NCBI RefSeq assembly: GCF_030867145.1 | Contig: NC_134453.1 | Location: 1,483,001-1,547,000 of the forward strand | Length of the DNA stretch: 64,000 nt | Source of the DNA: Opisthocomus hoazin | Taxonomy: Eukaryota; Chordata; Aves; Opisthocomiformes; Opisthocomidae | Direction of reading: 5' to 3' | Program-made: the position numbers and the translations under genes | The notes under the pieces: generated by a model | Database searches by the model: none | Seen by the model: only the letters and a program-made list of their open reading frames with translations | What the model was told of the DNA's origin: nothing | Shown: piece after piece, positions 1 through 64,000 of the stretch | Layout of the letters: each line of letters begins with the position of its first letter | Numbering within the stretch: the stretch's first letter is position 1

Positions 1-640
1 GCTCTCACTGGTTTGAATTAACATAACTCCGAGACTCAGGTTTCCCCCCCCATATGCCTGCAAATATGCAATTCATTTTACCTTTGGCAATTTTTTTGTC
101 TTTTCTCCCTGCCTACAGCCCACGGCGCAGAGCTACTTTTTATAACAGACGAGGCAGACTATTTCTCCGCTGCTCTGTGTACCTGCCTGTCTCCTCCTGC
201 CACAAAAAAAAAACCAAAGATGCTTCAGTTCAGCTCCGCAGAAGATGCGCTTGGCTACGAACTTAAGGACCAGATCTGCTTCCACGATCCCTGCGAAGAG
301 CATAGAACCGCGCGAAGGAAGCTTCTCCACAATAACCTGATCTGATAGGTATGAAGGAGTGTTACCCACACACTGGCATTACACGGTATTTCTGAACCAG
401 CTTTTTTTTTTTTTTTCGTTTTTGAAGCGAAACGTGCATTCTGCGTCCGTCTCAGCCGATCTTTTCACATAATTCATATCACGTTCTTATCTCGCTCCTC
501 CGCCCAAATTGAGGAGCGACAGCGGACACCCGCGCTGCAAAAAAACCACGTCTGGAGGAACTATTTCAGGGTGCCTGCATTTGGACATTCTGGAAGGAGA
601 GGGCCTTGTTAGAAAGCCATTTTATGCTTTACGCTCCTCG
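1..640. other. intergenic, nothing recognised
   Basis: Unique-looking sequence with T-rich and A-rich runs. Open frames are short, overlap on both strands and lack splice-bounded coding character. No repeat or RNA gene is recognised. Confidence 0.5.
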
Positions 641-1340
641 CTCATTTACCTGCATCGCTCCCCAGGTGCTTTACACACCCCCTCCCCCCCCCCCCTTCCC
701 TTCCCCCCAGCCACTGTTCCTCCGCCAGCTCCAAACGCAGGGTGCGACAGGAATGGGGAGAGACAGAGCCCCTCTGCACGTCCCCGCAACGCTGTCGTGA
801 GACTACAGTCGCGATAGTGGGTGCATGTCGGGGGTGGGATTCCCGCCGGCCGCCCCGCTCCAGCCCGCTCGGTGCTCCCCTTCCCCAAGCGCTTCCAACC
901 CCCCCCCCCCGGTTTCCATTCCCCCCCCCCCCCCCCTTTCAGCCACCGAGTCCCAGGGCCGCCCCGCCGCCGGCCTGGCCCAGCCCGCCTCGCCGGGCCG
1001 CAGGAACGGTCGGAGCTTCCCCCCCCTCCCCGTTCTCCTCTCCCCCGGTTCCCAGACCTGTCCTCCGGGAGCGCTGCGCCTCCTTCCTCGCTGCCGCCCG
1101 GCGCTGAGGGGACGAGCGAGGCGCGGAGCCCCTCCCTCTGCGGGAGCCCCGGCGCCAGGGCTGGCCTGAGGGAGGCGGCGTCGCCGAGCTGGGCGCTCGC
1201 GCCCGGGGCGGGGCCAGCAGGGGGCGGGGCGCGGATGTGGGCGCTCGCTCCCGGGGCGGGGGGCGGGGCCAGCCGGGAACGAGGCGCGGGTGTGGGCTCC
1301 TGAGGGAAGCGAGGGTCCGAGCAGCTCTGAGGGGAGCCCC
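640..1340. promoter_or_regulatory. CpG island, candidate promoter
   Basis: This stretch is extremely G+C rich, with dense CpG, several GGGCGGGG-type GC boxes near 1,205-1,270 and long C runs near 680-700 and 900-940. Such islands in vertebrates usually mark a promoter. No exon-intron structure can be read from it, and the long open frames on both strands are what high G+C gives by chance. The CR1 copy starting at about 1,369 abuts it directly. If human gene order holds, the next gene beyond DYNAP is RAB27B, which would run leftward on the minus strand from here. That assignment is inference. Confidence 0.6.
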
Positions 1341-1368
1341 TGCCCCAGCCATGGCCCTTCCTCGCCCT

Positions 1369-2258
1369 GCGAGTTTTGATGGCACCAAACTGGGAGGAGT
1401 GGTGGATACACCGGCAGGCTGTGCTGCCATTCAGCGTGACCTGGACAGGCTGGAGAGTTGGGCAGAGAGGAACCTGATGAGGTTCAACAAGGGCAAGGGC
1501 AGGGTCCTGCACCTGGGGAGGAACAACCCCAGGCACCAGCACAGGCTGGGGCGGAGCTGCTGGAGAGCAGCTCTGTGGAGAGGGACTGGGAGTGCTGGGG
1601 GACGACAGGGTGACCATGAGCCAGCAGTGTGCCCTGGCTGCCAAGAAGGCCAATGGGATCCTGGGGTGCATTAGGAGGAGTGTGGCCAGCAGGTCGAGGG
1701 AGGTTCTCCTTCCCCTCTACTCTGCCCTGGTGAGGCCCCATCTGCAGTGCTGTCTCCAGTTCTGGGCTCCCCAGTTCAAGAAAGATGAGGAGCTACTGGA
1801 GAGAGTCCAGCGCAGGGCTACGAGGATGAGGAGGGGACTGGAGCATCTCTCCTACGAGGAGAGGCTGAGGGACCTGGGCTTGTTCAGCCTGGAGAAGAGA
1901 AGGCTGAGAGGGGACCTTAGAAATGCCTCTAAATATCTGCAGGGTGGGGGTCAGGAGGATGGGGCCAAACTCTTTCCAGTGGTGCCCAGCGACAGGACAA
2001 GGGGCAATGGGCACAAACTGAAGCAGAGGAAGTTCCAGCTGAAGATGAGGAAGAACTTCTTCCCTCTGAGGGTGACGGAGCCCTGGCCCAGGCTGCCCAG
2101 GGAGGCTGTGGAGTCTCCTTCTCTGGAGATATTCCAGCCCCGCCTGGACGCGGTGCTGTGCAGCCTGCTGTGGGTGACCCTGCTTGGGCAGGAGGGTTGG
2201 GCTGGGTGACCCACAAAGGTTCCTTCCAACCCCGAACATCCTGTGATTCTGTGATTGT
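1369..2258 (+). mobile_element. CR1 LINE copy, 5'-truncated
   Basis: The plus strand encodes the reverse transcriptase part of CR1 ORF2 from just after the catalytic FADD region (TKLGGVV, then [20 protein letters not shown]) to the ORF2 end, then the 3' tail with ATTCTGTG-type repeats near 2,235-2,258. The frame shifts at about 1,590. It is one of the longest young copies here and lies directly beside the CpG island. Confidence 0.93.
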
Positions 2259-3916
2259 ATGTGATGGGGAACGCCGAGGTATCGCACTGATAAAGCAAGT
2301 TGATAGAACACATCATCGTGTGAGGAACCAAGGGCTGGAGTTTGCACTTCATACCCTACTTGAACATATCGGAAGCCTCTGCCGTTATTTTTTGTATTTT
2401 GATGTCCATATGTCCTGCAGAACTGGGGTGGCTGTAGATAACCAACCCTGCGTGATCTCGGGAGGACGATCCAGCTGCAGATCCCGCTCCCAGTCCCGAT
2501 TTCCAGCACAGAGAGCCGCTGAGAGCTCTTCAAACGGCTCCTGCCCTTCCCCGGGCTGTGTTACTGGTGATGGCTCAAACCAGCACCGCCACTACCGTGA
2601 GAAAAAGAGTTTTTCTGCAGAGTTTTGTTCTTTGGGCTGCACAGCTTACAAAGAAACCTTCTCACCGATGGCGCGCGCGCCTTTGAAAAACACCTTCCAT
2701 GCAGCTCAGCTAGGAGCATCACTTCGAGATCAGCCAGACCGGTTGCCAGCGTTAGCTGCTGCCACCTCCCTAACTGGGTTGTCGCTGGTCTGTTTGCCCC
2801 TTTCCCCGCCAGTAAATTCCCAGTGCCCGGAGACGGAGGAGATCAAGCTGTTGGCAAACATTTCTCGGAGGCCTCGCAGCTCAGAACTTCGCACCCACGC
2901 GGCAGCGGACAAATTGGCTTTGCCAATCAGCAGTGATTCACTTTGGCCCCGCAGGCAATTAGTAACTCTGCTGGTTGCCAGCGCTTTTCATGTAACTGGA
3001 AATGTTTGGCTGTGACGGATGGCTTCAGACAGAAGCGTTTCTCCGAAGCCCTGGCAGTTTCTAGAGAAGTTTTCTCTTTATCTCCTGCAGGCTGCTAAAT
3101 GTTAAATAAAACTATTGCAGTTGTATTTCTTTTGGGTCCCATAAATGAAAGGTCAATGTCTCGCCCGGTAACCTCAGTTTCCTGCTTATTCCTCTAACAA
3201 TTAAAATTCAGCGTTGTTCGCAAGAACGGGAAACGTGCCTGGATCCTGTCCTTTCCAGATAGAGAAATTTCGCGTGGAGCAGCAGTGACTAAACAAGCAC
3301 TTCACAGAGTTACTGGAGAAAATCATACAAAATTGATAAGGAAAGGGTGGTATTTCCTGATAGACTTCTTTTTTTTCAGAAGAGGGTTGGATCTGCTTTG
3401 GCAGTAGTAGCAGGATGTGGTATTCCTGTTCCCTGTGACGAGGCTATTTGCGTTATTGCACCGCAACACAAGCAAATACGCCATACCTCACCCCATCTCC
3501 CTGTGCCCACAGCGAATACCAGCTGGCAGCTGCTGCCCAGCATGGCATAGCTTCGCTCTTCTCCAGCAATAAGGAAGAAGTTGCAGCCAGCTCTGGGTCT
3601 CCCCTGTTTTTTCCTTTCATTATCCCGGAAAGTTATTTCTTATTCAAATTTTTCTTGAAGGTCTGCTCTACTCGGGGGGGAAAAAAAAAAAATCTTTTTA
3701 ACTATGTTTAGCAAAACTGGTGCATGCCTTGAAGTAAGCTGTCTTAAACCAGTTCTTGTGGCTCACTTGTGGTTTTTCACAAGGTATTAATAGCGTCATT
3801 TTTCATCTCACTAATGCAAGCTGAATTAACGTATACTCAGCCTCCTTAAACTGCTACAAACCTCTTATGCAGACGCACTCGATCTGCTTCAGCCTTGCTT
3901 AACTCCCTCGGCACGG
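2259..3916. other. intergenic, nothing recognised
   Basis: Mixed-composition sequence with a short GC alternation at about 2,668. Open frames to 3,015 lack codon-like structure or similarity I recognise. Confidence 0.5.
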
Positions 3917-4502
3917 GTCACAGAATCACAGAATCACAGAATGGTCGGGGCTGGAAGGGACCTCTGTGGGTCACCCAGCCCAACCCCCTGCCCAAGCAGG
4001 GTCACCCAGAGCAGGCTGCACAGCACCGCATCCAGGCGGGGCTTGAATATCTCCAGAGAAGGAGACTCCACAGCCTCCCTGGGCAGCCTGTGCCAGGGCT
4101 CCGTCACCCTCAGAGGGAAGAAGTTCTTCCTCATGTTCAGCTGGAGCTTCCTCTGCTTCAGTTTGTGCCCGTTGCCCCTTGTCCTGTCGCTGGGCACCAC
4201 TGGAAAGAGTCTGGCCCCATCCTCCTGACCCCCACCCTGCAGATATTTAGAGGCATTTCTAAGGTCCCCTCTCAGCCTTCTCTTCTCCAGGCTGAACAAG
4301 CCCAGCTCCCTCAGCCTCTCCTCCTAGGAGAGATGCTCCAGTCCCCCCCTCATCCTCGTAGCCCTCCGCTGGACTCTCTCCAGGAGCTCCTCATCTTTCT
4401 TGAAGTGGGGAGCCCAGCACTGGACACAGGACTCCAGATGGGGCCTCACTAGGGCAGAGTAGAGGGGAAGCAGAACCTCCCTCGACCTGCTGGCCACACT
4501 AC
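3917..4502 (-). mobile_element. CR1 LINE copy, reverse orientation
   Basis: It begins on the plus strand with the reverse complement of the octamer tail (CACAGAATCACAGAATCACAG) and reads back through the ORF2 C-terminal region to the [24 protein letters not shown] segment. It is very close in sequence to the plus-strand copies. Confidence 0.95.
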
Positions 4503-5165
4503 TGGGTCCGTAGGGGCCGGGGCACGCTGCTCTCATACGGCGGCCTGACGAGCCGCGGGCATCGGGTGGGATTTCTGCCGCTGGAGCATGCGCCGTGCCA
4601 AACGTGGGACCTGTTGGGGGGAGCCTTGGCACCCACACGATGGCCCAGGGGCCCTCCAAAGGGCTGTCAGGAGCAATTAGTGATATTTAATGACAGTGGT
4701 CAGACTGAACTGAGCAATGACAAAGTGTTGCTAACGTATTTTGTATTCTTTCTCATCCCGTCCTTGACAAAAGCACAGCCTGAACTGCCAAGATTCTTTG
4801 AGGAGAAACTTTCTGTGTGTTTTTATAAATAGTATCAAGCACATTTCTTGGCCTTCTACGCAAAGAAACCCCACCCAGACTAAACTCACAAGCAGTAGTA
4901 GAAGCCACTTGTAAAAGGCTTACTGAGATTAGAACATAGAAATTAGATGACCGAGGTGAACCTGGAGCAAACAGTTGACTTAATTACAGAAGGCCAACAG
5001 GTTAATTAGATAAGGCACGTACTGCAGATTTATTTAGTAAGTCTTACATGTCTATCCTGCTTTCTCCCCTGCCTCCTCTGCTCCTCTGCCACCCCCATCC
5101 TCTCCCAGTTGTGCTGGGCATCCACGCATGGTTCAGGTCCCCAAGAGCTCCCGTCACCCCTTTGA
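4503..5165. other. intergenic, nothing recognised
   Basis: No exon, RNA gene or clear repeat is visible. Confidence 0.45.
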
Positions 5166-5169
5166 CTCG

Positions 5170-5262
5170 TGTGCTCGCTGGATGTTGGGCTGGGTGATCA
5201 TCGTAGGTCCCTTCTAGCTGGAATGTTCTGGCCTAGTCTGGTCTAGTCTAGTCTGTGTCTGC
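5170..5262 (+). repeat. short degraded CR1-like 3' end
   Basis: TTGGGCTGGGTGATCATCGT followed by GGTCCCTTCTAGCTGGAATG resembles the end of CR1 before the tail. It is followed by a short run of imperfect TCTAG pentamers (near 5,232-5,253) in place of the octamer tail. Confidence 0.5.
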
Positions 5263-5518
5263 ACTCACCTCTTGGTGCTTGTCAGTGTAACTCCACTGAG
5301 CTCCAAAAAATTCAATCGATTTATGCCAATAGCCTATTGAATCCGCTATATCTTTCCTAAACAATAATAGCTCAGCAGGATAAGCTCATATTTTCTGCAC
5401 CATGATTTGATAGCCAGGGGCTAATTAGTTAAGAATAAGAGGAGTGAACAAGGTTGGTCAGAAACCAATATCCTCTTCTGCCCAAAATGATGTTAAAAAG
5501 AAAACCCCTGATTATTTA

Positions 5519-5970
5519 GGGCTACGAGGATGATGAGCGGACTGGAGCATCTCTCCTACGAGGAGAGGCTGAGGGAGCTGGGCTTGTTCAGCCTGGAGAA
5601 GAGAAGGCTGAGAGGGGACCTTAGAAATGCCTACAAATATCTGCAGGGTGGGGGTCAGGAGGACGGGGCCAGACTCTTTCCAGTGGTGCCCAGCGACAGG
5701 ACAAGGGGCAATGGGCACAAACTGAAGCAGAGGAAGCTCCAGCTGAACCCGAGGAAGAACTTCTTCCCTCTGAGGGTGACGGAGCCCTAGCCCAGGCTGC
5801 CCAGGGAGGCTGTGGAGTCTCCTTCTCTGGAGATATTCCAGCCCCGCCTGGACGCGGTGCTGTGCAGCCTGCTCTGGGTGACCCTGCTTCGGCAGGGGGT
5901 TGGACTGGGTGACCCACAAAGGTCCCTTCCAACCCCGACCATTCTGTGTGATTCTGTGATTCTGTGATTT
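5519..5970 (+). mobile_element. CR1 LINE copy, 5'-truncated
   Basis: It starts abruptly at GGGCTACGAGGATGATGAGC and runs to an octamer tail of three units ending near 5,969. An in-frame TAG replaces a Trp codon at about 5,788. Confidence 0.94.
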
Positions 5971-7138
5971 AGTTCTTTATTGCAACAAAGTTTGGGGGTT
6001 AAAATACATTTTGCATCTAGAAGGTTGCCCCAGATTTTTTTCAGACCCAGTAAATGTTATTCTCCTGAAAAAAGAACATGGCCAAGGCCAGCAGATAGTG
6101 ACCCTGATCGTTTCTGCCTAGTCATAAATTCAGTCTGCAATTGCAAGTAGTTTGCATCTCTCTTTAAAATCAGATCTGTTTTTTAACTTCAAAATGCATC
6201 CCTTTTTTCCTAATTCCCCGTGTTACAATGTTTTAAACATTAGATGTGCCCAACCATGCTGAAATAAACCAGGATCACTCTGATGTTGCAGACCCCAAGT
6301 ATCAGCACCTAAATAACTGTGTCCATTTGCCTGTCATTATTCACGGTGAGGAAAGCTGTAGAATGAAGCCTGCGCTGAATTTTCTCAGTTCCTTGATTTT
6401 GGCTTGGTCTCCCGTGACTCTCACTTGCTGCAGAAGCAGCAATTAGTAAGTGCTGGCCAGCTGGAAACGTAATAACGTTCCTTTTCAGTACCTGGGGCTG
6501 TTGTGATAGGAAGAAATGCCCTCATTTGAACAGACCTGTCTCGTTATCTTAACTTCATTTGAGCCAATTTATAACAGCTTATCACACTGCGTCCGTGCGG
6601 GTTCCTTCTCCCTAAGTTTCCTCTGGACATCTTCACGTTATCTACAGAAACGTTACAAAACCAGAACAAAACACAACAGGAAAATATTTCATGCAGCCCC
6701 AAACTGCATCTCGTTTGAGCAAGCTGCTCCCGCGTTTCCACAGAGCTGTAAAATTCCGTGGGATCGCTTTTGTCAACTCAGAAAAAGGGGCTGAAGGAGA
6801 ACACCCGGCTTTGTGCAGTTCCTGCTCTCCTGTGGTGGTAGCTGTGGTCTCCCGGGGCACCGGTTGGTGCCACAACTGCAGGGTTTTCTGTTAATTCCTG
6901 CGGCGAGTTAATTAGCAGCCTGGGCAAGGAAGCTGCTGGCTCGCAGGGTGGGTTTTCCCAGGTGATGAGGAAGGCACAGCCTTGCCGTGCGGACACGAGC
7001 TTGGGGCCCCGCTGCTCTGCCAACCTGGTCGGGGAGGCAGAAGCCGACCCCCAGGGATACAAGAGAGACAAGATTTACCCCAGGAACCTGGATGAGGGTG
7101 TTGTGCATTTCTGCAGCAGAAGGAAGCAGTCCAAATAT
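5971..7138. other. intergenic, nothing recognised
   Basis: Unique sequence without supported exons. The open frames on both strands near 6,640-7,213 overlap one another and look fortuitous. Confidence 0.45.
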
Positions 7139-7739
7139 TTCTGGGATGCATTAGGAGGAGTGTGGCCAGCAGGTCGAGGGAGGTTCTTCTTCCCCTCTAC
7201 ACTGCCCTGGTGAGGCCCCATCTGCAGTGCTGTGTCCAGTGCTGGGCTCCCCAGTTCAAGAAAGATGAGGAGCTACTGGAGAGAGTCCAGCGGAGGGCTA
7301 CGAGGATGAGGAGGGGACTGGAGCATCTCTCCTACGAGGAGAGGCTGAGGGAGCTGGGCTTGTTCAGCCTGGAGAAGAGAAGGCTGAGAGGGGACCTTAG
7401 AAATGCCTACAAATATCTGCAGGGTGGGTGTCAGGAGGACGGGGCCAGACTCTTTGCAGTGGTGCCCAGCGACAGGACAAGGGGCAACGGGCACAAACTG
7501 AAGCAGAGGAAGCTCCAGCTGAACATGAGGAAGAACTTCTTCCCTCTGAGGGTGACGGAGCCCTGGCCCAGGCTGCCCAGGGAGGCTGTGGAGTCTCCTT
7601 CTCTGGAGATATTCCAGCCCCGCCTGGACGTGGTCCTGTGCAGCCTGCTGTGGGTGACCCTGCTTGGGCAGGGGGGTTGGACTGGGTGACCCACAGGTCC
7701 CTGCCAGCCCCGACCATTCTGTGATTCTGTGATTCTGTA
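7139..7739 (+). mobile_element. CR1 LINE copy, 5'-truncated
   Basis: It starts at GGATGCATTAGGAGGAGTGT and keeps one open frame through the ORF2 C-terminus to GWTG-stop, followed by ATTCTGTG repeats. The uninterrupted frame over about 175 codons suggests a recent insertion. Confidence 0.95.
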
Positions 7740-10548
7740 CTGATGGTCAGGTAGATGAGGTCTACACCCAGAACTACCAGACAAGGTGGCTGTAGAGATT
7801 TCTTCTGCCCATCTCGCAAGTCGACAAGAGTTCTTCAATGAGGGTGACTTTGTGAGTCGGTCCCAGAGGCAGAGGACCGGGGTAATTCAGGCCTGTGGCA
7901 CCACATCCTACACAGCCAATCTGAGCCAGCTGTCACCACCAGAAAACCCACCGATGTAGCTTTGTGCGAGCTGCCAGCTCCTGGAAATACGTGCATATGC
8001 TCATACATCCCCCCATCCAGAACATCAAATGCAAGACATTTTAGCTAGGAATCATATAAAAAATCTTTACACCAAAAGTGGCTCTTATTACACGGAGTGT
8101 GGCAAGGGCTAAAAAGCTCTGAATGAAATTAATCTGTAAAACCTGGAAACAGAGTGCTCCTTAATGCGCTGAGCGAGCCGGATTTGCCAGGCGCTGGAAG
8201 ATAGAGTGCCGAGAACGAGGAGTGCTTTATCCCTGCTAAAAATTAGTCTAACAAGATTTCCATAAAATTACAACCCACAGAGAAAAGCTTCTGGTTGCGC
8301 TCTGGCTCATAAATCAAATTAACGCCTGAGGCGAGCAGGGTGCTGGAGCCAAGGGCAGCGGGACAGCACGGCCCGGGGGATGTCCTCGGGCTGGTGGGGA
8401 CGGCAGGGCTGACCCCTCTGCTGAAGCAGCGCGTGGGGGCAAGATGCAGAACCCTGATGGGGTCTAAACCACAGCTGCAGCCTGATCTCGGGGAGCCGAA
8501 TCGCTCCTCGGCATCGGAGCGGGAAGGGCCACAGAAACACGTGGGAACACGCGTGCCATGGGTGCTTCGCACGCGCTTCCTACCTAGCTGGGAGAAGGGA
8601 TGGGGGATTTGGGCCAGAAGGAACAAACGTGGCCGAAGTGCTCCAGAGCTTTGATGAGAAGTAGCTCTTCACATTTAAATGGAAGCTTAGGACACGGAAT
8701 AAAGATTCATCTCAGAGGCAATCAGCGGCGCAAATTCAAATCAGACTCATCAAGCCTTGTTAGCTCCTGCTCAGCATTGACCCAGCTGGGTCCCAGGTGG
8801 CTTCCGCAGAGCCGCTCGCGTGTGGAGATGCTGCAGTCCAGGGCCTTGGGCATCCAAATGAGCTCGAATAGCTGCTCTCTGCTGCGGCGAGACGTGCCGG
8901 GCATGCCGGTGGGCCCTGCGCCCGGCCCATCGCCACCCTGACCAAGATCCAGGTGTAATCGTCACGTCTTGCTCGAGGTTCTCCTGGGTTATTTAGTTAT
9001 TTCCCCCTAACCGCATGCACTGTTCTCCAAGAGGGACATGAATGGGAGGGAACGGGGCTTGTTCATGTCATTCCCCAGGCTCTGCGATGGTTGCATTGCT
9101 CCTTCTGCGTTTCCCTGGCTCTCCGAGGTCCCTCCGCCGTTGCGGCTGGAACGATGCGCTCAGATCAGGAGCACAGCCCAAACCAGTTGGCCTCAATTTT
9201 GTAGGTAAACAAAACACCCCTCCAGTCAGAAAATATTGCTGGTTTTTCTCCTGGCGTGACGCTGCCCTGAGAATGCTTGCGGGGGTTCACTCCCCGTGAA
9301 CGGAGAGCAAGGGCAGGGGACACCCAACCTCCAACGGTGTCTGCTCTTGGAGAATATGAACCCTGAAATACTCTGCAACTGCCTGTTGAAAACGGCTTTA
9401 AAATATTTTAGAATCTGCCCAAGCCTTTTATTAGTTGTTTCCTATCTCTGTCGTCCTCTTCTTTCATGTTTTTATTTGCGGGTCTCATGTATCAGCGTCT
9501 TCAGTGCCGGTGCCTGGAGCACAAACAGGCTTTGCCCGGGGTGCTCCTGGTCTCTGCAGAAAGCTAAGATCTTTTATTTTCCGTGGAAACAATCCGTCAG
9601 GATTTTATAATCCCGATGAGTGGTGAAAGGCTGGCTCGGCGCAGCTTAAGCCTCCTTTCTGCGAGAACTCGTAGCTAGAGATGCACGATTTACTTCTCTC
9701 TGATGCCTTCACAGTTTTGCACGCATTAATTTTTACCCATAAAAGTTTCCTTTAGTTTCTCTTTTGCTTTGAGGATCTAATTCTCAGTGTTATACCTTAC
9801 GAGAAGAGAATTGTGCAGATAGTTTCTCTTTAAATAAAAGGTAGTGTCTTGAGATGACTATGAATAAAAACTTAGTCTCTAATTGTCATTTTTAAACTGA
9901 AATTTCAGTGCTCTCCTTTTCTTCAAATTGTATTTCACTATTTACAGTCATTAAGGAGCCACATAAATGTTGGTGGAAAACAAATTTAAAGCTCAAACAC
10001 TCCAAATACCGACTACTTGTGAACTTGGACTTCTGCGTTGAATCGTGACAAGTAGCCACTCATAATTAATTGCCTTTGGGTAATCTAAAGTACGTGACTT
10101 TGTATAACCTGCCCCAAAACTATTAATTTTGGGAACAGAAGCTCTAGCATGTGATCCAGGCTAAATTACTGAATACTGAATATTCGGAGCAGAATTTGTA
10201 ATTGGCAGGCCACAGACCAAACCACATTTCACAGCGCAAGTAACTGGTTAAACAAGTTGGAGACCCCACTGAACAGAGAATATCTGCTGGAAAAAGATCT
10301 TTTCCTGTCCAGCTCAGACACGAAAGGGAAGGCGAGGTCGAGAGAGCCCACCCTGACCAGGCGCCCCGTGCCTTTGCCCTCGGTGGGACCCGGTGAGCAG
10401 CAGTTTGGGAGCCGATGGCCCCGGCGATCCCGGCTCGTCCTGCCTCCCCGCTGCTCATCACCCGCAGAGGATGAAGGGTCTCTGGAAATGGCACCTACAC
10501 CTGTCTGTCCTCCATCGGTCTTTTAGCTAGGATGGGCATTTCATGCAC
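7740..10548. other. intergenic, nothing recognised
   Basis: About 2.8 kb of single-copy-looking DNA, G+C-richer near 8,300-8,940. Open frames there lie on both strands with no splice-bounded exon I can defend. Confidence 0.45.
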
Positions 10549-10846
10549 ATTTCACAGAATCCCAGCATGGCAGGGGTTGGAAGGGACCTCTGTGGGTCAC
10601 CGAGTCCAACCCCCTGCCCAAGCAGGGTCACCCACAGCAGGCTGCACAGCACCGCGTCCACGTGGGGCTTGAAGATCTCCAGAGAAGGAGACTCCACAGC
10701 CTCCCTGGGCAGCCTGGGCCAGGGCTCCGTCACCCTCAGAGGGAAGAAGTTCTTCCTCGGGTTCAGCTGGAGCTTCCTCTGCTTCAGTTTGTGCCCGTTG
10801 CCCCTTGTCCTGTCGCTGGGCACCACTGGAAAGAGTTTGGCCCCAA
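10549..10846 (-). mobile_element. CR1 LINE 3' fragment, reverse orientation
   Basis: It starts with TTCACAGAATCCCAGCATGG (tail side) and ends inside ORF2 at GAGTTTGGCCCC, so only about 300 bases of the 3' end inserted. Confidence 0.94.
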
Positions 10847-11347
10847 GGAAGCATTGAGCTGAGCAGATTGGATTCACCCAGCCAAGGGAAGATCTCATCT
10901 CCTTTTTGTCACCTGAGCCTCCCAGCAGACTGAAACCAAAGCGCTCTGCGCAGTTCCTTCGGCAAGCTAAAAAGGGTTGTTAAGAATCGCCAAGTTGTTC
11001 TTCAGAATTACTCGTGTTGCTCACACAGCTGTGCGATGCTACCTTCTCGTATAACGTGAGCATTTTAGTAAATGGGTTAAAGTAGGAAAAATTCTGATTT
11101 CACAGCTGAAAAGAGAAAGACGCTTAGAATCAGAGAATGGTTCACTGATAACATGAAAAATAGCAGACAGCTTCTGGAGAGAGGCCAGTTCTGCACATCC
11201 AACAGCTGTTTCAGGGGGCCAGTCTGCACCTGCACAGTGCCAGGCACCGTGGGATGCCGGGATGCGGCTTGGGATTCCTACCCACAGAGGAGACCAAATA
11301 ATCATCTACGCATTATAATCATATAGAAATACACTCTTAATATCAAA
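10847..11347. other. intergenic, nothing recognised
   Basis: No gene or repeat is recognised between the two flanking CR1 fragments. Confidence 0.45.
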
Positions 11348-11556
11348 ACCTGAACACGAGGAAGAGCTTCTTCCCTCTGAGGGTGACAGAGCCCTGGCCC
11401 AGGCTGCCCAGGGAGGCTGTGGAGTCTCCTTCTCTGGAGATATTCCAGCCCCGCCTGGACGCGGTGCTGTGCAGCCTGCTGTGGGTGACCCTGCTTGGGC
11501 AGGGGGTTGGGCTGGGTGACCCACAGAGGTCCCTTCCAACCCTGACCATTCTGTGA
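11348..11556 (+). mobile_element. CR1 LINE 3' fragment
   Basis: Only the last ~200 bases are present, from the codons for [15 protein letters not shown]-like residues to a single ATTCTGTGAT tail unit. It is the shortest of the clear young copies on this strand. Confidence 0.92.
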
Positions 11557-12069
11557 TAAGCAGGGGTTGTTGTCTTTTACATGTTTTAGGGCACGCACTA
11601 GATTAAGAAATCAATAGTTGCTCTGATGGCACCAAGTGCTTGTAGCTACGTCGCGAAATGCTACCTGGAGTACGCTGCGAGGAACAGACTGGGGATGCAA
11701 ACAAGGATCAGCGTTTGTGTCTGAAAAAATAAGGAAGCTCATGAAATGAAAAGCTGCATAACAGGGAACATACCTAATCGTGTTGTCTGGAAGGAAAGCG
11801 ATTCTTTCAAAGCAAGTTTTCCAGTTCCACCACCTACACCTAGCACCAGTCATCTGCTCGCAGAGGCAGGAGCTGAAGGCTGCTTGTTGCGGCGTTAAGG
11901 AGCAGCCAGCGTAGCCTGCAGCCTCTGATGAACTGTCTGGGTTATTTTTAAATTTTACACATGTGAGAAGAAGCGATTTAACTGTAATGAAACAGAACTG
12001 GTTTTGTGCTGCCTCTGCCTTGCCGGCGTTCTCCTTGCGATCTGCTCCTCCTCGTTCCCACGAAAATCC
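11557..12069. other. intergenic, nothing recognised
   Basis: No supported gene or repeat is visible. Confidence 0.45.
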
Positions 12070-12541
12070 AGACGAAGAGCTACTGGAGAGAGTCCAGCGC
12101 AGGGCTACGAGGATGGTGAGGGGACTGGAGCATCTATCCTACGAGGAGAGGCTGAGGGAACTGGGCTTGTTCAGCCTGGAGAAGAGAAGGCTGAGAGGGG
12201 ACCTTAGAAATGCCTACAAATATCTGCAGGGTGGGGGTCAGGAGGATGGGGCCAAGCTCTTTCCAGTGGTGCCCAGTGACAGGACAAGGGGCAATGGGCA
12301 CAAACAGAAGCAGAGGAAGCTCCAGCTGAACGTGAGGAAGAACTTCTTCCCTCTGAGGGTGACGGAGCCCTGGCCCAGGCTGCCCAGGGAGGCTGTGGAG
12401 TCTCCTTCTCTGGAGATATTCAAGACCCACCTGGACGTGGTCCTGTGCAGCCTGCTCTGGGTGACCCTGCTTGGGCAGGGGGTTGGGCTGGGTGACCCAC
12501 AGAGGTCCCTTCCAACCCCTACTATTCTGTGATTCTGTGTG
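12070..12541 (+). mobile_element. CR1 LINE copy, 5'-truncated
   Basis: It starts at GACGAAGAGCTACTGGAGAG and runs in one open frame to the ORF2 end and the tail ATTCTGTGATTCTGTGTG near 12,523-12,540. Confidence 0.95.
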
Positions 12542-15500
12542 TTTCAGGTATTGCATAAGCAGTACAACCCCACAAGCTACGCTCTGCAGTTTCTGCAGAA
12601 TTATTGGATATTTCCAGTGTAATCCATCCATTTTAGACCTGTCAAAGAAACAACAAAGCCTTGCAGAGCCGAAGCGCTGAGCAGCACTAGAAGGCTGAGC
12701 TGCAGCAAGCATCCTCCCGGCACGCCGGCGATGGCAGGGCTGCCCTTGGAGCAGAGCAGAGACAATCACAATTTGTCAAAAGGCTGTCACTAGCGTCTGT
12801 CAGATGAAGTGTTATTATCAGCTTGACACGACTCGAGGGCTCCTCTTAATTGCAGAATTGGAGGGTGCTGGCTGGGGACTGGGGACCACCGTGATGGTAC
12901 AGGAGCCCCCGGGCTGGGGATTAACGCAGCTCCTCGGGGCAGGGAGGCTTGGGGGGGGAGCGGGAGTAGACAGAGACCCGCAGGGGAGGAATCTGTGCTG
13001 CCATGCGTGCACGGGCCATCGATTTTGGGCGCTAGCACGGCTTCTCTCCAGGGAGCTTCCCAACAGCCGCTCCACCCTTTCACAGTAAATTGTTTTTTTC
13101 AGATATCGTGGGACTTTCCCTGGCAGCAATAATCAATCTTTACTGTAACAAACACTGTCTATAACATCGTTATTTGATTCAAAACACAGCTGAAAAAATT
13201 CTGTTAAGGCTGAAGAAGATGTTGCCCAAGTCTTCTTCACAGCAGGAGCATCCATCTGCGTGGGAGGCCTGAGCATGCCCCAGCAAAGCGGGGTGCCCGG
13301 GGGGTGCACCCCGTGCCGTGCCCCCCACCTGCTCCCCCAGCTCCCGGGCAGCACTGGGCTCTCCCAATCCTCCCTGCTAACTCCAGGCTCCCAGTTACCT
13401 GCTCCCCGGTCCCCTGGGGTCCACCCTGGCCAGCACATCTCGGTGCCTGGCTGCTGGCAGAGCTTGCATCTGCCCTGTGGAATAACGGGTTCCCACGGGA
13501 GCATCAGGTGGGAAATATTGATTCCATGAATTATACCTATTTCCTCAGGCAGTTCCTCAGGGGGAGCACGCGAGGCAGCGCTGGGAGATTACAAAACAGC
13601 CTCAATAATTGAAAGAAGCTCTGCAATTAAGTCTGACGCCGCTCATTTAGATCAGCTGCCTTTCCCGAGTTAACCCCACGCGATGCTCTTCGCTCCTGCT
13701 TCTCGTTTCTCAGACTCCCAAGTGCAGAAGTTCTCCCACCAACCCGGACCCAAGGACACGAACAGCCTGTGCAAGGGTTTGCAAATGTTCCTTATCTCTG
13801 GGGACACCGAATCTCTGGTGAGAGCATCAGGCATGTGGGGTTTGTCATCCTCGGCGGCTGCTCTGGTCGCCCGTGCGAGGGCTGTACTGGGTGCTGGGTG
13901 AAGCACCCATCTTCTTGTCGGGTGGGTGGTTTCCCTCCCGAGATGAACGAGAGCTGCTCAAGCTGCCGAGAAAGCTCCCTCTTGCCTTTCCTTCCCCCCG
14001 CTTGCTCCTCTCCAAACAACTCGAACCCACCGATTTCCACTTCCCAGCCGCAGGAACGCTCCCGTTGGGTTTAAGTAATAACCAGAGCAAATTTATGCTC
14101 AGGAACGCGCTCAGAGCAATATCAGAGCCTGTTATTTATTGCCTGTGCTCCCACCGCTTGTGTGTCAGGCACTTAATGGCTTTTTTCTTTTTTTGAGGTC
14201 TTTGGAGTCCAGTGAATTTTTAACTTGGCATCTTTATTTTCTGCTAAACGAGCCCTCGATGGTGTCCATTTTTCACTCACGGGTTGCTGGAGCCGGGGAC
14301 GGTGCAGAGCAGGGTCAGCGGCCCTAAGCTGGAGTGTTTGAGTCTTTGGCTGGAATTTTTTCTTCAATATGTATGAAATTCAGAAGTAGTTTTAGCCAGA
14401 ATAGGATATTTTCAAGAATACACGCTGGACAACCCAACGTGAAGTTTCCACCAGCAATGCAGTTCTTAGGAAAGCCATCCGGATCGCGTTAGACCCTGGG
14501 GTCTCGACGCCAAAACAAATAACTAAAAATAACAAATAGCTGAAAATTGTGTTAAAAGCCATGACAGAATAGCACCCAAGACATGGGCACCGTCCACGCA
14601 GATCGTGACAGTTTTAACTTCCAACTGTTACTCCTATAGAACGTCTTCATCCCCAAAACTGGTGGCTATGAAGTAATTCTGGAACTGAGATGACAAGAGC
14701 TGGCGTGGCAAGCCCCCAGTGACCACCGTGAGAAGACAAGTCACAAAAATCAGCAACTCACTGCCCAGTTTCCCATGGAAGAGCATTTAACTAGAGCAGG
14801 GAGAAAGAAGGAAACATCACGGAAACAAAGAGCTGTACCCGATAGCCTGACAAACAGAAAAATTTAGGATTTAGCTACAAACTAAATGAGCATTCGTTTT
14901 CTAGCATGATAAATATCTGTTTACAGTGTAAGTAATTTCTCCCTCCTACATCAGCACAAACTGGGTGCCTGCAGAGCAGGATAGATGGCCCCGACCAGAT
15001 CCCTTTATTACTTTCCCCGAGTTTCTGTCTGGAAAGCGCCGAGGAGGAACTTATTAAGCAGAGGACATTGGGAAAGAAAGCCCAGTAGGAGCGATCGCGT
15101 TAGATAAATGAGTATTTATCTACCACTTATCTTTCAGACATGCAATGGATGTCTGCCTGTGTAATTTCAGACAGTAATTTTACAGATGTGACCATTACCC
15201 ATAAATTTACCAAGATGAGAAAACGCTATTTAGTGACTTCGATTCCAGCAGCCGTCGCTAACGGGCTCGCGAACGGCCGCTCACATCTTCCCTAGCCACC
15301 CGACCCATGGGAGACAGCACCGAGAGGGGGTCTGGGGTCTCCCCTCAAGCCCTCAGGACTAAGGGGTCCCCCTTAGGGACATCTGCCCTGGTGACACACA
15401 GCCCCACCTCCACTGGACCTCAGGGCGAGGGGCTGCGGGATCTCAGCAAGCAGAGCCGAGCTCTTCACGGGTCAAGCCCGGTTTGTGAATTACTGGTGCT

Positions 15501-15794
15501 GATGGAGCTGGGCTGAAAAGCTGCACGGAAGATCCTGGCTTTGGGAAAAATGTTGCCTTAGCAACTGCCTGCCAGCCTGCTTTTGCAGAGGAGGTGGCTG
15601 CGTTCACGCACAGGTTGGCTTCGCTGCTGCTGCAAAGACCCAATATGAGTTGCTCTAAGATGACAGATACCCATAGATTTTCAACTGGAGCAACGCACGG
15701 AGTGGAGACAACGGGCTCCCGGCAGCCCGAGGGGACGGCTGCTCCCCAGGTGGTGGCCGGTGGCCATGGTGCCGGTGCAATGCATGGGGCAGTG
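12542..15794. other. intergenic, nothing recognised
   Basis: About 3.2 kb, partly G+C rich (12,850-13,500) with overlapping open frames on both strands that look compositional. The 14,340-15,250 part is A+T-richer and has no long frame. Confidence 0.45.
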
Positions 15795-16498
15795 GCGGCT
15801 TCTCAAACGCAGGAGCAGAAGGACTTGGGGGTACTGGTGGAGGAGAAGCTCAACATGAGCTGGCAATGTGCACTTGCAGCCCAGAAAGCCAACCGTGTCC
15901 TGGGCTGCATCAGGAGCAGCGTGGCCAGCAGAGCAAGGGAGGGGATTCTGCCCCCTGACTCCGCTCTCGTGAGACCCCACCTGGAGTCCTGCGTCCAGCT
16001 CTGGAGCCCCCAGCATAAGGAGGACATGGATGTGATGGAGCGGGGCCAGAGGAGGCCACAGAGATGATCCGAGGGCTGGAGCACCTCTCCTATGAAGACA
16101 GGCTGAGGGAGCTGGAGCTGCTCAGCCTGGAGAAGAGAAGGCTCCGGGGTGACCTCAGAGCAGCTGCCAGTGCCTGGAGGGGCTACAGGAAGGATGGAGA
16201 GGGGCTTTTCACAAGGGTGTGTCGTGACAGGACAAGGGGGAATGGCTCTAAACTAAGAGGGCAGATTCAGATGAGATATTAGGAAGAAATTCTTCCCCAT
16301 GAGGGTGGTGAAACCCTGGCCCAGGTTGCCCAGAGAAGCTGTGGCTGCCCCATCCCTGGCAGTGCCCAAGGCCAGGTTGGATGGAGCTCTGAGCACCCTG
16401 GTCTGGTGGAAGATGTCCCTGCTGATGGCAGGGGGGTTGGAACCAAATGATCTTTAAGGTCCCTTCCAACCCAAACCATTCTGTGATTCTACGATTCT
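15795..16498 (+). mobile_element. older CR1 LINE copy, different subfamily
   Basis: The frame reads [20 protein letters not shown] then a C-terminal region with RVCRDRTRGNGSKL, clearly CR1 ORF2 but divergent from the young copies. There is a stop at about 16,065 and a frameshift beyond 16,260. The tail units are ATTCTGTG/ATTCTACG variants. Confidence 0.88.
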
Positions 16499-18610
16499 AA
16501 CCCACACCTTGGTTTCCTCCGAATACGTGAGGAACCAGTGCTGCATTTCCCAGAACTTGCTTCGATCTCTTTTTGTCTGTTTTGTTGCGATGGTGAGTTA
16601 CTTTTAATCTGAACCCTTACAGACTGGATCCTTGCTAATCTGATTCGCATTTGCATCGTGGTTGAGTTAAACTACAGCATGAAATGAGCTGCTGGAAACC
16701 CCTTTGCACCTCCCAGCCCCGTTCTACGCTCCCAAAGTTTTGATGTCCTGTTATCAACATCCTATATGGATATTCCTCGAAATGATTCACTCCCCGAAAC
16801 GCCATACCAGCCAAAAAACTCCCACTGCAAACGAGGAACAGTGTTGAGAAAGGGGTTATTTCTGCCCTCACCTGAGCCACCACGGAGGATGGATCCAAAG
16901 AGAGTGATAACAACCAATAAGACTGAGAATGAAGGTAATTCCTACCCTCAAAGCTTTTCACAAAGAAAATTATACCTGACAGCATAGAGGAGTAAAATTC
17001 ATGTCCCAATATTTGATGGAACAACTGTCAGTCTAAACAGAGAAAGTACATAAAAAAAAAAGGGGCAAAAAGTGGCAAAAAGACTTGCTAACAGGTCCAG
17101 CAGGCTTTTAAAAACCCAGTTCATAAATTACTGACACAAATGCTAGGGTTTCACCGAAATCTGCGTGGCTTGTAGACACTTGGGTTCTCTGAATCAAATC
17201 ACTCAAATATTTTATATGCCAAAAAAAAAAAAAAAATAAAATAGATCAGTGGAGGAATCACAGCCCTCAGACTGGCCCTGGCAGGAGGGCGGATGATGGA
17301 AGCAGGGAGGAGGAGAGGGTGCTGCGATGGTTGGCTTTGCTCTCTTAGGGCAATAAATCAAGTGCATTAAAAATGATGAATCCTGATGGTTCTGTGATAT
17401 AGCAACAGATACAGTAATAGTAGATTTAGTAATGATAGTCTGAGAAAAGTTTCAGAACGGCTCTCCCCATTTCTTAATTTTAATTAACACACTACTGAAA
17501 AAAAACCCTGTAATAATTTGCAAAGTTAATATCTCGATAGCCCTTTGGTTTTCTTTACATCTTTGAGATGATTTTAAACCCCCAAACCTGGAGCTGGCTG
17601 TTTCTCTACCCAAGATACCGCTGTTCCTTTCAACGAGCAGGCAAACGGCCGCAGAAAGCACCAAGCTGTACAATTCACCACGGCAAATAGGCAGGGGCAG
17701 GCCAGCTTCGCCCCTCCTCATCCTCACCAAGGGCTGCAGCACGGGGACGAGGGGAAGGGACACAATCACACCCCAGGTGACCCCAAACTGCCCGCGCTCC
17801 GAGGGACGCTGTGGCATTATCCATGGAGAGATGTGGGCATCCTGGCCAGCTCATTCCGTGCTCAGCTGCAAAATATTATCAAGGCTCTCGGGAAGCTGCT
17901 GGGTGCCCATGGAGCCCTCCCTGGGTGGCATCACCCCTGGGGGGCAGAAAAAAGGCAACGAAGTGCTATTAATTATTCCAGCAGAGCTGAAGCTGGGCAG
18001 GAGATGGCTTCCTGCTGCCCCACAGCGCTTTCAGCTCCAGGCCAGCACCTGGTGGGAGATGCTGAAGGGCTGGGGACCTGCCACCGGTTCGGGTGTCCCT
18101 TCCCACACCCCATGGGGACATTCGGTTCCGTTCATGAAAAAGAGGGTATATATATATGTATTTAAAGCTCCTGGGGAAGCCAGGTGCTTCTCCTCGTTTT
18201 GGGGGACGCCCTGGGACTCAGGAGTGCTGCAGAGCCCTCAGCAGAGATCCAGTTTAACTCTGGGCTGCGGGGGTCCCACCTGGCCCCCCCCACACTGGGC
18301 ACAGCATGGGTACCCCGATGCCATGCAGCCCGGAGGTGGAGGTGAGAGGCAGAGCAGGGTCAGACCCTGCTGCTGGGGAACAAACCAGCACCCATACATG
18401 GGGTCACACCAGCAGAGAGAGGCAGGAGCGGGCGGCTCGGTGCCTGCCCACCGAATAAATCTATGGAAAGGGAGACCACCACAGGCACGACAAACTCTGC
18501 TGGTGCAGCACCCAGCCCTGGCCAGCCGAGACACCGCCTCGCCCAGAATCCACCAGCAGAGCCATATGGGAGAGGGGAAACACCGGGAACACAGGGCTTG
18601 GGCGTGAAAT
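16499..18610. other. intergenic, nothing recognised
   Basis: Unique sequence with an A run at about 17,221 and a short TA run at 18,147. The plus-strand frame 17,777-18,607 is long (276 codons) but low in coding character, and an antisense frame covers part of it. I do not call it a gene. Confidence 0.45.
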
Positions 18611-19240
18611 CTGCCCTGGGTGCCAAGAAAGCCAGTGGGATCCCGGGGTGCATTAGGAGGAGTGTGGGCAGCAGGTCGAGGGAGGTTCTCCTTCCCCTCT
18701 ACTCTGCCCTAGTGAGGCCCCATCTGGAGTCCTGTGTCCAGTGCTGGGCTCCCCACTTCAAGAAAGATGAGGAGCTGCTGGAGAGAGTCCAGCGGAGGGC
18801 TACGAGGATGAGGAGGGGACTGGAGCATCTCTCCTACGAGGAGAGGCTGAGGGAGCTGGGCTTGTTCAGCCTGGAGAAGAGAAGGCTGAGAAGGGACCTT
18901 AGAAATGCCTCTAAATATCTGCAGGGTGGGGGTCAGGAGGATGGGGCCAGACTCTTTCCAGTGGTGCCCAGCGACAGGACAAGGGGCAACAGGCACAAAC
19001 TGAAGCAGAGGAAGCTCCAGCTGAAGATGAGGAAGAACTTCTTCCCTCTGAGGGCGACGGAGCCCTGGCCCAGGCTGCCCAGGGAGGCTGTGGAGTCTCC
19101 TTCTCTGCAGATATTCCAGCCCCGCCTGGACGCGGTGCTGTGCAGCCTGCTCTGGGTGACCCTGCTTGGGCAGGGGGTTGGGCTGGGTGACCCACAGAGG
19201 TCCCTTCCAACCCCGACCATTCTGTGATTCTGTGATTCTT
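18611..19240 (+). mobile_element. CR1 LINE copy, 5'-truncated
   Basis: It starts at about CTGCCCTGGGTGCCAAGAAA and is open from there to the ORF2 end. The tail is ATTCTGTGATTCTGTGATTC. The frame is unbroken for about 200 codons. Confidence 0.95.
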
Positions 19241-22200
19241 CCATTTTTGCTATTGAGAAAAAAAAAAATATATAGTGGAAGCGTGCTCCAGCACCGAGCC
19301 AGCGCTGGCGGTTTTGTGATCGTTTACACGGAATTTGTTGGCCTGAATTCCACATAAACCCAGCTGCGCTCCTCAAATGACTTTAATTACTCCAAGTTAA
19401 TAAGCCTTATCCCTTTTTATCATTAATAGAGAAGCTTTGCCTCTCAATGAATGGTTTCCTAAGTAAAATTCCCTGGGCCCCCCTGGGGCTGGAAATGCAG
19501 TCGTGTGTGTAATTGTAGGCAACCAACTCACTACCTCTGCTCGTAGGCGTGAAGCCGAGGTTTGCTTTCTGCTTTTTTATAGAAAAACTTCATTCTTTTG
19601 AGGGGAAACACAAACCTTCCAGGTCTGGGTTAAAAGCGGCGAGGTCTGCATGCTGCCTTGCCGCAGCGGGGACCGACAAGCCCGAGGGACCATCACCCAC
19701 CTGGACACTCCAGTCCTATTTTTTGAGATTAAATGAATAAAAAAATGACCCTAGTTCCCCAATTCTACTTCCAACTCAGTTATATTTGACAGAAAAAGAC
19801 AGGCTTCAATTAATCCTGCTCCTGCAGGTTCGGTAAGAGCCCCCCAAGCAGAGGAGGGAGGGGGCTAAGATGCCACGGGGGATGCTGGCCCCCTTGCGCC
19901 AGTGCTTCTCCGCTGTGCTTTGCAGAGGTGGGGGGTGACAGAGAAAATAAGTCCTGAAATTCATGAAAAAATCGTGATTCAGAATCACATTCACCAGTTT
20001 AGGAGAAAGACACTATTTTAAAACAGTTGCATACGTCAGACATGCTCATTTTTATCCTGGTGCTGCTGGAGGAGTCTGATAATGTGATTTGCCTCACCGC
20101 TTCTCTCTTGCATAGAGCAGAGTTACAGGAGAACTGAAGTTGGAAGGGACTTCTGAACATCACCTAAAGTTTAAAAAAAATTAATATACACCTTTTTTTT
20201 TTTTTTCCTAGGTGAAGATTGAAAGCCTTTAACTGCTGCACAGCGCGATATTCAGAGCCGCATCTCCCTGCCGAGCTCCCCCCTGCCCGCGTCGCAGCCC
20301 CGGGGGTCCCTGCACGGGGTCCCCCGCTGACTCCCCGGCCCGAACCAGCAGCACGTGTGCACACACAGTGGTTCACATCCCTGGCACGGGGCTTTTGGGA
20401 GCGATTGTGGAATAATAGGTGCTGGCTTGGGTAAGCAAGTGACAGCAGAGCTCCTACAGCCCGATAAACACCCCGCGCAGCCCCCCCAGCACATCCCTTC
20501 GCCCCACAAGCGTTCACTTTTTCCCTAGAATAACATTTTTGATGTGAGAAAGATACATTTCAAACTACTTACACTGCAGAATAGAAACCAAGGTTAAAAT
20601 CATAAACCACCAACTCAATTTTAATAGAACGTTCCCCTGTTTATCTTCCTCAGACAAGAAACTTCTTATTAATCCAAACTAATAAACAAAATATTAAAGC
20701 ATACCATAAAGAAACAGAATGAATTGACTTACTGGAGATCTAGCTCAAGTTTAATCCTTCTGCTGCCTTCTGCTGGTTCCCAGCTTCTAAGCAATAATTT
20801 ACCACTGCTATATGAAATATTAAAGCCAGCGCCTGCAGCACCGCCCTATTTTTTAAGGTCTTGAATGTACCATTTCCCAATTCCTGCCTGGTTATTAATT
20901 TCTGCAGGCTCTCATTAAATCGTGTCCCATTAGTGCTGCTCCCCCTCAGCACCACGAAGGCTCAAAGCCCCGATTTGTGGCATCTGGGCTGGCGCAGGGC
21001 GAGGGAGATGCCTCCCAGCACCACGCACACGGAGCCGGGGCCGCCGGCAGAGCTCGGGGGGCTGCTGTGGTCCAGCCCCCCACGCCGGGGCTCCTGCACA
21101 GGCTGTTCCCTTCCTGGCAGAGGAATCCACCCCACGGCAGAAGGCGATGCTTTCCCTGCAAGGGCAGGCTACAGCTTGTCGGGAGATCCCTTTGAACGCC
21201 GCGTCGGATGTTGCTGCCAGTTTGTTGTTTCGGGTGGCTGAGGGATAAATTTTGCGTCGGGGAGAGAAGAGTTAAACAGGCTGTAGCGTTTTCATACCTC
21301 CCGTTATGGAAAGATATCAAACCCTGCTGTGAATTTCCACCAGAAGGATTTTAAACCCTGTGTGAGAGAAGCAGAGGGGGGGGGGGAAGAAAAAAAACCA
21401 ACTCCACTCTCCTTTCTCCCCAGGTTCATCTCTTCGCTGCTCTCGGGCAGGAGCGGGGCAGCGGGAAGGATGCAGAGCGCGGGGAGCTGGGTGCTGCGCC
21501 CTCCCCAAGCCTCTCCCTCTGGGAGTCACACTGGGGAGCGGGTTGAATAACGCAGATTTTGGGTCAGGGGCCAAAGCCAAGCTCGCCTTCGCCCCGGGAG
21601 GAGCGGCCGCACCGGCTCCCTCGCCCTTTCTGCAGCCAGGGCATCTTGTGCTTTGCAAACACTGGATGAGCCCCAAATCTGCCATTTCTTTCTCTTAAAA
21701 CAGGAGACACAGAAGCACACGGGGCATGGCGGTGTCCCTTGTCTTCTGCTCTTCTCCTGACCTGGGCATTTGGTCTCTCACCTCCAGGACACCTTTTTGC
21801 CCAGGCTTGACCACAGTAGATCCACCACCCTGCAGTGGCACGCAGGGGGACCGGGAGAATTTAAAGACAGCTTTGACTGCAAATAAAACGCCAGCGGATT
21901 GAGCAGATGGAGCGGATCCGGGTTCCAGTTATAGCACCGTGACGTGAGAGCTTCCTCCACCAAAAGAGGGGGAACCGGTACAGAATTAACATTTCCATTC
22001 TTTGCTTTAGGAAAGGGATGTCGCTGACGCCAGCGCACCCTAAAACAACCACCCGCTTGTCAGAGGAGTGGATTCAGCAGTATCCCGGTCTGACCAGGGA
22101 GCTGGACCCATGGAGCTGGAGACCGGCTTCTGGTGGGAGCTCCTGAGAACCCCAAGCCACCAGCCTGGGAGGCACCAGGGGAGGGAAGAGCCCAGCGTTA

Positions 22201-23763
22201 GGGACTCGCTGCGGACGCGCAAGGCTCCAGATACTCTTTACCATCCATATTCCTCTTTCTTTCTGATCTTTACCATATTCCAGTCCTCAGAGAAGAGCGT
22301 TTGCCCGACCGGCTCGTCTGGCACAACCTAGATTCCCCCCCCAGGATTCCTTGAGGGAAAGATGCAATCTGCTTCTCCCTGGCATCTATTCGCTTCTGTA
22401 AACTCCAAGGCAGAACAGGCATCAGATTTCTGTTAGAAAAGCCTTTTGTTTCTGTCAATGAAAAATTAACCTTAAAGGGAATGCATTTTTCTCCAATTGC
22501 TTGTTTTTTTGTTTAGCCTTATTCTGCATGTTTAAAATTTTCCACTTGTTAGCTCCCAGCCCGCTCCCTCCACTCACTTTACAGCCATCATTGCCAGAAC
22601 AGAATATTCAAACCCCAACAGCGTTTTTTGGCGTTATCAATAAACAGAGGCAGCTCCTGAAGAACGCAGAAGGAAGCGGGCAGGGTGGTGGGTGAGGCAC
22701 AGGCAGAGGCGATTTACACCCCGCTGAGCTCTACCTGTGCTGTGCAAAGCTGGGGGCTCACCCTGACAGCCTGCAGGCATCTCAGCAGCGCTAACGAACT
22801 TATCTTACGCGCCGCTCCTTATTTCACCGCGGGTCTCCCAAACCCCTGCCTCGGTCCGCGCTCACCCGCAGCTCGCCAGCAGCTTCCGAGACCTTCTCGT
22901 GTCCATCCCGAGCTTTCAAACGCAGGCTCCGCCGCTCATCGTTGGCGTTACTGCAAAAATGGGGTTGATATCCAGGTATTTTCACCTCTCAAATCCCAAG
23001 ATGGTGTTTCAGGGAGAGGTGTTCGTCTCCCAACCGCCCGCCTTTCCCCACGGTGAGGGTGCTGTAGCCGACAGCCTCACCCGGGTGTTTATTTTCACTG
23101 AGGAGGATCCCTTTAATTAGCCAATTCACAAGAAAGAGGATCTCACGTGGCATCTCTTTGGGACTTTCTGACATTTCTTGAGGATTAGCACCACCTGAAT
23201 TATTTAAAACCTGCCATTTACTCCGTGTCCTACATCTCCCGAGTCAATTAAGACACGCAGAAATGTCGGCAAGGGCGTTTCAAACCGCTGCTGCACATCG
23301 AGTCACCGAGGACGATCACAGGAAAGCTTTCTGAAGCAAACTGGAATATACCCGGTTACCTCACTGCGTAGGAGAAACACGTTAAGGACAGTGGGAGAAC
23401 ATCCATTCAGATGTCCTGCCTCCATCGAGGATGGGGGTCAGTACATACCACCAGGCAGATGTCCTTCAAATAAGCCAGCCTGGATGGGCACCCTGGGCTG
23501 CAGGAGTCCTCCCGACAGCCAGCGTCCCCGCTTTGGGAGTAACGATCTTCTTCTCTGGAGGGAGCAGGCAGATGGAGCTGGAGAGCAGAGGAGCAAGTCG
23601 CAGAACCACCAGGTCTTGGTGGAGGGACAGAGCCACGCCTTGCTACCTGCTCATCTGAGCTGTGTTTACACCGGCAAGAGAACCTTCAAAACCAGGAGTA
23701 AAGAGCTGCCCAAGAGTGCTGTGCAGATCTTGCTGAGCGGTTTGTATAACGCATCTGTTCCAG
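19241..23763. other. intergenic, nothing supported
   Basis: About 4.5 kb with no supported exon. A possible scrap of reverse-oriented CR1 lies near 20,128-20,170 (GAAGTTGGAAGGGACTTCTG). The G+C-rich parts 20,260-20,510 and 20,980-21,640 give overlapping open frames on both strands. Confidence 0.45.
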
Positions 23764-24035
23764 AGCATCACAGAATCATCAAGGTTGGAAAAGACCTCTC
23801 AGATCTTCAAGTCCAACCATCACCCCAACACCATCATGCCTGCTAAACCATGTCCCCAAGTGCCACATCTACACAGTTTTGAACCCCTCCAGGGATGGGG
23901 ACTCCACCACTGCCCTGGGCAGCCTGGTCCAACGCCCAACCACTGTCTCAGTAAAGATATTTTTCCTAATATCTAGTCTGAACCTCCCCGATGCAACTTG
24001 AGGCCATTGCCTCTCGTCCTATCGCTGGTTACTTT
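23764..24035 (-). mobile_element. older CR1 LINE fragment, reverse orientation
   Basis: CACAGAATCATCAAGGTTGG followed by AAAAGACCTCTCAGATCTTC is the reverse complement of a CR1 3' end of an older subfamily. It continues to the RLSSYR-like codons near 24,030, where a young plus-strand copy takes over. Confidence 0.85.
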
Positions 24036-24049
24036 ATTGCAATGCTGTA

Positions 24050-24646
24050 TCTGGGGTGCATTAAGAGGAGTGTGGCCAGTAGGTCAAGGAAGGTCCTCCT
24101 CCCCCTCTACTCTGCCCTGGTGAGGCCCCATCTGGAGTTCTGTGTCCAGTTCTGGGCTCCCCAGTTCAAGAAATATGAGGAGCTACTGGAGAGAGTCCAG
24201 CGCAGGGCTACGAGGATGAGGAGGGGACTGGAGCATCTCTCCTACGAGGAGAGGCTGAGGGAGCTGGGCTTGTTCAGCCTGGAGAAGAGAAGGCTGAGAG
24301 GGGACCTTAGAAATGCCTCTAAATATCTGCAGGGGGGGTGTCAGGAGGACGGGGCCAGACTCTTTCCAGTGGTGCCCAGCGACAGGACAAGGGGCAACAG
24401 GCACAAACTGAAGCAGAGGAAGCTCCAGCTGAACAGGAGGAAGAACTTCTTCCCTCTGAGGGTGACGGAGCACTGGCCCAGGCTGCCCAGGGAGGCTGTG
24501 GAGTCTCCTTCTCTGGAGATATTCCAGCCCCACCTGGACGCGGTGCTGTGCAGCCTGCTGTGGGTGACCCTGCTTGGGCAGGGGGTTGGGCTGGGTGACC
24601 CACAGAGGTCCCTTCCAACTCTGACCATGCTGGGATTCTGTGATCT
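24050..24646 (+). mobile_element. CR1 LINE copy next to an older CR1
   Basis: It starts at TCTGGGGTGCATTAAGAGGA within a few bases of the broken 5' side of the older reverse-oriented CR1. It is open over about 200 codons and has a short tail (GGGATTCTGTGAT). Confidence 0.93.
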
Positions 24647-25094
24647 ATTTCTGTGTGAAAGAAAGGAAATATCTGGGGAAAGCCTGTGAACACCAGCACA
24701 GCCTCCACTTTCTGATGCAAGAGTAAGCATCAAGCACGCAAGTCTGCTGGCTTAATTGAAGAGAGGGAAAAATGTGTTGCTTTTTTTAAAAAAAAAAAAA
24801 ATAATTCCAGCATGGGGACTCTCTTGCATGGGTTCCTTCAGAAGGCTGGGGGAGCTCGGAGGTTGCAAAGCATCCTCACTTCCATCAGAGCCCCTGAGGT
24901 GCCTGCCCCGAGGCAGCGCTGAAGATCGCCCGGGGACGCCCGCTGCCTCCCGCCTGCGGTGGTCGCAGCGGTTGGCCCCCGCTGCACAGCACGCGCCTGC
25001 AGAAGCACCTCCTGCTCCTCTGGAAACAGCCTGACAGAAACGGTTTCCTGGGAGAATCCTTACTTTGCTTCCTGCTGCTGCAGGTCTGGCCTAT

Positions 25095-25468
25095 AGAGCT
25101 GGGCTTCTTCAGCCTGGAGAAGAGAAGGCTGCGAGGGGACCTTAGAAATGCCTCTAAATATCTGCAGGGTGGGTGTCAGGAGGACGGGGCCAGACTCTTT
25201 CCAGTGGTGCCCAGCGACAGGACAAGGGGCAACAGGCACAAACTGAAGCAGAGGAAGCTCCAGCTGAACATGAGGAAGAACTTCTTCCCTCTGAGGGTGA
25301 CGGAGCCCTGGCCCAGGCTGCCCAGGGAGGCTGTGGAGTCTCCTTCTCTGGAGATATTCCAGACCCGCCTGGACGCGGTGCTGTGCAGCCTGCTGTGGGT
25401 GACCCTGCTTGGGCAGGGGGTTGGACTGGGTCCCTTCCAACCCCGACCATTCTGTGATTCTGTGTTTC
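25095..25468 (+). mobile_element. CR1 LINE copy, 5'-truncated
   Basis: It starts near TAGAGCTGGGCTTCTTCAGC and runs to an octamer tail at 25,450-25,467. About 14 bases of the usual GTGACCCACAGAG segment before the tail are missing (after GGACTGG, 25,427-25,432). Confidence 0.94.
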
Positions 25469-25754
25469 TATAAGCTAACGCACAGAGGATATTTACTGAA
25501 GATCTATCCTTTTTCATTGCTACAGAAATTAAAATTAAGTTTTAATTAGCAAAATATGATGGTGGATAACAATCCCACACTGAGGAAGGAGATCCGTGAT
25601 GTGACCTGTGGACGTTTTACATCTCCCAGCCTTCACATCAGGAGTCAAGCAAGGAACCACACTAGAAAAAAATCCCTGCTCCATCCCAGATTTCACTTGG
25701 TGATGAGCAAGCCCAACATTTCATCGCCAGCACTGGGCAAGTCGGTAGGTTTAG

Positions 25755-25992
25755 GCTGGATATAAGGAAGAAATTCTTTACAATGAGGGTGGTGAAACAC
25801 TGGAACGGGTTGCCCAGAGAGGTAGTGGAGGCCCCATCCCTGGAAACATTCCAGACCAGGTTGGACAGGGCTCTGAGCAACCTGATCTAATTAGCGGTGT
25901 CCCTGCTCGCTGCAGGGGGGTTGGACTGGATGAGCTCTACGGGTCCCTTCCGACCCAAAACTTTCGATGATTCTATTCTATTCGATGATTCT
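25755..25992 (+). mobile_element. older CR1 LINE 3' end
   Basis: GGCTGGATATAAGGAAGAAA through GTGGTGAAACACTGGAACGG to GGGGGGTTGGACTGGATGA is the classic avian CR1 3' end. The tail consists of GATGATTCTATTCTATTC-type units, distinct from the ATTCTGTG tails of the young copies. Confidence 0.9.
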
Positions 25993-28594
25993 ATCAGAAG
26001 TCTGCAGAGCACTTTTACAGCAGGGGTTCACCGAGGGCAGGGGGATGTTCCCCCCTGCCCAGGGGGAAGCTGCCCCAGGCCCCCCCCTGCTCCCCATCCG
26101 TCACCCAAACACCCAACAGAGCGCTCGGGTCTCTGGAAATGAATTCCACCCGTTTCATCCTCCCTCTCCTTCCCAGCGCTGCTTCGCTTGGCAAACGCCG
26201 AGGACGAGTTTCACGGAGCCGCTCAGAAGCCGCTTCACAGCAGACCTGAGGCTCGTTTAACCCTTTCCTCAGATGCCCGTTAATAATTGATTCCATCCTC
26301 CCTGGCAGGCTGCTCAGCACTCATTTCCCTATCGATTTCCCCTCTTCTCCCACTACGCTCCCAACCTGGCAATTTGCGCCGGGTTTGCAGCCGCTCTCAT
26401 TGACCTCTCCTGCTCCGCCCAGACCGGGACAGAGGACAGCCAGCTAATCAAACCCATCTTGGATTTTTATTGCACTTATTATGCCTTTATTACCCCCAAA
26501 CTGCCTCTTCTCTGAGGAAGCCACTCCAAGCCCACTGCCCAGGCTGGCAAGGGGACGCGATGCCTCGCGTGAGCGGCGAGCGACCCGATAATCCCAATTT
26601 TCTCAGGCTGGCCGGTCAGGGCACGCAGCAGAGAGACTCTTGGCTTCTTCTTGGCCTGGCCCGTACAAGCTCATTAAATATAGGCATTAATTAAGGGGCA
26701 CGACTTCCCCCATTGAATGCCAACTACCCCAGCATGAGGGCTGAGCAGGCTGGATTTGTGCTATACGAGAGGGCCGTGTAGCCAACAAGCGGATTTTTAG
26801 CATTTAAGCGCGTTGTAAAGACAGGGTGGGGAAGCAGCTGTGCATAGATCCACAAGAACTTGTTAAATTTGGGCTTTACATCTTTCCCCCCCCTTTCTCA
26901 GAGTCGTGGCATGCCTCTACCATTTCCTGAGCTTCCCTTCTGCACGAGAAATTAAAGGAGTGTAATTATTTCCTCTTAATACGCAGAATTATGAGGATTA
27001 ATTAGACAGCGTAATGTAGCCCACAACAGGCTCCAGCCTACCTTGGTGGTTTTCTCGGCATTAGAGGGACACATAGGGAGAAAAAACAAATTAGGGATGA
27101 TGCTGCAGTGCTCACTAGCTCAAAGAGAGAGCAGTTACTCTGAGAAATCTTAGGATTTTTTTGCTTTTTGTCTGGGTTGTTTTTTTTTTTTTGATGGGGG
27201 GACACATGTTTGTAAATGAAAATTCAGGCAAAACTGCCTGTCCTTTATATAAAAGGTGAAAAACCTCCTCCCAAATAAGAGCTGTTCCTCGAGAGAAGAC
27301 ACTGCAGTGTCTGAGTATGATCACACTGCCATAACTGCACCACGGAAATATTCAGCTTTCCTACATTTAGACAAGCAATTAACTCCCTACATTTTTTGTA
27401 TTTTCATAGAAAAACCCGCAGAACCCACTCCAGGGCTTTAACCCCGTCCTTCTGGAGAGCTGCGGAGACCGACCGCTCGAGGAGCGACGAGCCCAGGCTC
27501 CCGATCCTCTCCTTTCTGACCCTGCATGAAGCATAAGGGTAAAGGAAAAAGGAGCCAAGGTTTGTGTCTGACCCCTGCTGCTCAAAGCAAATAATTTACA
27601 GACTTACAGATCTACAAGGCAGAAAAAAAAATAAAAATTACTAGATTTATTAACCTGCTTGCTCGCCCCGCGCATCCAACGGATTTTGCTCCCCTCGCCA
27701 GGCCAGCAGATCCCCATCCCAGCGCCACGCTGGGGTTTTCAGCTGGATCAGCTCACCCCAATGAAAAAAAGGTCCCCATAAACCAGCTTCTTCCTGCGAC
27801 GCGTGTCACCCTCCGGTTCTTAGCCCGTCCCGGTCCCCGTGACCCCGCGCTGCGGCCAGGAGCAGCTCTTGTGTCTGTCCTCTCCTGACCACGACCATGC
27901 CCTCCAGCCTTTTGAGCCAGAAATTCATCCGAAAGATTTCCAGGCACAATTAACTAATTAACTCTGCCCATGGCTACACACGGTGTGTTTTCCATCAGCT
28001 CCGGTTCCCCGCAGCCAGACGGGCAGAGCCTCACCCGTGGCTTCGTCGGTGCTTGGTCCCCATGGCCCTCCCAGGGCTGGGGACTCGTGTGTCGCCCCGG
28101 CAGGCACCAAGCTGAACCACCCACACCTTGTTTCTGCTGACGTTGACGGGGAAAATAGAGTGGAACAGCGCTTGGTCACTGTATAATTAATGTATTCTAT
28201 TAATTGTAATAATTAATGGCAGATGGATGAATGGAAGAAGATGACAGATGTTGCTGGTGAAGCTGGAGCTGGGCAGCAGCTAGACTTCACGGCAGCCCCC
28301 GTGCCCAGAACAGAAGTGGTCACTTTTTATATAAACTTTTTATATGTTTTTAATAAACAGCTAAGATAAAAAGTCCATTTAAAGCAAGTGCTCATCTATA
28401 AGAGAGACCGAGAAGGAGCGAGGTGGGAGAGCAGCACGGGCGGAACTGAAGCACACGGACAATAATTTGTTTTACACTAGATTAAATCAAGGGGATAATG
28501 GTCACGGTACTGCGTGTCACCCTTCGTGACATCTTCTACTCGTGGACATGGGGACTGCCTTTGGCTGTGCAACAGCAGCACCCAAACCAAGACG
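25993..28594. other. intergenic, nothing recognised
   Basis: No exon, RNA gene or clear repeat is visible. There is a T run at 27,180-27,191, and a TTAATTAA-rich piece near 28,187-28,215. Confidence 0.45.
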
Positions 28595-29408
28595 CTGCTG
28601 ATATTTATAAGCGTTTGTAAGGTCCCCTCTCAGCCTTCTCTTCTCCAGGCTGAACAAGCCCAGCTCCCTCAGCCTCTCCTCGTAGGAGAGATGCTCCAGT
28701 CCCCTCATCATCCTCGTAGCCCTCCGCTGGACTCTCTCCAGCAGCTCCTCATCTTTCTTGAACTGGGGAGCCCAGCACTGGACACAGTACTCGAGATGGG
28801 GCCTCACTAGGGCAGAGTAGAGGGGAAGGAGAACCTCCCTCGTCCTGCTGCCCACACTCCTCCTAATGCACCCCAGGATGCCATTGGCCTTCTTGGCAGC
28901 CAGGGCACACTGCTGGCTCATGGTCAACCTGTTGTCCACCAGGACACCCAGGTCCCTCTCCACAGAGCTGCTCTCCAGCAGGTCCGCCCCAGCCTGTACT
29001 GGTGCCTGGGGTTGTTCCTCCCCAGGTGCAGGACCCTGCCCTTGCCCTTGTTGAACCTCATCAGGTTCCTCTCTGCCCAGCTCTCCAGCCTGTCCAGGTC
29101 ACGCTGAATGGCAGCACAGCCTGCCGGTGCATCCACCACTCCTCCCAGTTTGGTGTCATCAGCAAACTTGCTGAGGGTACACTCTAACTCTTCATCCAGG
29201 TCATTGATGAAGACGTTGAACAGGACTGGGCCCAGTACTGACCCCTGAGGGACACCACTAGTTACCAGCCTCCAACCAGACTCAGTGCCGCTGATGACAA
29301 CCCTCTGAGCTCTGCCATTCAGCCAGTTCTCAATCCACCTCGGCGACCACTCATCCAGCCCACACTTCCTGAGCTTCCCTAGGAGGATGTGATGGGAGAC
29401 AGCGTCTC
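28595..29408 (-). mobile_element. CR1 LINE copy lacking its 3' end
   Basis: Read on the minus strand, this is the reverse transcriptase core: [16 protein letters not shown], the [14 protein letters not shown] motif, the catalytic FADDTKL motif near 29,150, and on to [11 protein letters not shown], where it stops at about 28,595. The last ~340 bases of ORF2 and the octamer tail are absent, whereas the other young copies here keep their 3' end. One frameshift lies between about 28,924 and 28,963. Confidence 0.93.
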
Positions 29409-31957
29409 GCTGGCTTTGAGGGGTCAACACTCACTGGCAGCACAGCGGGAGCACCGGGACTGATCCGCATGGCAGAGCGCAAGGTGGGAATAAATTCACA
29501 GCACCAGAGGAAAACAAATTTGTGTTTGAAAGAGCCTCCTCCTCAAGGCAGGAGGATGAATCTAACCACAGATGTGCCAACTTGGACAAGACAAAGCCAG
29601 ATAAGGCGATTCCCCCAAACCATCGCCGAGGAGGCAGGGATCAGGGATGAGGGAACGGAAGCAGGCGATAGCCCAGGGTGCTGCTGGTGGGGATGGCAGC
29701 ACCGAGGGGCCCCGGCAGCACGGCTGCGATAGCAGAAAGCCTTCAGACACCCCGAAATCACAACACACACCCCTTGATCATCACCCTGGAGGTACAGGGT
29801 GCACACCAGCTCCAGCTTTGCTTTCCTAATAGTCCGGCTGTGCCGAGAAAGGCTCGATTACGCTGCGGCAGGCTACCGGCTTCACGCGCCAACAGGGAAA
29901 AAATGAAACCCCTGTGAATTAATTTCACGTGAAAACTCCTCAATGCTCATTTCCTTTTGCTTTCCTACCAAAAAGTGCTTTAGTCATATATTGGGGGAAC
30001 AAAAAATAGTTTCCCAGCTACAGAAATTTAATATTTTTCTCCCAACAAGCTGATTTTCGAAGGGGAGAGGAATCCGAGCACCCTTGGTTTGCCGAGGCTC
30101 GGGCAGAGGCAGCCGGACCCTGCACGCCGGCGACCGGTCAGGCTGGCTGGCAGTCTTAGATATCTAAGATACTGCTCCCATCCTCCATCGCTAATTAACC
30201 CCCATCCTCCATCACTAATTAACCCCCATCCCACAGAGCAGGGCTGATGGCAAAGCCTGTGCCGGGGTCACTGGCCCCTATGGCTGGTCCTTGCCAAAGG
30301 GTTCCCAGGAGATGGCAGCAGGAATATTTCCATTCCCGGCGGACGGGGCAGCAGGGGCAAGCGCCCAGCCGTGGGTTTTGTCCATTAATGCTGTGGGTCG
30401 TGCACAATCTGAGTGGCTTCACAACAATTTTTCAACCCTTCAACATATATTTTACCTTTTAGTCTGCGAAGAATAGCAAAATAAATAAGAGTTACTATTA
30501 TTTAAGGAGCAAAAGTCATCTTTTTCCACCTAACGTTGCTGTATCAATGAGTCAAAGCACCCTCTCTCTCCCCTAGCCCGTGGATGTCCTTTAATTTGGG
30601 GGTTTTTTAATGCTGTGCTACGGCTTGAGACCTTGAGACACCCAGCACGTCTCTCTCCATCGGCTCCCGCCGCAGCACGAGGGAGCAGGGCACGGGGAGG
30701 CGAACCTGAGCCCCCAACCTCCCCCATGTTGGGTGGGAGCACACCGAGGCACCTCAGGTAAGAAGCTCTCCAGAGAGCCCTCACCCTGCTCACAGGGGAT
30801 GGGGTTTCGAGCAGACCGGCGTGGAGCAAAGCAGGAGGACCGAGATGTTTCTGCCCAAAGAGGAACAGGTTGTTGGACAGCCTACAACACACCTACAGAA
30901 GCGCCAGCACCTGAACCCCACTGCTTGGGGGTCTTAATGGAGTAGCTGGTAGCACTAAATAGATTGAAGAAATGTAGAATATGAACATTTCCCCAGGTTT
31001 GCTTATGTAGCAGATGCTAATCCCAGCCTTCCGTGGCCTCTCAGGGTCTGGGGACTCCATAGATCAGCTCATGGCATCAGCCTGGGGACTCATAGATCTG
31101 CAGCCTCTCAGAGTCTGGGGACTCACAGATCAGCTGGCAAAACACACATAAGAAATTCCAGACTTTTCATACTTTTAAATATTTCTTTTATAATCAACAC
31201 GATCACCCCCTTGTACTAACAGTCACTGTCCTGCTCTACACCCTTAATAACAGCACCCAGCTGGGTCAAGGACCTAGGTCTATCAAGGTGGGTTTTAAGG
31301 AGTAGCTCACAGTCAAACACAACATGGAATAAAAGCAAGATGCCAAAAAAAAGAGGCACAAGAGGCAACCCAAGCCACTCCAGCAGCAGGTCGCAGGTCA
31401 GAGCCAGCCCTAGGAGCTCCCAGCTGAGAACACCGGCTGAAACCAGGCACCAAAATATTTGGTGGGTGCCTACAAGCAACTTCTGAGCCCCACACCTTGG
31501 GACTGCAGGGCTCAGGGGACATCGCTGCCATCGAGGTAAGAGACCACAGCTTCCAGGCTGTCATCCCAGCACAGGAACATGCCAACAGCAGAACAAACCC
31601 CACATCCCCCGTCCTCAGCACGCTGCCTTTTCCCCTCTCCCAGACGGGCATCTCCCTTACCTGGTGGGTGCCTCTGGACCTCCTAAGGAGCATCTCCACT
31701 GAGAACTCAGCATTTAAACCATCCTTTTCCCAGCTGAATTATTTTAAACCGGAGCCTTGGGCTCATTGACTTCCAGCACCTGAGAAACCAGCTGGTCTCT
31801 CTCCTAACACCTGACAGCGCTTAGTGACCTAATCATGAGCCAGGTCTCCATCCCTTGGGGTGCAGGCCCAGCCCCTGGTACTGTCTGGGAGGTTGGGGTC
31901 AAGGCCAGGCTGGGTGGTGACCAGTGAGGACATGGACCAGAAAAAATACTGCTCCTG
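29409..31957. other. intergenic, with small direct repeats
   Basis: No supported gene. A 24-base unit (TCCTCCATCGCTAATTAACC plus CCCA) is repeated in tandem at 30,181-30,228. Imperfect copies of TCTGGGGACTC(C/A)ATAGATC lie at about 31,046-31,135. Confidence 0.5.
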
Positions 31958-31958
31958 G

Positions 31959-32280
31959 GAGCTCTGGTGGGACAGGAAACAGGGCAGGACCCTCTGGGAT
32001 GGTGAGCTGTGGTGGGACAGTGGAGGGGGCAGGTCCCTCTGGGATGGTGAGCTGTGGTGGGACAGATCCCTCTGCGACAGTGAGCTCTGGTGGGACAGGG
32101 CAGGTCCCTCTGGGACAGCGAGCTGTGGTGGGACAGGGGAGGGGGCAGGTCCCTCCAGGACAGTGAGCTGTGGTGGGACAGGTCCCTCCGGGACAGTGAG
32201 CTCTGGTGGGACAGGGCAGGTCCCTCTGGGACAGCGAGCTGTGGTGGGACAGGGGAGGGGGCAGGTCCCTCTGGGATCGT
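31959..32280 (+). repeat. minisatellite with 45/33/38-base higher-order units
   Basis: Eight units each begin with GAGCT(G/C)TGGTGGGACAG, at 31,959, 32,004, 32,049, 32,082, 32,120, 32,165, 32,198 and 32,236. The spacings are 45, 45, 33, 38, 45, 33, 38 and 45. The triplet of 45+33+38 (116 bases) therefore repeats as a higher-order block. All three frames are open on the plus strand because of composition, which gives W- and G-rich pseudo-proteins. I do not call these coding. Confidence 0.93.
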
Positions 32281-32281
32281 G

Positions 32282-33150
32282 GTGTCCTCAGCAAGGTCCT
32301 ATCAAGCCTTTTATGCCCAATTCCCATTTCAGGCGTGGTTTCTGGCCTTTAAAAGCAACGCTGGGCCGTGGGTTCATCATGTGACAGCAACATTTCTCCC
32401 CCTGGATGTCTTTTCTCGAAGACAACGAACAAGTCAAAGCCTCAGCCCTGCTGGGTGTGTGGTCTGGATGTTCCCAGGCCCAGCCTGAGCACGGCTGCCA
32501 ACAGCCTCCCAAAATCCCTGCAAAATCCCCCAAAACCTTCACAGCTGGGACCCACACAGCCGCTCCCTGGGCCCTGCCAGCAGCCGAGACAGCCCCGGCC
32601 CGCGGGGGAGCGTGGCAGCACCAAGTGGGGTACCCCAGGGGGATGCAGTATTTACCCCAAACTCCAAGATCTGGAGAGGAAGGTGACCTTCAGCTGGGTC
32701 AAAGCGTGGCCAGGGCACTACCGAGAACCTTGACAAGAAGTGGAACTGAATCCCAGCGATGTATTTCACGGGATCCTTGTTTATGATGTTTTGATAATAA
32801 ATCAGTAAACCACTCTGATCCCAATTCGATTTAAACCCCATGAACTAAGAATTTTGTGAGACAAGAAAACCTAAATACACCCTAACACCTGGGAAACGGA
32901 GAAAGATCTCCCTGCCTCCCCGTTGCAGCCATCCTGGAGGCTGTAATTCAATATTTACAGAAGAAGGATCACAAGAAAACGGCACCGATGCTGGTCTGGG
33001 AAATCTTCTTTGCTTCTTTTCAGCCCGATTTTTCTGGCTTCTCTCTCCCCCCCTTTTGCCCAACGCAGAGCTTCGCTGCTGCCGAGCCCACGTGCTGCTA
33101 AGGACCAAGCCTTATATACGATACGGCGGGACGACAGGGGTTATACAGAG
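32282..33150. other. intergenic, nothing recognised
   Basis: No supported exon is visible between the minisatellite and the 3' end of the bicupin gene. Confidence 0.45.
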
Positions 33151-36100
33151 CAATGGTAAAAATGACTTTAATACACAATCAAATTACGGTGCACTATAAA
33201 TAAAACATGACAATATACAAAAAGGAAATAACTTTTTACAATTAATAACCTCAAATCCTTCTTTTCTCTGAACACATCTGGATAAATAGCGAGAAAGGTG
33301 CCAAAATGTACTGCTAGAGACGTGGCGATCGCGAAAAATTCTGGGAGCCATCGACTGCTGTGAGAGGTCGCTTGCCTCATTTTTTGGCAGGCTTTGGGAA
33401 CTTCTTAAACTCGGCCTGCTCCTTGAGAAACAGCTGAGCAAGGATGTGATCTGCCGTCGCGTGGAAGTAGTCGTTCATACGCAGAGTTTCCAGCTGTGAG
33501 GAAAAAAAAGAATATTTTAAAAAGAACAGTCATAGCTATCCGATCTTATTTACGCCATTAATATGGAATATTAAAGTGCACCTCAAATCCAAGATGAGAA
33601 TGAATTCCTATGGAAGTCTGTAATGAATGAGAAGTCTTTTGCTGGGCTAGCAAGCGCGTGACCTCAGATAAACACCCCTTGCTCTGGCTCCCAGGCTACA
33701 GATTTGTCCAAGGCTTACGGGGCTTGCTCCCTGCAGACCCTCAGCCTCTCCTGTCTGCTCAAGGACAAGTCCCTCATGCACAAACACGACCTGAATTCCT
33801 TCTCTTACACACGCGGGGCCATGTCACACCCTACCACAGACCTTTCCTTTGGCTTCCCCACCTCCTTTTTCCGCGTACGGAGTTCGGATAGGTGCTGTAC
33901 GCCAACCGTCCACACCAGAAGGGAATCTGCTCTGCCAGTGTACTGATAAATTCTCAGAATTTCTTTTGAGGTGTGCACCAAAGCGTAAAGCTTATGCGCA
34001 GAAAGAAGAGAAGGCTGAGAGGGGACCTTAGAAATGCCTACAAATATCTGCAGGGTGGGGGTCAGGAGGATGGGGCCAAGCTCTTTCCAATGGTGCCCAG
34101 CGACAGGACAAGGGGCAACGGGCACAAACTGAAGCAGAGGAAGCTCCAGCTGAACCCGAGGAAGAACTTCTTCCCTCTGAGGGTGACGGAGCCCTGGCCC
34201 AGGCTGCCCAGGGAGGCTGTGGAGTCTCCTTCTCTGGAGATATTCCAGCCCCGCCTGGACGCGGTGCTGTGCAGCCTGCTGTGGGTGACCCTGCTTGGGC
34301 AGGGGGTTGGGCTGGGTGACCCACAGAGGTCCCTGCCAACCCCGACCATTCTGTGATAAGACAAGAATGAGATTACGTGCAGTTGAACATTGTTTTACTC
34401 CCTTTGCCCGTATGAATTCTCACCTGGTCTCCTGTACTGTAGGCCAGAATCAACAACAAATCCTCGTCACACACGCTCTTGATGTAATGTTGGGTTCCGA
34501 CAGGGAAAAATATGACGTCTCCAATGCCGATGTTGAAGTTGGCAGTGACTCCAGAGAGAATGACCCCGACCTATTGCAAGCAAAGCAGCAATATGCAGCC
34601 ACGACAGTTTCCGGCGCGCTGTTACTGGATAAATACAGAGTGCTGGTCCCGGCACCGCGCTCACTCAGCTAGCGTAGCGTCGGTGGGTTCTCTGAGGCTC
34701 CAGAAAGGCAGAGGGCTCCGAGGCAAATTCCGGAGTAAGAACGTGGTAAGGCCTTACTACAGAGCCTCATCATTCCGTCTCAATTATCTCCCCACTTCAG
34801 AATATCACAGAATATCACAGAATAGTAGGGGTTGGAAGGGACCTCTGTGGGTCACCCAGTCCAACCCCTGCCCAAGCAGGGTCACCCAGAGCAGGCTGCA
34901 CAGCACCGCGTCCAGGCGGGGCTGGAATATCTCCAGAGAAGGAGACTCCACAGCCTCCCTGGGCAGCCTGGGCCAGGGCTCCGTCACCCTCAGAGGGAAG
35001 AAGTTCTTCCTCATGTTCAGACGGAACTTCCTGTGCTTCAAAATTGCACGGAGTGCAACACATAATTCCTGTACTCTAAATCTTAATAATCACTAAATTT
35101 TCTCATTTATCTGTTCCTCACAGGTGCTAAATCAAAAGTATTACTTTATTATTACTTTATTTGGTACCCCCAGCTTTCAGGAGAGTAGGGGTTGCTGTAA
35201 TAAGCACGTGTGGTTTTGCTGAACGACTTAAGATGGACAAGTTCTGCTCTTTGCATAACTCCTTGACTAGAGAAGCTTCCACAAACATAACCGAGATCAA
35301 CATTTCCTACGGAGAAGGGAAGTGTGGACACGGAACGTTCCGTAATGCTACTGATCGTAGTAATATTAATCAGGGCTGGGAATCAGTTATTAGGTAGGTC
35401 CTTCCCCTCTACTCTGCCCTAGTGAAGCCCCATCTGGAGTCCTGTGTCCAGTTCTGGGCTCCCCAGTTCAAGAAAGATGAGGAGCTACTGGAGAGAGTCC
35501 AGCGGAGGGCTACGAGGATGAGGAGGGGACTGGAGCATCTCTCCTACGAGGAGAGGCTGAGGGAGCTGGGCTTGTTCAGCCTGGAGAAGAGAAGGCTGAG
35601 AAGGGACCTTAGAAATGCCTCTGAATATCTGCAGGGTGGGGGTCAGGAGGACGGGGCCAGACTCTTTCCAGTGGTGCCCAGCGACAGGACAAGGGGCAAC
35701 GGGCACAAACTGAAGCAGAGGAAGCTCCAGCTGAACCCGAGGAAGAACTTCTTCCCTCTGAGGGTGACGGAGCCCTGGCCCAGGCTGCCCAGGGAGGCTG
35801 TGGAGTCTCCTTCTCTGGAGATATTCCAGCCCCGCCTGGACGCGGTGCTGTGCAGCCTGCTGTGGGTGACCCTGCTTGGGCAGGGGGTTGGGCTGGGTGA
35901 CCCCCAGAGGTCCCCTCCAACCCCAACCATGCTGTGATTCAGTGATTCTGTAACAGTTTCAGAGCCAGAACTCCACTGATTTAGCCCTCCCCCATGTACC
36001 AAATTACCTGTCCACAGCCACTAATGACATAACCCATCTCGTTAGCGTTGAAGTGGAAATGCGGCTGCCCCAGTCCATTGCTGAATATCCGGAGGGTTGC

Positions 36101-39100
36101 TAAGGTAAGCGTATTTTCATGCTGAAAAGCAGAACAAAAATGTTCTGAAAACCATGCAAGTTTGATTTATGCCTGTTACACATGACAAAGCAGTGATGAA
36201 CCCACACGAATTGCGTGCTGCACCTTATGTTCAAACAGCTAGAGCACCCAGCAAAGCACATACCTTGTTCAGTGACTCACTAAAAATTTTTTCTGTTTCA
36301 TTTAGTCCAGTGCCATTTATGCGGTAGCGAGCCCACTGGAAGATTCCTCCGGGAAAAGGATATTCGGCCGACCCTGAAGCAGAGACAGCTAATGAGCATT
36401 GCCACCAAGCCTGGGTTAACACTGCCTGTTTGTGTCCTGGCCACCCCCAAGTCACTACTACGTACTAAACGTGAGGCCTCCAATCTTACCAGCCTCTGGA
36501 ATCAAAAAGAAAGCCCATTTAGCTTATCTGTCCTATACATTAAACACTGTGCAACCTCCTTTATTGTATTTTTCCGTAGCCAGATAATCATAATGAAAAA
36601 CTGTGGCTAGATGTTTTCCATCCCAAATTGCTATCAATAACAATACACTTAAAGAACATGCTTTCAGTCTCTCAATCCACATTAACCTTTACAGCACTGA
36701 CAATATTTTGTAAAGTGCTGCCAATGCAGAAGAACATTTTGGTCCAAGAGCAAAGATTTCGGTCACACATCTGTTTCTCATGACCTCCATCAGCTGCGTG
36801 TGGAGGTCAGGGCCCATATTTGCTTTTTATAGCTTTTTGAACGGACTGTACTACTTGGAATTAAGTTTTGCCATCTATGTTTATTAGCTGCACACTGACA
36901 AGCACTAGATCCAGGCTGTACAAAGGGTTAATACAATCATTGATAAACCAAACAGTGAATATGGTTCCAGGCGGTTTATGAAGTTGTATTTGTAGAAGAA
37001 AAGGCAGCACATAATTAGGTATATGTTAAGGTGCTTATTCATTGGCATTTCATAAGCAAACACGAGATATTCTAAGCAGCTCAGCACCAGTCACTCTCCA
37101 GCTAATCTGCTGCAGGGCTTCCTGGCCTATAAGATTTTAATTTCTGAATGAAAAGTTTGGGTTTAGATTATTGCTTAACTTTGCTGTAGCAGGGAACACA
37201 CCAGTCCTAGTTCAGCACATCAGCAGAGAACCTTGAGCGGGAAGGTATTCAGTTCATGCCCTGCTGCTTACTGGCATCCTGCTCTCTTATCTACTGTGGC
37301 AGATAGAAACATTTAGGGCTATGAGGATGATGAGGGGACTGGAATATCTCCCCTACGAGGAGAGGTTGAGGGAACTGGGCTTGTTCAGCCTGGAGAAGAG
37401 AAGGCTGAGAGGGGACCTAATATATACTTAGAAATATCTGCAGGGTGGGTGTCAGGAGGATGGGGCCAAGCTCTTTTCAGTGGTGCCCAGTGACAGGACA
37501 AGGGGCAATGGGCACAAACTGAAGCAGAGGAAGCTCCAGCTGAACCCGAGGAAGAACTTCTTCCCTCTGAGGGTGACAGAGCCCTGGCCCAGGCTGCCCA
37601 GGGAGGCTGTGGAGTCTCCTTCTCTGGAGATATTCCAGCCCCGCCTGGACGCGGTGCTGTGCAGCCTGCTCTGGGTGACCCTGCTTGGGCAGGGGGTTGG
37701 GCTGGGTGACCCACAGAGGTCCCTTCCAACCCCTACTATTCTGTGATTCTGTGATTCAAATCAAAAGGGTAAACTACTTTGAGATAAAGAATCAGCTTAG
37801 ACATCTTCAAAGGGCAGTAATTCGATGTACTACCAATATATTTTTCATTTTATCTCCTTAAATTCTTATTATTTCCCTATATAATTTTTAACTCCCATTT
37901 CAGTGAATTGATTACAGGTCTCTTCTCCCCCTCTGGAAACACAGCGAGCTCTTAGACACAAAATTCCTAGATGTCTACCTTTGAGATTGTAGAAGTACTG
38001 CCATACAAGGCTGTCCGGAGACTGCACGTAGGTGGCATTTTGTACAAGCTCATCTAAGTTGGGCGGGAGGTTAACTGCTTGATCTTCCGCTTGTTTCTTG
38101 AATGTCCTGATGAAGTTGACTCCACCTTGTGGCTGCGGGACACACGATGCACACGAAGTTGACAGAGACGCACAGCAAACTGAGGAAATTCAATTTTGTT
38201 TCGTTGAATATCCCACCTCAGTACCCGGTGGTAGACAAGTTCTGCCTCGTGGACATACCTCATCTCTTTGATTGCCTCGCCCTGCCAATACTCCACTCCT
38301 TTGCTCTGCTCTTCCTTCTCAGTTACCAGAGAGACTTGGAGCAGAAGGGAAATCTGATCCATCTCCCATCAAACTGTTGCAGGGTGGGAAGGTCTATCAC
38401 AAATCTGTGGTTTGAACATGCAAATTCCTGAGGCTCAGCAGAAACTCTGTGGCCATATTCTTGCTCACGGGACACTGTCAACTGGTCAGTTCAAATAAGC
38501 TCCATTTCAACAAGGAGATGGACTTATCTATAGTTTCCTATGAGCTCTGCTCATACCACAGAATTCATCATGGGGCTATTGGGAAATTAGCTTTGGGCTT
38601 CACTATGGTGTTTTCCCTTCCACCCTTGGAAATACGGAGGGATCCTCCATGAATTGAGGATGAAAGCGAAACGTGGAGGAGAAAAAGTTTCTTGGTGAGT
38701 ACACCATCATTTCTTTCTCCTTGTGTATAAAGGAACAGACAGGATGGCACAGTGTGACACAAAGGACATGCGTACATCCTTCGTGGTCATGGGAGCAAAG
38801 AGGACAGCTGAGGTAGGGAGGATCCTCTCCAAGAAATACAGAGAGCACCTGCACGGCCACGTTAGTGTGTAGAAGACTGGACAGAGGCTGTCTGTCCTAC
38901 CATACAGACCTTTAATGCTCTGGCTGCTATATCCTCTGGGGTAGAGAAAAAGGCGTCATCTACATCCAAGGTCTGAAGTTCTTCATGTGTCGTAAAAAAC
39001 AGCAAGAACACACAGTCTTCTGATCCGACGTTCTTTATCCAATGCACGGTGTTTCTAGGGAAGAAGATCACTTGACCAGCTGTGACGTTGTATGTGGTGA

Positions 39101-42100
39101 CCACACTGTCATCTGCACCAATTACTCCAATCCAGGCAGTACCCTGCAACATAATCAGAACTTATCATCATCAAAGGTTTCTCATTTAATCTATACGCAG
39201 CAAATCAGTAATTCAAATAAGATGAAGGCTGTTAAGGAGAAAACAGTTCCTCATGCACTCTCTAACAAGCCTTTGTGAACTTAAATCCAGGATAGCATTT
39301 TAAGTGACAAAATTTTAGAAGGTTTAAGGAACACATGACAAATCTGCACTGCTCGTACTTAAACCATTTCTTATTAAAGAGGCTGTGAACAGCTAGAAAG
39401 GAGTCATCTTTGACCAGAAGCTGCTGGAGAGAAGACCAGGTGTTTGTGGAATGCCTTACTCCAAGGATGATCCCCCATCCAGCTGGGGCTGTTCAGTTCT
39501 GTGCTGATCAAAATATGAATAATTATTCTTAGAAATAAACTAATGCTCGAGATGTATCTAAGTACCTATGCTTCCAAATAAAGATAATTTTGTTTTCAAA
39601 TTAATATACTAACTGGAATCCTTACAGTAAGTTTCTGTTTATCTCTTGTATTTTCTTTGTTTTTACAAATTTGATGCTCACGTGAGATAGGGCAAACCTT
39701 TTCAAAGAAAACTGATTGCAGGGGTATTTGGTCTAGGAAAGAGAAGACTTTATGAGAACAAAACAGTCTTCCATGTACAAAAAGTTGTGTGAAAGAAAGA
39801 TGATCCAAGGGTCTCCACAGCCAATGGGGATAAACAAGGAGAAATTAGGATGATTTTTTTTTCTTGCAATAAAATAAAGTGTGGTTTGTGTACCAGCACA
39901 AACTTTCTAATGGTTCGTGTGATGAAACGTGGGAGACAACTATTTTTTGATTTTGTAATAGCTCCCTTGTTGAAGATTTTAAAAAACTGAACACAACTCT
40001 CAGATGTGCTTTAGGTATTCTTACCCTGCATCACCACAGTGGATGGAGCCAGAGGCTTTCTTCAGAACCTTAACAGTCCTTAATCACTGTGATTCTATGG
40101 TGGCTCCATAATATAATTACTTTAATCATTGTAAGCACTTGGATAAGTACATAAAATTCTGTAACTTTCAGGTATCCAAAGTCTCCTCTGACCTCAGTTT
40201 TTACGCTTCACTGGAAGCTGCAGGTGTGTGGTCCTCTTGCAAGTAATAACATTAAACAGCATATTTCAAGCATCTCCATTTGAAAATGTTATTTCAAGCA
40301 AGAAAACTAATGACAAACATCAATCAATGGTAATTCTGCTTTCATTACCTGTTAACACTTTTATATAATGATTATGAAATTTTTTTCACATACATACATC
40401 TTCTATATATACATGATGCTTTAAACTGCAAGAGCAGCTGCGAAAGCTGAAATAATCAGACAATACCTGTAGCAGGTAGCCATGTTCATTGGCATTAAAA
40501 TGCCAGTGGGGAGCCCGAAGCCCTTTGCTCTTGATCCGTAAGGTTCCAAAAGTCATTTTGGAGCGATGGTTATTGATACTTTTTCCAAATACCATTTCTT
40601 CATCAGTTTGATATTCGTTTACATCATTCCTGAATCTTGCCCACTGAATTTCACCACCTGGGTAGTTATATACCTGTAAAGTTAGTGAGAGGGGAGAATT
40701 GTATTAATTGTGGACAGCAGTGCATAAAGATTCCAAAAATATTTTAGAAAATTCTCGGTCTGGGCAATACTGAAGGGACCTATCCGTTTGCTCATTGAGG
40801 ATTCTCTCTGTATGTATTTTAGTCACTTGTCACAATCATTTATATACTTCCTCATGTCGTGATGTAATAGTATTTTTTCTACAAATGAGAGAAACAGTGA
40901 TATCAAGAACAAAATTCTGGACTTTGATTTGAGAAATCAGTTACATATACGCTTAAACTTTTAGATTAAAAACATTTAGAACATGCCACAAGTAGGGCAT
41001 TTTCCTGAATTTCTACAGTTGCAAAATATTTGCACCTGAATCTGTCCTTTCCCCAGTATTTGAACTGCCTCCAGAACATGTTTTGTACTTGGCAGCAGCA
41101 TCTTGCACTGAGGAAGGACATGTAAAAAGGGTTGCTCTCCTCTTAAACACTTTTGTTTGAATTCTTAAAAACATTTTTCATTTGAAAATGAATTCCGCAG
41201 TTAAGTCTCACATGAAAGAGTGCCAGAATGGCTGTTGCCAGTTTCAAGTGCCCTACTATCTAATCTATCCTTTTCCCTCTTTTGCTGAAAAGCAAAAATT
41301 TATCAGGAATTACTTTTTGTATAAAGATATATTTAGAAGATGGAAAATGTCTCTAGAGTTTGCTCAAAGGATACGTTTCTCTAAGTATCAAAATACACCT
41401 AAACGAAACCTACATCATTCCTAGGGCTTTATTACATTGTCAATTAATTCATTTTAGCTCACTGAAACAAGATCATGGAATTCATTTTTTCTTGCAGTAT
41501 AAGAATTTGCTTGAATCCAGTCCTAAGAATGAAAAGGTTAGTGTGCTACTCCGCTTACATTAAGATTTGAACTTTCTACTTTTGTTTCTCGGCATGTCAT
41601 ACTCTAATTTCAGAATCATGCATAAAATGGTTGCCTTGTCTTGCAAGCCCAATTTGTTGGAGCAATTATTTACCTCTCCAAGAGGCACTCGAGAGATCCC
41701 TACCATCTCCAACATCTGTTATGAACTGGAGTGAAACACTGTCAGGAAGATTGTGTTTCTCCCCACGGATTATAAAAGAAGCCTGGATAAGAAGTTTAGA
41801 CTGATCACCTAATGCTTGGAAAAGATCTAGGGGAAATTTGTTCATTAAACTTTTATATATGATGCTAGAATATTATTGCACAAGTTGAACAATTTACCTT
41901 TGAGTTTCCCAGATGATTCAGGAACTGGAATTTGACATCCACACTTTTTTCATCTGGTTTCGGGGAAGATGCACCGTTGTCTTCAACACCCACCGCTCTC
42001 ATAAAGGCCGTGTTCTGTACATAGACCAAGGACAGGACCAGCACTCCTACTGCGGTGGTGATAACACAGGCCAACAGGCAAACTAGAAAGACTTTCATTA

Positions 42101-43996
42101 GGGACCAGTTGCCTTTTCTCTCCTGAAATTAATAAAAAGCCCCCCAAAACAAAAAAGAAAGCTTGATTAGATTTAACTTCTTTTGTCAACAAAACAGTAT
42201 GCCTTTCAGAAACACAGGTATAGCCAAATTATAAGGTTTCCCTGTACTAGGCCCAGTAGAGTATGCTATCGGATTGTTGCTGTCCTTTCATGATTTCATC
42301 AAGTAGAAGCACGTCTTCATCATCCTGGAGTCTTACAAACGCTTAAAGATTTTTTCCATTGCTGTTTTGAATCTATATCACAAAACACTGAAGACCTGTA
42401 GCATCAACTCATGGCAAACTTTTGCCTCTGGGGCAGAAATGCTGCCTCTGCTTTACATCACATCTCGCATGGCCCACCTCCCTGGCAGAGGAGAAGACAG
42501 GCCAGAATGGGGAAAACTTCATCTCTACTAACTGCTCTGGGCATCATTTCTTTACAGAAAATTTCCTTCCTGGACATTCAGGCCTCTGGAGGAGGCTGCA
42601 GGGGAGAAGCAGCTGGGCACACAGAAGCACACAAGTTCTTTGCAGAAAGCCAAGGCGCTTCTGGCACCATGAAGCATCACCTTGGTGAGGTTTTTCAGCA
42701 TTTCCTGTCCCTTGACCTTTTTTGCTGCCGAAGTTGCAGCTTCAGATGAATAGAGACTGCATTCTCTGGCCCAAATTTTAAAACTCTTTAGTGATTGTGG
42801 GTGCACAGCTTGATCGACCTTTAAAAGCCTGATTTTTCAGATGGTGAGTGCCTGAAAAGAAGCTATGAACGTTGATTTCTTAAGCTGGACAATTCGAAAT
42901 GAAAAAAAAAAATCGAGGATTACTTGCTGATTTTAACAAAATGACTGTTTTCATAAGTCTATTTGACAAAAGCTCTTTACAAATACATTTCTCTTGCCAG
43001 CAGAAGAGCGCTCAAAATATCATCCTATTCTATTCGGTAACAACCTTTTCTTCAGCTTTTCAATGGCTCATTTTTTAAAGCTTGTATTCAATTAAATATC
43101 ACAACAGTAGTGCTCAGACCACAGAGTCTCATCAGAGAAGAAGGCTTTAAAGTTAAACGCATTCAAAATCCCCATTTTCCAGATTTGAAGGACCTTTAAT
43201 TTACAGCATTTTCACAGCAGTGGCACCAATTCAGCAATTATTTTTGAAGTCGAAAGAACGCTGTATGTGTTGCATAATAATAATAACTAATGTAGAACAT
43301 TCAACCCCAGCACAACGGCGTGGAGTGAGTTACGCTGTGAGGAAATCACTAGGCTTTGGTATATTCATTGCCAGGAAGCAGCGCTGTGTTGACTGCAAAC
43401 AAATGCAACGGCCGATGAGCAACACGCCAACTCCTATTGCATGAAGTTAATTCAAATCCCAAGCAGCAAAAACTTTAATGGGAAAATTATAGAGAATTAC
43501 TTTTCTCAAGGGGAAAAAAAAAAGAAAAGATGAAACAGTACTCTACTGTGTAACTCAGTAGATACTAAAGATTACCACAAGATGAGCTTTTAAGTAGCTC
43601 TTTCTGTTAAAATCAACGGGGAATCCTCCCAAGATAATTATTTTGTCCAGTAGTTAGAGGATAAAGAATTTAGCTATTAAGTGAGGCCAGGGAATGATGT
43701 CTCAGTTCGGATCTAGCTAGTGCACAAGGACCTTAGCAACTGTAGCCCTTCAGAGCTTTGATTTTATTCAGGGCCTTCTTAATAGTATAGCATTAGGCCA
43801 TACGTACAAAATAAGGGGTTTAATCTACAGACTGACTCTGTTAATAATGTTTTGATTGCACTGTAAAAAAAAATGACTGGTACCTCTTTCTTCAGCCACT
43901 CTTTTCCTTTTGAAGAACTTTGTATGCTCTCTCCATGCATTTCAAATGCCTGGTTATCCATTTCGTAAAGCTGAAATAGATTAGCCCACAGAAGAC
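33150..43996 (-). CDS. DYNAP: DYNAP-position gene: membrane-anchored bicupin (oxalate decarboxylase-like), 461 codons
   Basis: Nine coding exons on the minus strand join without a frame break: 43,961-43,884, 42,122-41,898, 40,673-40,467, 39,143-38,910, 38,132-37,979, 36,373-36,264, 36,121-36,008, 34,570-34,424 and 33,493-33,377 (TGA). All junctions are GT-AG and phase 0, except exon 5/6 (phase 1). The predicted protein has a cytoplasmic tail (1-34), a membrane span (about 37-61), a stalk, cupin 1 (about 102-248) and cupin 2 (about 300-461). Both cupins carry HxH(x)4E and a later His, the usual Mn/Fe ligands. Basic residues before the span predict type II topology with the cupins outside the cell or in the lumen. 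Four N-x-S/T sites (189, 280, 319, 324) agree. The span exon resembles human DYNAP as I remember it, and gene order and strand beside C18orf54 agree. The enzymatic activity and substrate are unknown. Confidence 0.93.
33167..33172 (-). terminator. candidate polyadenylation signal ATTAAA
   Basis: ATTAAA on the minus strand about 205 bases after the bicupin stop codon. It is the first usable hexamer I see and would put the transcript end near 33,150. Confidence 0.45.
33377..33493 (-). CDS. DYNAP: bicupin gene exon 9: C-terminus and stop
   Basis: 38 codons and TGA (33,379-33,377). [20 protein letters not shown] is the expected closing helix of cupin 2, followed by a Lys-rich end ([10 protein letters not shown]). 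The acceptor has a strong pyrimidine tract (CTTTTTTTTCCTCACAG). Confidence 0.93.
   Translation of the reverse strand: METLRMNDYFHATADHILAQLFLKEQAEFKKFPKPAKK
34003..34358 (+). mobile_element. CR1 LINE copy in bicupin intron 8
   Basis: It starts at GAAGAGAAGGCTGAGAGGGG and runs open to the ORF2 end. A single tail unit (ATTCTGTGAT) ends at about 34,357. It is antisense to the host gene and only 66 bases from exon 8. Confidence 0.95.
34424..34570 (-). CDS. DYNAP: bicupin gene exon 8: cupin 2, second metal motif
   Basis: 49 codons (375-423). [18 protein letters not shown] gives G(x)5PxG(x)2H(x)3 with ligand His402; the final Asn of the motif is Ser406. A CR1 insertion ends only 66 bases past the donor. 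Confidence 0.94.
34802..35041 (-). mobile_element. CR1 LINE 3' fragment in bicupin intron 7
   Basis: It begins with ATCACAGAATATCACAGAAT (tail side, with ATATC-type variants) and ends in ORF2 at GGAACTTCCTGTGCTTC. It is the one insertion lying in the same orientation as the host gene. Confidence 0.94.
35396..35953 (+). mobile_element. CR1 LINE copy in bicupin intron 7
   Basis: It starts at GTCCTTCCCCTCTACTCTGC, is open for about 170 codons, and has tail GTGATTCAGTGATTCTGTAA. It ends about 55 bases from the donor of exon 7. Confidence 0.95.
36008..36121 (-). CDS. DYNAP: bicupin gene exon 7: cupin 2, first metal motif
   Basis: 38 codons (337-374). [20 protein letters not shown] is a complete HxH(x)4E(x)6G motif with His357, His359 and Glu364. 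The FNANE core is identical to that of cupin 1, showing that the two halves are homologous. Confidence 0.95.
36264..36373 (-). CDS. DYNAP: bicupin gene exon 6: start of cupin 2
   Basis: Two bases complete Gly300, then 36 codons (301-336) beginning [27 protein letters not shown] repeats the start of cupin 1 (exon 3). Two sequons, NGT and NET, lie at Asn319 and Asn324. Confidence 0.94.
37314..37758 (+). mobile_element. CR1 LINE copy in bicupin intron 5
   Basis: It starts at AGGGCTATGAGGATGATGAG and has a small disruption near 37,418-37,430 (ACCTAATATATACTTAGAAA) and an octamer tail to 37,757. Confidence 0.94.
37979..38132 (-). CDS. DYNAP: bicupin gene exon 5: linker between cupins
   Basis: 51 codons plus one base (249-299 and part of 300): [13 protein letters not shown] through [20 protein letters not shown]. 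It has an N-glycosylation sequon (Asn280). The donor is in phase 1, the only non-phase-0 junction of the gene, and exon 6 supplies the two missing bases. Confidence 0.93.
38910..39143 (-). CDS. DYNAP: bicupin gene exon 4: cupin 1, second metal motif
   Basis: 78 codons (171-248). [17 protein letters not shown] is the second cupin motif, G(x)5P..(x)2H(x)3N, with ligand His204. Asn stands where the motif usually has its second Gly. The tail [12 protein letters not shown] matches the helix that closes the first cupin in oxalate decarboxylases. The donor is GTCTGT, weaker than the others in this gene. Confidence 0.95.
40467..40673 (-). CDS. DYNAP: bicupin gene exon 3: cupin 1, first metal motif
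   Basis: 69 codons (102-170) starting [14 protein letters not shown]. The first cupin motif is [19 protein letters not shown] followed by G in the next exon, i.e. HxH(x)4E(x)6G with ligands His157, His159 and Glu164. Confidence 0.95.
41898..42122 (-). CDS. DYNAP: bicupin gene exon 2: membrane span and stalk
   Basis: 75 codons (residues 27-101), phase 0 at both ends. KGNWSLMK leads into the hydrophobic stretch [20 protein letters not shown], then a hydrophilic stalk with [10 protein letters not shown]. The span and the WS motif before it resemble the transmembrane segment of mammalian DYNAP as remembered, including the CLLAC core. Confidence 0.9.
43884..43996 (-). CDS. DYNAP: bicupin gene exon 1: start and cytoplasmic tail
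   Basis: ATG at 43,961-43,959 has a good context (GAAATGG), giving [11 protein letters not shown] and a Lys-rich end WLKKE before donor GT at 43,883. An acceptor-like TTTTCCAG precedes 43,996, and TTTCAG lies nearer the ATG. The exon is therefore probably preceded by an untranslated exon not located. The frame stays open upstream without an ATG, so a longer N-terminus from an upstream exon is possible. Confidence 0.75.
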
Positions 43997-43999
43997 CTG

Positions 44000-44539
44000 G
44001 AAAACATTGAAACAAAAGAATGTTAATTCCAATATGTGCTCAGTTATGTTACAGAGTCTAGGGAAGTGACTCATCTTCTGCACAGCAACACTAACGGCCT
44101 TTAGTGCAGTATCGCTGTGAAGAAGTGTGGTGCAACACAAAAAACTCCTCCTCTTCTTCACTAAACTACAACAGAAAGGTCTGCCAGTTTCCACATCCAG
44201 ACTTCACATTATTCACGCATCACATGAACCCTAAGACACAACATGACAATGAGACAGAGTCTGAACCATCAAATACCTGGGGAAAAAAGAAAAAGCAGAG
44301 GTCATCTCGTTCCTTTACCTATGCTAAGGATCTAATGTAGTTTTGGCTGGTTGTGTAATCTACGTTTATAACCACAAAAACGGTTGAGGTTCCAGAATTG
44401 CTTTGGCAACTCATTTCCCTGCTTACATGTTATTATCGATAAAAAGGTTTCCACAAGCCTGAACCACTCTTGCTGCAACAGAAGCATTACATTTTACCCT
44501 CCTGCAACAGAACTAACTAGGCAGGAATTGCCCTACTAG
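44000..44539. other. upstream of bicupin exon 1, nothing firm
   Basis: This should contain or precede the 5' untranslated exon of the bicupin gene. I see no CpG island and no clear TATA box, so the promoter is not placed. Confidence 0.4.
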
Positions 44540-45560
44540 GCAAGGCCAACAGCACATCCAGCCCAGCATTCTCCTCTCCGACAGGACTTTCAGAAACGCT
44601 AAGGAAGAGCATAGCCTGGTGACTCTTTCCAGGTTACACCTTTCATACTTTACAAGCACACAGAACTGTTGGAAGAGAGATGCTAGAGGGAATAGCCTCT
44701 TCCCTTTAGAGTTCACTCTATGAAGAGCTCCATGACTTTGTCTAAGTCCTTTCTGAACCTGCTGATACTCCCTGACCTCCTAAATTTACCGCTTGCAGGT
44801 TAAAACAAAGAGCACCTCTCAGGTCTAAGCAGATCTCCTGCTAGCTCCTTTAAGGCCTCCTGTGTTTCTGTTTTGCAGGATTTGAGCAACACCAAACCCA
44901 CGTTCCCCTCTCCAAGCTGAAGGTGCCAGCCTTTTTAGTCTCTCCCTGTTAGGCAGCTCTTGAATCTCCACCATCATTTCACAGAATCACAGAATGGTAG
45001 GGGTTGGAAGGGACCTCTGTGGGTCATCTAGTCCAGCCTTCAGTCACTCTCCTCTGGATCTTCTCGAACACTCTCACATTAATAAAAATAAAGAACAGCA
45101 ATAGACTTCATTGTTAACTGCTCTCGAAGTACTGTTTTCCATCCACCTTTACACTTCCTTAAAACTAATTTAATATAGACTATGATTCCTTGTTTTGAGG
45201 CAGACAAATGTTAAATGTTGCTAGCCAGTCATAAAAAGGAAACGAGGTTTGTGCAGTACACAGTGTTTATGACCTCTCTCTCTTTTTTCCCATCCTCAAT
45301 TTCCTTGATATAGTCCAAGTTTCATTATGTACTTCTGAACTTCTAGGAAACCGAGGTTAAGCTTCATTCCATATAATACTTTGGTATCATTTAGCTGACT
45401 TTGTTAGAAGTTACTCTGCTAGTCCCATTTCTAGATCATTACGGGACTGTGCTGAGCTCTAAACATTACTGCTAACTCAAAGAGAGCTTCAGCCATTTCT
45501 CCCAGAGCTTCGTGTTAATGCTGGCAGGCGTAGTCCACTGAACACAGGTAGCTTGCGTAA
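44540..45560 (-). repeat. probable ancient CR1, degraded
   Basis: Phrases such as TGTCTAAGTCCTTTCTGAAC, AGCTGAAGGTGCCAGCCTTT and TCTAGATCATTACGGGACTG resemble reverse-oriented ORF2/3' parts of old amniote CR1. The copy is too decayed for exact limits. Confidence 0.5.
44975..45038 (-). mobile_element. very short young CR1 3' end
   Basis: TCACAGAATCACAGAATGGT then AGGGGTTGGAAGGGACCTCT and GTGGGTCATCTAGTCC: about 60 bases of a CR1 3' end in reverse orientation, apparently inside the older decayed CR1. Confidence 0.8.
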
Positions 45561-46842
45561 CAGCTATCAATCACGTTTTCCCTGTTGTAATCCAAGGTTT
45601 ATCCACCCCCCGTTGCCTTTGATCTTTTAAGTAAACATTATATCTTCACTGATATCATTTACTACTCTCTACGGGGAAGTCACAGACCAAAATTTTCCTT
45701 GGTCCTCCCTTGTATCACTAACGGCCTTAACATTTACTAGCATAAGCAATAAGGAACTTTCGAGTTATTTTATTATCTTCGACAGCTCTTCCTCCTTGTT
45801 TCTCATTTTTGTGCTTTGGACTTCCCAAAAAGCACAGAAGTCCAAGAATACTCATCTTTAGGGACAATTCTAGCTATTTCCGTTAAGCTTCCTTCTTGAA
45901 GACCGTTGAGGACTACAAGACAAATTACATTCATTTTCACTGTTCCATATTAGGATATCCTGCAACTATATCTTAAATATATGTATTTTTATGAACTGCT
46001 AAACTCCTGAGCACTTCTTTCCTAGACTACATTTGTAGAATTTTGCAAAGCGATCTTTGAATTTCATGTAGTTGCTTTTTTTCTGTTCTTCCTCTTTCCC
46101 ATTCTAAAAATCTTGAAACTTTGTAAGTAAATTCTTGTATTAACCTTCACCTTCCGTACCAAACACTGACATGATCCTAGTTTAAAAATATCCTGTATAA
46201 ACTGCATTCAATTTGTTTTTTCCCAACAAATATTTGGTTGACTAATACCTCCTCATGGCAAATTATTCTGTTAGTTGTTTACAAAAATGTTCTTTCCATG
46301 CTCTTTGTTTGGTGGTCTTCATGGTAGGTCCTCAACGTAACAGTGCTCAGGCTTTTTCTCCTTTTATTATCATACAGAAACTTTTAACAGATTCTCTCCC
46401 TCTATATTCTAGACTTCAATACAAAGGTAAACATCCATGGAGAAACATGTCTTCCCTCTCCTTTTCTTCAGGAGCCACCTCTGCTTTTTTTCTGTTTAAT
46501 TCATTAAACAGATGAAATATCCCAAGTAAACAGTTCTGTTGCCTAAATCACAACTTTGTATAGAACTGTGTACATTCTTCCATTTAGTTTCCATACAGCC
46601 TGCACTAGAACAGATATCTTGATGTCAAGCAGACAGATTCACTATGCTGTTTTCCATATTGCTTCAATCTTTTTTATAAAAAACGTACATCCATGGTTAC
46701 TATGCCTCTAGTCACCTTTCCACTAATAACACTTAGATTATTTTGTCATCAGTCCCCATTAATTCTAGTTTAAAACCTTCCTTCTTAAGCTGGTAAGCCT
46801 AAAATTAAAAACGCACTTATTTTTCCTTATGAGATAGAATCA
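45561..46842. other. A+T-rich intergenic DNA
   Basis: No exon is supported. Some phrases could be further decayed CR1, but I cannot align them by eye. Confidence 0.4.
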
Positions 46843-46945
46843 TTGAATCATTAAGGCTGGAAAAGACCTCCAAGCTCATCAAATAGAGCCCATCTCTCCT
46901 CAGCAGTCCTTATTTCTCTTCTGTAAGAGCTGTGGAAGCTCAGCC
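46843..46945 (-). repeat. CR1-like 3' end, reverse orientation
   Basis: AGAATCATTGAATCATTAAG then GCTGGAAAAGACCTCCAAGC is the reverse complement of a classic CR1 3' end with its tail. Confidence 0.75.
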
Positions 46946-49768
46946 ATCCCAACTGGCAACAGTAGGATCAGGTCAATCAGAATTAATGAAAAGTTTTTTC
47001 TCATTTCCCTTTGAACAGCAATTCTCTCTGCACAGTGAGAGACCTACCAACTCTAAAGTTGACCAAATATTTTGAGTAAAGACACAAAAATTAAAACTCA
47101 TGGTAAATCAGAAAATCCACGACCAACAAGAAAGAAAATAGACATAATAATTTTCAAGGGTTTCACAATTCCAGATACACGTCAGAATCCAAAAGCATCT
47201 CTTAGAAAACAGATCCATCTGCTCTGGCAGCGTCACAGTTACATAGCAAAAGCATTAATAGGTTGATAATGACTGACTATGGGGTTTGCAGTTTTTCAGA
47301 TCCTCCTTTTCAGGCTAAAATGGGTATAAACTCATTTAGTCAACTTCAAACCCTCTGCTGGCAGCACTGCTCATCTTTATGACACCCAGAGTCTGAAATT
47401 AAGTTTTCCTATACCAGCACCCTTTTGTGTCCCCACGAACATAATGATGCCGAGAGATGGGCAACACAAATGGACTGTTACAGGAGAAAAGATAACTGCA
47501 GCATACAGTCATTCCAGTTCAAGACTGGGATCACAATGGACCCTCTCATTAAGCCCTTGAGGGGCAAAAATCCCCTCAGTTTTCCTCCCACCAAGCCAAG
47601 GCACTATCTTACCACAGACAGGATCTTCACAAGATCTCAGAGCACAATACTTGTCTTCATCAAAGCCTTGACTTCCCTCAGCTCTGTTTTACTGATATAT
47701 ATACAGTGTAATTCAGGAAGTGCCCTCCTCATAAAAGATTTCCTGTATATGCAAATACATAGGATCACAAATACTAGTGTACATCCTCAGCAAACAGTTC
47801 TTGTAACGTGCTGAGAAGTGGTGACTTTCCTTCTATCTAGTCCTGCTATTTTATTTCAGTATTTCCTCCAAGTCCTGGACTCTGTGCCTGCCTTTTTGTT
47901 TTTCCTGCACTGTCACTACAGAAGACTGTAGTTCAATAAAATTCCTTTTCCCTGATCTAGCCTCTAGGACAAGAACATCACTGACATCTTGGATATGGCA
48001 ATTACTTTTGTTTAGTAATTGATTTACATATTCTGCTGTTTTTCCTGAGTGGCAACTTCTTTGTTCTAACTTATAAGCAAACTAAATTCCAGCTATAACT
48101 GACCAGTCTATGCAACCAAAAGTTACTTTTCTGCTATTGATACATAAGGGATCAAATCACTCTTTAAAATACTCTTTAATGGCCATAAAAATCTTGACAG
48201 CATTTAAAAAAAAATATTTTTACGTCAAACCAGTTGTCTCCACTTACTGTGTAGTGCTTTATCAGTATTTTTTATTTTATTTTATTCTACTCTATTCTTA
48301 TTTGAATGTCAATTGTTTACAACTAGAAAGCATCGCTCATTTCTTGCTTAGTTTCATACACTTCAGGTAGTTTTATCTTGTGTGGTACAATACCTCACAC
48401 AGTGGGCCTTATCCATGATCAAAGCCTTTCATACCTGGTCAATACAAAGTTAGTATCTATGAATATCCAACACCAACAATACTTTCAGTTGTCACCTAGG
48501 TCAGTGTGCCATAAAAACCAAAAAAAAGTTGTGCTGAAATTCTCCAAAGTACATTGAAGTGATAAAGCAGAAATATCTCTATTTTTTTTAATAAAAAAAC
48601 CTCCAAAGAACGAGGAAACTCACAAATACGGATAGATATGAGGATTCTCCAAGTAGGAATTGATGAAAGACTTTCCAAATAGCAAACAAACTCTGCCCTA
48701 CCATCAAGAGAAGTTCTAAGGAACTAGGGGGTGCTTTACATTTGTCCTATGCACCCCTGCAAGCAGGATACAAGGGGAACGTGGTACAACCTCCAAGTAC
48801 TCTCAGGGCATCAAGTCTTGCTTTGAGTCCACCTTGCTCGTGCTGCCAGCACCCCAAGGAGTATCTATACACGTGGATGAATAAATCTACGTTTCCACCA
48901 TGAGCTCTGTATGCACAAGCCCCTTCAGAAACAGGAGAGTTACGACAGCTTTGGCAGTGCCACAATAGTTGTGCTGAGAGTCTGAGGTGTACTAACTCAA
49001 ACGATGCAGCATACCCACACTATGTGTAACTATCTACACACAGCATCCAGAGCAGTGCAGAAGTGGAGCAAATTCTTTGTGATCCACAATCAGACATGTA
49101 CGACGTCAGGGAAGAAACCTCATCTTTCCTTGCACTTCTGAATTCCTTTGATAAAATGACCTCTGGGAAACAGATACTGTCTTAATGCAGACAGCAGTTC
49201 TACCCACAGTGTCAGTGGGTTTGAACATTTACGTCTCAGCAGTGCAATGCTTTATAAAAGCTTCTACCAGAAAGTTTTCTAGAGGAGTGGTTTCATTTTC
49301 TGTACTCTGATATCAGATCTAGCTCTCAGCATTTGAGAAAGACCAATAAAATCTGTCTGAAATACATAATTCCGTATCACTGATGACCTATGTATGTTCT
49401 CACAATGCCATGGCAGTCATAAAATGAAGTCATTTATTATTATTATTATTATTATGTCTCTACTTACTAATTCTTAACAGGAAGATGGGAGAAATATGTA
49501 GCTAATCTTCCTTGTACTTTTTTCTTCTGGTTTGTGTTTCACTTCTCAGAATCAGAACATGCTCAGGTACCTGCTTTCTCATCTGTACCTATAAATATCC
49601 AGATTAACAGGAAACAGATCACTAGAAAGGCATGTTGCCATACGTATTTTGTTTACTGACAGCATAAAACACTAGGCTACACTATATAAGCCTCAGAAGA
49701 GGTACAAAAGGCTACTTTCAAAATGTTTGGTCAATATATTTCAATTCAGAACTCAAATGACTACTTAC
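46946..49768. other. A+T-rich DNA, no supported exon
   Basis: A TTA-type trinucleotide run lies at about 49,434-49,455. If C18orf54 has exons beyond 49,769, they should lie here, but I could not find them. Confidence 0.4.
49434..49455 (+). repeat. short (TTA)n microsatellite
   Basis: About seven perfect TTA/ATT trinucleotides. Confidence 0.9.
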
Positions 49769-49831
49769 AGCTTTTCTCTTTGTCTCTCAACTTGCTGTTG
49801 CCAAATGGGGTAAGTCCTGCTCCTCTCTCCC
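49769..49831 (-). CDS. C18orf54: possible extra C-terminal exon of C18orf54
   Basis: If the GTAAGT after NSIQ is used, a small exon here continues in frame: from either AG at 49,832 or 49,817, both in the same frame, it reads TYPIWQQQVERQREKL and ends at a perfect GTAAGT donor (phase 2). The acceptor has a poor pyrimidine tract, and no following terminal exon was found. Confidence 0.4.
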
Positions 49832-51627
49832 CTGCATAAGTGCCAGTGCTTATCAGTGGCTTTCACAAGCTTATTCTGTTTAACTATGCTGGAAGAAAAA
49901 AAAAAATATTCTATTACTTCTCTACCTATTTAGGCCCACTGAAGGATTTTATATGCTCTAAAGCTAAGAACATTAGGAAAACAGGAGGGAGATTAGGTCT
50001 TCCCAGTGACAACCAGCTATCGGATCAGTTCAGCTGTAACATCCTATGACACCTCTAAACGAGCGCCTTCTCTCCCCAAAGAGCCAGGCTTTACTAGGCT
50101 GTGACAGGGGGACACTTGGAAAGGACTTCAGACACTTTTTGAGATAATATATTTGGCAAGTTTGCGGTCAGGGAACAAGGGATGTACAATTACATCAACT
50201 CAAATCCTGTTAGAAAGAACAGCACTGAAAATATTACGTAATTATATTATTGCTAAACCTTACTGCTTAACTTTACATGTGATACTGAGCTCCCCGTTTC
50301 CAACAATAACAAATGTGATGACTAGAACTGGCCAAATAATTTAATTTTTTGTAAGTTTTTATAAACACACAGAAATTCTTCCATGAAAACGTTCACATTA
50401 TTTTAATTAAATATTCTTTAAAAAGTAGTATCTCTGGTCATATATTGTTAGATCCTACTGGAAGCACTAATACTCAATTAAGCTTTCAAGTAATTAATGA
50501 AGAGAACAAATATGTACAAAAATACTGAATACAACATTTTTGAGAACATGCACTGGTTCAGCTTTCAGAAAAACTTTGACCAGTGGTCAGGTTGACAAAT
50601 TATTTGAATTACACAATATTAAAACATTCTTGGATATCAGCTTCACAGATGACACTTTTTTCCTTGTCTATCTTCTTCGTGATTATTGGTCTGCTCTTGT
50701 TCGTTACTGTTATCTTCAACAAGACTTTTCAGACGTGACAAATGGTGTAAGGCTCTAGATCAGGAAAAATGAAGACTTTAACAACAGTGTACACATTACT
50801 ATTTGCATTTAACACAAAATGATGTTGACTTCTTACAAACAGCTTAACAGTTTGAATGGTTTATGTACAGCTTACAGCTCTACATCTAACTGTTCCACTT
50901 AGTCTGTTTTAGAGATTATAAATTAGACTAAGTTATTTTTAAAAAAGAGAAAGTACTTTTTGGAACTGAAATTTTAAATATGTATTCTCAAATACAGGTG
51001 CTCACACAAACAGGCAGCTCCTATTAAAATATTACAGAATGGGTATTTAACACTGGATATTAAACATTGCAAAACACTGTGTCATAAAATAGCATATCAG
51101 TACTGAAAGCTGCTGTATTTGTTTCAAATAAAATCTTTTCATTTTATATTACAGTGTAAAACCATATTGTAACACCGAGTTTTGTTGAAACAAGTGTTCT
51201 ACATAATGAAACCATTTTTGATTCTGCTTTTTCTCAAACTTATTATTTCTTTAGTCACTTATAACTGTTCAGTAGGACTCTGCTGATTTCATTAATGAAA
51301 TATTTTCTAGCATTTTCTCCACTGCAGTGAATAAAAGTAGAAAATGTTTTGTCCCATATTACAAATTTCTATAAGTCTGATTAAAGTCCATCTGTGAGCA
51401 GCAATAATTAAACTATGAATTTAGATGAAATACAAATGTTTATTTACAGAGTACATCTCTGAAATATCACCAGATATTTCTCTGCTCCATGAACAGCCGT
51501 GTTTTTAATTTTATTCACTAACAACTTAAAGTTTTCAGATCACATGACCACTCTCTCAGCTAATTTATCATTCCTGTTCTGCACTTTCCAAAAACAGTGA
51601 AAAGTCAGAAGATCAATGGTCACTTAC

Positions 51628-51701
51628 TTCTGAATAGAATTAGTAAGAGGGATTATCTCACTGTCACTCAGTTTTAGTTCAGCCTCTGCTTTTTCAGAAA
51701 G
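51628..51701 (-). CDS. C18orf54: C18orf54 penultimate or last exon
   Basis: Reads LSEKAEAELKLSDSEIIPLT then NSIQ. The sequence CAGAAGTAAGTGACC either stops (AAG TAA) or splices at AA|GTAAGT. An AATAAA on the minus strand at 51,515-51,510 could serve the unspliced form. Confidence 0.82.
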
Positions 51702-54700
51702 CTTTAAAAAAACAAGCAAAAAAATGTTAACTGAGAGAAGGAAAAGCATCTGAATATGACATAAAATATGGAATTTTTATAGCACATTGCATTGGAAAGT
51801 ATTACTAACAACTTCATAGCATCATAAAGTAATTCAGGTTGGGAGGGACCTCAGGAGGTGGGCTCCTGCTCAAAGTAGAGGCAGTTACGAGGTTACAGCA
51901 GGTTGCTCAGGGCTTTATCCAGACAAATTTTGTTTGAGAATGAAGGCTGCACAACCTCTCTTGAACAACTTGCTCCACTGCTTGGCTGTCTTCAGGATTG
52001 AAAAGTCTCCCCCAATGTCCAACGTGAACCTCCTGTTTCATTTTATGCCTGTTTCTCATCCTTCCACATGCATCACTGAAGACCCTGGCTCCATCTTCTC
52101 GACACCCTCCTCATAGCAAGGCTTCTGTTAGGTCTTCCAAAACTTCCTCTTCTGCAGCCCAGACAAGCTCAGTTCTCTCAGCTCCCTCCCATAAGCAAGT
52201 GCCATAGCCCCCAACCACCTAGGTGCCCCTCCACCAGCTTATTGATGTCTCTGCTGAAGCGAGGGGCCTAAATCTGCATGCAATATTATAGATGTGGTCT
52301 AAGAAGTGCTGGGGGATACAGAGGGACAATCATTTCTCTTGATCCACTCACTGTGCTCCTGGCCACACAGCCCAGGTCTTGCTGTTCCTCCTTTGCTGCC
52401 AGGGCTCATGCTCAGCTTGGACCTACGAAGACCCCCTGGGCTCCCCAGCCAGGCAGCCCCCAGTATTGCTGCAAGGGTTCCTTCCTCCCCAGGTGCAAGG
52501 CCTTGCATTTGCCCCTGTTGAATTTCGTGAGGTTCCTGTCGGCCCATTCCCCCAGTCTGCCCGATCCAGATATATATGGAGCATTTCATTCTCTACTGAG
52601 TATTGGGTATAAGAACTGTATGTAAGCAACATGATGAAAAAGGTAAAAAGAGATAATAAAGTCTATGAAAATACTGTGAAACAAAAGTGCCACAAAATGC
52701 CAACTCAGTGATGGCAAAGGAGGCATGGGTAGAGCATATGAGAATGCCCCGCTTCTTAAAAATTCAGTACATGCCCCCGAAAGCCTAGAATTACCGGGGA
52801 TATTACCAGCAGCCAACATTTTCCAGAACACAGCTGTAGCTAGAGCAGCAGAGGGGAGCAGAAGAGCCCGAAATGCCGCCACCTCCTGGCTCGCCAGCCC
52901 TGCTCGCTGCAGCACCCGAGGCCACTGTCACCCAGTTACTGCCCACCCCGGCGTCCCTGCGAACAGGGGGCCTGCAGCTCAGGCAGCACAGGACCCCCGC
53001 TTGCAGCAGCAACAAGACACCCGGCATTTCGGGCACCGCAGCCTCAGCGTGTGCTCCCAGTGCAAACTGGACTGCATCTGCTGGCAGTGCTCTTTCTGAG
53101 ATGACTGGAAACCAAGTCTATAAAAAGACTAACCATTTTTCTCAGAAACGTACACAGCACATCGATTTTGACAAGATGCAACACAAGGAAACTGACTACT
53201 CACTTTTTCAAGCTCTTGCTGGTGCTCAGCAGTTTCATTCTGGCTTAAACTTCCCTGAATTGCTTGAAGTTTAAACAACGTTTGCTTCAAAGCCTCCAGG
53301 GGCCTGTGATGATGACCTCCAGAAAACATATTTTCCTAAAGGAAAAGCCAAAGAATGTGTCGATCTTGCAGTGTACTGCAGTGCACATACAACAAAACAA
53401 AATAACATAAACAACCTCTGACATTTCCCAGAGACAATTTAAAGGCTAATTTCTACGAGTGTTTGCCTCTATCTGTTCTTTAAAGGTCTGTTTCTGAGTT
53501 GTACATGTATGATGCTACACTGGTTCATCTTCATTTACGCCACTGCATGGTCAGTGAAGTCACTGTAAATACAAACATTGAGGAAGACGTGAAGCAACAC
53601 AGAAGGGCCTCAGCTCTGGTTTGTGTAAAATAATTCAAGAATATTCAGACTGTCAGTCCTTGGAATGCTATGACAGCAGTGCTGGAACATGTGTCAACGT
53701 TTCAGAACTGACAGAGCAAGTAAGCTTCCTTAATGATAAACCTAGATTGACTCAATTAGCATCTATATGATATCTGCTCATTCTGTAATCAACAAAGCAG
53801 ATGAAGTCAAGGTGACAAAAAATTGTGGATAATCTAGAAATACTTCCGTCTAGAAATGTCTGATGATCTAGCAGAACCAAGAGAATGGGAAGCACGCAGG
53901 ATGAAATTCAGTGAAGCACCATTCAGACAGAATAATTTGAATTAGTCATGCCCCTCGTTAGGTTCTGTGTCAATTAACTCCTTAGGGAAACACAAGTATG
54001 CGCCACAGTGGAAAAACTTCAAGAGTAATGGTCTGTTTACTACAAGATGGGAAAACAGAATCTGAGAGCAGTTAAGATTCAAGGACAACAAGGCAGAAAG
54101 TAAAGGAAGCATACCAGTACATAAATTAATAGTATGCCTTTCAACTAGAATATTGGGCTCAGTGCTCATCTCCCTTGCTGAAAAATAAGATAATCAGATA
54201 ATCAAAATGAAAGACTGAACAATATTAAGACTGCCAAGAAGGCAATTGATATGGAAGAATGGGTATAAAATAATGAATAATCAAAACACTAAACTCAATC
54301 CATGATCCAATTCCAGTGCAACAGTTTAAATAATAAGAAATATGTTACTTTGCTTAGCTCTTGAACTTGACTCATACCCAACAGTACATCAGCCAGACTA
54401 GGAAATTAGTCATATTTAATACATCAGTACTAAAAAAATTTCTTCCTTTACTCAAAACAGGAAAATTATTTTTTAAACAAAACATGGAGTGTAAAAGTCA
54501 AACTATTACTAAGCCAAGCATTTTATAGTTAGATGCTTTCTTCATTATAATTGTGACCAAGGGTTAGATTATGTGATTTAATAACTGTATCAGTTCATCG
54601 TGCTCAAACATGACTAAACTACTGCAGTTAGACTTCCTACTTTATATATTATACAAGATAAAGCAATTTGCAGGTATTCCCCCTTCTAATATTTACCAGC

Positions 54701-57700
54701 CTTACATATTTCGGGCACTCTCAGAAATAAATACTCAGTTTTACTGACCTTATTTTTGTCACTTAAACAGTCTTCCAAGAATTTATGTATGATATCTGCC
54801 TTGGGGAACGGTAGAGCATTCTCCATGTCCTCACAGCACACAGGCACTGGTGGTTTGCTAAACCAACATTAAACATGCAATGAAGAATAACAACAGGTTT
54901 ATAAACTAAAAGAATTGTTTCAGGATATAGTCATTGTATGAAACCAGGTATCTTGCATCACTGCATCACCAAGGGGGCACTGAGGAGTCCTGTCAGCACT
55001 TTGGTGCATGCCAGAGAAACACGTAACTATTTTTTCAGGTTTTGTCAATATAATCAAAACCTGGGCAGCCATAAAAATCAACTAAAAAACCTCCACAAGA
55101 CAAGGACTTCTTAGCTATAATTTATTATACATGGGTATTTTTCTTATACCTGGCACTCCTCCATTAATATTCAGCATTAAACAGCTACCTTCTGCTTACT
55201 GACCTCTAATTCTTCTAAAGTCTCTAAGGTATTTTAATTCAAAGGTAGTAGTCTCCTAGAAACATACAGTAATGAAGCCTGATGTCCAGTGATGTTCTCC
55301 TACGTGGGTATTCTGGTGGCTAGCAGGAGGTCAGGTTATTAGCCTCTGTCTAGAGGAGCATGAATAGTACCAGTCCTACTATCACATGCCAGAATGCTGC
55401 AGTTTGAGACTTACTCATCTGTTAAATATTGGTGGAATTAGCCAATAGTTCCAAATCTTCTGGGGTAAAGGGCAACTGACAGACAACATCCAGACCCACA
55501 TACATCTAGCTTCTTAAGAAATATAGGAAACTAGGAAATTCTAGTATTGATTTTTAGCATTCTTTGATGCTGTGAAATAAACTTTCAGTTCCTGAACAAT
55601 TGAAAATTCACTCCCAAGGCTGCTCCAAAACTTCCCAAGGCCACACCACTTTTTTTTTTTTAAATGGACTTCCTACTATTGTTTTTCATAAACTATTAAA
55701 TCTGTCCACTTAAGTTCCATTACATAATTTTTCTCTTGAAATATATTTGTATATCAATGATATATAAGATATATTATTAAAAGGCAGTAATAAGTAATAG
55801 TGATAGCACTCTCTGCAAGTCAATGAAAAACGGAAAGCAGTGCACCAATACCCTGACCTAGAAATATCAAACATTTAGCACTAGCAAGAAAACTAACAGT
55901 AAATCCCTTCTTTATGTACATGCCACACCACCATTACCTAGAACCTATACACAAAAGCAACTAAATACATTATTTTGGACTAATTTGTTTGTGAAAACAC
56001 ATACATGTTTACTTACAAAGCACCTGGAGCATTCTCCCACGATCTTTCTGCTCCGAGTATATCTGTTGTGGAAGGACTGCCATCATTTTCCAGATTATTT
56101 GACAAACCTTCAGGTGAACTCTCCAGACCTCTGTCAGCCTTCCACATAAGTAGCTCAAGCTGGGCTTCTGAAACACAAGGGCACAATGTGCGAAACCGTC
56201 TTCAAGGGCATTATTTCCACATTACTTTCAATTTTATGTAATAATCACTACAGATGAATTAGCTCTGGAAATATTTTACAGAGAGCATAGCCTCAATACA
56301 ACTCCTTTGGTTAGCTTGGTATGGCAGTATGGCATGTGGCTCATCAGTATCAAACGGGATCTGCAAGGTTCTAGCCAGGAGAGTATTTAAATTAGCCAAG
56401 CATTTCTTTTCCTAACTTAGGTAAAACAAGTATCATATGCAGCATTCAAGATTATTTAACATTTTTAGTGTGCTTTCATGCTATAGAAAAACACAATATT
56501 AATTCACAATACAATGTTAAATATTACTTATTAATACTGCAAGTTCTTCAGTTAGTGTTCCTATTATTTTGTACAGGTTCTTCTAATAGCTGCTTTTACA
56601 GACACCTGGAGAGAAATCATGCAACATGTACACACAAATCACACATACAATCACATACAGGACTCACATTTAAAAACAGGTTGAGACAAACACTCAAAAT
56701 GACAGGCACAGTCTCACATATCTTTTTTCATACCTAGCCTGTTCATTATTGGTAAACTTTTCTGTTAGGGGGAAGAAAAAGCTATAACCCTATATTTAAA
56801 GTTCATCATGCGTATACATCAGAAAGCTATTCACAGATGTTTGTATACCCAGCATTTTGTTGCTTTGAATTCACAACATAAACAACATTTTCACTTAGTT
56901 TTTACATATAACCTCTTGGAAAAAGGGACAGATCATTATTTATGCTTTGCATGACAAAGAAAAAATATTTTTCTTTTTGAATAAACAAACTTAGACAGAA
57001 GTGAAGGTAATTAACCCTTTGAAATGTTAATCTCATATCAAAGTAAATCTTGCTGATATTTAATAAAACAAAGATGGTGCTTCACCACAGGAGGACCTCT
57101 CTGCTTCTGCAGGGTGATGGCCTGCTGCAAAGAGTAGCTACATGACAGATGCCACAGAAACTCTTTACATAAACTAAAGGCACTGCATAACCTAAGTATA
57201 TAAATATTATTATTTATATATTTAGTTATAAATATCTGCTGCTGACTGTTTAAAGTTGAGAAAACGACTGCACAATAAATAGTATTTTTTACCAATTTGA
57301 CAGTTTTGTTTACACTATGTTTAGGAAACTCTCTCCCCAAAGGTTACACTGTGTGATTTAATGCTTGAAATTCTATTAAAATATTTATGGAATTACTGTC
57401 ATTATCTTGCAGTAAAGTACTAAATATGCCAACTTAATAAAGACTTTGTTGTAAAAGGGATGTTTAAATATTGATTTATATATGAAAACTTACAGTATTA
57501 AAGCTGGTTAACTTGGTCAACTACTAGTAAGTGCTTTGAGTCATTTGTCAAAGATGGAAATGAATAAGCCTACTGGACAGTGCAGTCAGACTAGCATAGC
57601 TACAGAGTGTTGGTTTAAAAATGTACATGTCTTTAGACACATACCCTCAAAATGAAAAAAATCAAGTTGTATCAATTCTAGTTACCTCTGAACCGCTTTT

Positions 57701-60700
57701 TAGCATGTCTGGAAAACAAGTTAGCAAATGGGAAGCATGTATTTGGACTGCCATAGCTGCAAGTTCCTTTTACTTTGTTCTCACCTCTCAGATCCAGGCA
57801 ACCACTTTGTTCAAAAAAATTAGAACTGTCTTTATCTACAAAGTGTCTTTTTTCCAGGATCTCAGAATTCTGTGAGGAGGAAGCTTTGCCTTGTGTATTA
57901 AAATTTTGACCATCACTTTCTTTAGTTGGATCAGAAAAAAGGTTGTAACTCTTGAGCCAGACTGGGTAGTGAAAATTGGGAATACTCCTTATCCCCGATA
58001 CACTTAAGTCAGACTTCTGACTGGTAATCCACCTTGGATAATTCTTGAAAGCGTTAGAGTTCTCTTCAAAAGACAAGGGTCTCAAACTTCCTTTAGAGGA
58101 GACAGAATCGTACTTATCAGGCGTAGACACATTGTGTTTCTTTCTGCGGAAGTCTTTGTCTGGATGCTGGTGAGCAACAGCTTTCCCATTCTCCTGGAGA
58201 CTGAAACCGTTTTCAGTTGTGAGCGATGAGGTTTGGTAAGGGCAGAAAGATGTTTTAAGTGGCTGTCTGCTCCACTCAGTACTTCGATGCCTTGATTTAA
58301 AAGGACTATGCTGGACAACGGGCAGCGATCCATCTGCTGGAAATGCTAACAGATCATCCGTCGCAAGACTCATCAAGTCTAGGTCACACTCCGTCTGCCT
58401 TCTGGAGGGTGAAGCAAGAGAACCCGATCCTACGTGCTGATCAAAATCATCCAGTGCTGAAAAACAAAGATATTTTACATGAGCTGCTAAACTTCAAGCA
58501 TACCAAAAGGATACATTCGGAAGATCCAGCATGAAGTAGTAATTTAAAGCTGAAATATGTTATTTACCAGTGGGTACCAAATTACAGTTCTTACAAGAGT
58601 GGTTCCATTTCTAATCAGAAGCTTGCTAAAAACCTTACAGGTCAAAAGCTACCCCTCCTTTCATAGCACAAAGCATTTACAGTTTTGTGTATTTTCTTTA
58701 TTTTTTTCTTGAAGAGAAGAAAGAAATCTACATTCCATTCTTGGCTGCACATTCAGAATTCTATATTTTGCAAGTATGTCTTCAAGCATTTCAGTCCTAG
58801 TAGCGACACTCCCTCCACACAGTAATGTTAGGGATGACTCCCTCATATTGACATCAAGCACATTTACTAGGAAAAAAGTCTAAAAACAATAGCCTGAAAG
58901 GCAGATAACCAGATAATGGGCCTCTAGACCCATTTTGTGATTCTGCAGAAACTTATGCTGTATAAGATTTGACTGGGCAGTTTTTCCAGGAAGAATTACA
59001 GCATTAAATCCCTTTTTTTTACTGCAGCTATGAAGCAATTTGATTCACAAAAACAGGTTTTCTTCAGCTAGCACCTGGAAGTTATTTTTTCTCACCTTCA
59101 CTGTAATATCAGTAAGCGAAATCTGTATACTGCAGACTATTATAACATACAAAACGTACATGCAGAATAGCTAACACGTGAACGGAGCTAATGAGCCTTC
59201 TGCAAAGAACAGCAATGGAGAAATTTCAAAGTAAAATATGAGATGACACATTTTCTTTTAGTGATAATCAGAATTCTTATTTTTGTTTTGGAAATCAGTT
59301 AAACATCAGTAGAAGATTGTTTGTATTAGAAAAACATAACCCGATATAGCCCAGCTAAAAAATGCCCGTCTCAATAAGAGAAAAGAAAGGTGTGAAGAAA
59401 AAAAAAAGCCCTTCATAATATGATACACTACCATAACTGTCCATGCCAACACAACCTAGGCAAGCATCCTTTTTCTGATACAAAGTTTGCCTGTACTTGG
59501 GACTTAATTATTTTCAATGTAATGGCCAAACCATTTGCAATATAAATTAGCTCAAGCATAGTTATCACTTAAATGCTTACGTATTCAAGCTCACTAATAG
59601 TGACAAAAACCAATTCAAGCCCATATACATTAATCATTTGGGTTAGACTTCAGACCCAAAAGTACATTCCATAAAAATCAAATGTATGAGAGGCAAATTT
59701 TGTTCTAAGACAAAGCAGTGTTTAAAGGAACTCCTTCAATTAATTAGCTTCTGATACTTACTCTGGAAAGGAAACAGATTTTTTTTCAAGACTTGGGTTT
59801 AAGCAAGGATTTACACTATCTCTAGCATATATTCACATATAGAAAATACAAGTTTATTCCATACTCTGGAATTTATTATTGCATTTATGAGCGTGGTCAC
59901 GAGTTCTCACCAATCCACCAAGCTTCTACAAAAAAGCATTAAATAATGACAAATACTGCTAGACATAGCCAAGCATCATTTACTATACCATAAAGACTTG
60001 AAAGCAGTTGTGCAAGGAACATTCCTTCAACCAAACACAACTGGTGCGAGACAAGGAGATGCAATACTATTGGCAATGAAAAAAAAAAAACCACCACGAA
60101 AAACAGCAAACACCAGAACTTACCAAAAGGCATATTTGCAGAAGACATACCATGTTTTTCTCTGGCAAGGCGCTTTGAAAACCTCACTTGTTTGGGAGTG
60201 CTTTGAAATATGCAGATTTTTCCAGTGCTTGTTTCTGAAGATGTCAGACTTAGATCAAAATCTTCAATATAAGCCTCCAGAGCTTCAGATGCAGAGCTGT
60301 AAAGCTTGTCCTTGTAGTGAATCAAACTGTCTGAGTATGGATTATTGCTGTCAACGCTATAACTTGTTAGAAGAGAAGATATTGTCGAGTCAGGAGAGGT
60401 GATACTGCTTTCTTTTATTGAGCTTGTCATGGTTTTTATCCAGATTTCTATCAGAATCTTCACTCATCTTTTTAATCAATCTAAACAGATAAAGAAAGAA
60501 CACCGCAAGTGATCATCTACACTGAAATGACTTCTCACAAAAACTGTAATGTATCTAGGATTTTTTACTTATGCCATGTTATTATTTTCCTAAAAATTAC
60601 TGTTTACCTATTCAGCTTGCTGCTTTTCAAATAAGTTTGTCATATATATTCGCCACCACTAGAAAAGTAAAAGGCAGAAAATTAGGGCTTTGGGAGAAAA

Positions 60701-61760
60701 ATATAACAACAGGGAAAACTTCTTGTATATGGAAACTTCAGTAGGAGAAAAAAATATAACCAGAAAGCACAAAAATCTGGCTCCTCACTAGCTCCAGAGG
60801 AACCTCAGTACCCTGCTTTGGCAACAACAGGATTTCACATAAGAATTGCGGACATTTGTCACCAAACAGGCGATTCATCAAAGACACACAGAGGTATCAT
60901 AACTTTTGACTTCAGAACCAGCCCAGAAGAATACTGTTCATGGACAAAAAAACAGCAGGAAACGTAGCTTAGCATGAAAAACTGAGTAATTCGGTGTAAA
61001 AAGAGTAGGAGGCCATTACCCTTGCAGGTATTTTAAGGTCACCAGAACGGGTACACACAATAAAAGAATTTTACAAGCCACGTGGGAGCACTTAGCATTG
61101 CCTTATCTCGTCAATTTAGCCAGCCTCATCCAAGCCACCTTTGCAAGCCCACAAACCGTAAACTGAAGAGACAGAAGCGCCGGCTTGCTCCAAACTCTAT
61201 AACTGGGATGATCAAAGTCACCAGAAAAAAAACCCAACAGCTCATTTCAGCTCTGTAGGTAAAAATACCATTCGAGAAATCCCTTGTTAAGGAAACAGGC
61301 GTTGTTAACAAGGAACAAAGACCAATAACTCCGTTATAACCAATTATCACTTGCAGATAAGGGTCATCACGCAAAAGCAGCACAACGATTTATGGGGAAA
61401 GGCGCGGTGGGGACCAGCTTTTCCAAGGCCGAAGGGGTTTTCCCCAGGAAGCCGAGGAACCAGGCAAGGCAGCGGCTCCAGGGCAGCGTGACCGGCACAG
61501 AAACCTCCGGGGGCCCCATCCCCACACACACCCCCCCCGGGAGAGGCAGGGCCGACCCTCACGGGTACCCCCGGCCCCCTTTCCCTCACCAGAACCAGCC
61601 AGCGCGGCGAAAAGAAGCGCCCAAAGCAGCACAGCCCCTCCGCGCTGCCATGAGGCTGCGTGGCTCCAGCTCCGCCACCCTGCCCGGGAGCCCCGGCCAT
61701 CCCCACCCCACAACGGCCGCTCCTCCAGGTTCTTCCCGCGCAGCGGTTTTGAAGGGACCG
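51628..61760 (-). CDS. C18orf54: C18orf54 homologue (LAS2, lung adenoma susceptibility protein 2)
   Basis: Minus-strand coding exons: 60,430-60,151 (start ATG in ACCATGA), 58,456-57,686, 56,167-56,017, 54,857-54,749, 53,335-53,204 and 51,701-51,628. All junctions are GT-AG and phases match (1, 1, 2, 0, 0). They give about 505 codons: a Ser/Thr-rich N-terminus with ALEAYIEDFDLSL and KQVRFSKRLARE, a large disordered middle exon with NFHYPVWLKS, then a helical end (LEALKQTLFKLQAIQ). I identify it from gene order (divergent from STARD6, upstream of DYNAP) and overall character, not from an alignment. The last exon either ends in the in-frame TAA at 51,626-51,624 or splices at the perfect donor GTAAGT that overlaps it. 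Exon 1 is untranslated in the CpG promoter. Little is known of the protein's biochemical role. Confidence 0.85.
51810..52575 (-). repeat. older CR1-type LINE, reverse orientation
   Basis: AATTCAGGTTGGGAGGGACC at the 3' side, TTGCTCCACTGCTTGGCTGT in the middle, and the plus-strand CAAGGCCTTGCATTTGCCCC motif (from the RT-proximal L-HLGR region) near the far end. It is decayed, lying in the last C18orf54 intron. Confidence 0.75.
52725..53100. other. isolated G+C-rich islet in a C18orf54 intron
   Basis: A sharply G+C-rich, CpG-containing piece in otherwise A+T-rich intron, just before the exon at 53,204. Open frames run on both strands (Ala/Pro/Ser-rich), with no splice-bounded support. It could be a regulatory element, an inserted fragment or an alternative exon. 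Confidence 0.4.
53204..53335 (-). CDS. C18orf54: C18orf54 helical exon
   Basis: 44 codons, phase 0 both sides. A His-rich turn (GGHHHRP) is followed by LEALKQTLFKLQAIQGSLSQ and EHQQELEK, a likely amphipathic or coiled-coil helix. Donor GTGAGT. Confidence 0.9.
54749..54857 (-). CDS. C18orf54: C18orf54 internal exon
   Basis: Reads KPPVPVCCEDMENALPFPK then ADIIHKFLEDCLSDKNK; phase 2 in (completing Phe), phase 0 out, donor GTCAGT. Confidence 0.88.
56017..56167 (-). CDS. C18orf54: C18orf54 internal exon
   Basis: Reads EAQLELLMWKADRGLESSPE to WENAPGA, phase 1 in and phase 2 out, with donor GTAAGT at 56,016. Confidence 0.88.
57686..58456 (-). CDS. C18orf54: C18orf54 large internal exon
   Basis: 771 bases (phase 1 in, phase 1 out) with one open frame from ALDDFDQHVGSGS to HAKKRFRG. 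It is Ser-, Lys- and Asn-rich with a polar, low-order character, carrying short conserved-looking hydrophobic motifs (YPRWI, YPVWLKSYNLF). Confidence 0.92.
60151..60480 (-). CDS. C18orf54: C18orf54 first coding exon
   Basis: The exon starts after a pyrimidine-rich acceptor (TTTCTTTATCTGTTTAG) at 60,480. ATG at 60,430-60,428 opens MTSSIKESSITSPDST, and the exon ends in phase 1 at donor GTATGT (60,150). An earlier ATG at 60,467 in another frame makes a 25-codon upstream frame ending TGA that overlaps the main start. Confidence 0.88.
61590..61740 (-). other. C18orf54: candidate untranslated exon 1 of C18orf54 with upstream frame
   Basis: Ends at donor GTGAGG (61,589). An ATG here opens MAARRGCAALGASFRRAGWF and, after splicing to 60,480, stops immediately (TG|A). 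It would be a 20-codon upstream frame, not the N-terminus of the protein. The transcription start is not determined. Confidence 0.5.
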
Positions 61761-61808
61761 CGGCCCTTGGCAAAATGGCGGCGCGCAGGCGCAGGGGCGG
61801 CCGCGCGG

Positions 61809-61827
61809 CCCTGCGGGAGCTGTAGGC
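61809..61827 (-). promoter_or_regulatory. second, inverted ZNF143-like site
   Basis: The minus strand reads CCTACAGCTCCCGCAGGG, a weaker version of the same element pointing the other way, about 20 bases from the plus-strand site. Confidence 0.5.
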
Positions 61828-61843
61828 GAAGCCGGGCTCGGGG

Positions 61844-61862
61844 ACTACATCTCCCGGCATGC
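61844..61862 (+). promoter_or_regulatory. ZNF143/Staf-type site
   Basis: ACTACATCTCCCGGCATGC matches the known ACTACAATTCCCAGCATGC element at all but three positions. This motif is typical of bidirectional CpG promoters. Confidence 0.85.
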
Positions 61863-61899
61863 CCCGCGGCGGGAAGGCGGGAAGGCGGGGCGGGGCCGG

Positions 61900-61933
61900 G
61901 ACCGGTGCCTTCAGTCGGTGCCGCGCCGGTGAG
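61900..61933 (+). other. STARD6: STARD6 untranslated first exon, 3' end
   Basis: The GAG|GTGAGT donor at 61,933 follows the GC boxes. It is the likely end of a noncoding first exon joined to the coding exon at 62,530. The 5' limit is approximate. Confidence 0.6.
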
Positions 61934-62529
61934 GTGAGTGCGAGCTGCCGTTGTCTCTTCTTTCTCGCGTCCTGAGCCCCGGTAGAGAGTGGGGTAAGAT
62001 GGGGTAGGGGGCTGCCAGGCAGGCTGTTCGCCGCCCCTCGCCTCAGGGCTGACTCCGCGGGGCTGGGGGTTCCTCCGGCCAGGCCTTCGAGTGGGTTGCA
62101 GGGGGTGGAGGGCCCGGTCCCGGGGGCGGCTGTGGCAGAGGCCGGCCCCGCAGAGGCTGAGGTGCGAAGCGAGTTTGGTGCGAGAGGCTGGGGATAAACT
62201 GCGTGAGGAGGGGAGGTTTTACTGGGGAGCGATGGTGGCTTTCATCTGGGGCGACTGGTGTGTCTCCACGGATGCTGCAGTTCACTCTCAAGATCCACAT
62301 CAGCAGCTACTTCTTGGTAGCCCAGACTGGAAGTCTGTTAAAGAACTTTCTTTAAATAATGGCTATATTTTTCTGAAATTCAATATAATGAAGGAGTTAA
62401 TTTCATAGAAATACCCAGTTAACGTACACTAAACCCTGTGGAAAGGACACAGGAGTGAGCCCTGTGTTTTTTTGCTCTTTAACGAGTGCTTTTATCAGAT
62501 ACCAGCAAGCTGTTTTTAAATCTTTACAG

Positions 62530-62822
62530 GTAAATGGACTATAAGAAAGCTGCCGATGAAGTTGCGGAAAAAATTTTATTGTACAGTCAAGATACTTCAG
62601 GATGGAGAGTGATTAAAGTTTCAGTAAGAAAATACTAGTTAATATTGTGTATGAAGTTATTTTTATTAACTACATTTTGTTGCAAAAAGTGTTTAAAACT
62701 GTTTTCCTTTAAGAAATAGTTGACAACTCTTTATCAACTGCTAAGTTTTTATTTTCTTTTTTCTGCTTTGAGAAAAATGTTACCGTTTCTTCAAAGCCTT
62801 CAAAAGAGTATGAAGGAAATAT
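62530..62822 (+). CDS. STARD6: STARD6, N-terminal coding exons (gene continues beyond window)
   Basis: The exon at 62,530-62,623 has ATG at 62,534 and encodes MDYKKAADEVAEKILLYSQ then DTSGWRVIKVS. It splices in phase 0 to 62,773-62,822, which reads KNVTVSSKPSKEYEGN and ends in phase 2 at GTAAGT. DTSGW and ITVSSK-like residues match the start of STARD6 as remembered, a START-domain lipid-binding protein of about 220 residues expressed mainly in germ cells of mammals. Only 46 codons plus 2 bases are here. I did not find the next exon before 64,000. The second acceptor is the unusual TTTGAG, with a long T-rich tract before it. Head-to-head position with C18orf54 supports the call. Confidence 0.9.
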
Positions 62823-64000
62823 GTAAGTATTTACATTTTGTTTGTCACTGTAATGAATAACAACCTCGTCTTTGAGAAGCTACACCCAAGATTGAAATGG
62901 AAAAGTTGATCATGTTCTGTGCTTTGTGAAAGTGTGAAGTTTTAGCTTTGGTAGCTGTAGCGAAGATTTTTGTGTTACAGTTACACTGGGTCAGCAATAG
63001 GGCTGGAATACAAGAGATGGATTTCCAAAGCAATTTTCAAATGTGCTATGAAAATTAAATATTATATAATACTGTATAACACTAATATGGCATAAGTAGA
63101 TATGGCATCACAGTTTTGGCCTGAAGTCAGAAACTCTTCCTGGTGAAATATTCAAGCCATTACATCTTAGCAGCTGGGCTTTGCTTTTCACCCCTTCATC
63201 TGACTGATACTCACACATGCAGGTGTGCTTTCACTCTTGCTCTGCCTTATCAGTCCTTTGTACCTTTTTCTTTCTGGCACCCAAAACTGAGTTAACTGTA
63301 CTGAGAATAAGAAGGTTATATCATCTCCACAGCAGCAACTTCACCTGTCCTTCCTGCTCTTGAGTGATGAGTTCAGCGCTGTTGTTAAGCAACTAGACTT
63401 GGCCCAAAGGGTGGAGTTAGGCGAGGCAGACTAACCTGATGTCACAGCTTACTGTCACTGAGAGAGTTGGCTCTGCTCTTTGCATTCCTCCTCTCCTGGC
63501 TCTGCAATCCTCACCCTTGTTTGTGGTGGCTGTGGTACTCAGCTGGTTGTTTACAAGCTGATTCAGATCATTAAAGCAGGGGGGGGAAAAAATCACTTAA
63601 GAGAAGCGTGCAAAATTGGAGGAAAAGACGACACTTGCAACATGTCCTTAGCTTCTCTCTCTTTTTTTTTTTTTTTTAAATGCCTAATGGGTATGAAATT
63701 ACATTAAATGCCAGTCTAGACAGATAGGCAGTAGAGAAAATTTGCTCCGACTATGATGAGATGTTTGTGATTAGTGGTATTCTAAATCCAGAAGTCTTGC
63801 ATGGTTGTCTAATTATTTCTGAAGGTTTGAGCAAAGAAGGTATTAATTTCAGAAGACAATGCTGTATCACTAGTGTTACAGAAGAATTACTCTATTGTCA
63901 TGGAAAATAGCTATAATAGTTCATTAGAATATGACAAAAGTACTATTCTCAATAAGAATTTGCATACTTTGTATGTAGTATTATTATTATATTTCTGATC
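62823..64000. other. STARD6 intron, nothing else recognised
   Basis: A+T-rich sequence with a T run at 63,662-63,677. No further STARD6 exon is recognised. Confidence 0.5.

Follow-up and report, generated by a model that had tools for sequence, protein, structure and literature searches.

Human DYNAP (dynactin-associated protein, C18orf26), which has been studied in cancer cells, is described there as a membrane protein of unknown physiological function (PMC4540312). Published descriptions give it a length of 210 aa and a mass of 22.5 kDa (PMC8329785; the length also in PMC4540312) and a type II orientation with the C-terminus outside the cell, and report that it binds dynactin and drives phosphorylation of Akt at Ser473 (PMC8329785, PMC4540312). 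According to PMC8329785, the human protein ends within the exon that encodes its membrane span. A table of the human region gives the gene order POLI, STARD6, C18orf54, DYNAP and RAB27B (PMC4868023), and two papers on the loss of DCC in birds have placed a gene named DYNAP in this block, in birds as well as in other amniotes (PMC5327406, PMC5327424). One of these papers reports DYNAP in the transcriptome data of all Galliformes species examined and counts it among five genes that were salvaged in Galliformes, and evolve fast there, once the block had been disrupted (PMC5327406); in contrast, the other lists DYNAP among the genes missing from the block in galliforms and passerines (PMC5327424). 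The words cupin and oxalate are absent from the main texts of both. A further study lists DYNAP among genes expressed in the embryonic right ovary of the duck (PMC10332064).

We analysed a stretch of 64,000 nucleotides of the hoatzin genome (Opisthocomus hoazin, GCF_030867145.1, NC_134453.1, forward strand, 1,483,001 to 1,547,000), which is called the window below and in which all positions are counted unless a contig is named. A gene on the minus strand, running from 43961 to 33377, was found to consist of nine exons with GT-AG borders throughout, and the spliced frame is uninterrupted over 1386 nt, or 461 codons followed by TGA (Table 1). Seven of the eight introns are in phase 0, and intron 5 is in phase 1. 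The chance that all nine stretches of these exon lengths would be open was about 2e-8, as a product over random non-exon sequence of the same region, a figure that leaves the splice sites and the homology out of account. An ATTAAA hexamer is located at 33172, 204 nt past the stop codon. At the other end of the gene, the start codon and the 5′ exons are uncertain because an acceptor-like TTTCAG ends 9 nt upstream of the predicted ATG.

Table 1. Features of the bicupin gene and its neighbourhood, in window coordinates.
Feature	Position	Strand	Description
Exon 1	43884..43961	-	aa 1-26: cytoplasmic tail, with predicted start (codon provisional); open in second copy
Exon 2	41898..42122	-	aa 27-101: basic stretch, CLLAC span, stalk; phase 0 on both sides
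CLLAC domain, aa 32-60	42021..42107	-	Pfam PF15675, E 1.9e-15; span common to DYNAP
Exon 3	40467..40673	-	aa 102-170: cupin 1, with Arg154, His157, His159, Glu164
Exon 4	38910..39143	-	aa 171-248: cupin 1, with His204 and lid Glu225/Thr228
Exon 5	37979..38132	-	aa 249-299 and first base of codon 300: inter-cupin linker; ends in phase 1
Exon 6	36264..36373	-	Start of cupin 2; PGG..QWAR motif in common with cupin 1
Exon 7	36008..36121	-	aa 337-374: cupin 2 ligands His357, His359, Glu364; Gly354 versus Arg in relatives
Exon 8	34424..34570	-	aa 375-423: cupin 2, with His402
Exon 9	33377..33493	-	aa 424-461 and stop
Open frames labelled C18orf54 by the sequence-only reading	57678..60463	-	Label not confirmed by family search
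STARD6, first coding exon	62534..62623	+	Divergent neighbour; next exon starts near 62773

The encoded protein has a short tail, a single membrane span and then two cupins. When the spliced protein was compared with Pfam, it matched Cupin_1 (3.7e-34, in two stretches), Cupin_2 (2.5e-16) and CLLAC (1.9e-15), and its strongest hydrophobic segment, with a hydropathy peak of 2.87, is at aa 37-55. The membrane-anchored bicupin that a sequence-only reading of this DNA had proposed is thus confirmed by the family matches to the span and to the cupins, and the nine-exon, 461-codon frame of the same reading stood up as well, with its GT-AG borders, its open frame and a second intact copy, which is described below.

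One repeat is present in both orientations in introns 5, 7 and 8 (33925-34358, 34813-35040, 35506-35886 and 37315-37747), with further copies at about 1.4-25.5 kb of the window; we take these repeats to be, most likely, the ends of CR1 retrotransposons. Between the bicupin gene and RAB27B, at 31804-32384, several frames are open, with highly repetitive translations that point to a minisatellite. A search of the window against Rfam gave no match.

The neighbourhood was evaluated using probes for RAB27B and STARD6, and the latter was also located by means of a PDB match (2mou, E 2.6e-12). Further exons of STARD6 extend to 68905, past the end of the window, and RAB27B is on the minus strand, 16-27 kb past the opposite window edge and about 49 kb from exon 9. 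Lying between RAB27B and STARD6, the bicupin gene therefore occupies the place of DYNAP. The gene order and strands given by the sequence-only reading hold as regards the divergent STARD6, and RAB27B lies beyond on the same strand as the bicupin gene; its label C18orf54 was not borne out, as family searches with the frames at about 57.7-60.4 kb gave no match above cut-off.

To establish how many such genes the bird has, the CLLAC and Cupin_1 families were searched against the whole hoatzin genome (1.48 Gb in 415 contigs), and it is on these two family searches that the description as a single locus rests. CLLAC had only two matches above the cut-off, and these are the two copies of the bicupin locus; a sub-threshold match on contig C6, with 23.1 bits, looks like chance. 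A distinct DYNAP elsewhere, which the sequence-only reading had counted as evidence against itself, was looked for in this way, and no separate CLLAC gene above the cut-off was found in the genome. Cupin_1 above its cut-off likewise gave only the two copies of the bicupin locus, by exon 4 of each, and because this search found one exon per copy, other cupin genes with split exons could be missed by it.

The two copies are on contigs C40 (50.4 Mb, which holds the window) and C41 (91.3 Mb, with the copy near 89.80-89.84 Mb), and they are 99.275% identical across 37,094 bp. The C41 copy has all nine exons with no frameshift or early stop, and its splice sites are kept, as checked over ten flanking bases per border. 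There are six coding differences between the copies, three silent and three replacing (residues 23, 70 and 263, outside the cupin cores), and this 3:3 ratio of silent to replacing changes (p 0.19) shows no purifying selection between them. On both contigs the locus is about 1.5 Mb from an end, and the pair looks like Z and W, which would share an end that still recombines, a pseudoautosomal region. Large arrays of a repeat of about 570 bp are found at 2.78-3.62 Mb of C40, consistent with a W or a centromeric satellite, and further copies of this repeat occur on C10, C14, C25, C27 and C30 and on a large number of small contigs.

The relationship of the membrane span to that of human DYNAP was evaluated with a human sequence that we take to be correct (210 aa, with a calculated mass of 22.5 kDa, as published). 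Against CLLAC, a family that Pfam presumably built around DYNAP, this human sequence scored 63.0 bits (1.8e-17), and the bird protein scored 56.5 bits over its whole length and 59.3 bits over its first 101 aa, relative to a Pfam cut-off of 25. Direct alignment of the bird exon 2 with the human sequence gave a score of 116, compared to a maximum of 63 in a background set by 2000 block shuffles in which the hydrophobic block was preserved, and a tblastn search of the window with the human sequence matched exon 2 at an E of 3e-9. Therefore, the DYNAP-like character that the sequence-only reading had seen in the span is upheld by a common family and by an alignment beyond the shuffled range. The exon structure agrees in part: bird exon 2 begins in phase 0, five codons before a Trp in common with DYNAP, and human exon 3 also begins in phase 0, as calculated from the exon sizes in PMC8329785, eight codons before the shared Trp on the human sequence used, so that the two start borders are close and not identical.

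On the outer side of the span, the Ser/Thr-rich tail of the DYNAP type is absent from the bird protein, in which the outer part consists of the cupins, and reading through the exon 2 donor gave ten residues and then a stop, with no Ser/Thr tail. The missing tail does not exclude orthology because such a tail is known from human DYNAP only. Taken together, the span, the gene structure, the position and the genome-wide exclusivity identify the bicupin gene as the avian DYNAP ortholog.

The cupins were compared with known bicupins. The protein matched oxalate decarboxylases in the PDB at an E of 6.9e-17, and it scored 102.2 bits (3.2e-29) against the NCBIfam bicupin_oxalic model TIGR03404, below the cut-off of 254.2; it is therefore a relative of this family that falls under the membership threshold. 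Relatives were fetched with patterns that included H-x-H-x-N..E or HYI, or similar, and that left the lid outside, and the ligand counts accordingly lean upward: Arg154, His157, Trp158, His159, Glu164 and His204 of cupin 1 each agree with 86/86 of the relatives fetched. The lid residues Glu225 and Thr228 agree in 77 and 80 of the 86, within a lid that reads EELQT in the bird as opposed to the bacterial ENST type. Because the 86 relatives include near-duplicates, we also give the count for a non-redundant 35, in which the cupin 1 Arg and metal ligands agree in 35/35 each, Glu225 in 27 and Thr228 in 29. In cupin 2, the ligands His357, His359, Glu364 and His402 are kept (85/86 relatives each, with one gap), whereas Gly354 stands where 85/86 relatives have Arg (the other having a gap) and Phe358 where 85/86 have Trp. 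We take the site 1 Arg, lid Glu and lid Thr to correspond to Arg92, Glu162 and Thr165 of Bacillus OxdC, and the two Trp positions to its Trp96 and Trp274.

Judged by these residues, site 1 in cupin 1 is intact and oxalate-decarboxylase-like, with the metal ligands, the Arg and the lid Glu and Thr all present, and in cupin 2 there seems to be a metal site but no substrate site. The sequence-only reading had spoken of a full oxalate decarboxylase-type double cupin. The two cupins and the site 1 residues agree with that description; the absence of the Arg and Trp from cupin 2, the score below the TIGR03404 cut-off and the pairing of the two bird cupins with each other in trees do not.

This pairing bears on how the double cupin originated. 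The two bird cupins are 44% identical (66/151 positions), in an alignment that begins 11 residues inside exon 2. The best 80 of at least 551 confirmed prokaryotic candidate loci were all at most 29% identical to the bird protein, 49 plasmid records matched it (24.9-27.6% identity among the 15 matches listed, collinear through both cupins), three loci on viral contigs matched at 25%, and the phage records gave no match to the bird bicupin. With the best prokaryotic loci at no more than 29% and the viral ones at 25%, a recent horizontal acquisition from any of the bacteria and viruses sampled was rejected. Permutation of the domains was also considered, as a local alignment to the PDB pairs cupin 1 with cupin 2 of OxdC, but no permutation is claimed because the plasmid bicupins match both cupins in order and in one piece.

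Since the bird cupins are 44% alike and at most 29% alike to the bacterial relatives fetched, the bicupin may come from a duplication of its own. Trees were built from 26, 24 and 30 proteins (the bird included) of a 36-row set, with each protein split into its two cupins; the 24-protein tree was made without five Chlamydiota and Alicyclobacillus rows and still contained the Chlamydiota row L068, and the 30-protein tree was made without all six. In the three trees, the bird cupins pair together with 99-100% bootstrap and 94-97% SH-aLRT support, on branches that are both long. A topology with all first cupins as one clade was not rejected by the AU test (p 0.0585 for the 24-protein set and 0.119 for the 30-protein set). 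The pairing would mean a separate duplication in the line of the bird protein, or homogenisation of its cupins; a separate duplication is likely, in that the trees favour it, and the AU tests leave the classical duplication standing. Some Chlamydiota and Alicyclobacillus bicupins (L019, L021, L049, L053 and L065 in the 26-protein tree, L068 in the 24-protein tree) fall outside the main split between first and second cupins, a hint that the family may have undergone duplication more than once. Two further candidate signs of duplication were set aside: a shared stalk, in which the end of exon 2 would repeat the end of exon 5, was dropped when 1616/5000 shuffles were as good, and shared introns were not used as proof, the exon 3/4 and exon 7/8 borders being about four codons apart.

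With respect to function, the bird cupins should face the outside of the cell or the Golgi lumen because the protein has the same span as the type II human DYNAP, with basic residues before it; it would thus be a type II single-pass protein with its C-terminal bicupin on that side of the membrane. N-glycosylation sequons past the span number 4, relative to about 3.3 expected, and this lack of an excess gives no support to an outside location. In cupin 1, the ligands His157, His159, Glu164 and His204 would most likely bind Mn (or Fe), and the site, which also includes Arg154 and the lid residues Glu225 and Thr228, may cleave or oxidise oxalate or another small carboxylate. Cupin 2, having kept its ligands and no substrate Arg, probably has a structural or electron-relay role.

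We consider it probable, all things weighed, that the gene is the avian DYNAP ortholog and encodes a type II protein with an outer metal-binding bicupin, that cupin 1 acts on a small carboxylate, and that the cupin exons were dropped in mammals. The catalysis in this proposal is putative but plausible. An ectodomain that is not an enzyme, and that serves as a receptor or sensor for a metal or a ligand, cupin 1 being conserved for structure or binding only, has a real though lesser chance of being correct: it is in keeping with the absence of both Arg and Trp from cupin 2, the TIGR03404 score, the departure of the cupin 1 lid from the bacterial sequence, the matches that were also obtained to the 11S seed storage globulins of the cupin superfamily, and the signalling of human DYNAP without any cupin (PMC4540312). 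However, cupin 1 has the full set of metal ligands together with the Arg and the lid Glu and Thr, which would be beyond the needs of folding. As to the direction of change, the most economical reading is that mammals lost the cupins from a bicupin ancestor. In the mammalian line the span exon would have grown to include a short tail rich in Ser and Thr, with the cupin exons being dropped, and loss of the exon 2 donor with extension of the exon would yield the mammalian form of DYNAP. A more far-reaching version, which we regard as tentative and on balance rather doubtful, is that non-mammalian vertebrates would have a cell-surface, Mn-dependent bicupin that cleaves oxalate or another carboxylate and arose by its own duplication, and that mammals would have kept the anchor stump as an orphan signalling protein and given up oxalate handling.

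The opposite direction, in which the sauropsid line gained cupin exons by fusion, downstream of an ancestral gene for a short CLLAC protein as in mammals, draws on the fact that the vertebrate evidence comes from this one bird. We think it unlikely, as the eight introns, the identity of at most 29% to the best 80 prokaryotic relatives and the 44% between the cupins indicate that the cupin part is old, and loss by running past a splice donor would be simpler than gain. Human DYNAP stops in its span exon (PMC8329785) and the gene model rests on DNA, so that two transcription units are conceivable in principle, with a short DYNAP-like product from exons 1-2 and a bicupin gene of exons 3-9 that has a start codon to itself. 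This arrangement is very improbable: the phase-0 donor of exon 2 fits exon 3, the read-through of that donor yields ten residues in place of a Ser/Thr tail, and no alternative ATG exon of 15 codons or more with a phase-0 GT[AG].G donor turned up when intron 2 was scanned. That the locus is a pseudogene, a contaminant or an artefact of assembly might be suspected from its presence in two copies in the assembly, and it is scarcely credible given that the nine exons are open in both copies, that the introns contain repeats present in several copies and that the flanking genes agree with vertebrate synteny.

In the open-access literature, we found no description of a vertebrate bicupin or of cupins in DYNAP, a result that does not establish their absence; the cupins of avian DYNAP may well be visible already in automatic annotations. 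The avian gene at this place is named DYNAP in papers on synteny. The anchored double cupin that it encodes places the cancer-linked DYNAP in an evolutionary context and points to an ancestral chemistry that can be tested, and it suggests a possible passage from an enzyme to an enzyme-less protein in mammals. To our knowledge, enzymes of the oxalate-decarboxylase-like kind are known only from microbes, fungi and plants, and if cupin 1 is active, the bird protein would be an animal enzyme of that otherwise microbial, fungal and plant kind. Humans, unlike some microbes, are described as unable to break down oxalate (PMC7485683); the loss of cupin 1, provided that it is active, would be relevant to this inability.

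A comparison with known systems places the bird protein between several of them. Sll1358 of Synechocystis (PDB 2vqa), a bacterial periplasmic Mn protein that we take to be MncA, resembles it in being a bicupin (E 1.2e-14) and differs in having no CLLAC span. The 11S globulins and the germin-type oxalate oxidase have the Cupin_1 domain and are among the PDB matches, but these matches are weaker (7e-9 and worse), and the proteins are from plants and have no CLLAC span. OxdC and the TIGR03404 family share the tandem cupins and, in site 1, the His/His/Glu/His ligands, the Arg and the lid Glu and Thr; in contrast to them, the bird protein is membrane-anchored, is 21-29% identical to the relatives fetched, has a bit score under the family cut-off, lacks the Arg and Trp in cupin 2 and has cupins that are most like each other. 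Human DYNAP is alike in its CLLAC span, its position between STARD6 and RAB27B and the start of a phase-0 exon a few codons before the span. In the human protein of 210 aa, about 100 residues are cytoplasmic, and the outer tail, for which the span exon codes, is short and rich in Ser and Thr (PMC8329785, PMC4540312), whereas the bird protein has a short inner tail and carries two cupins outside.
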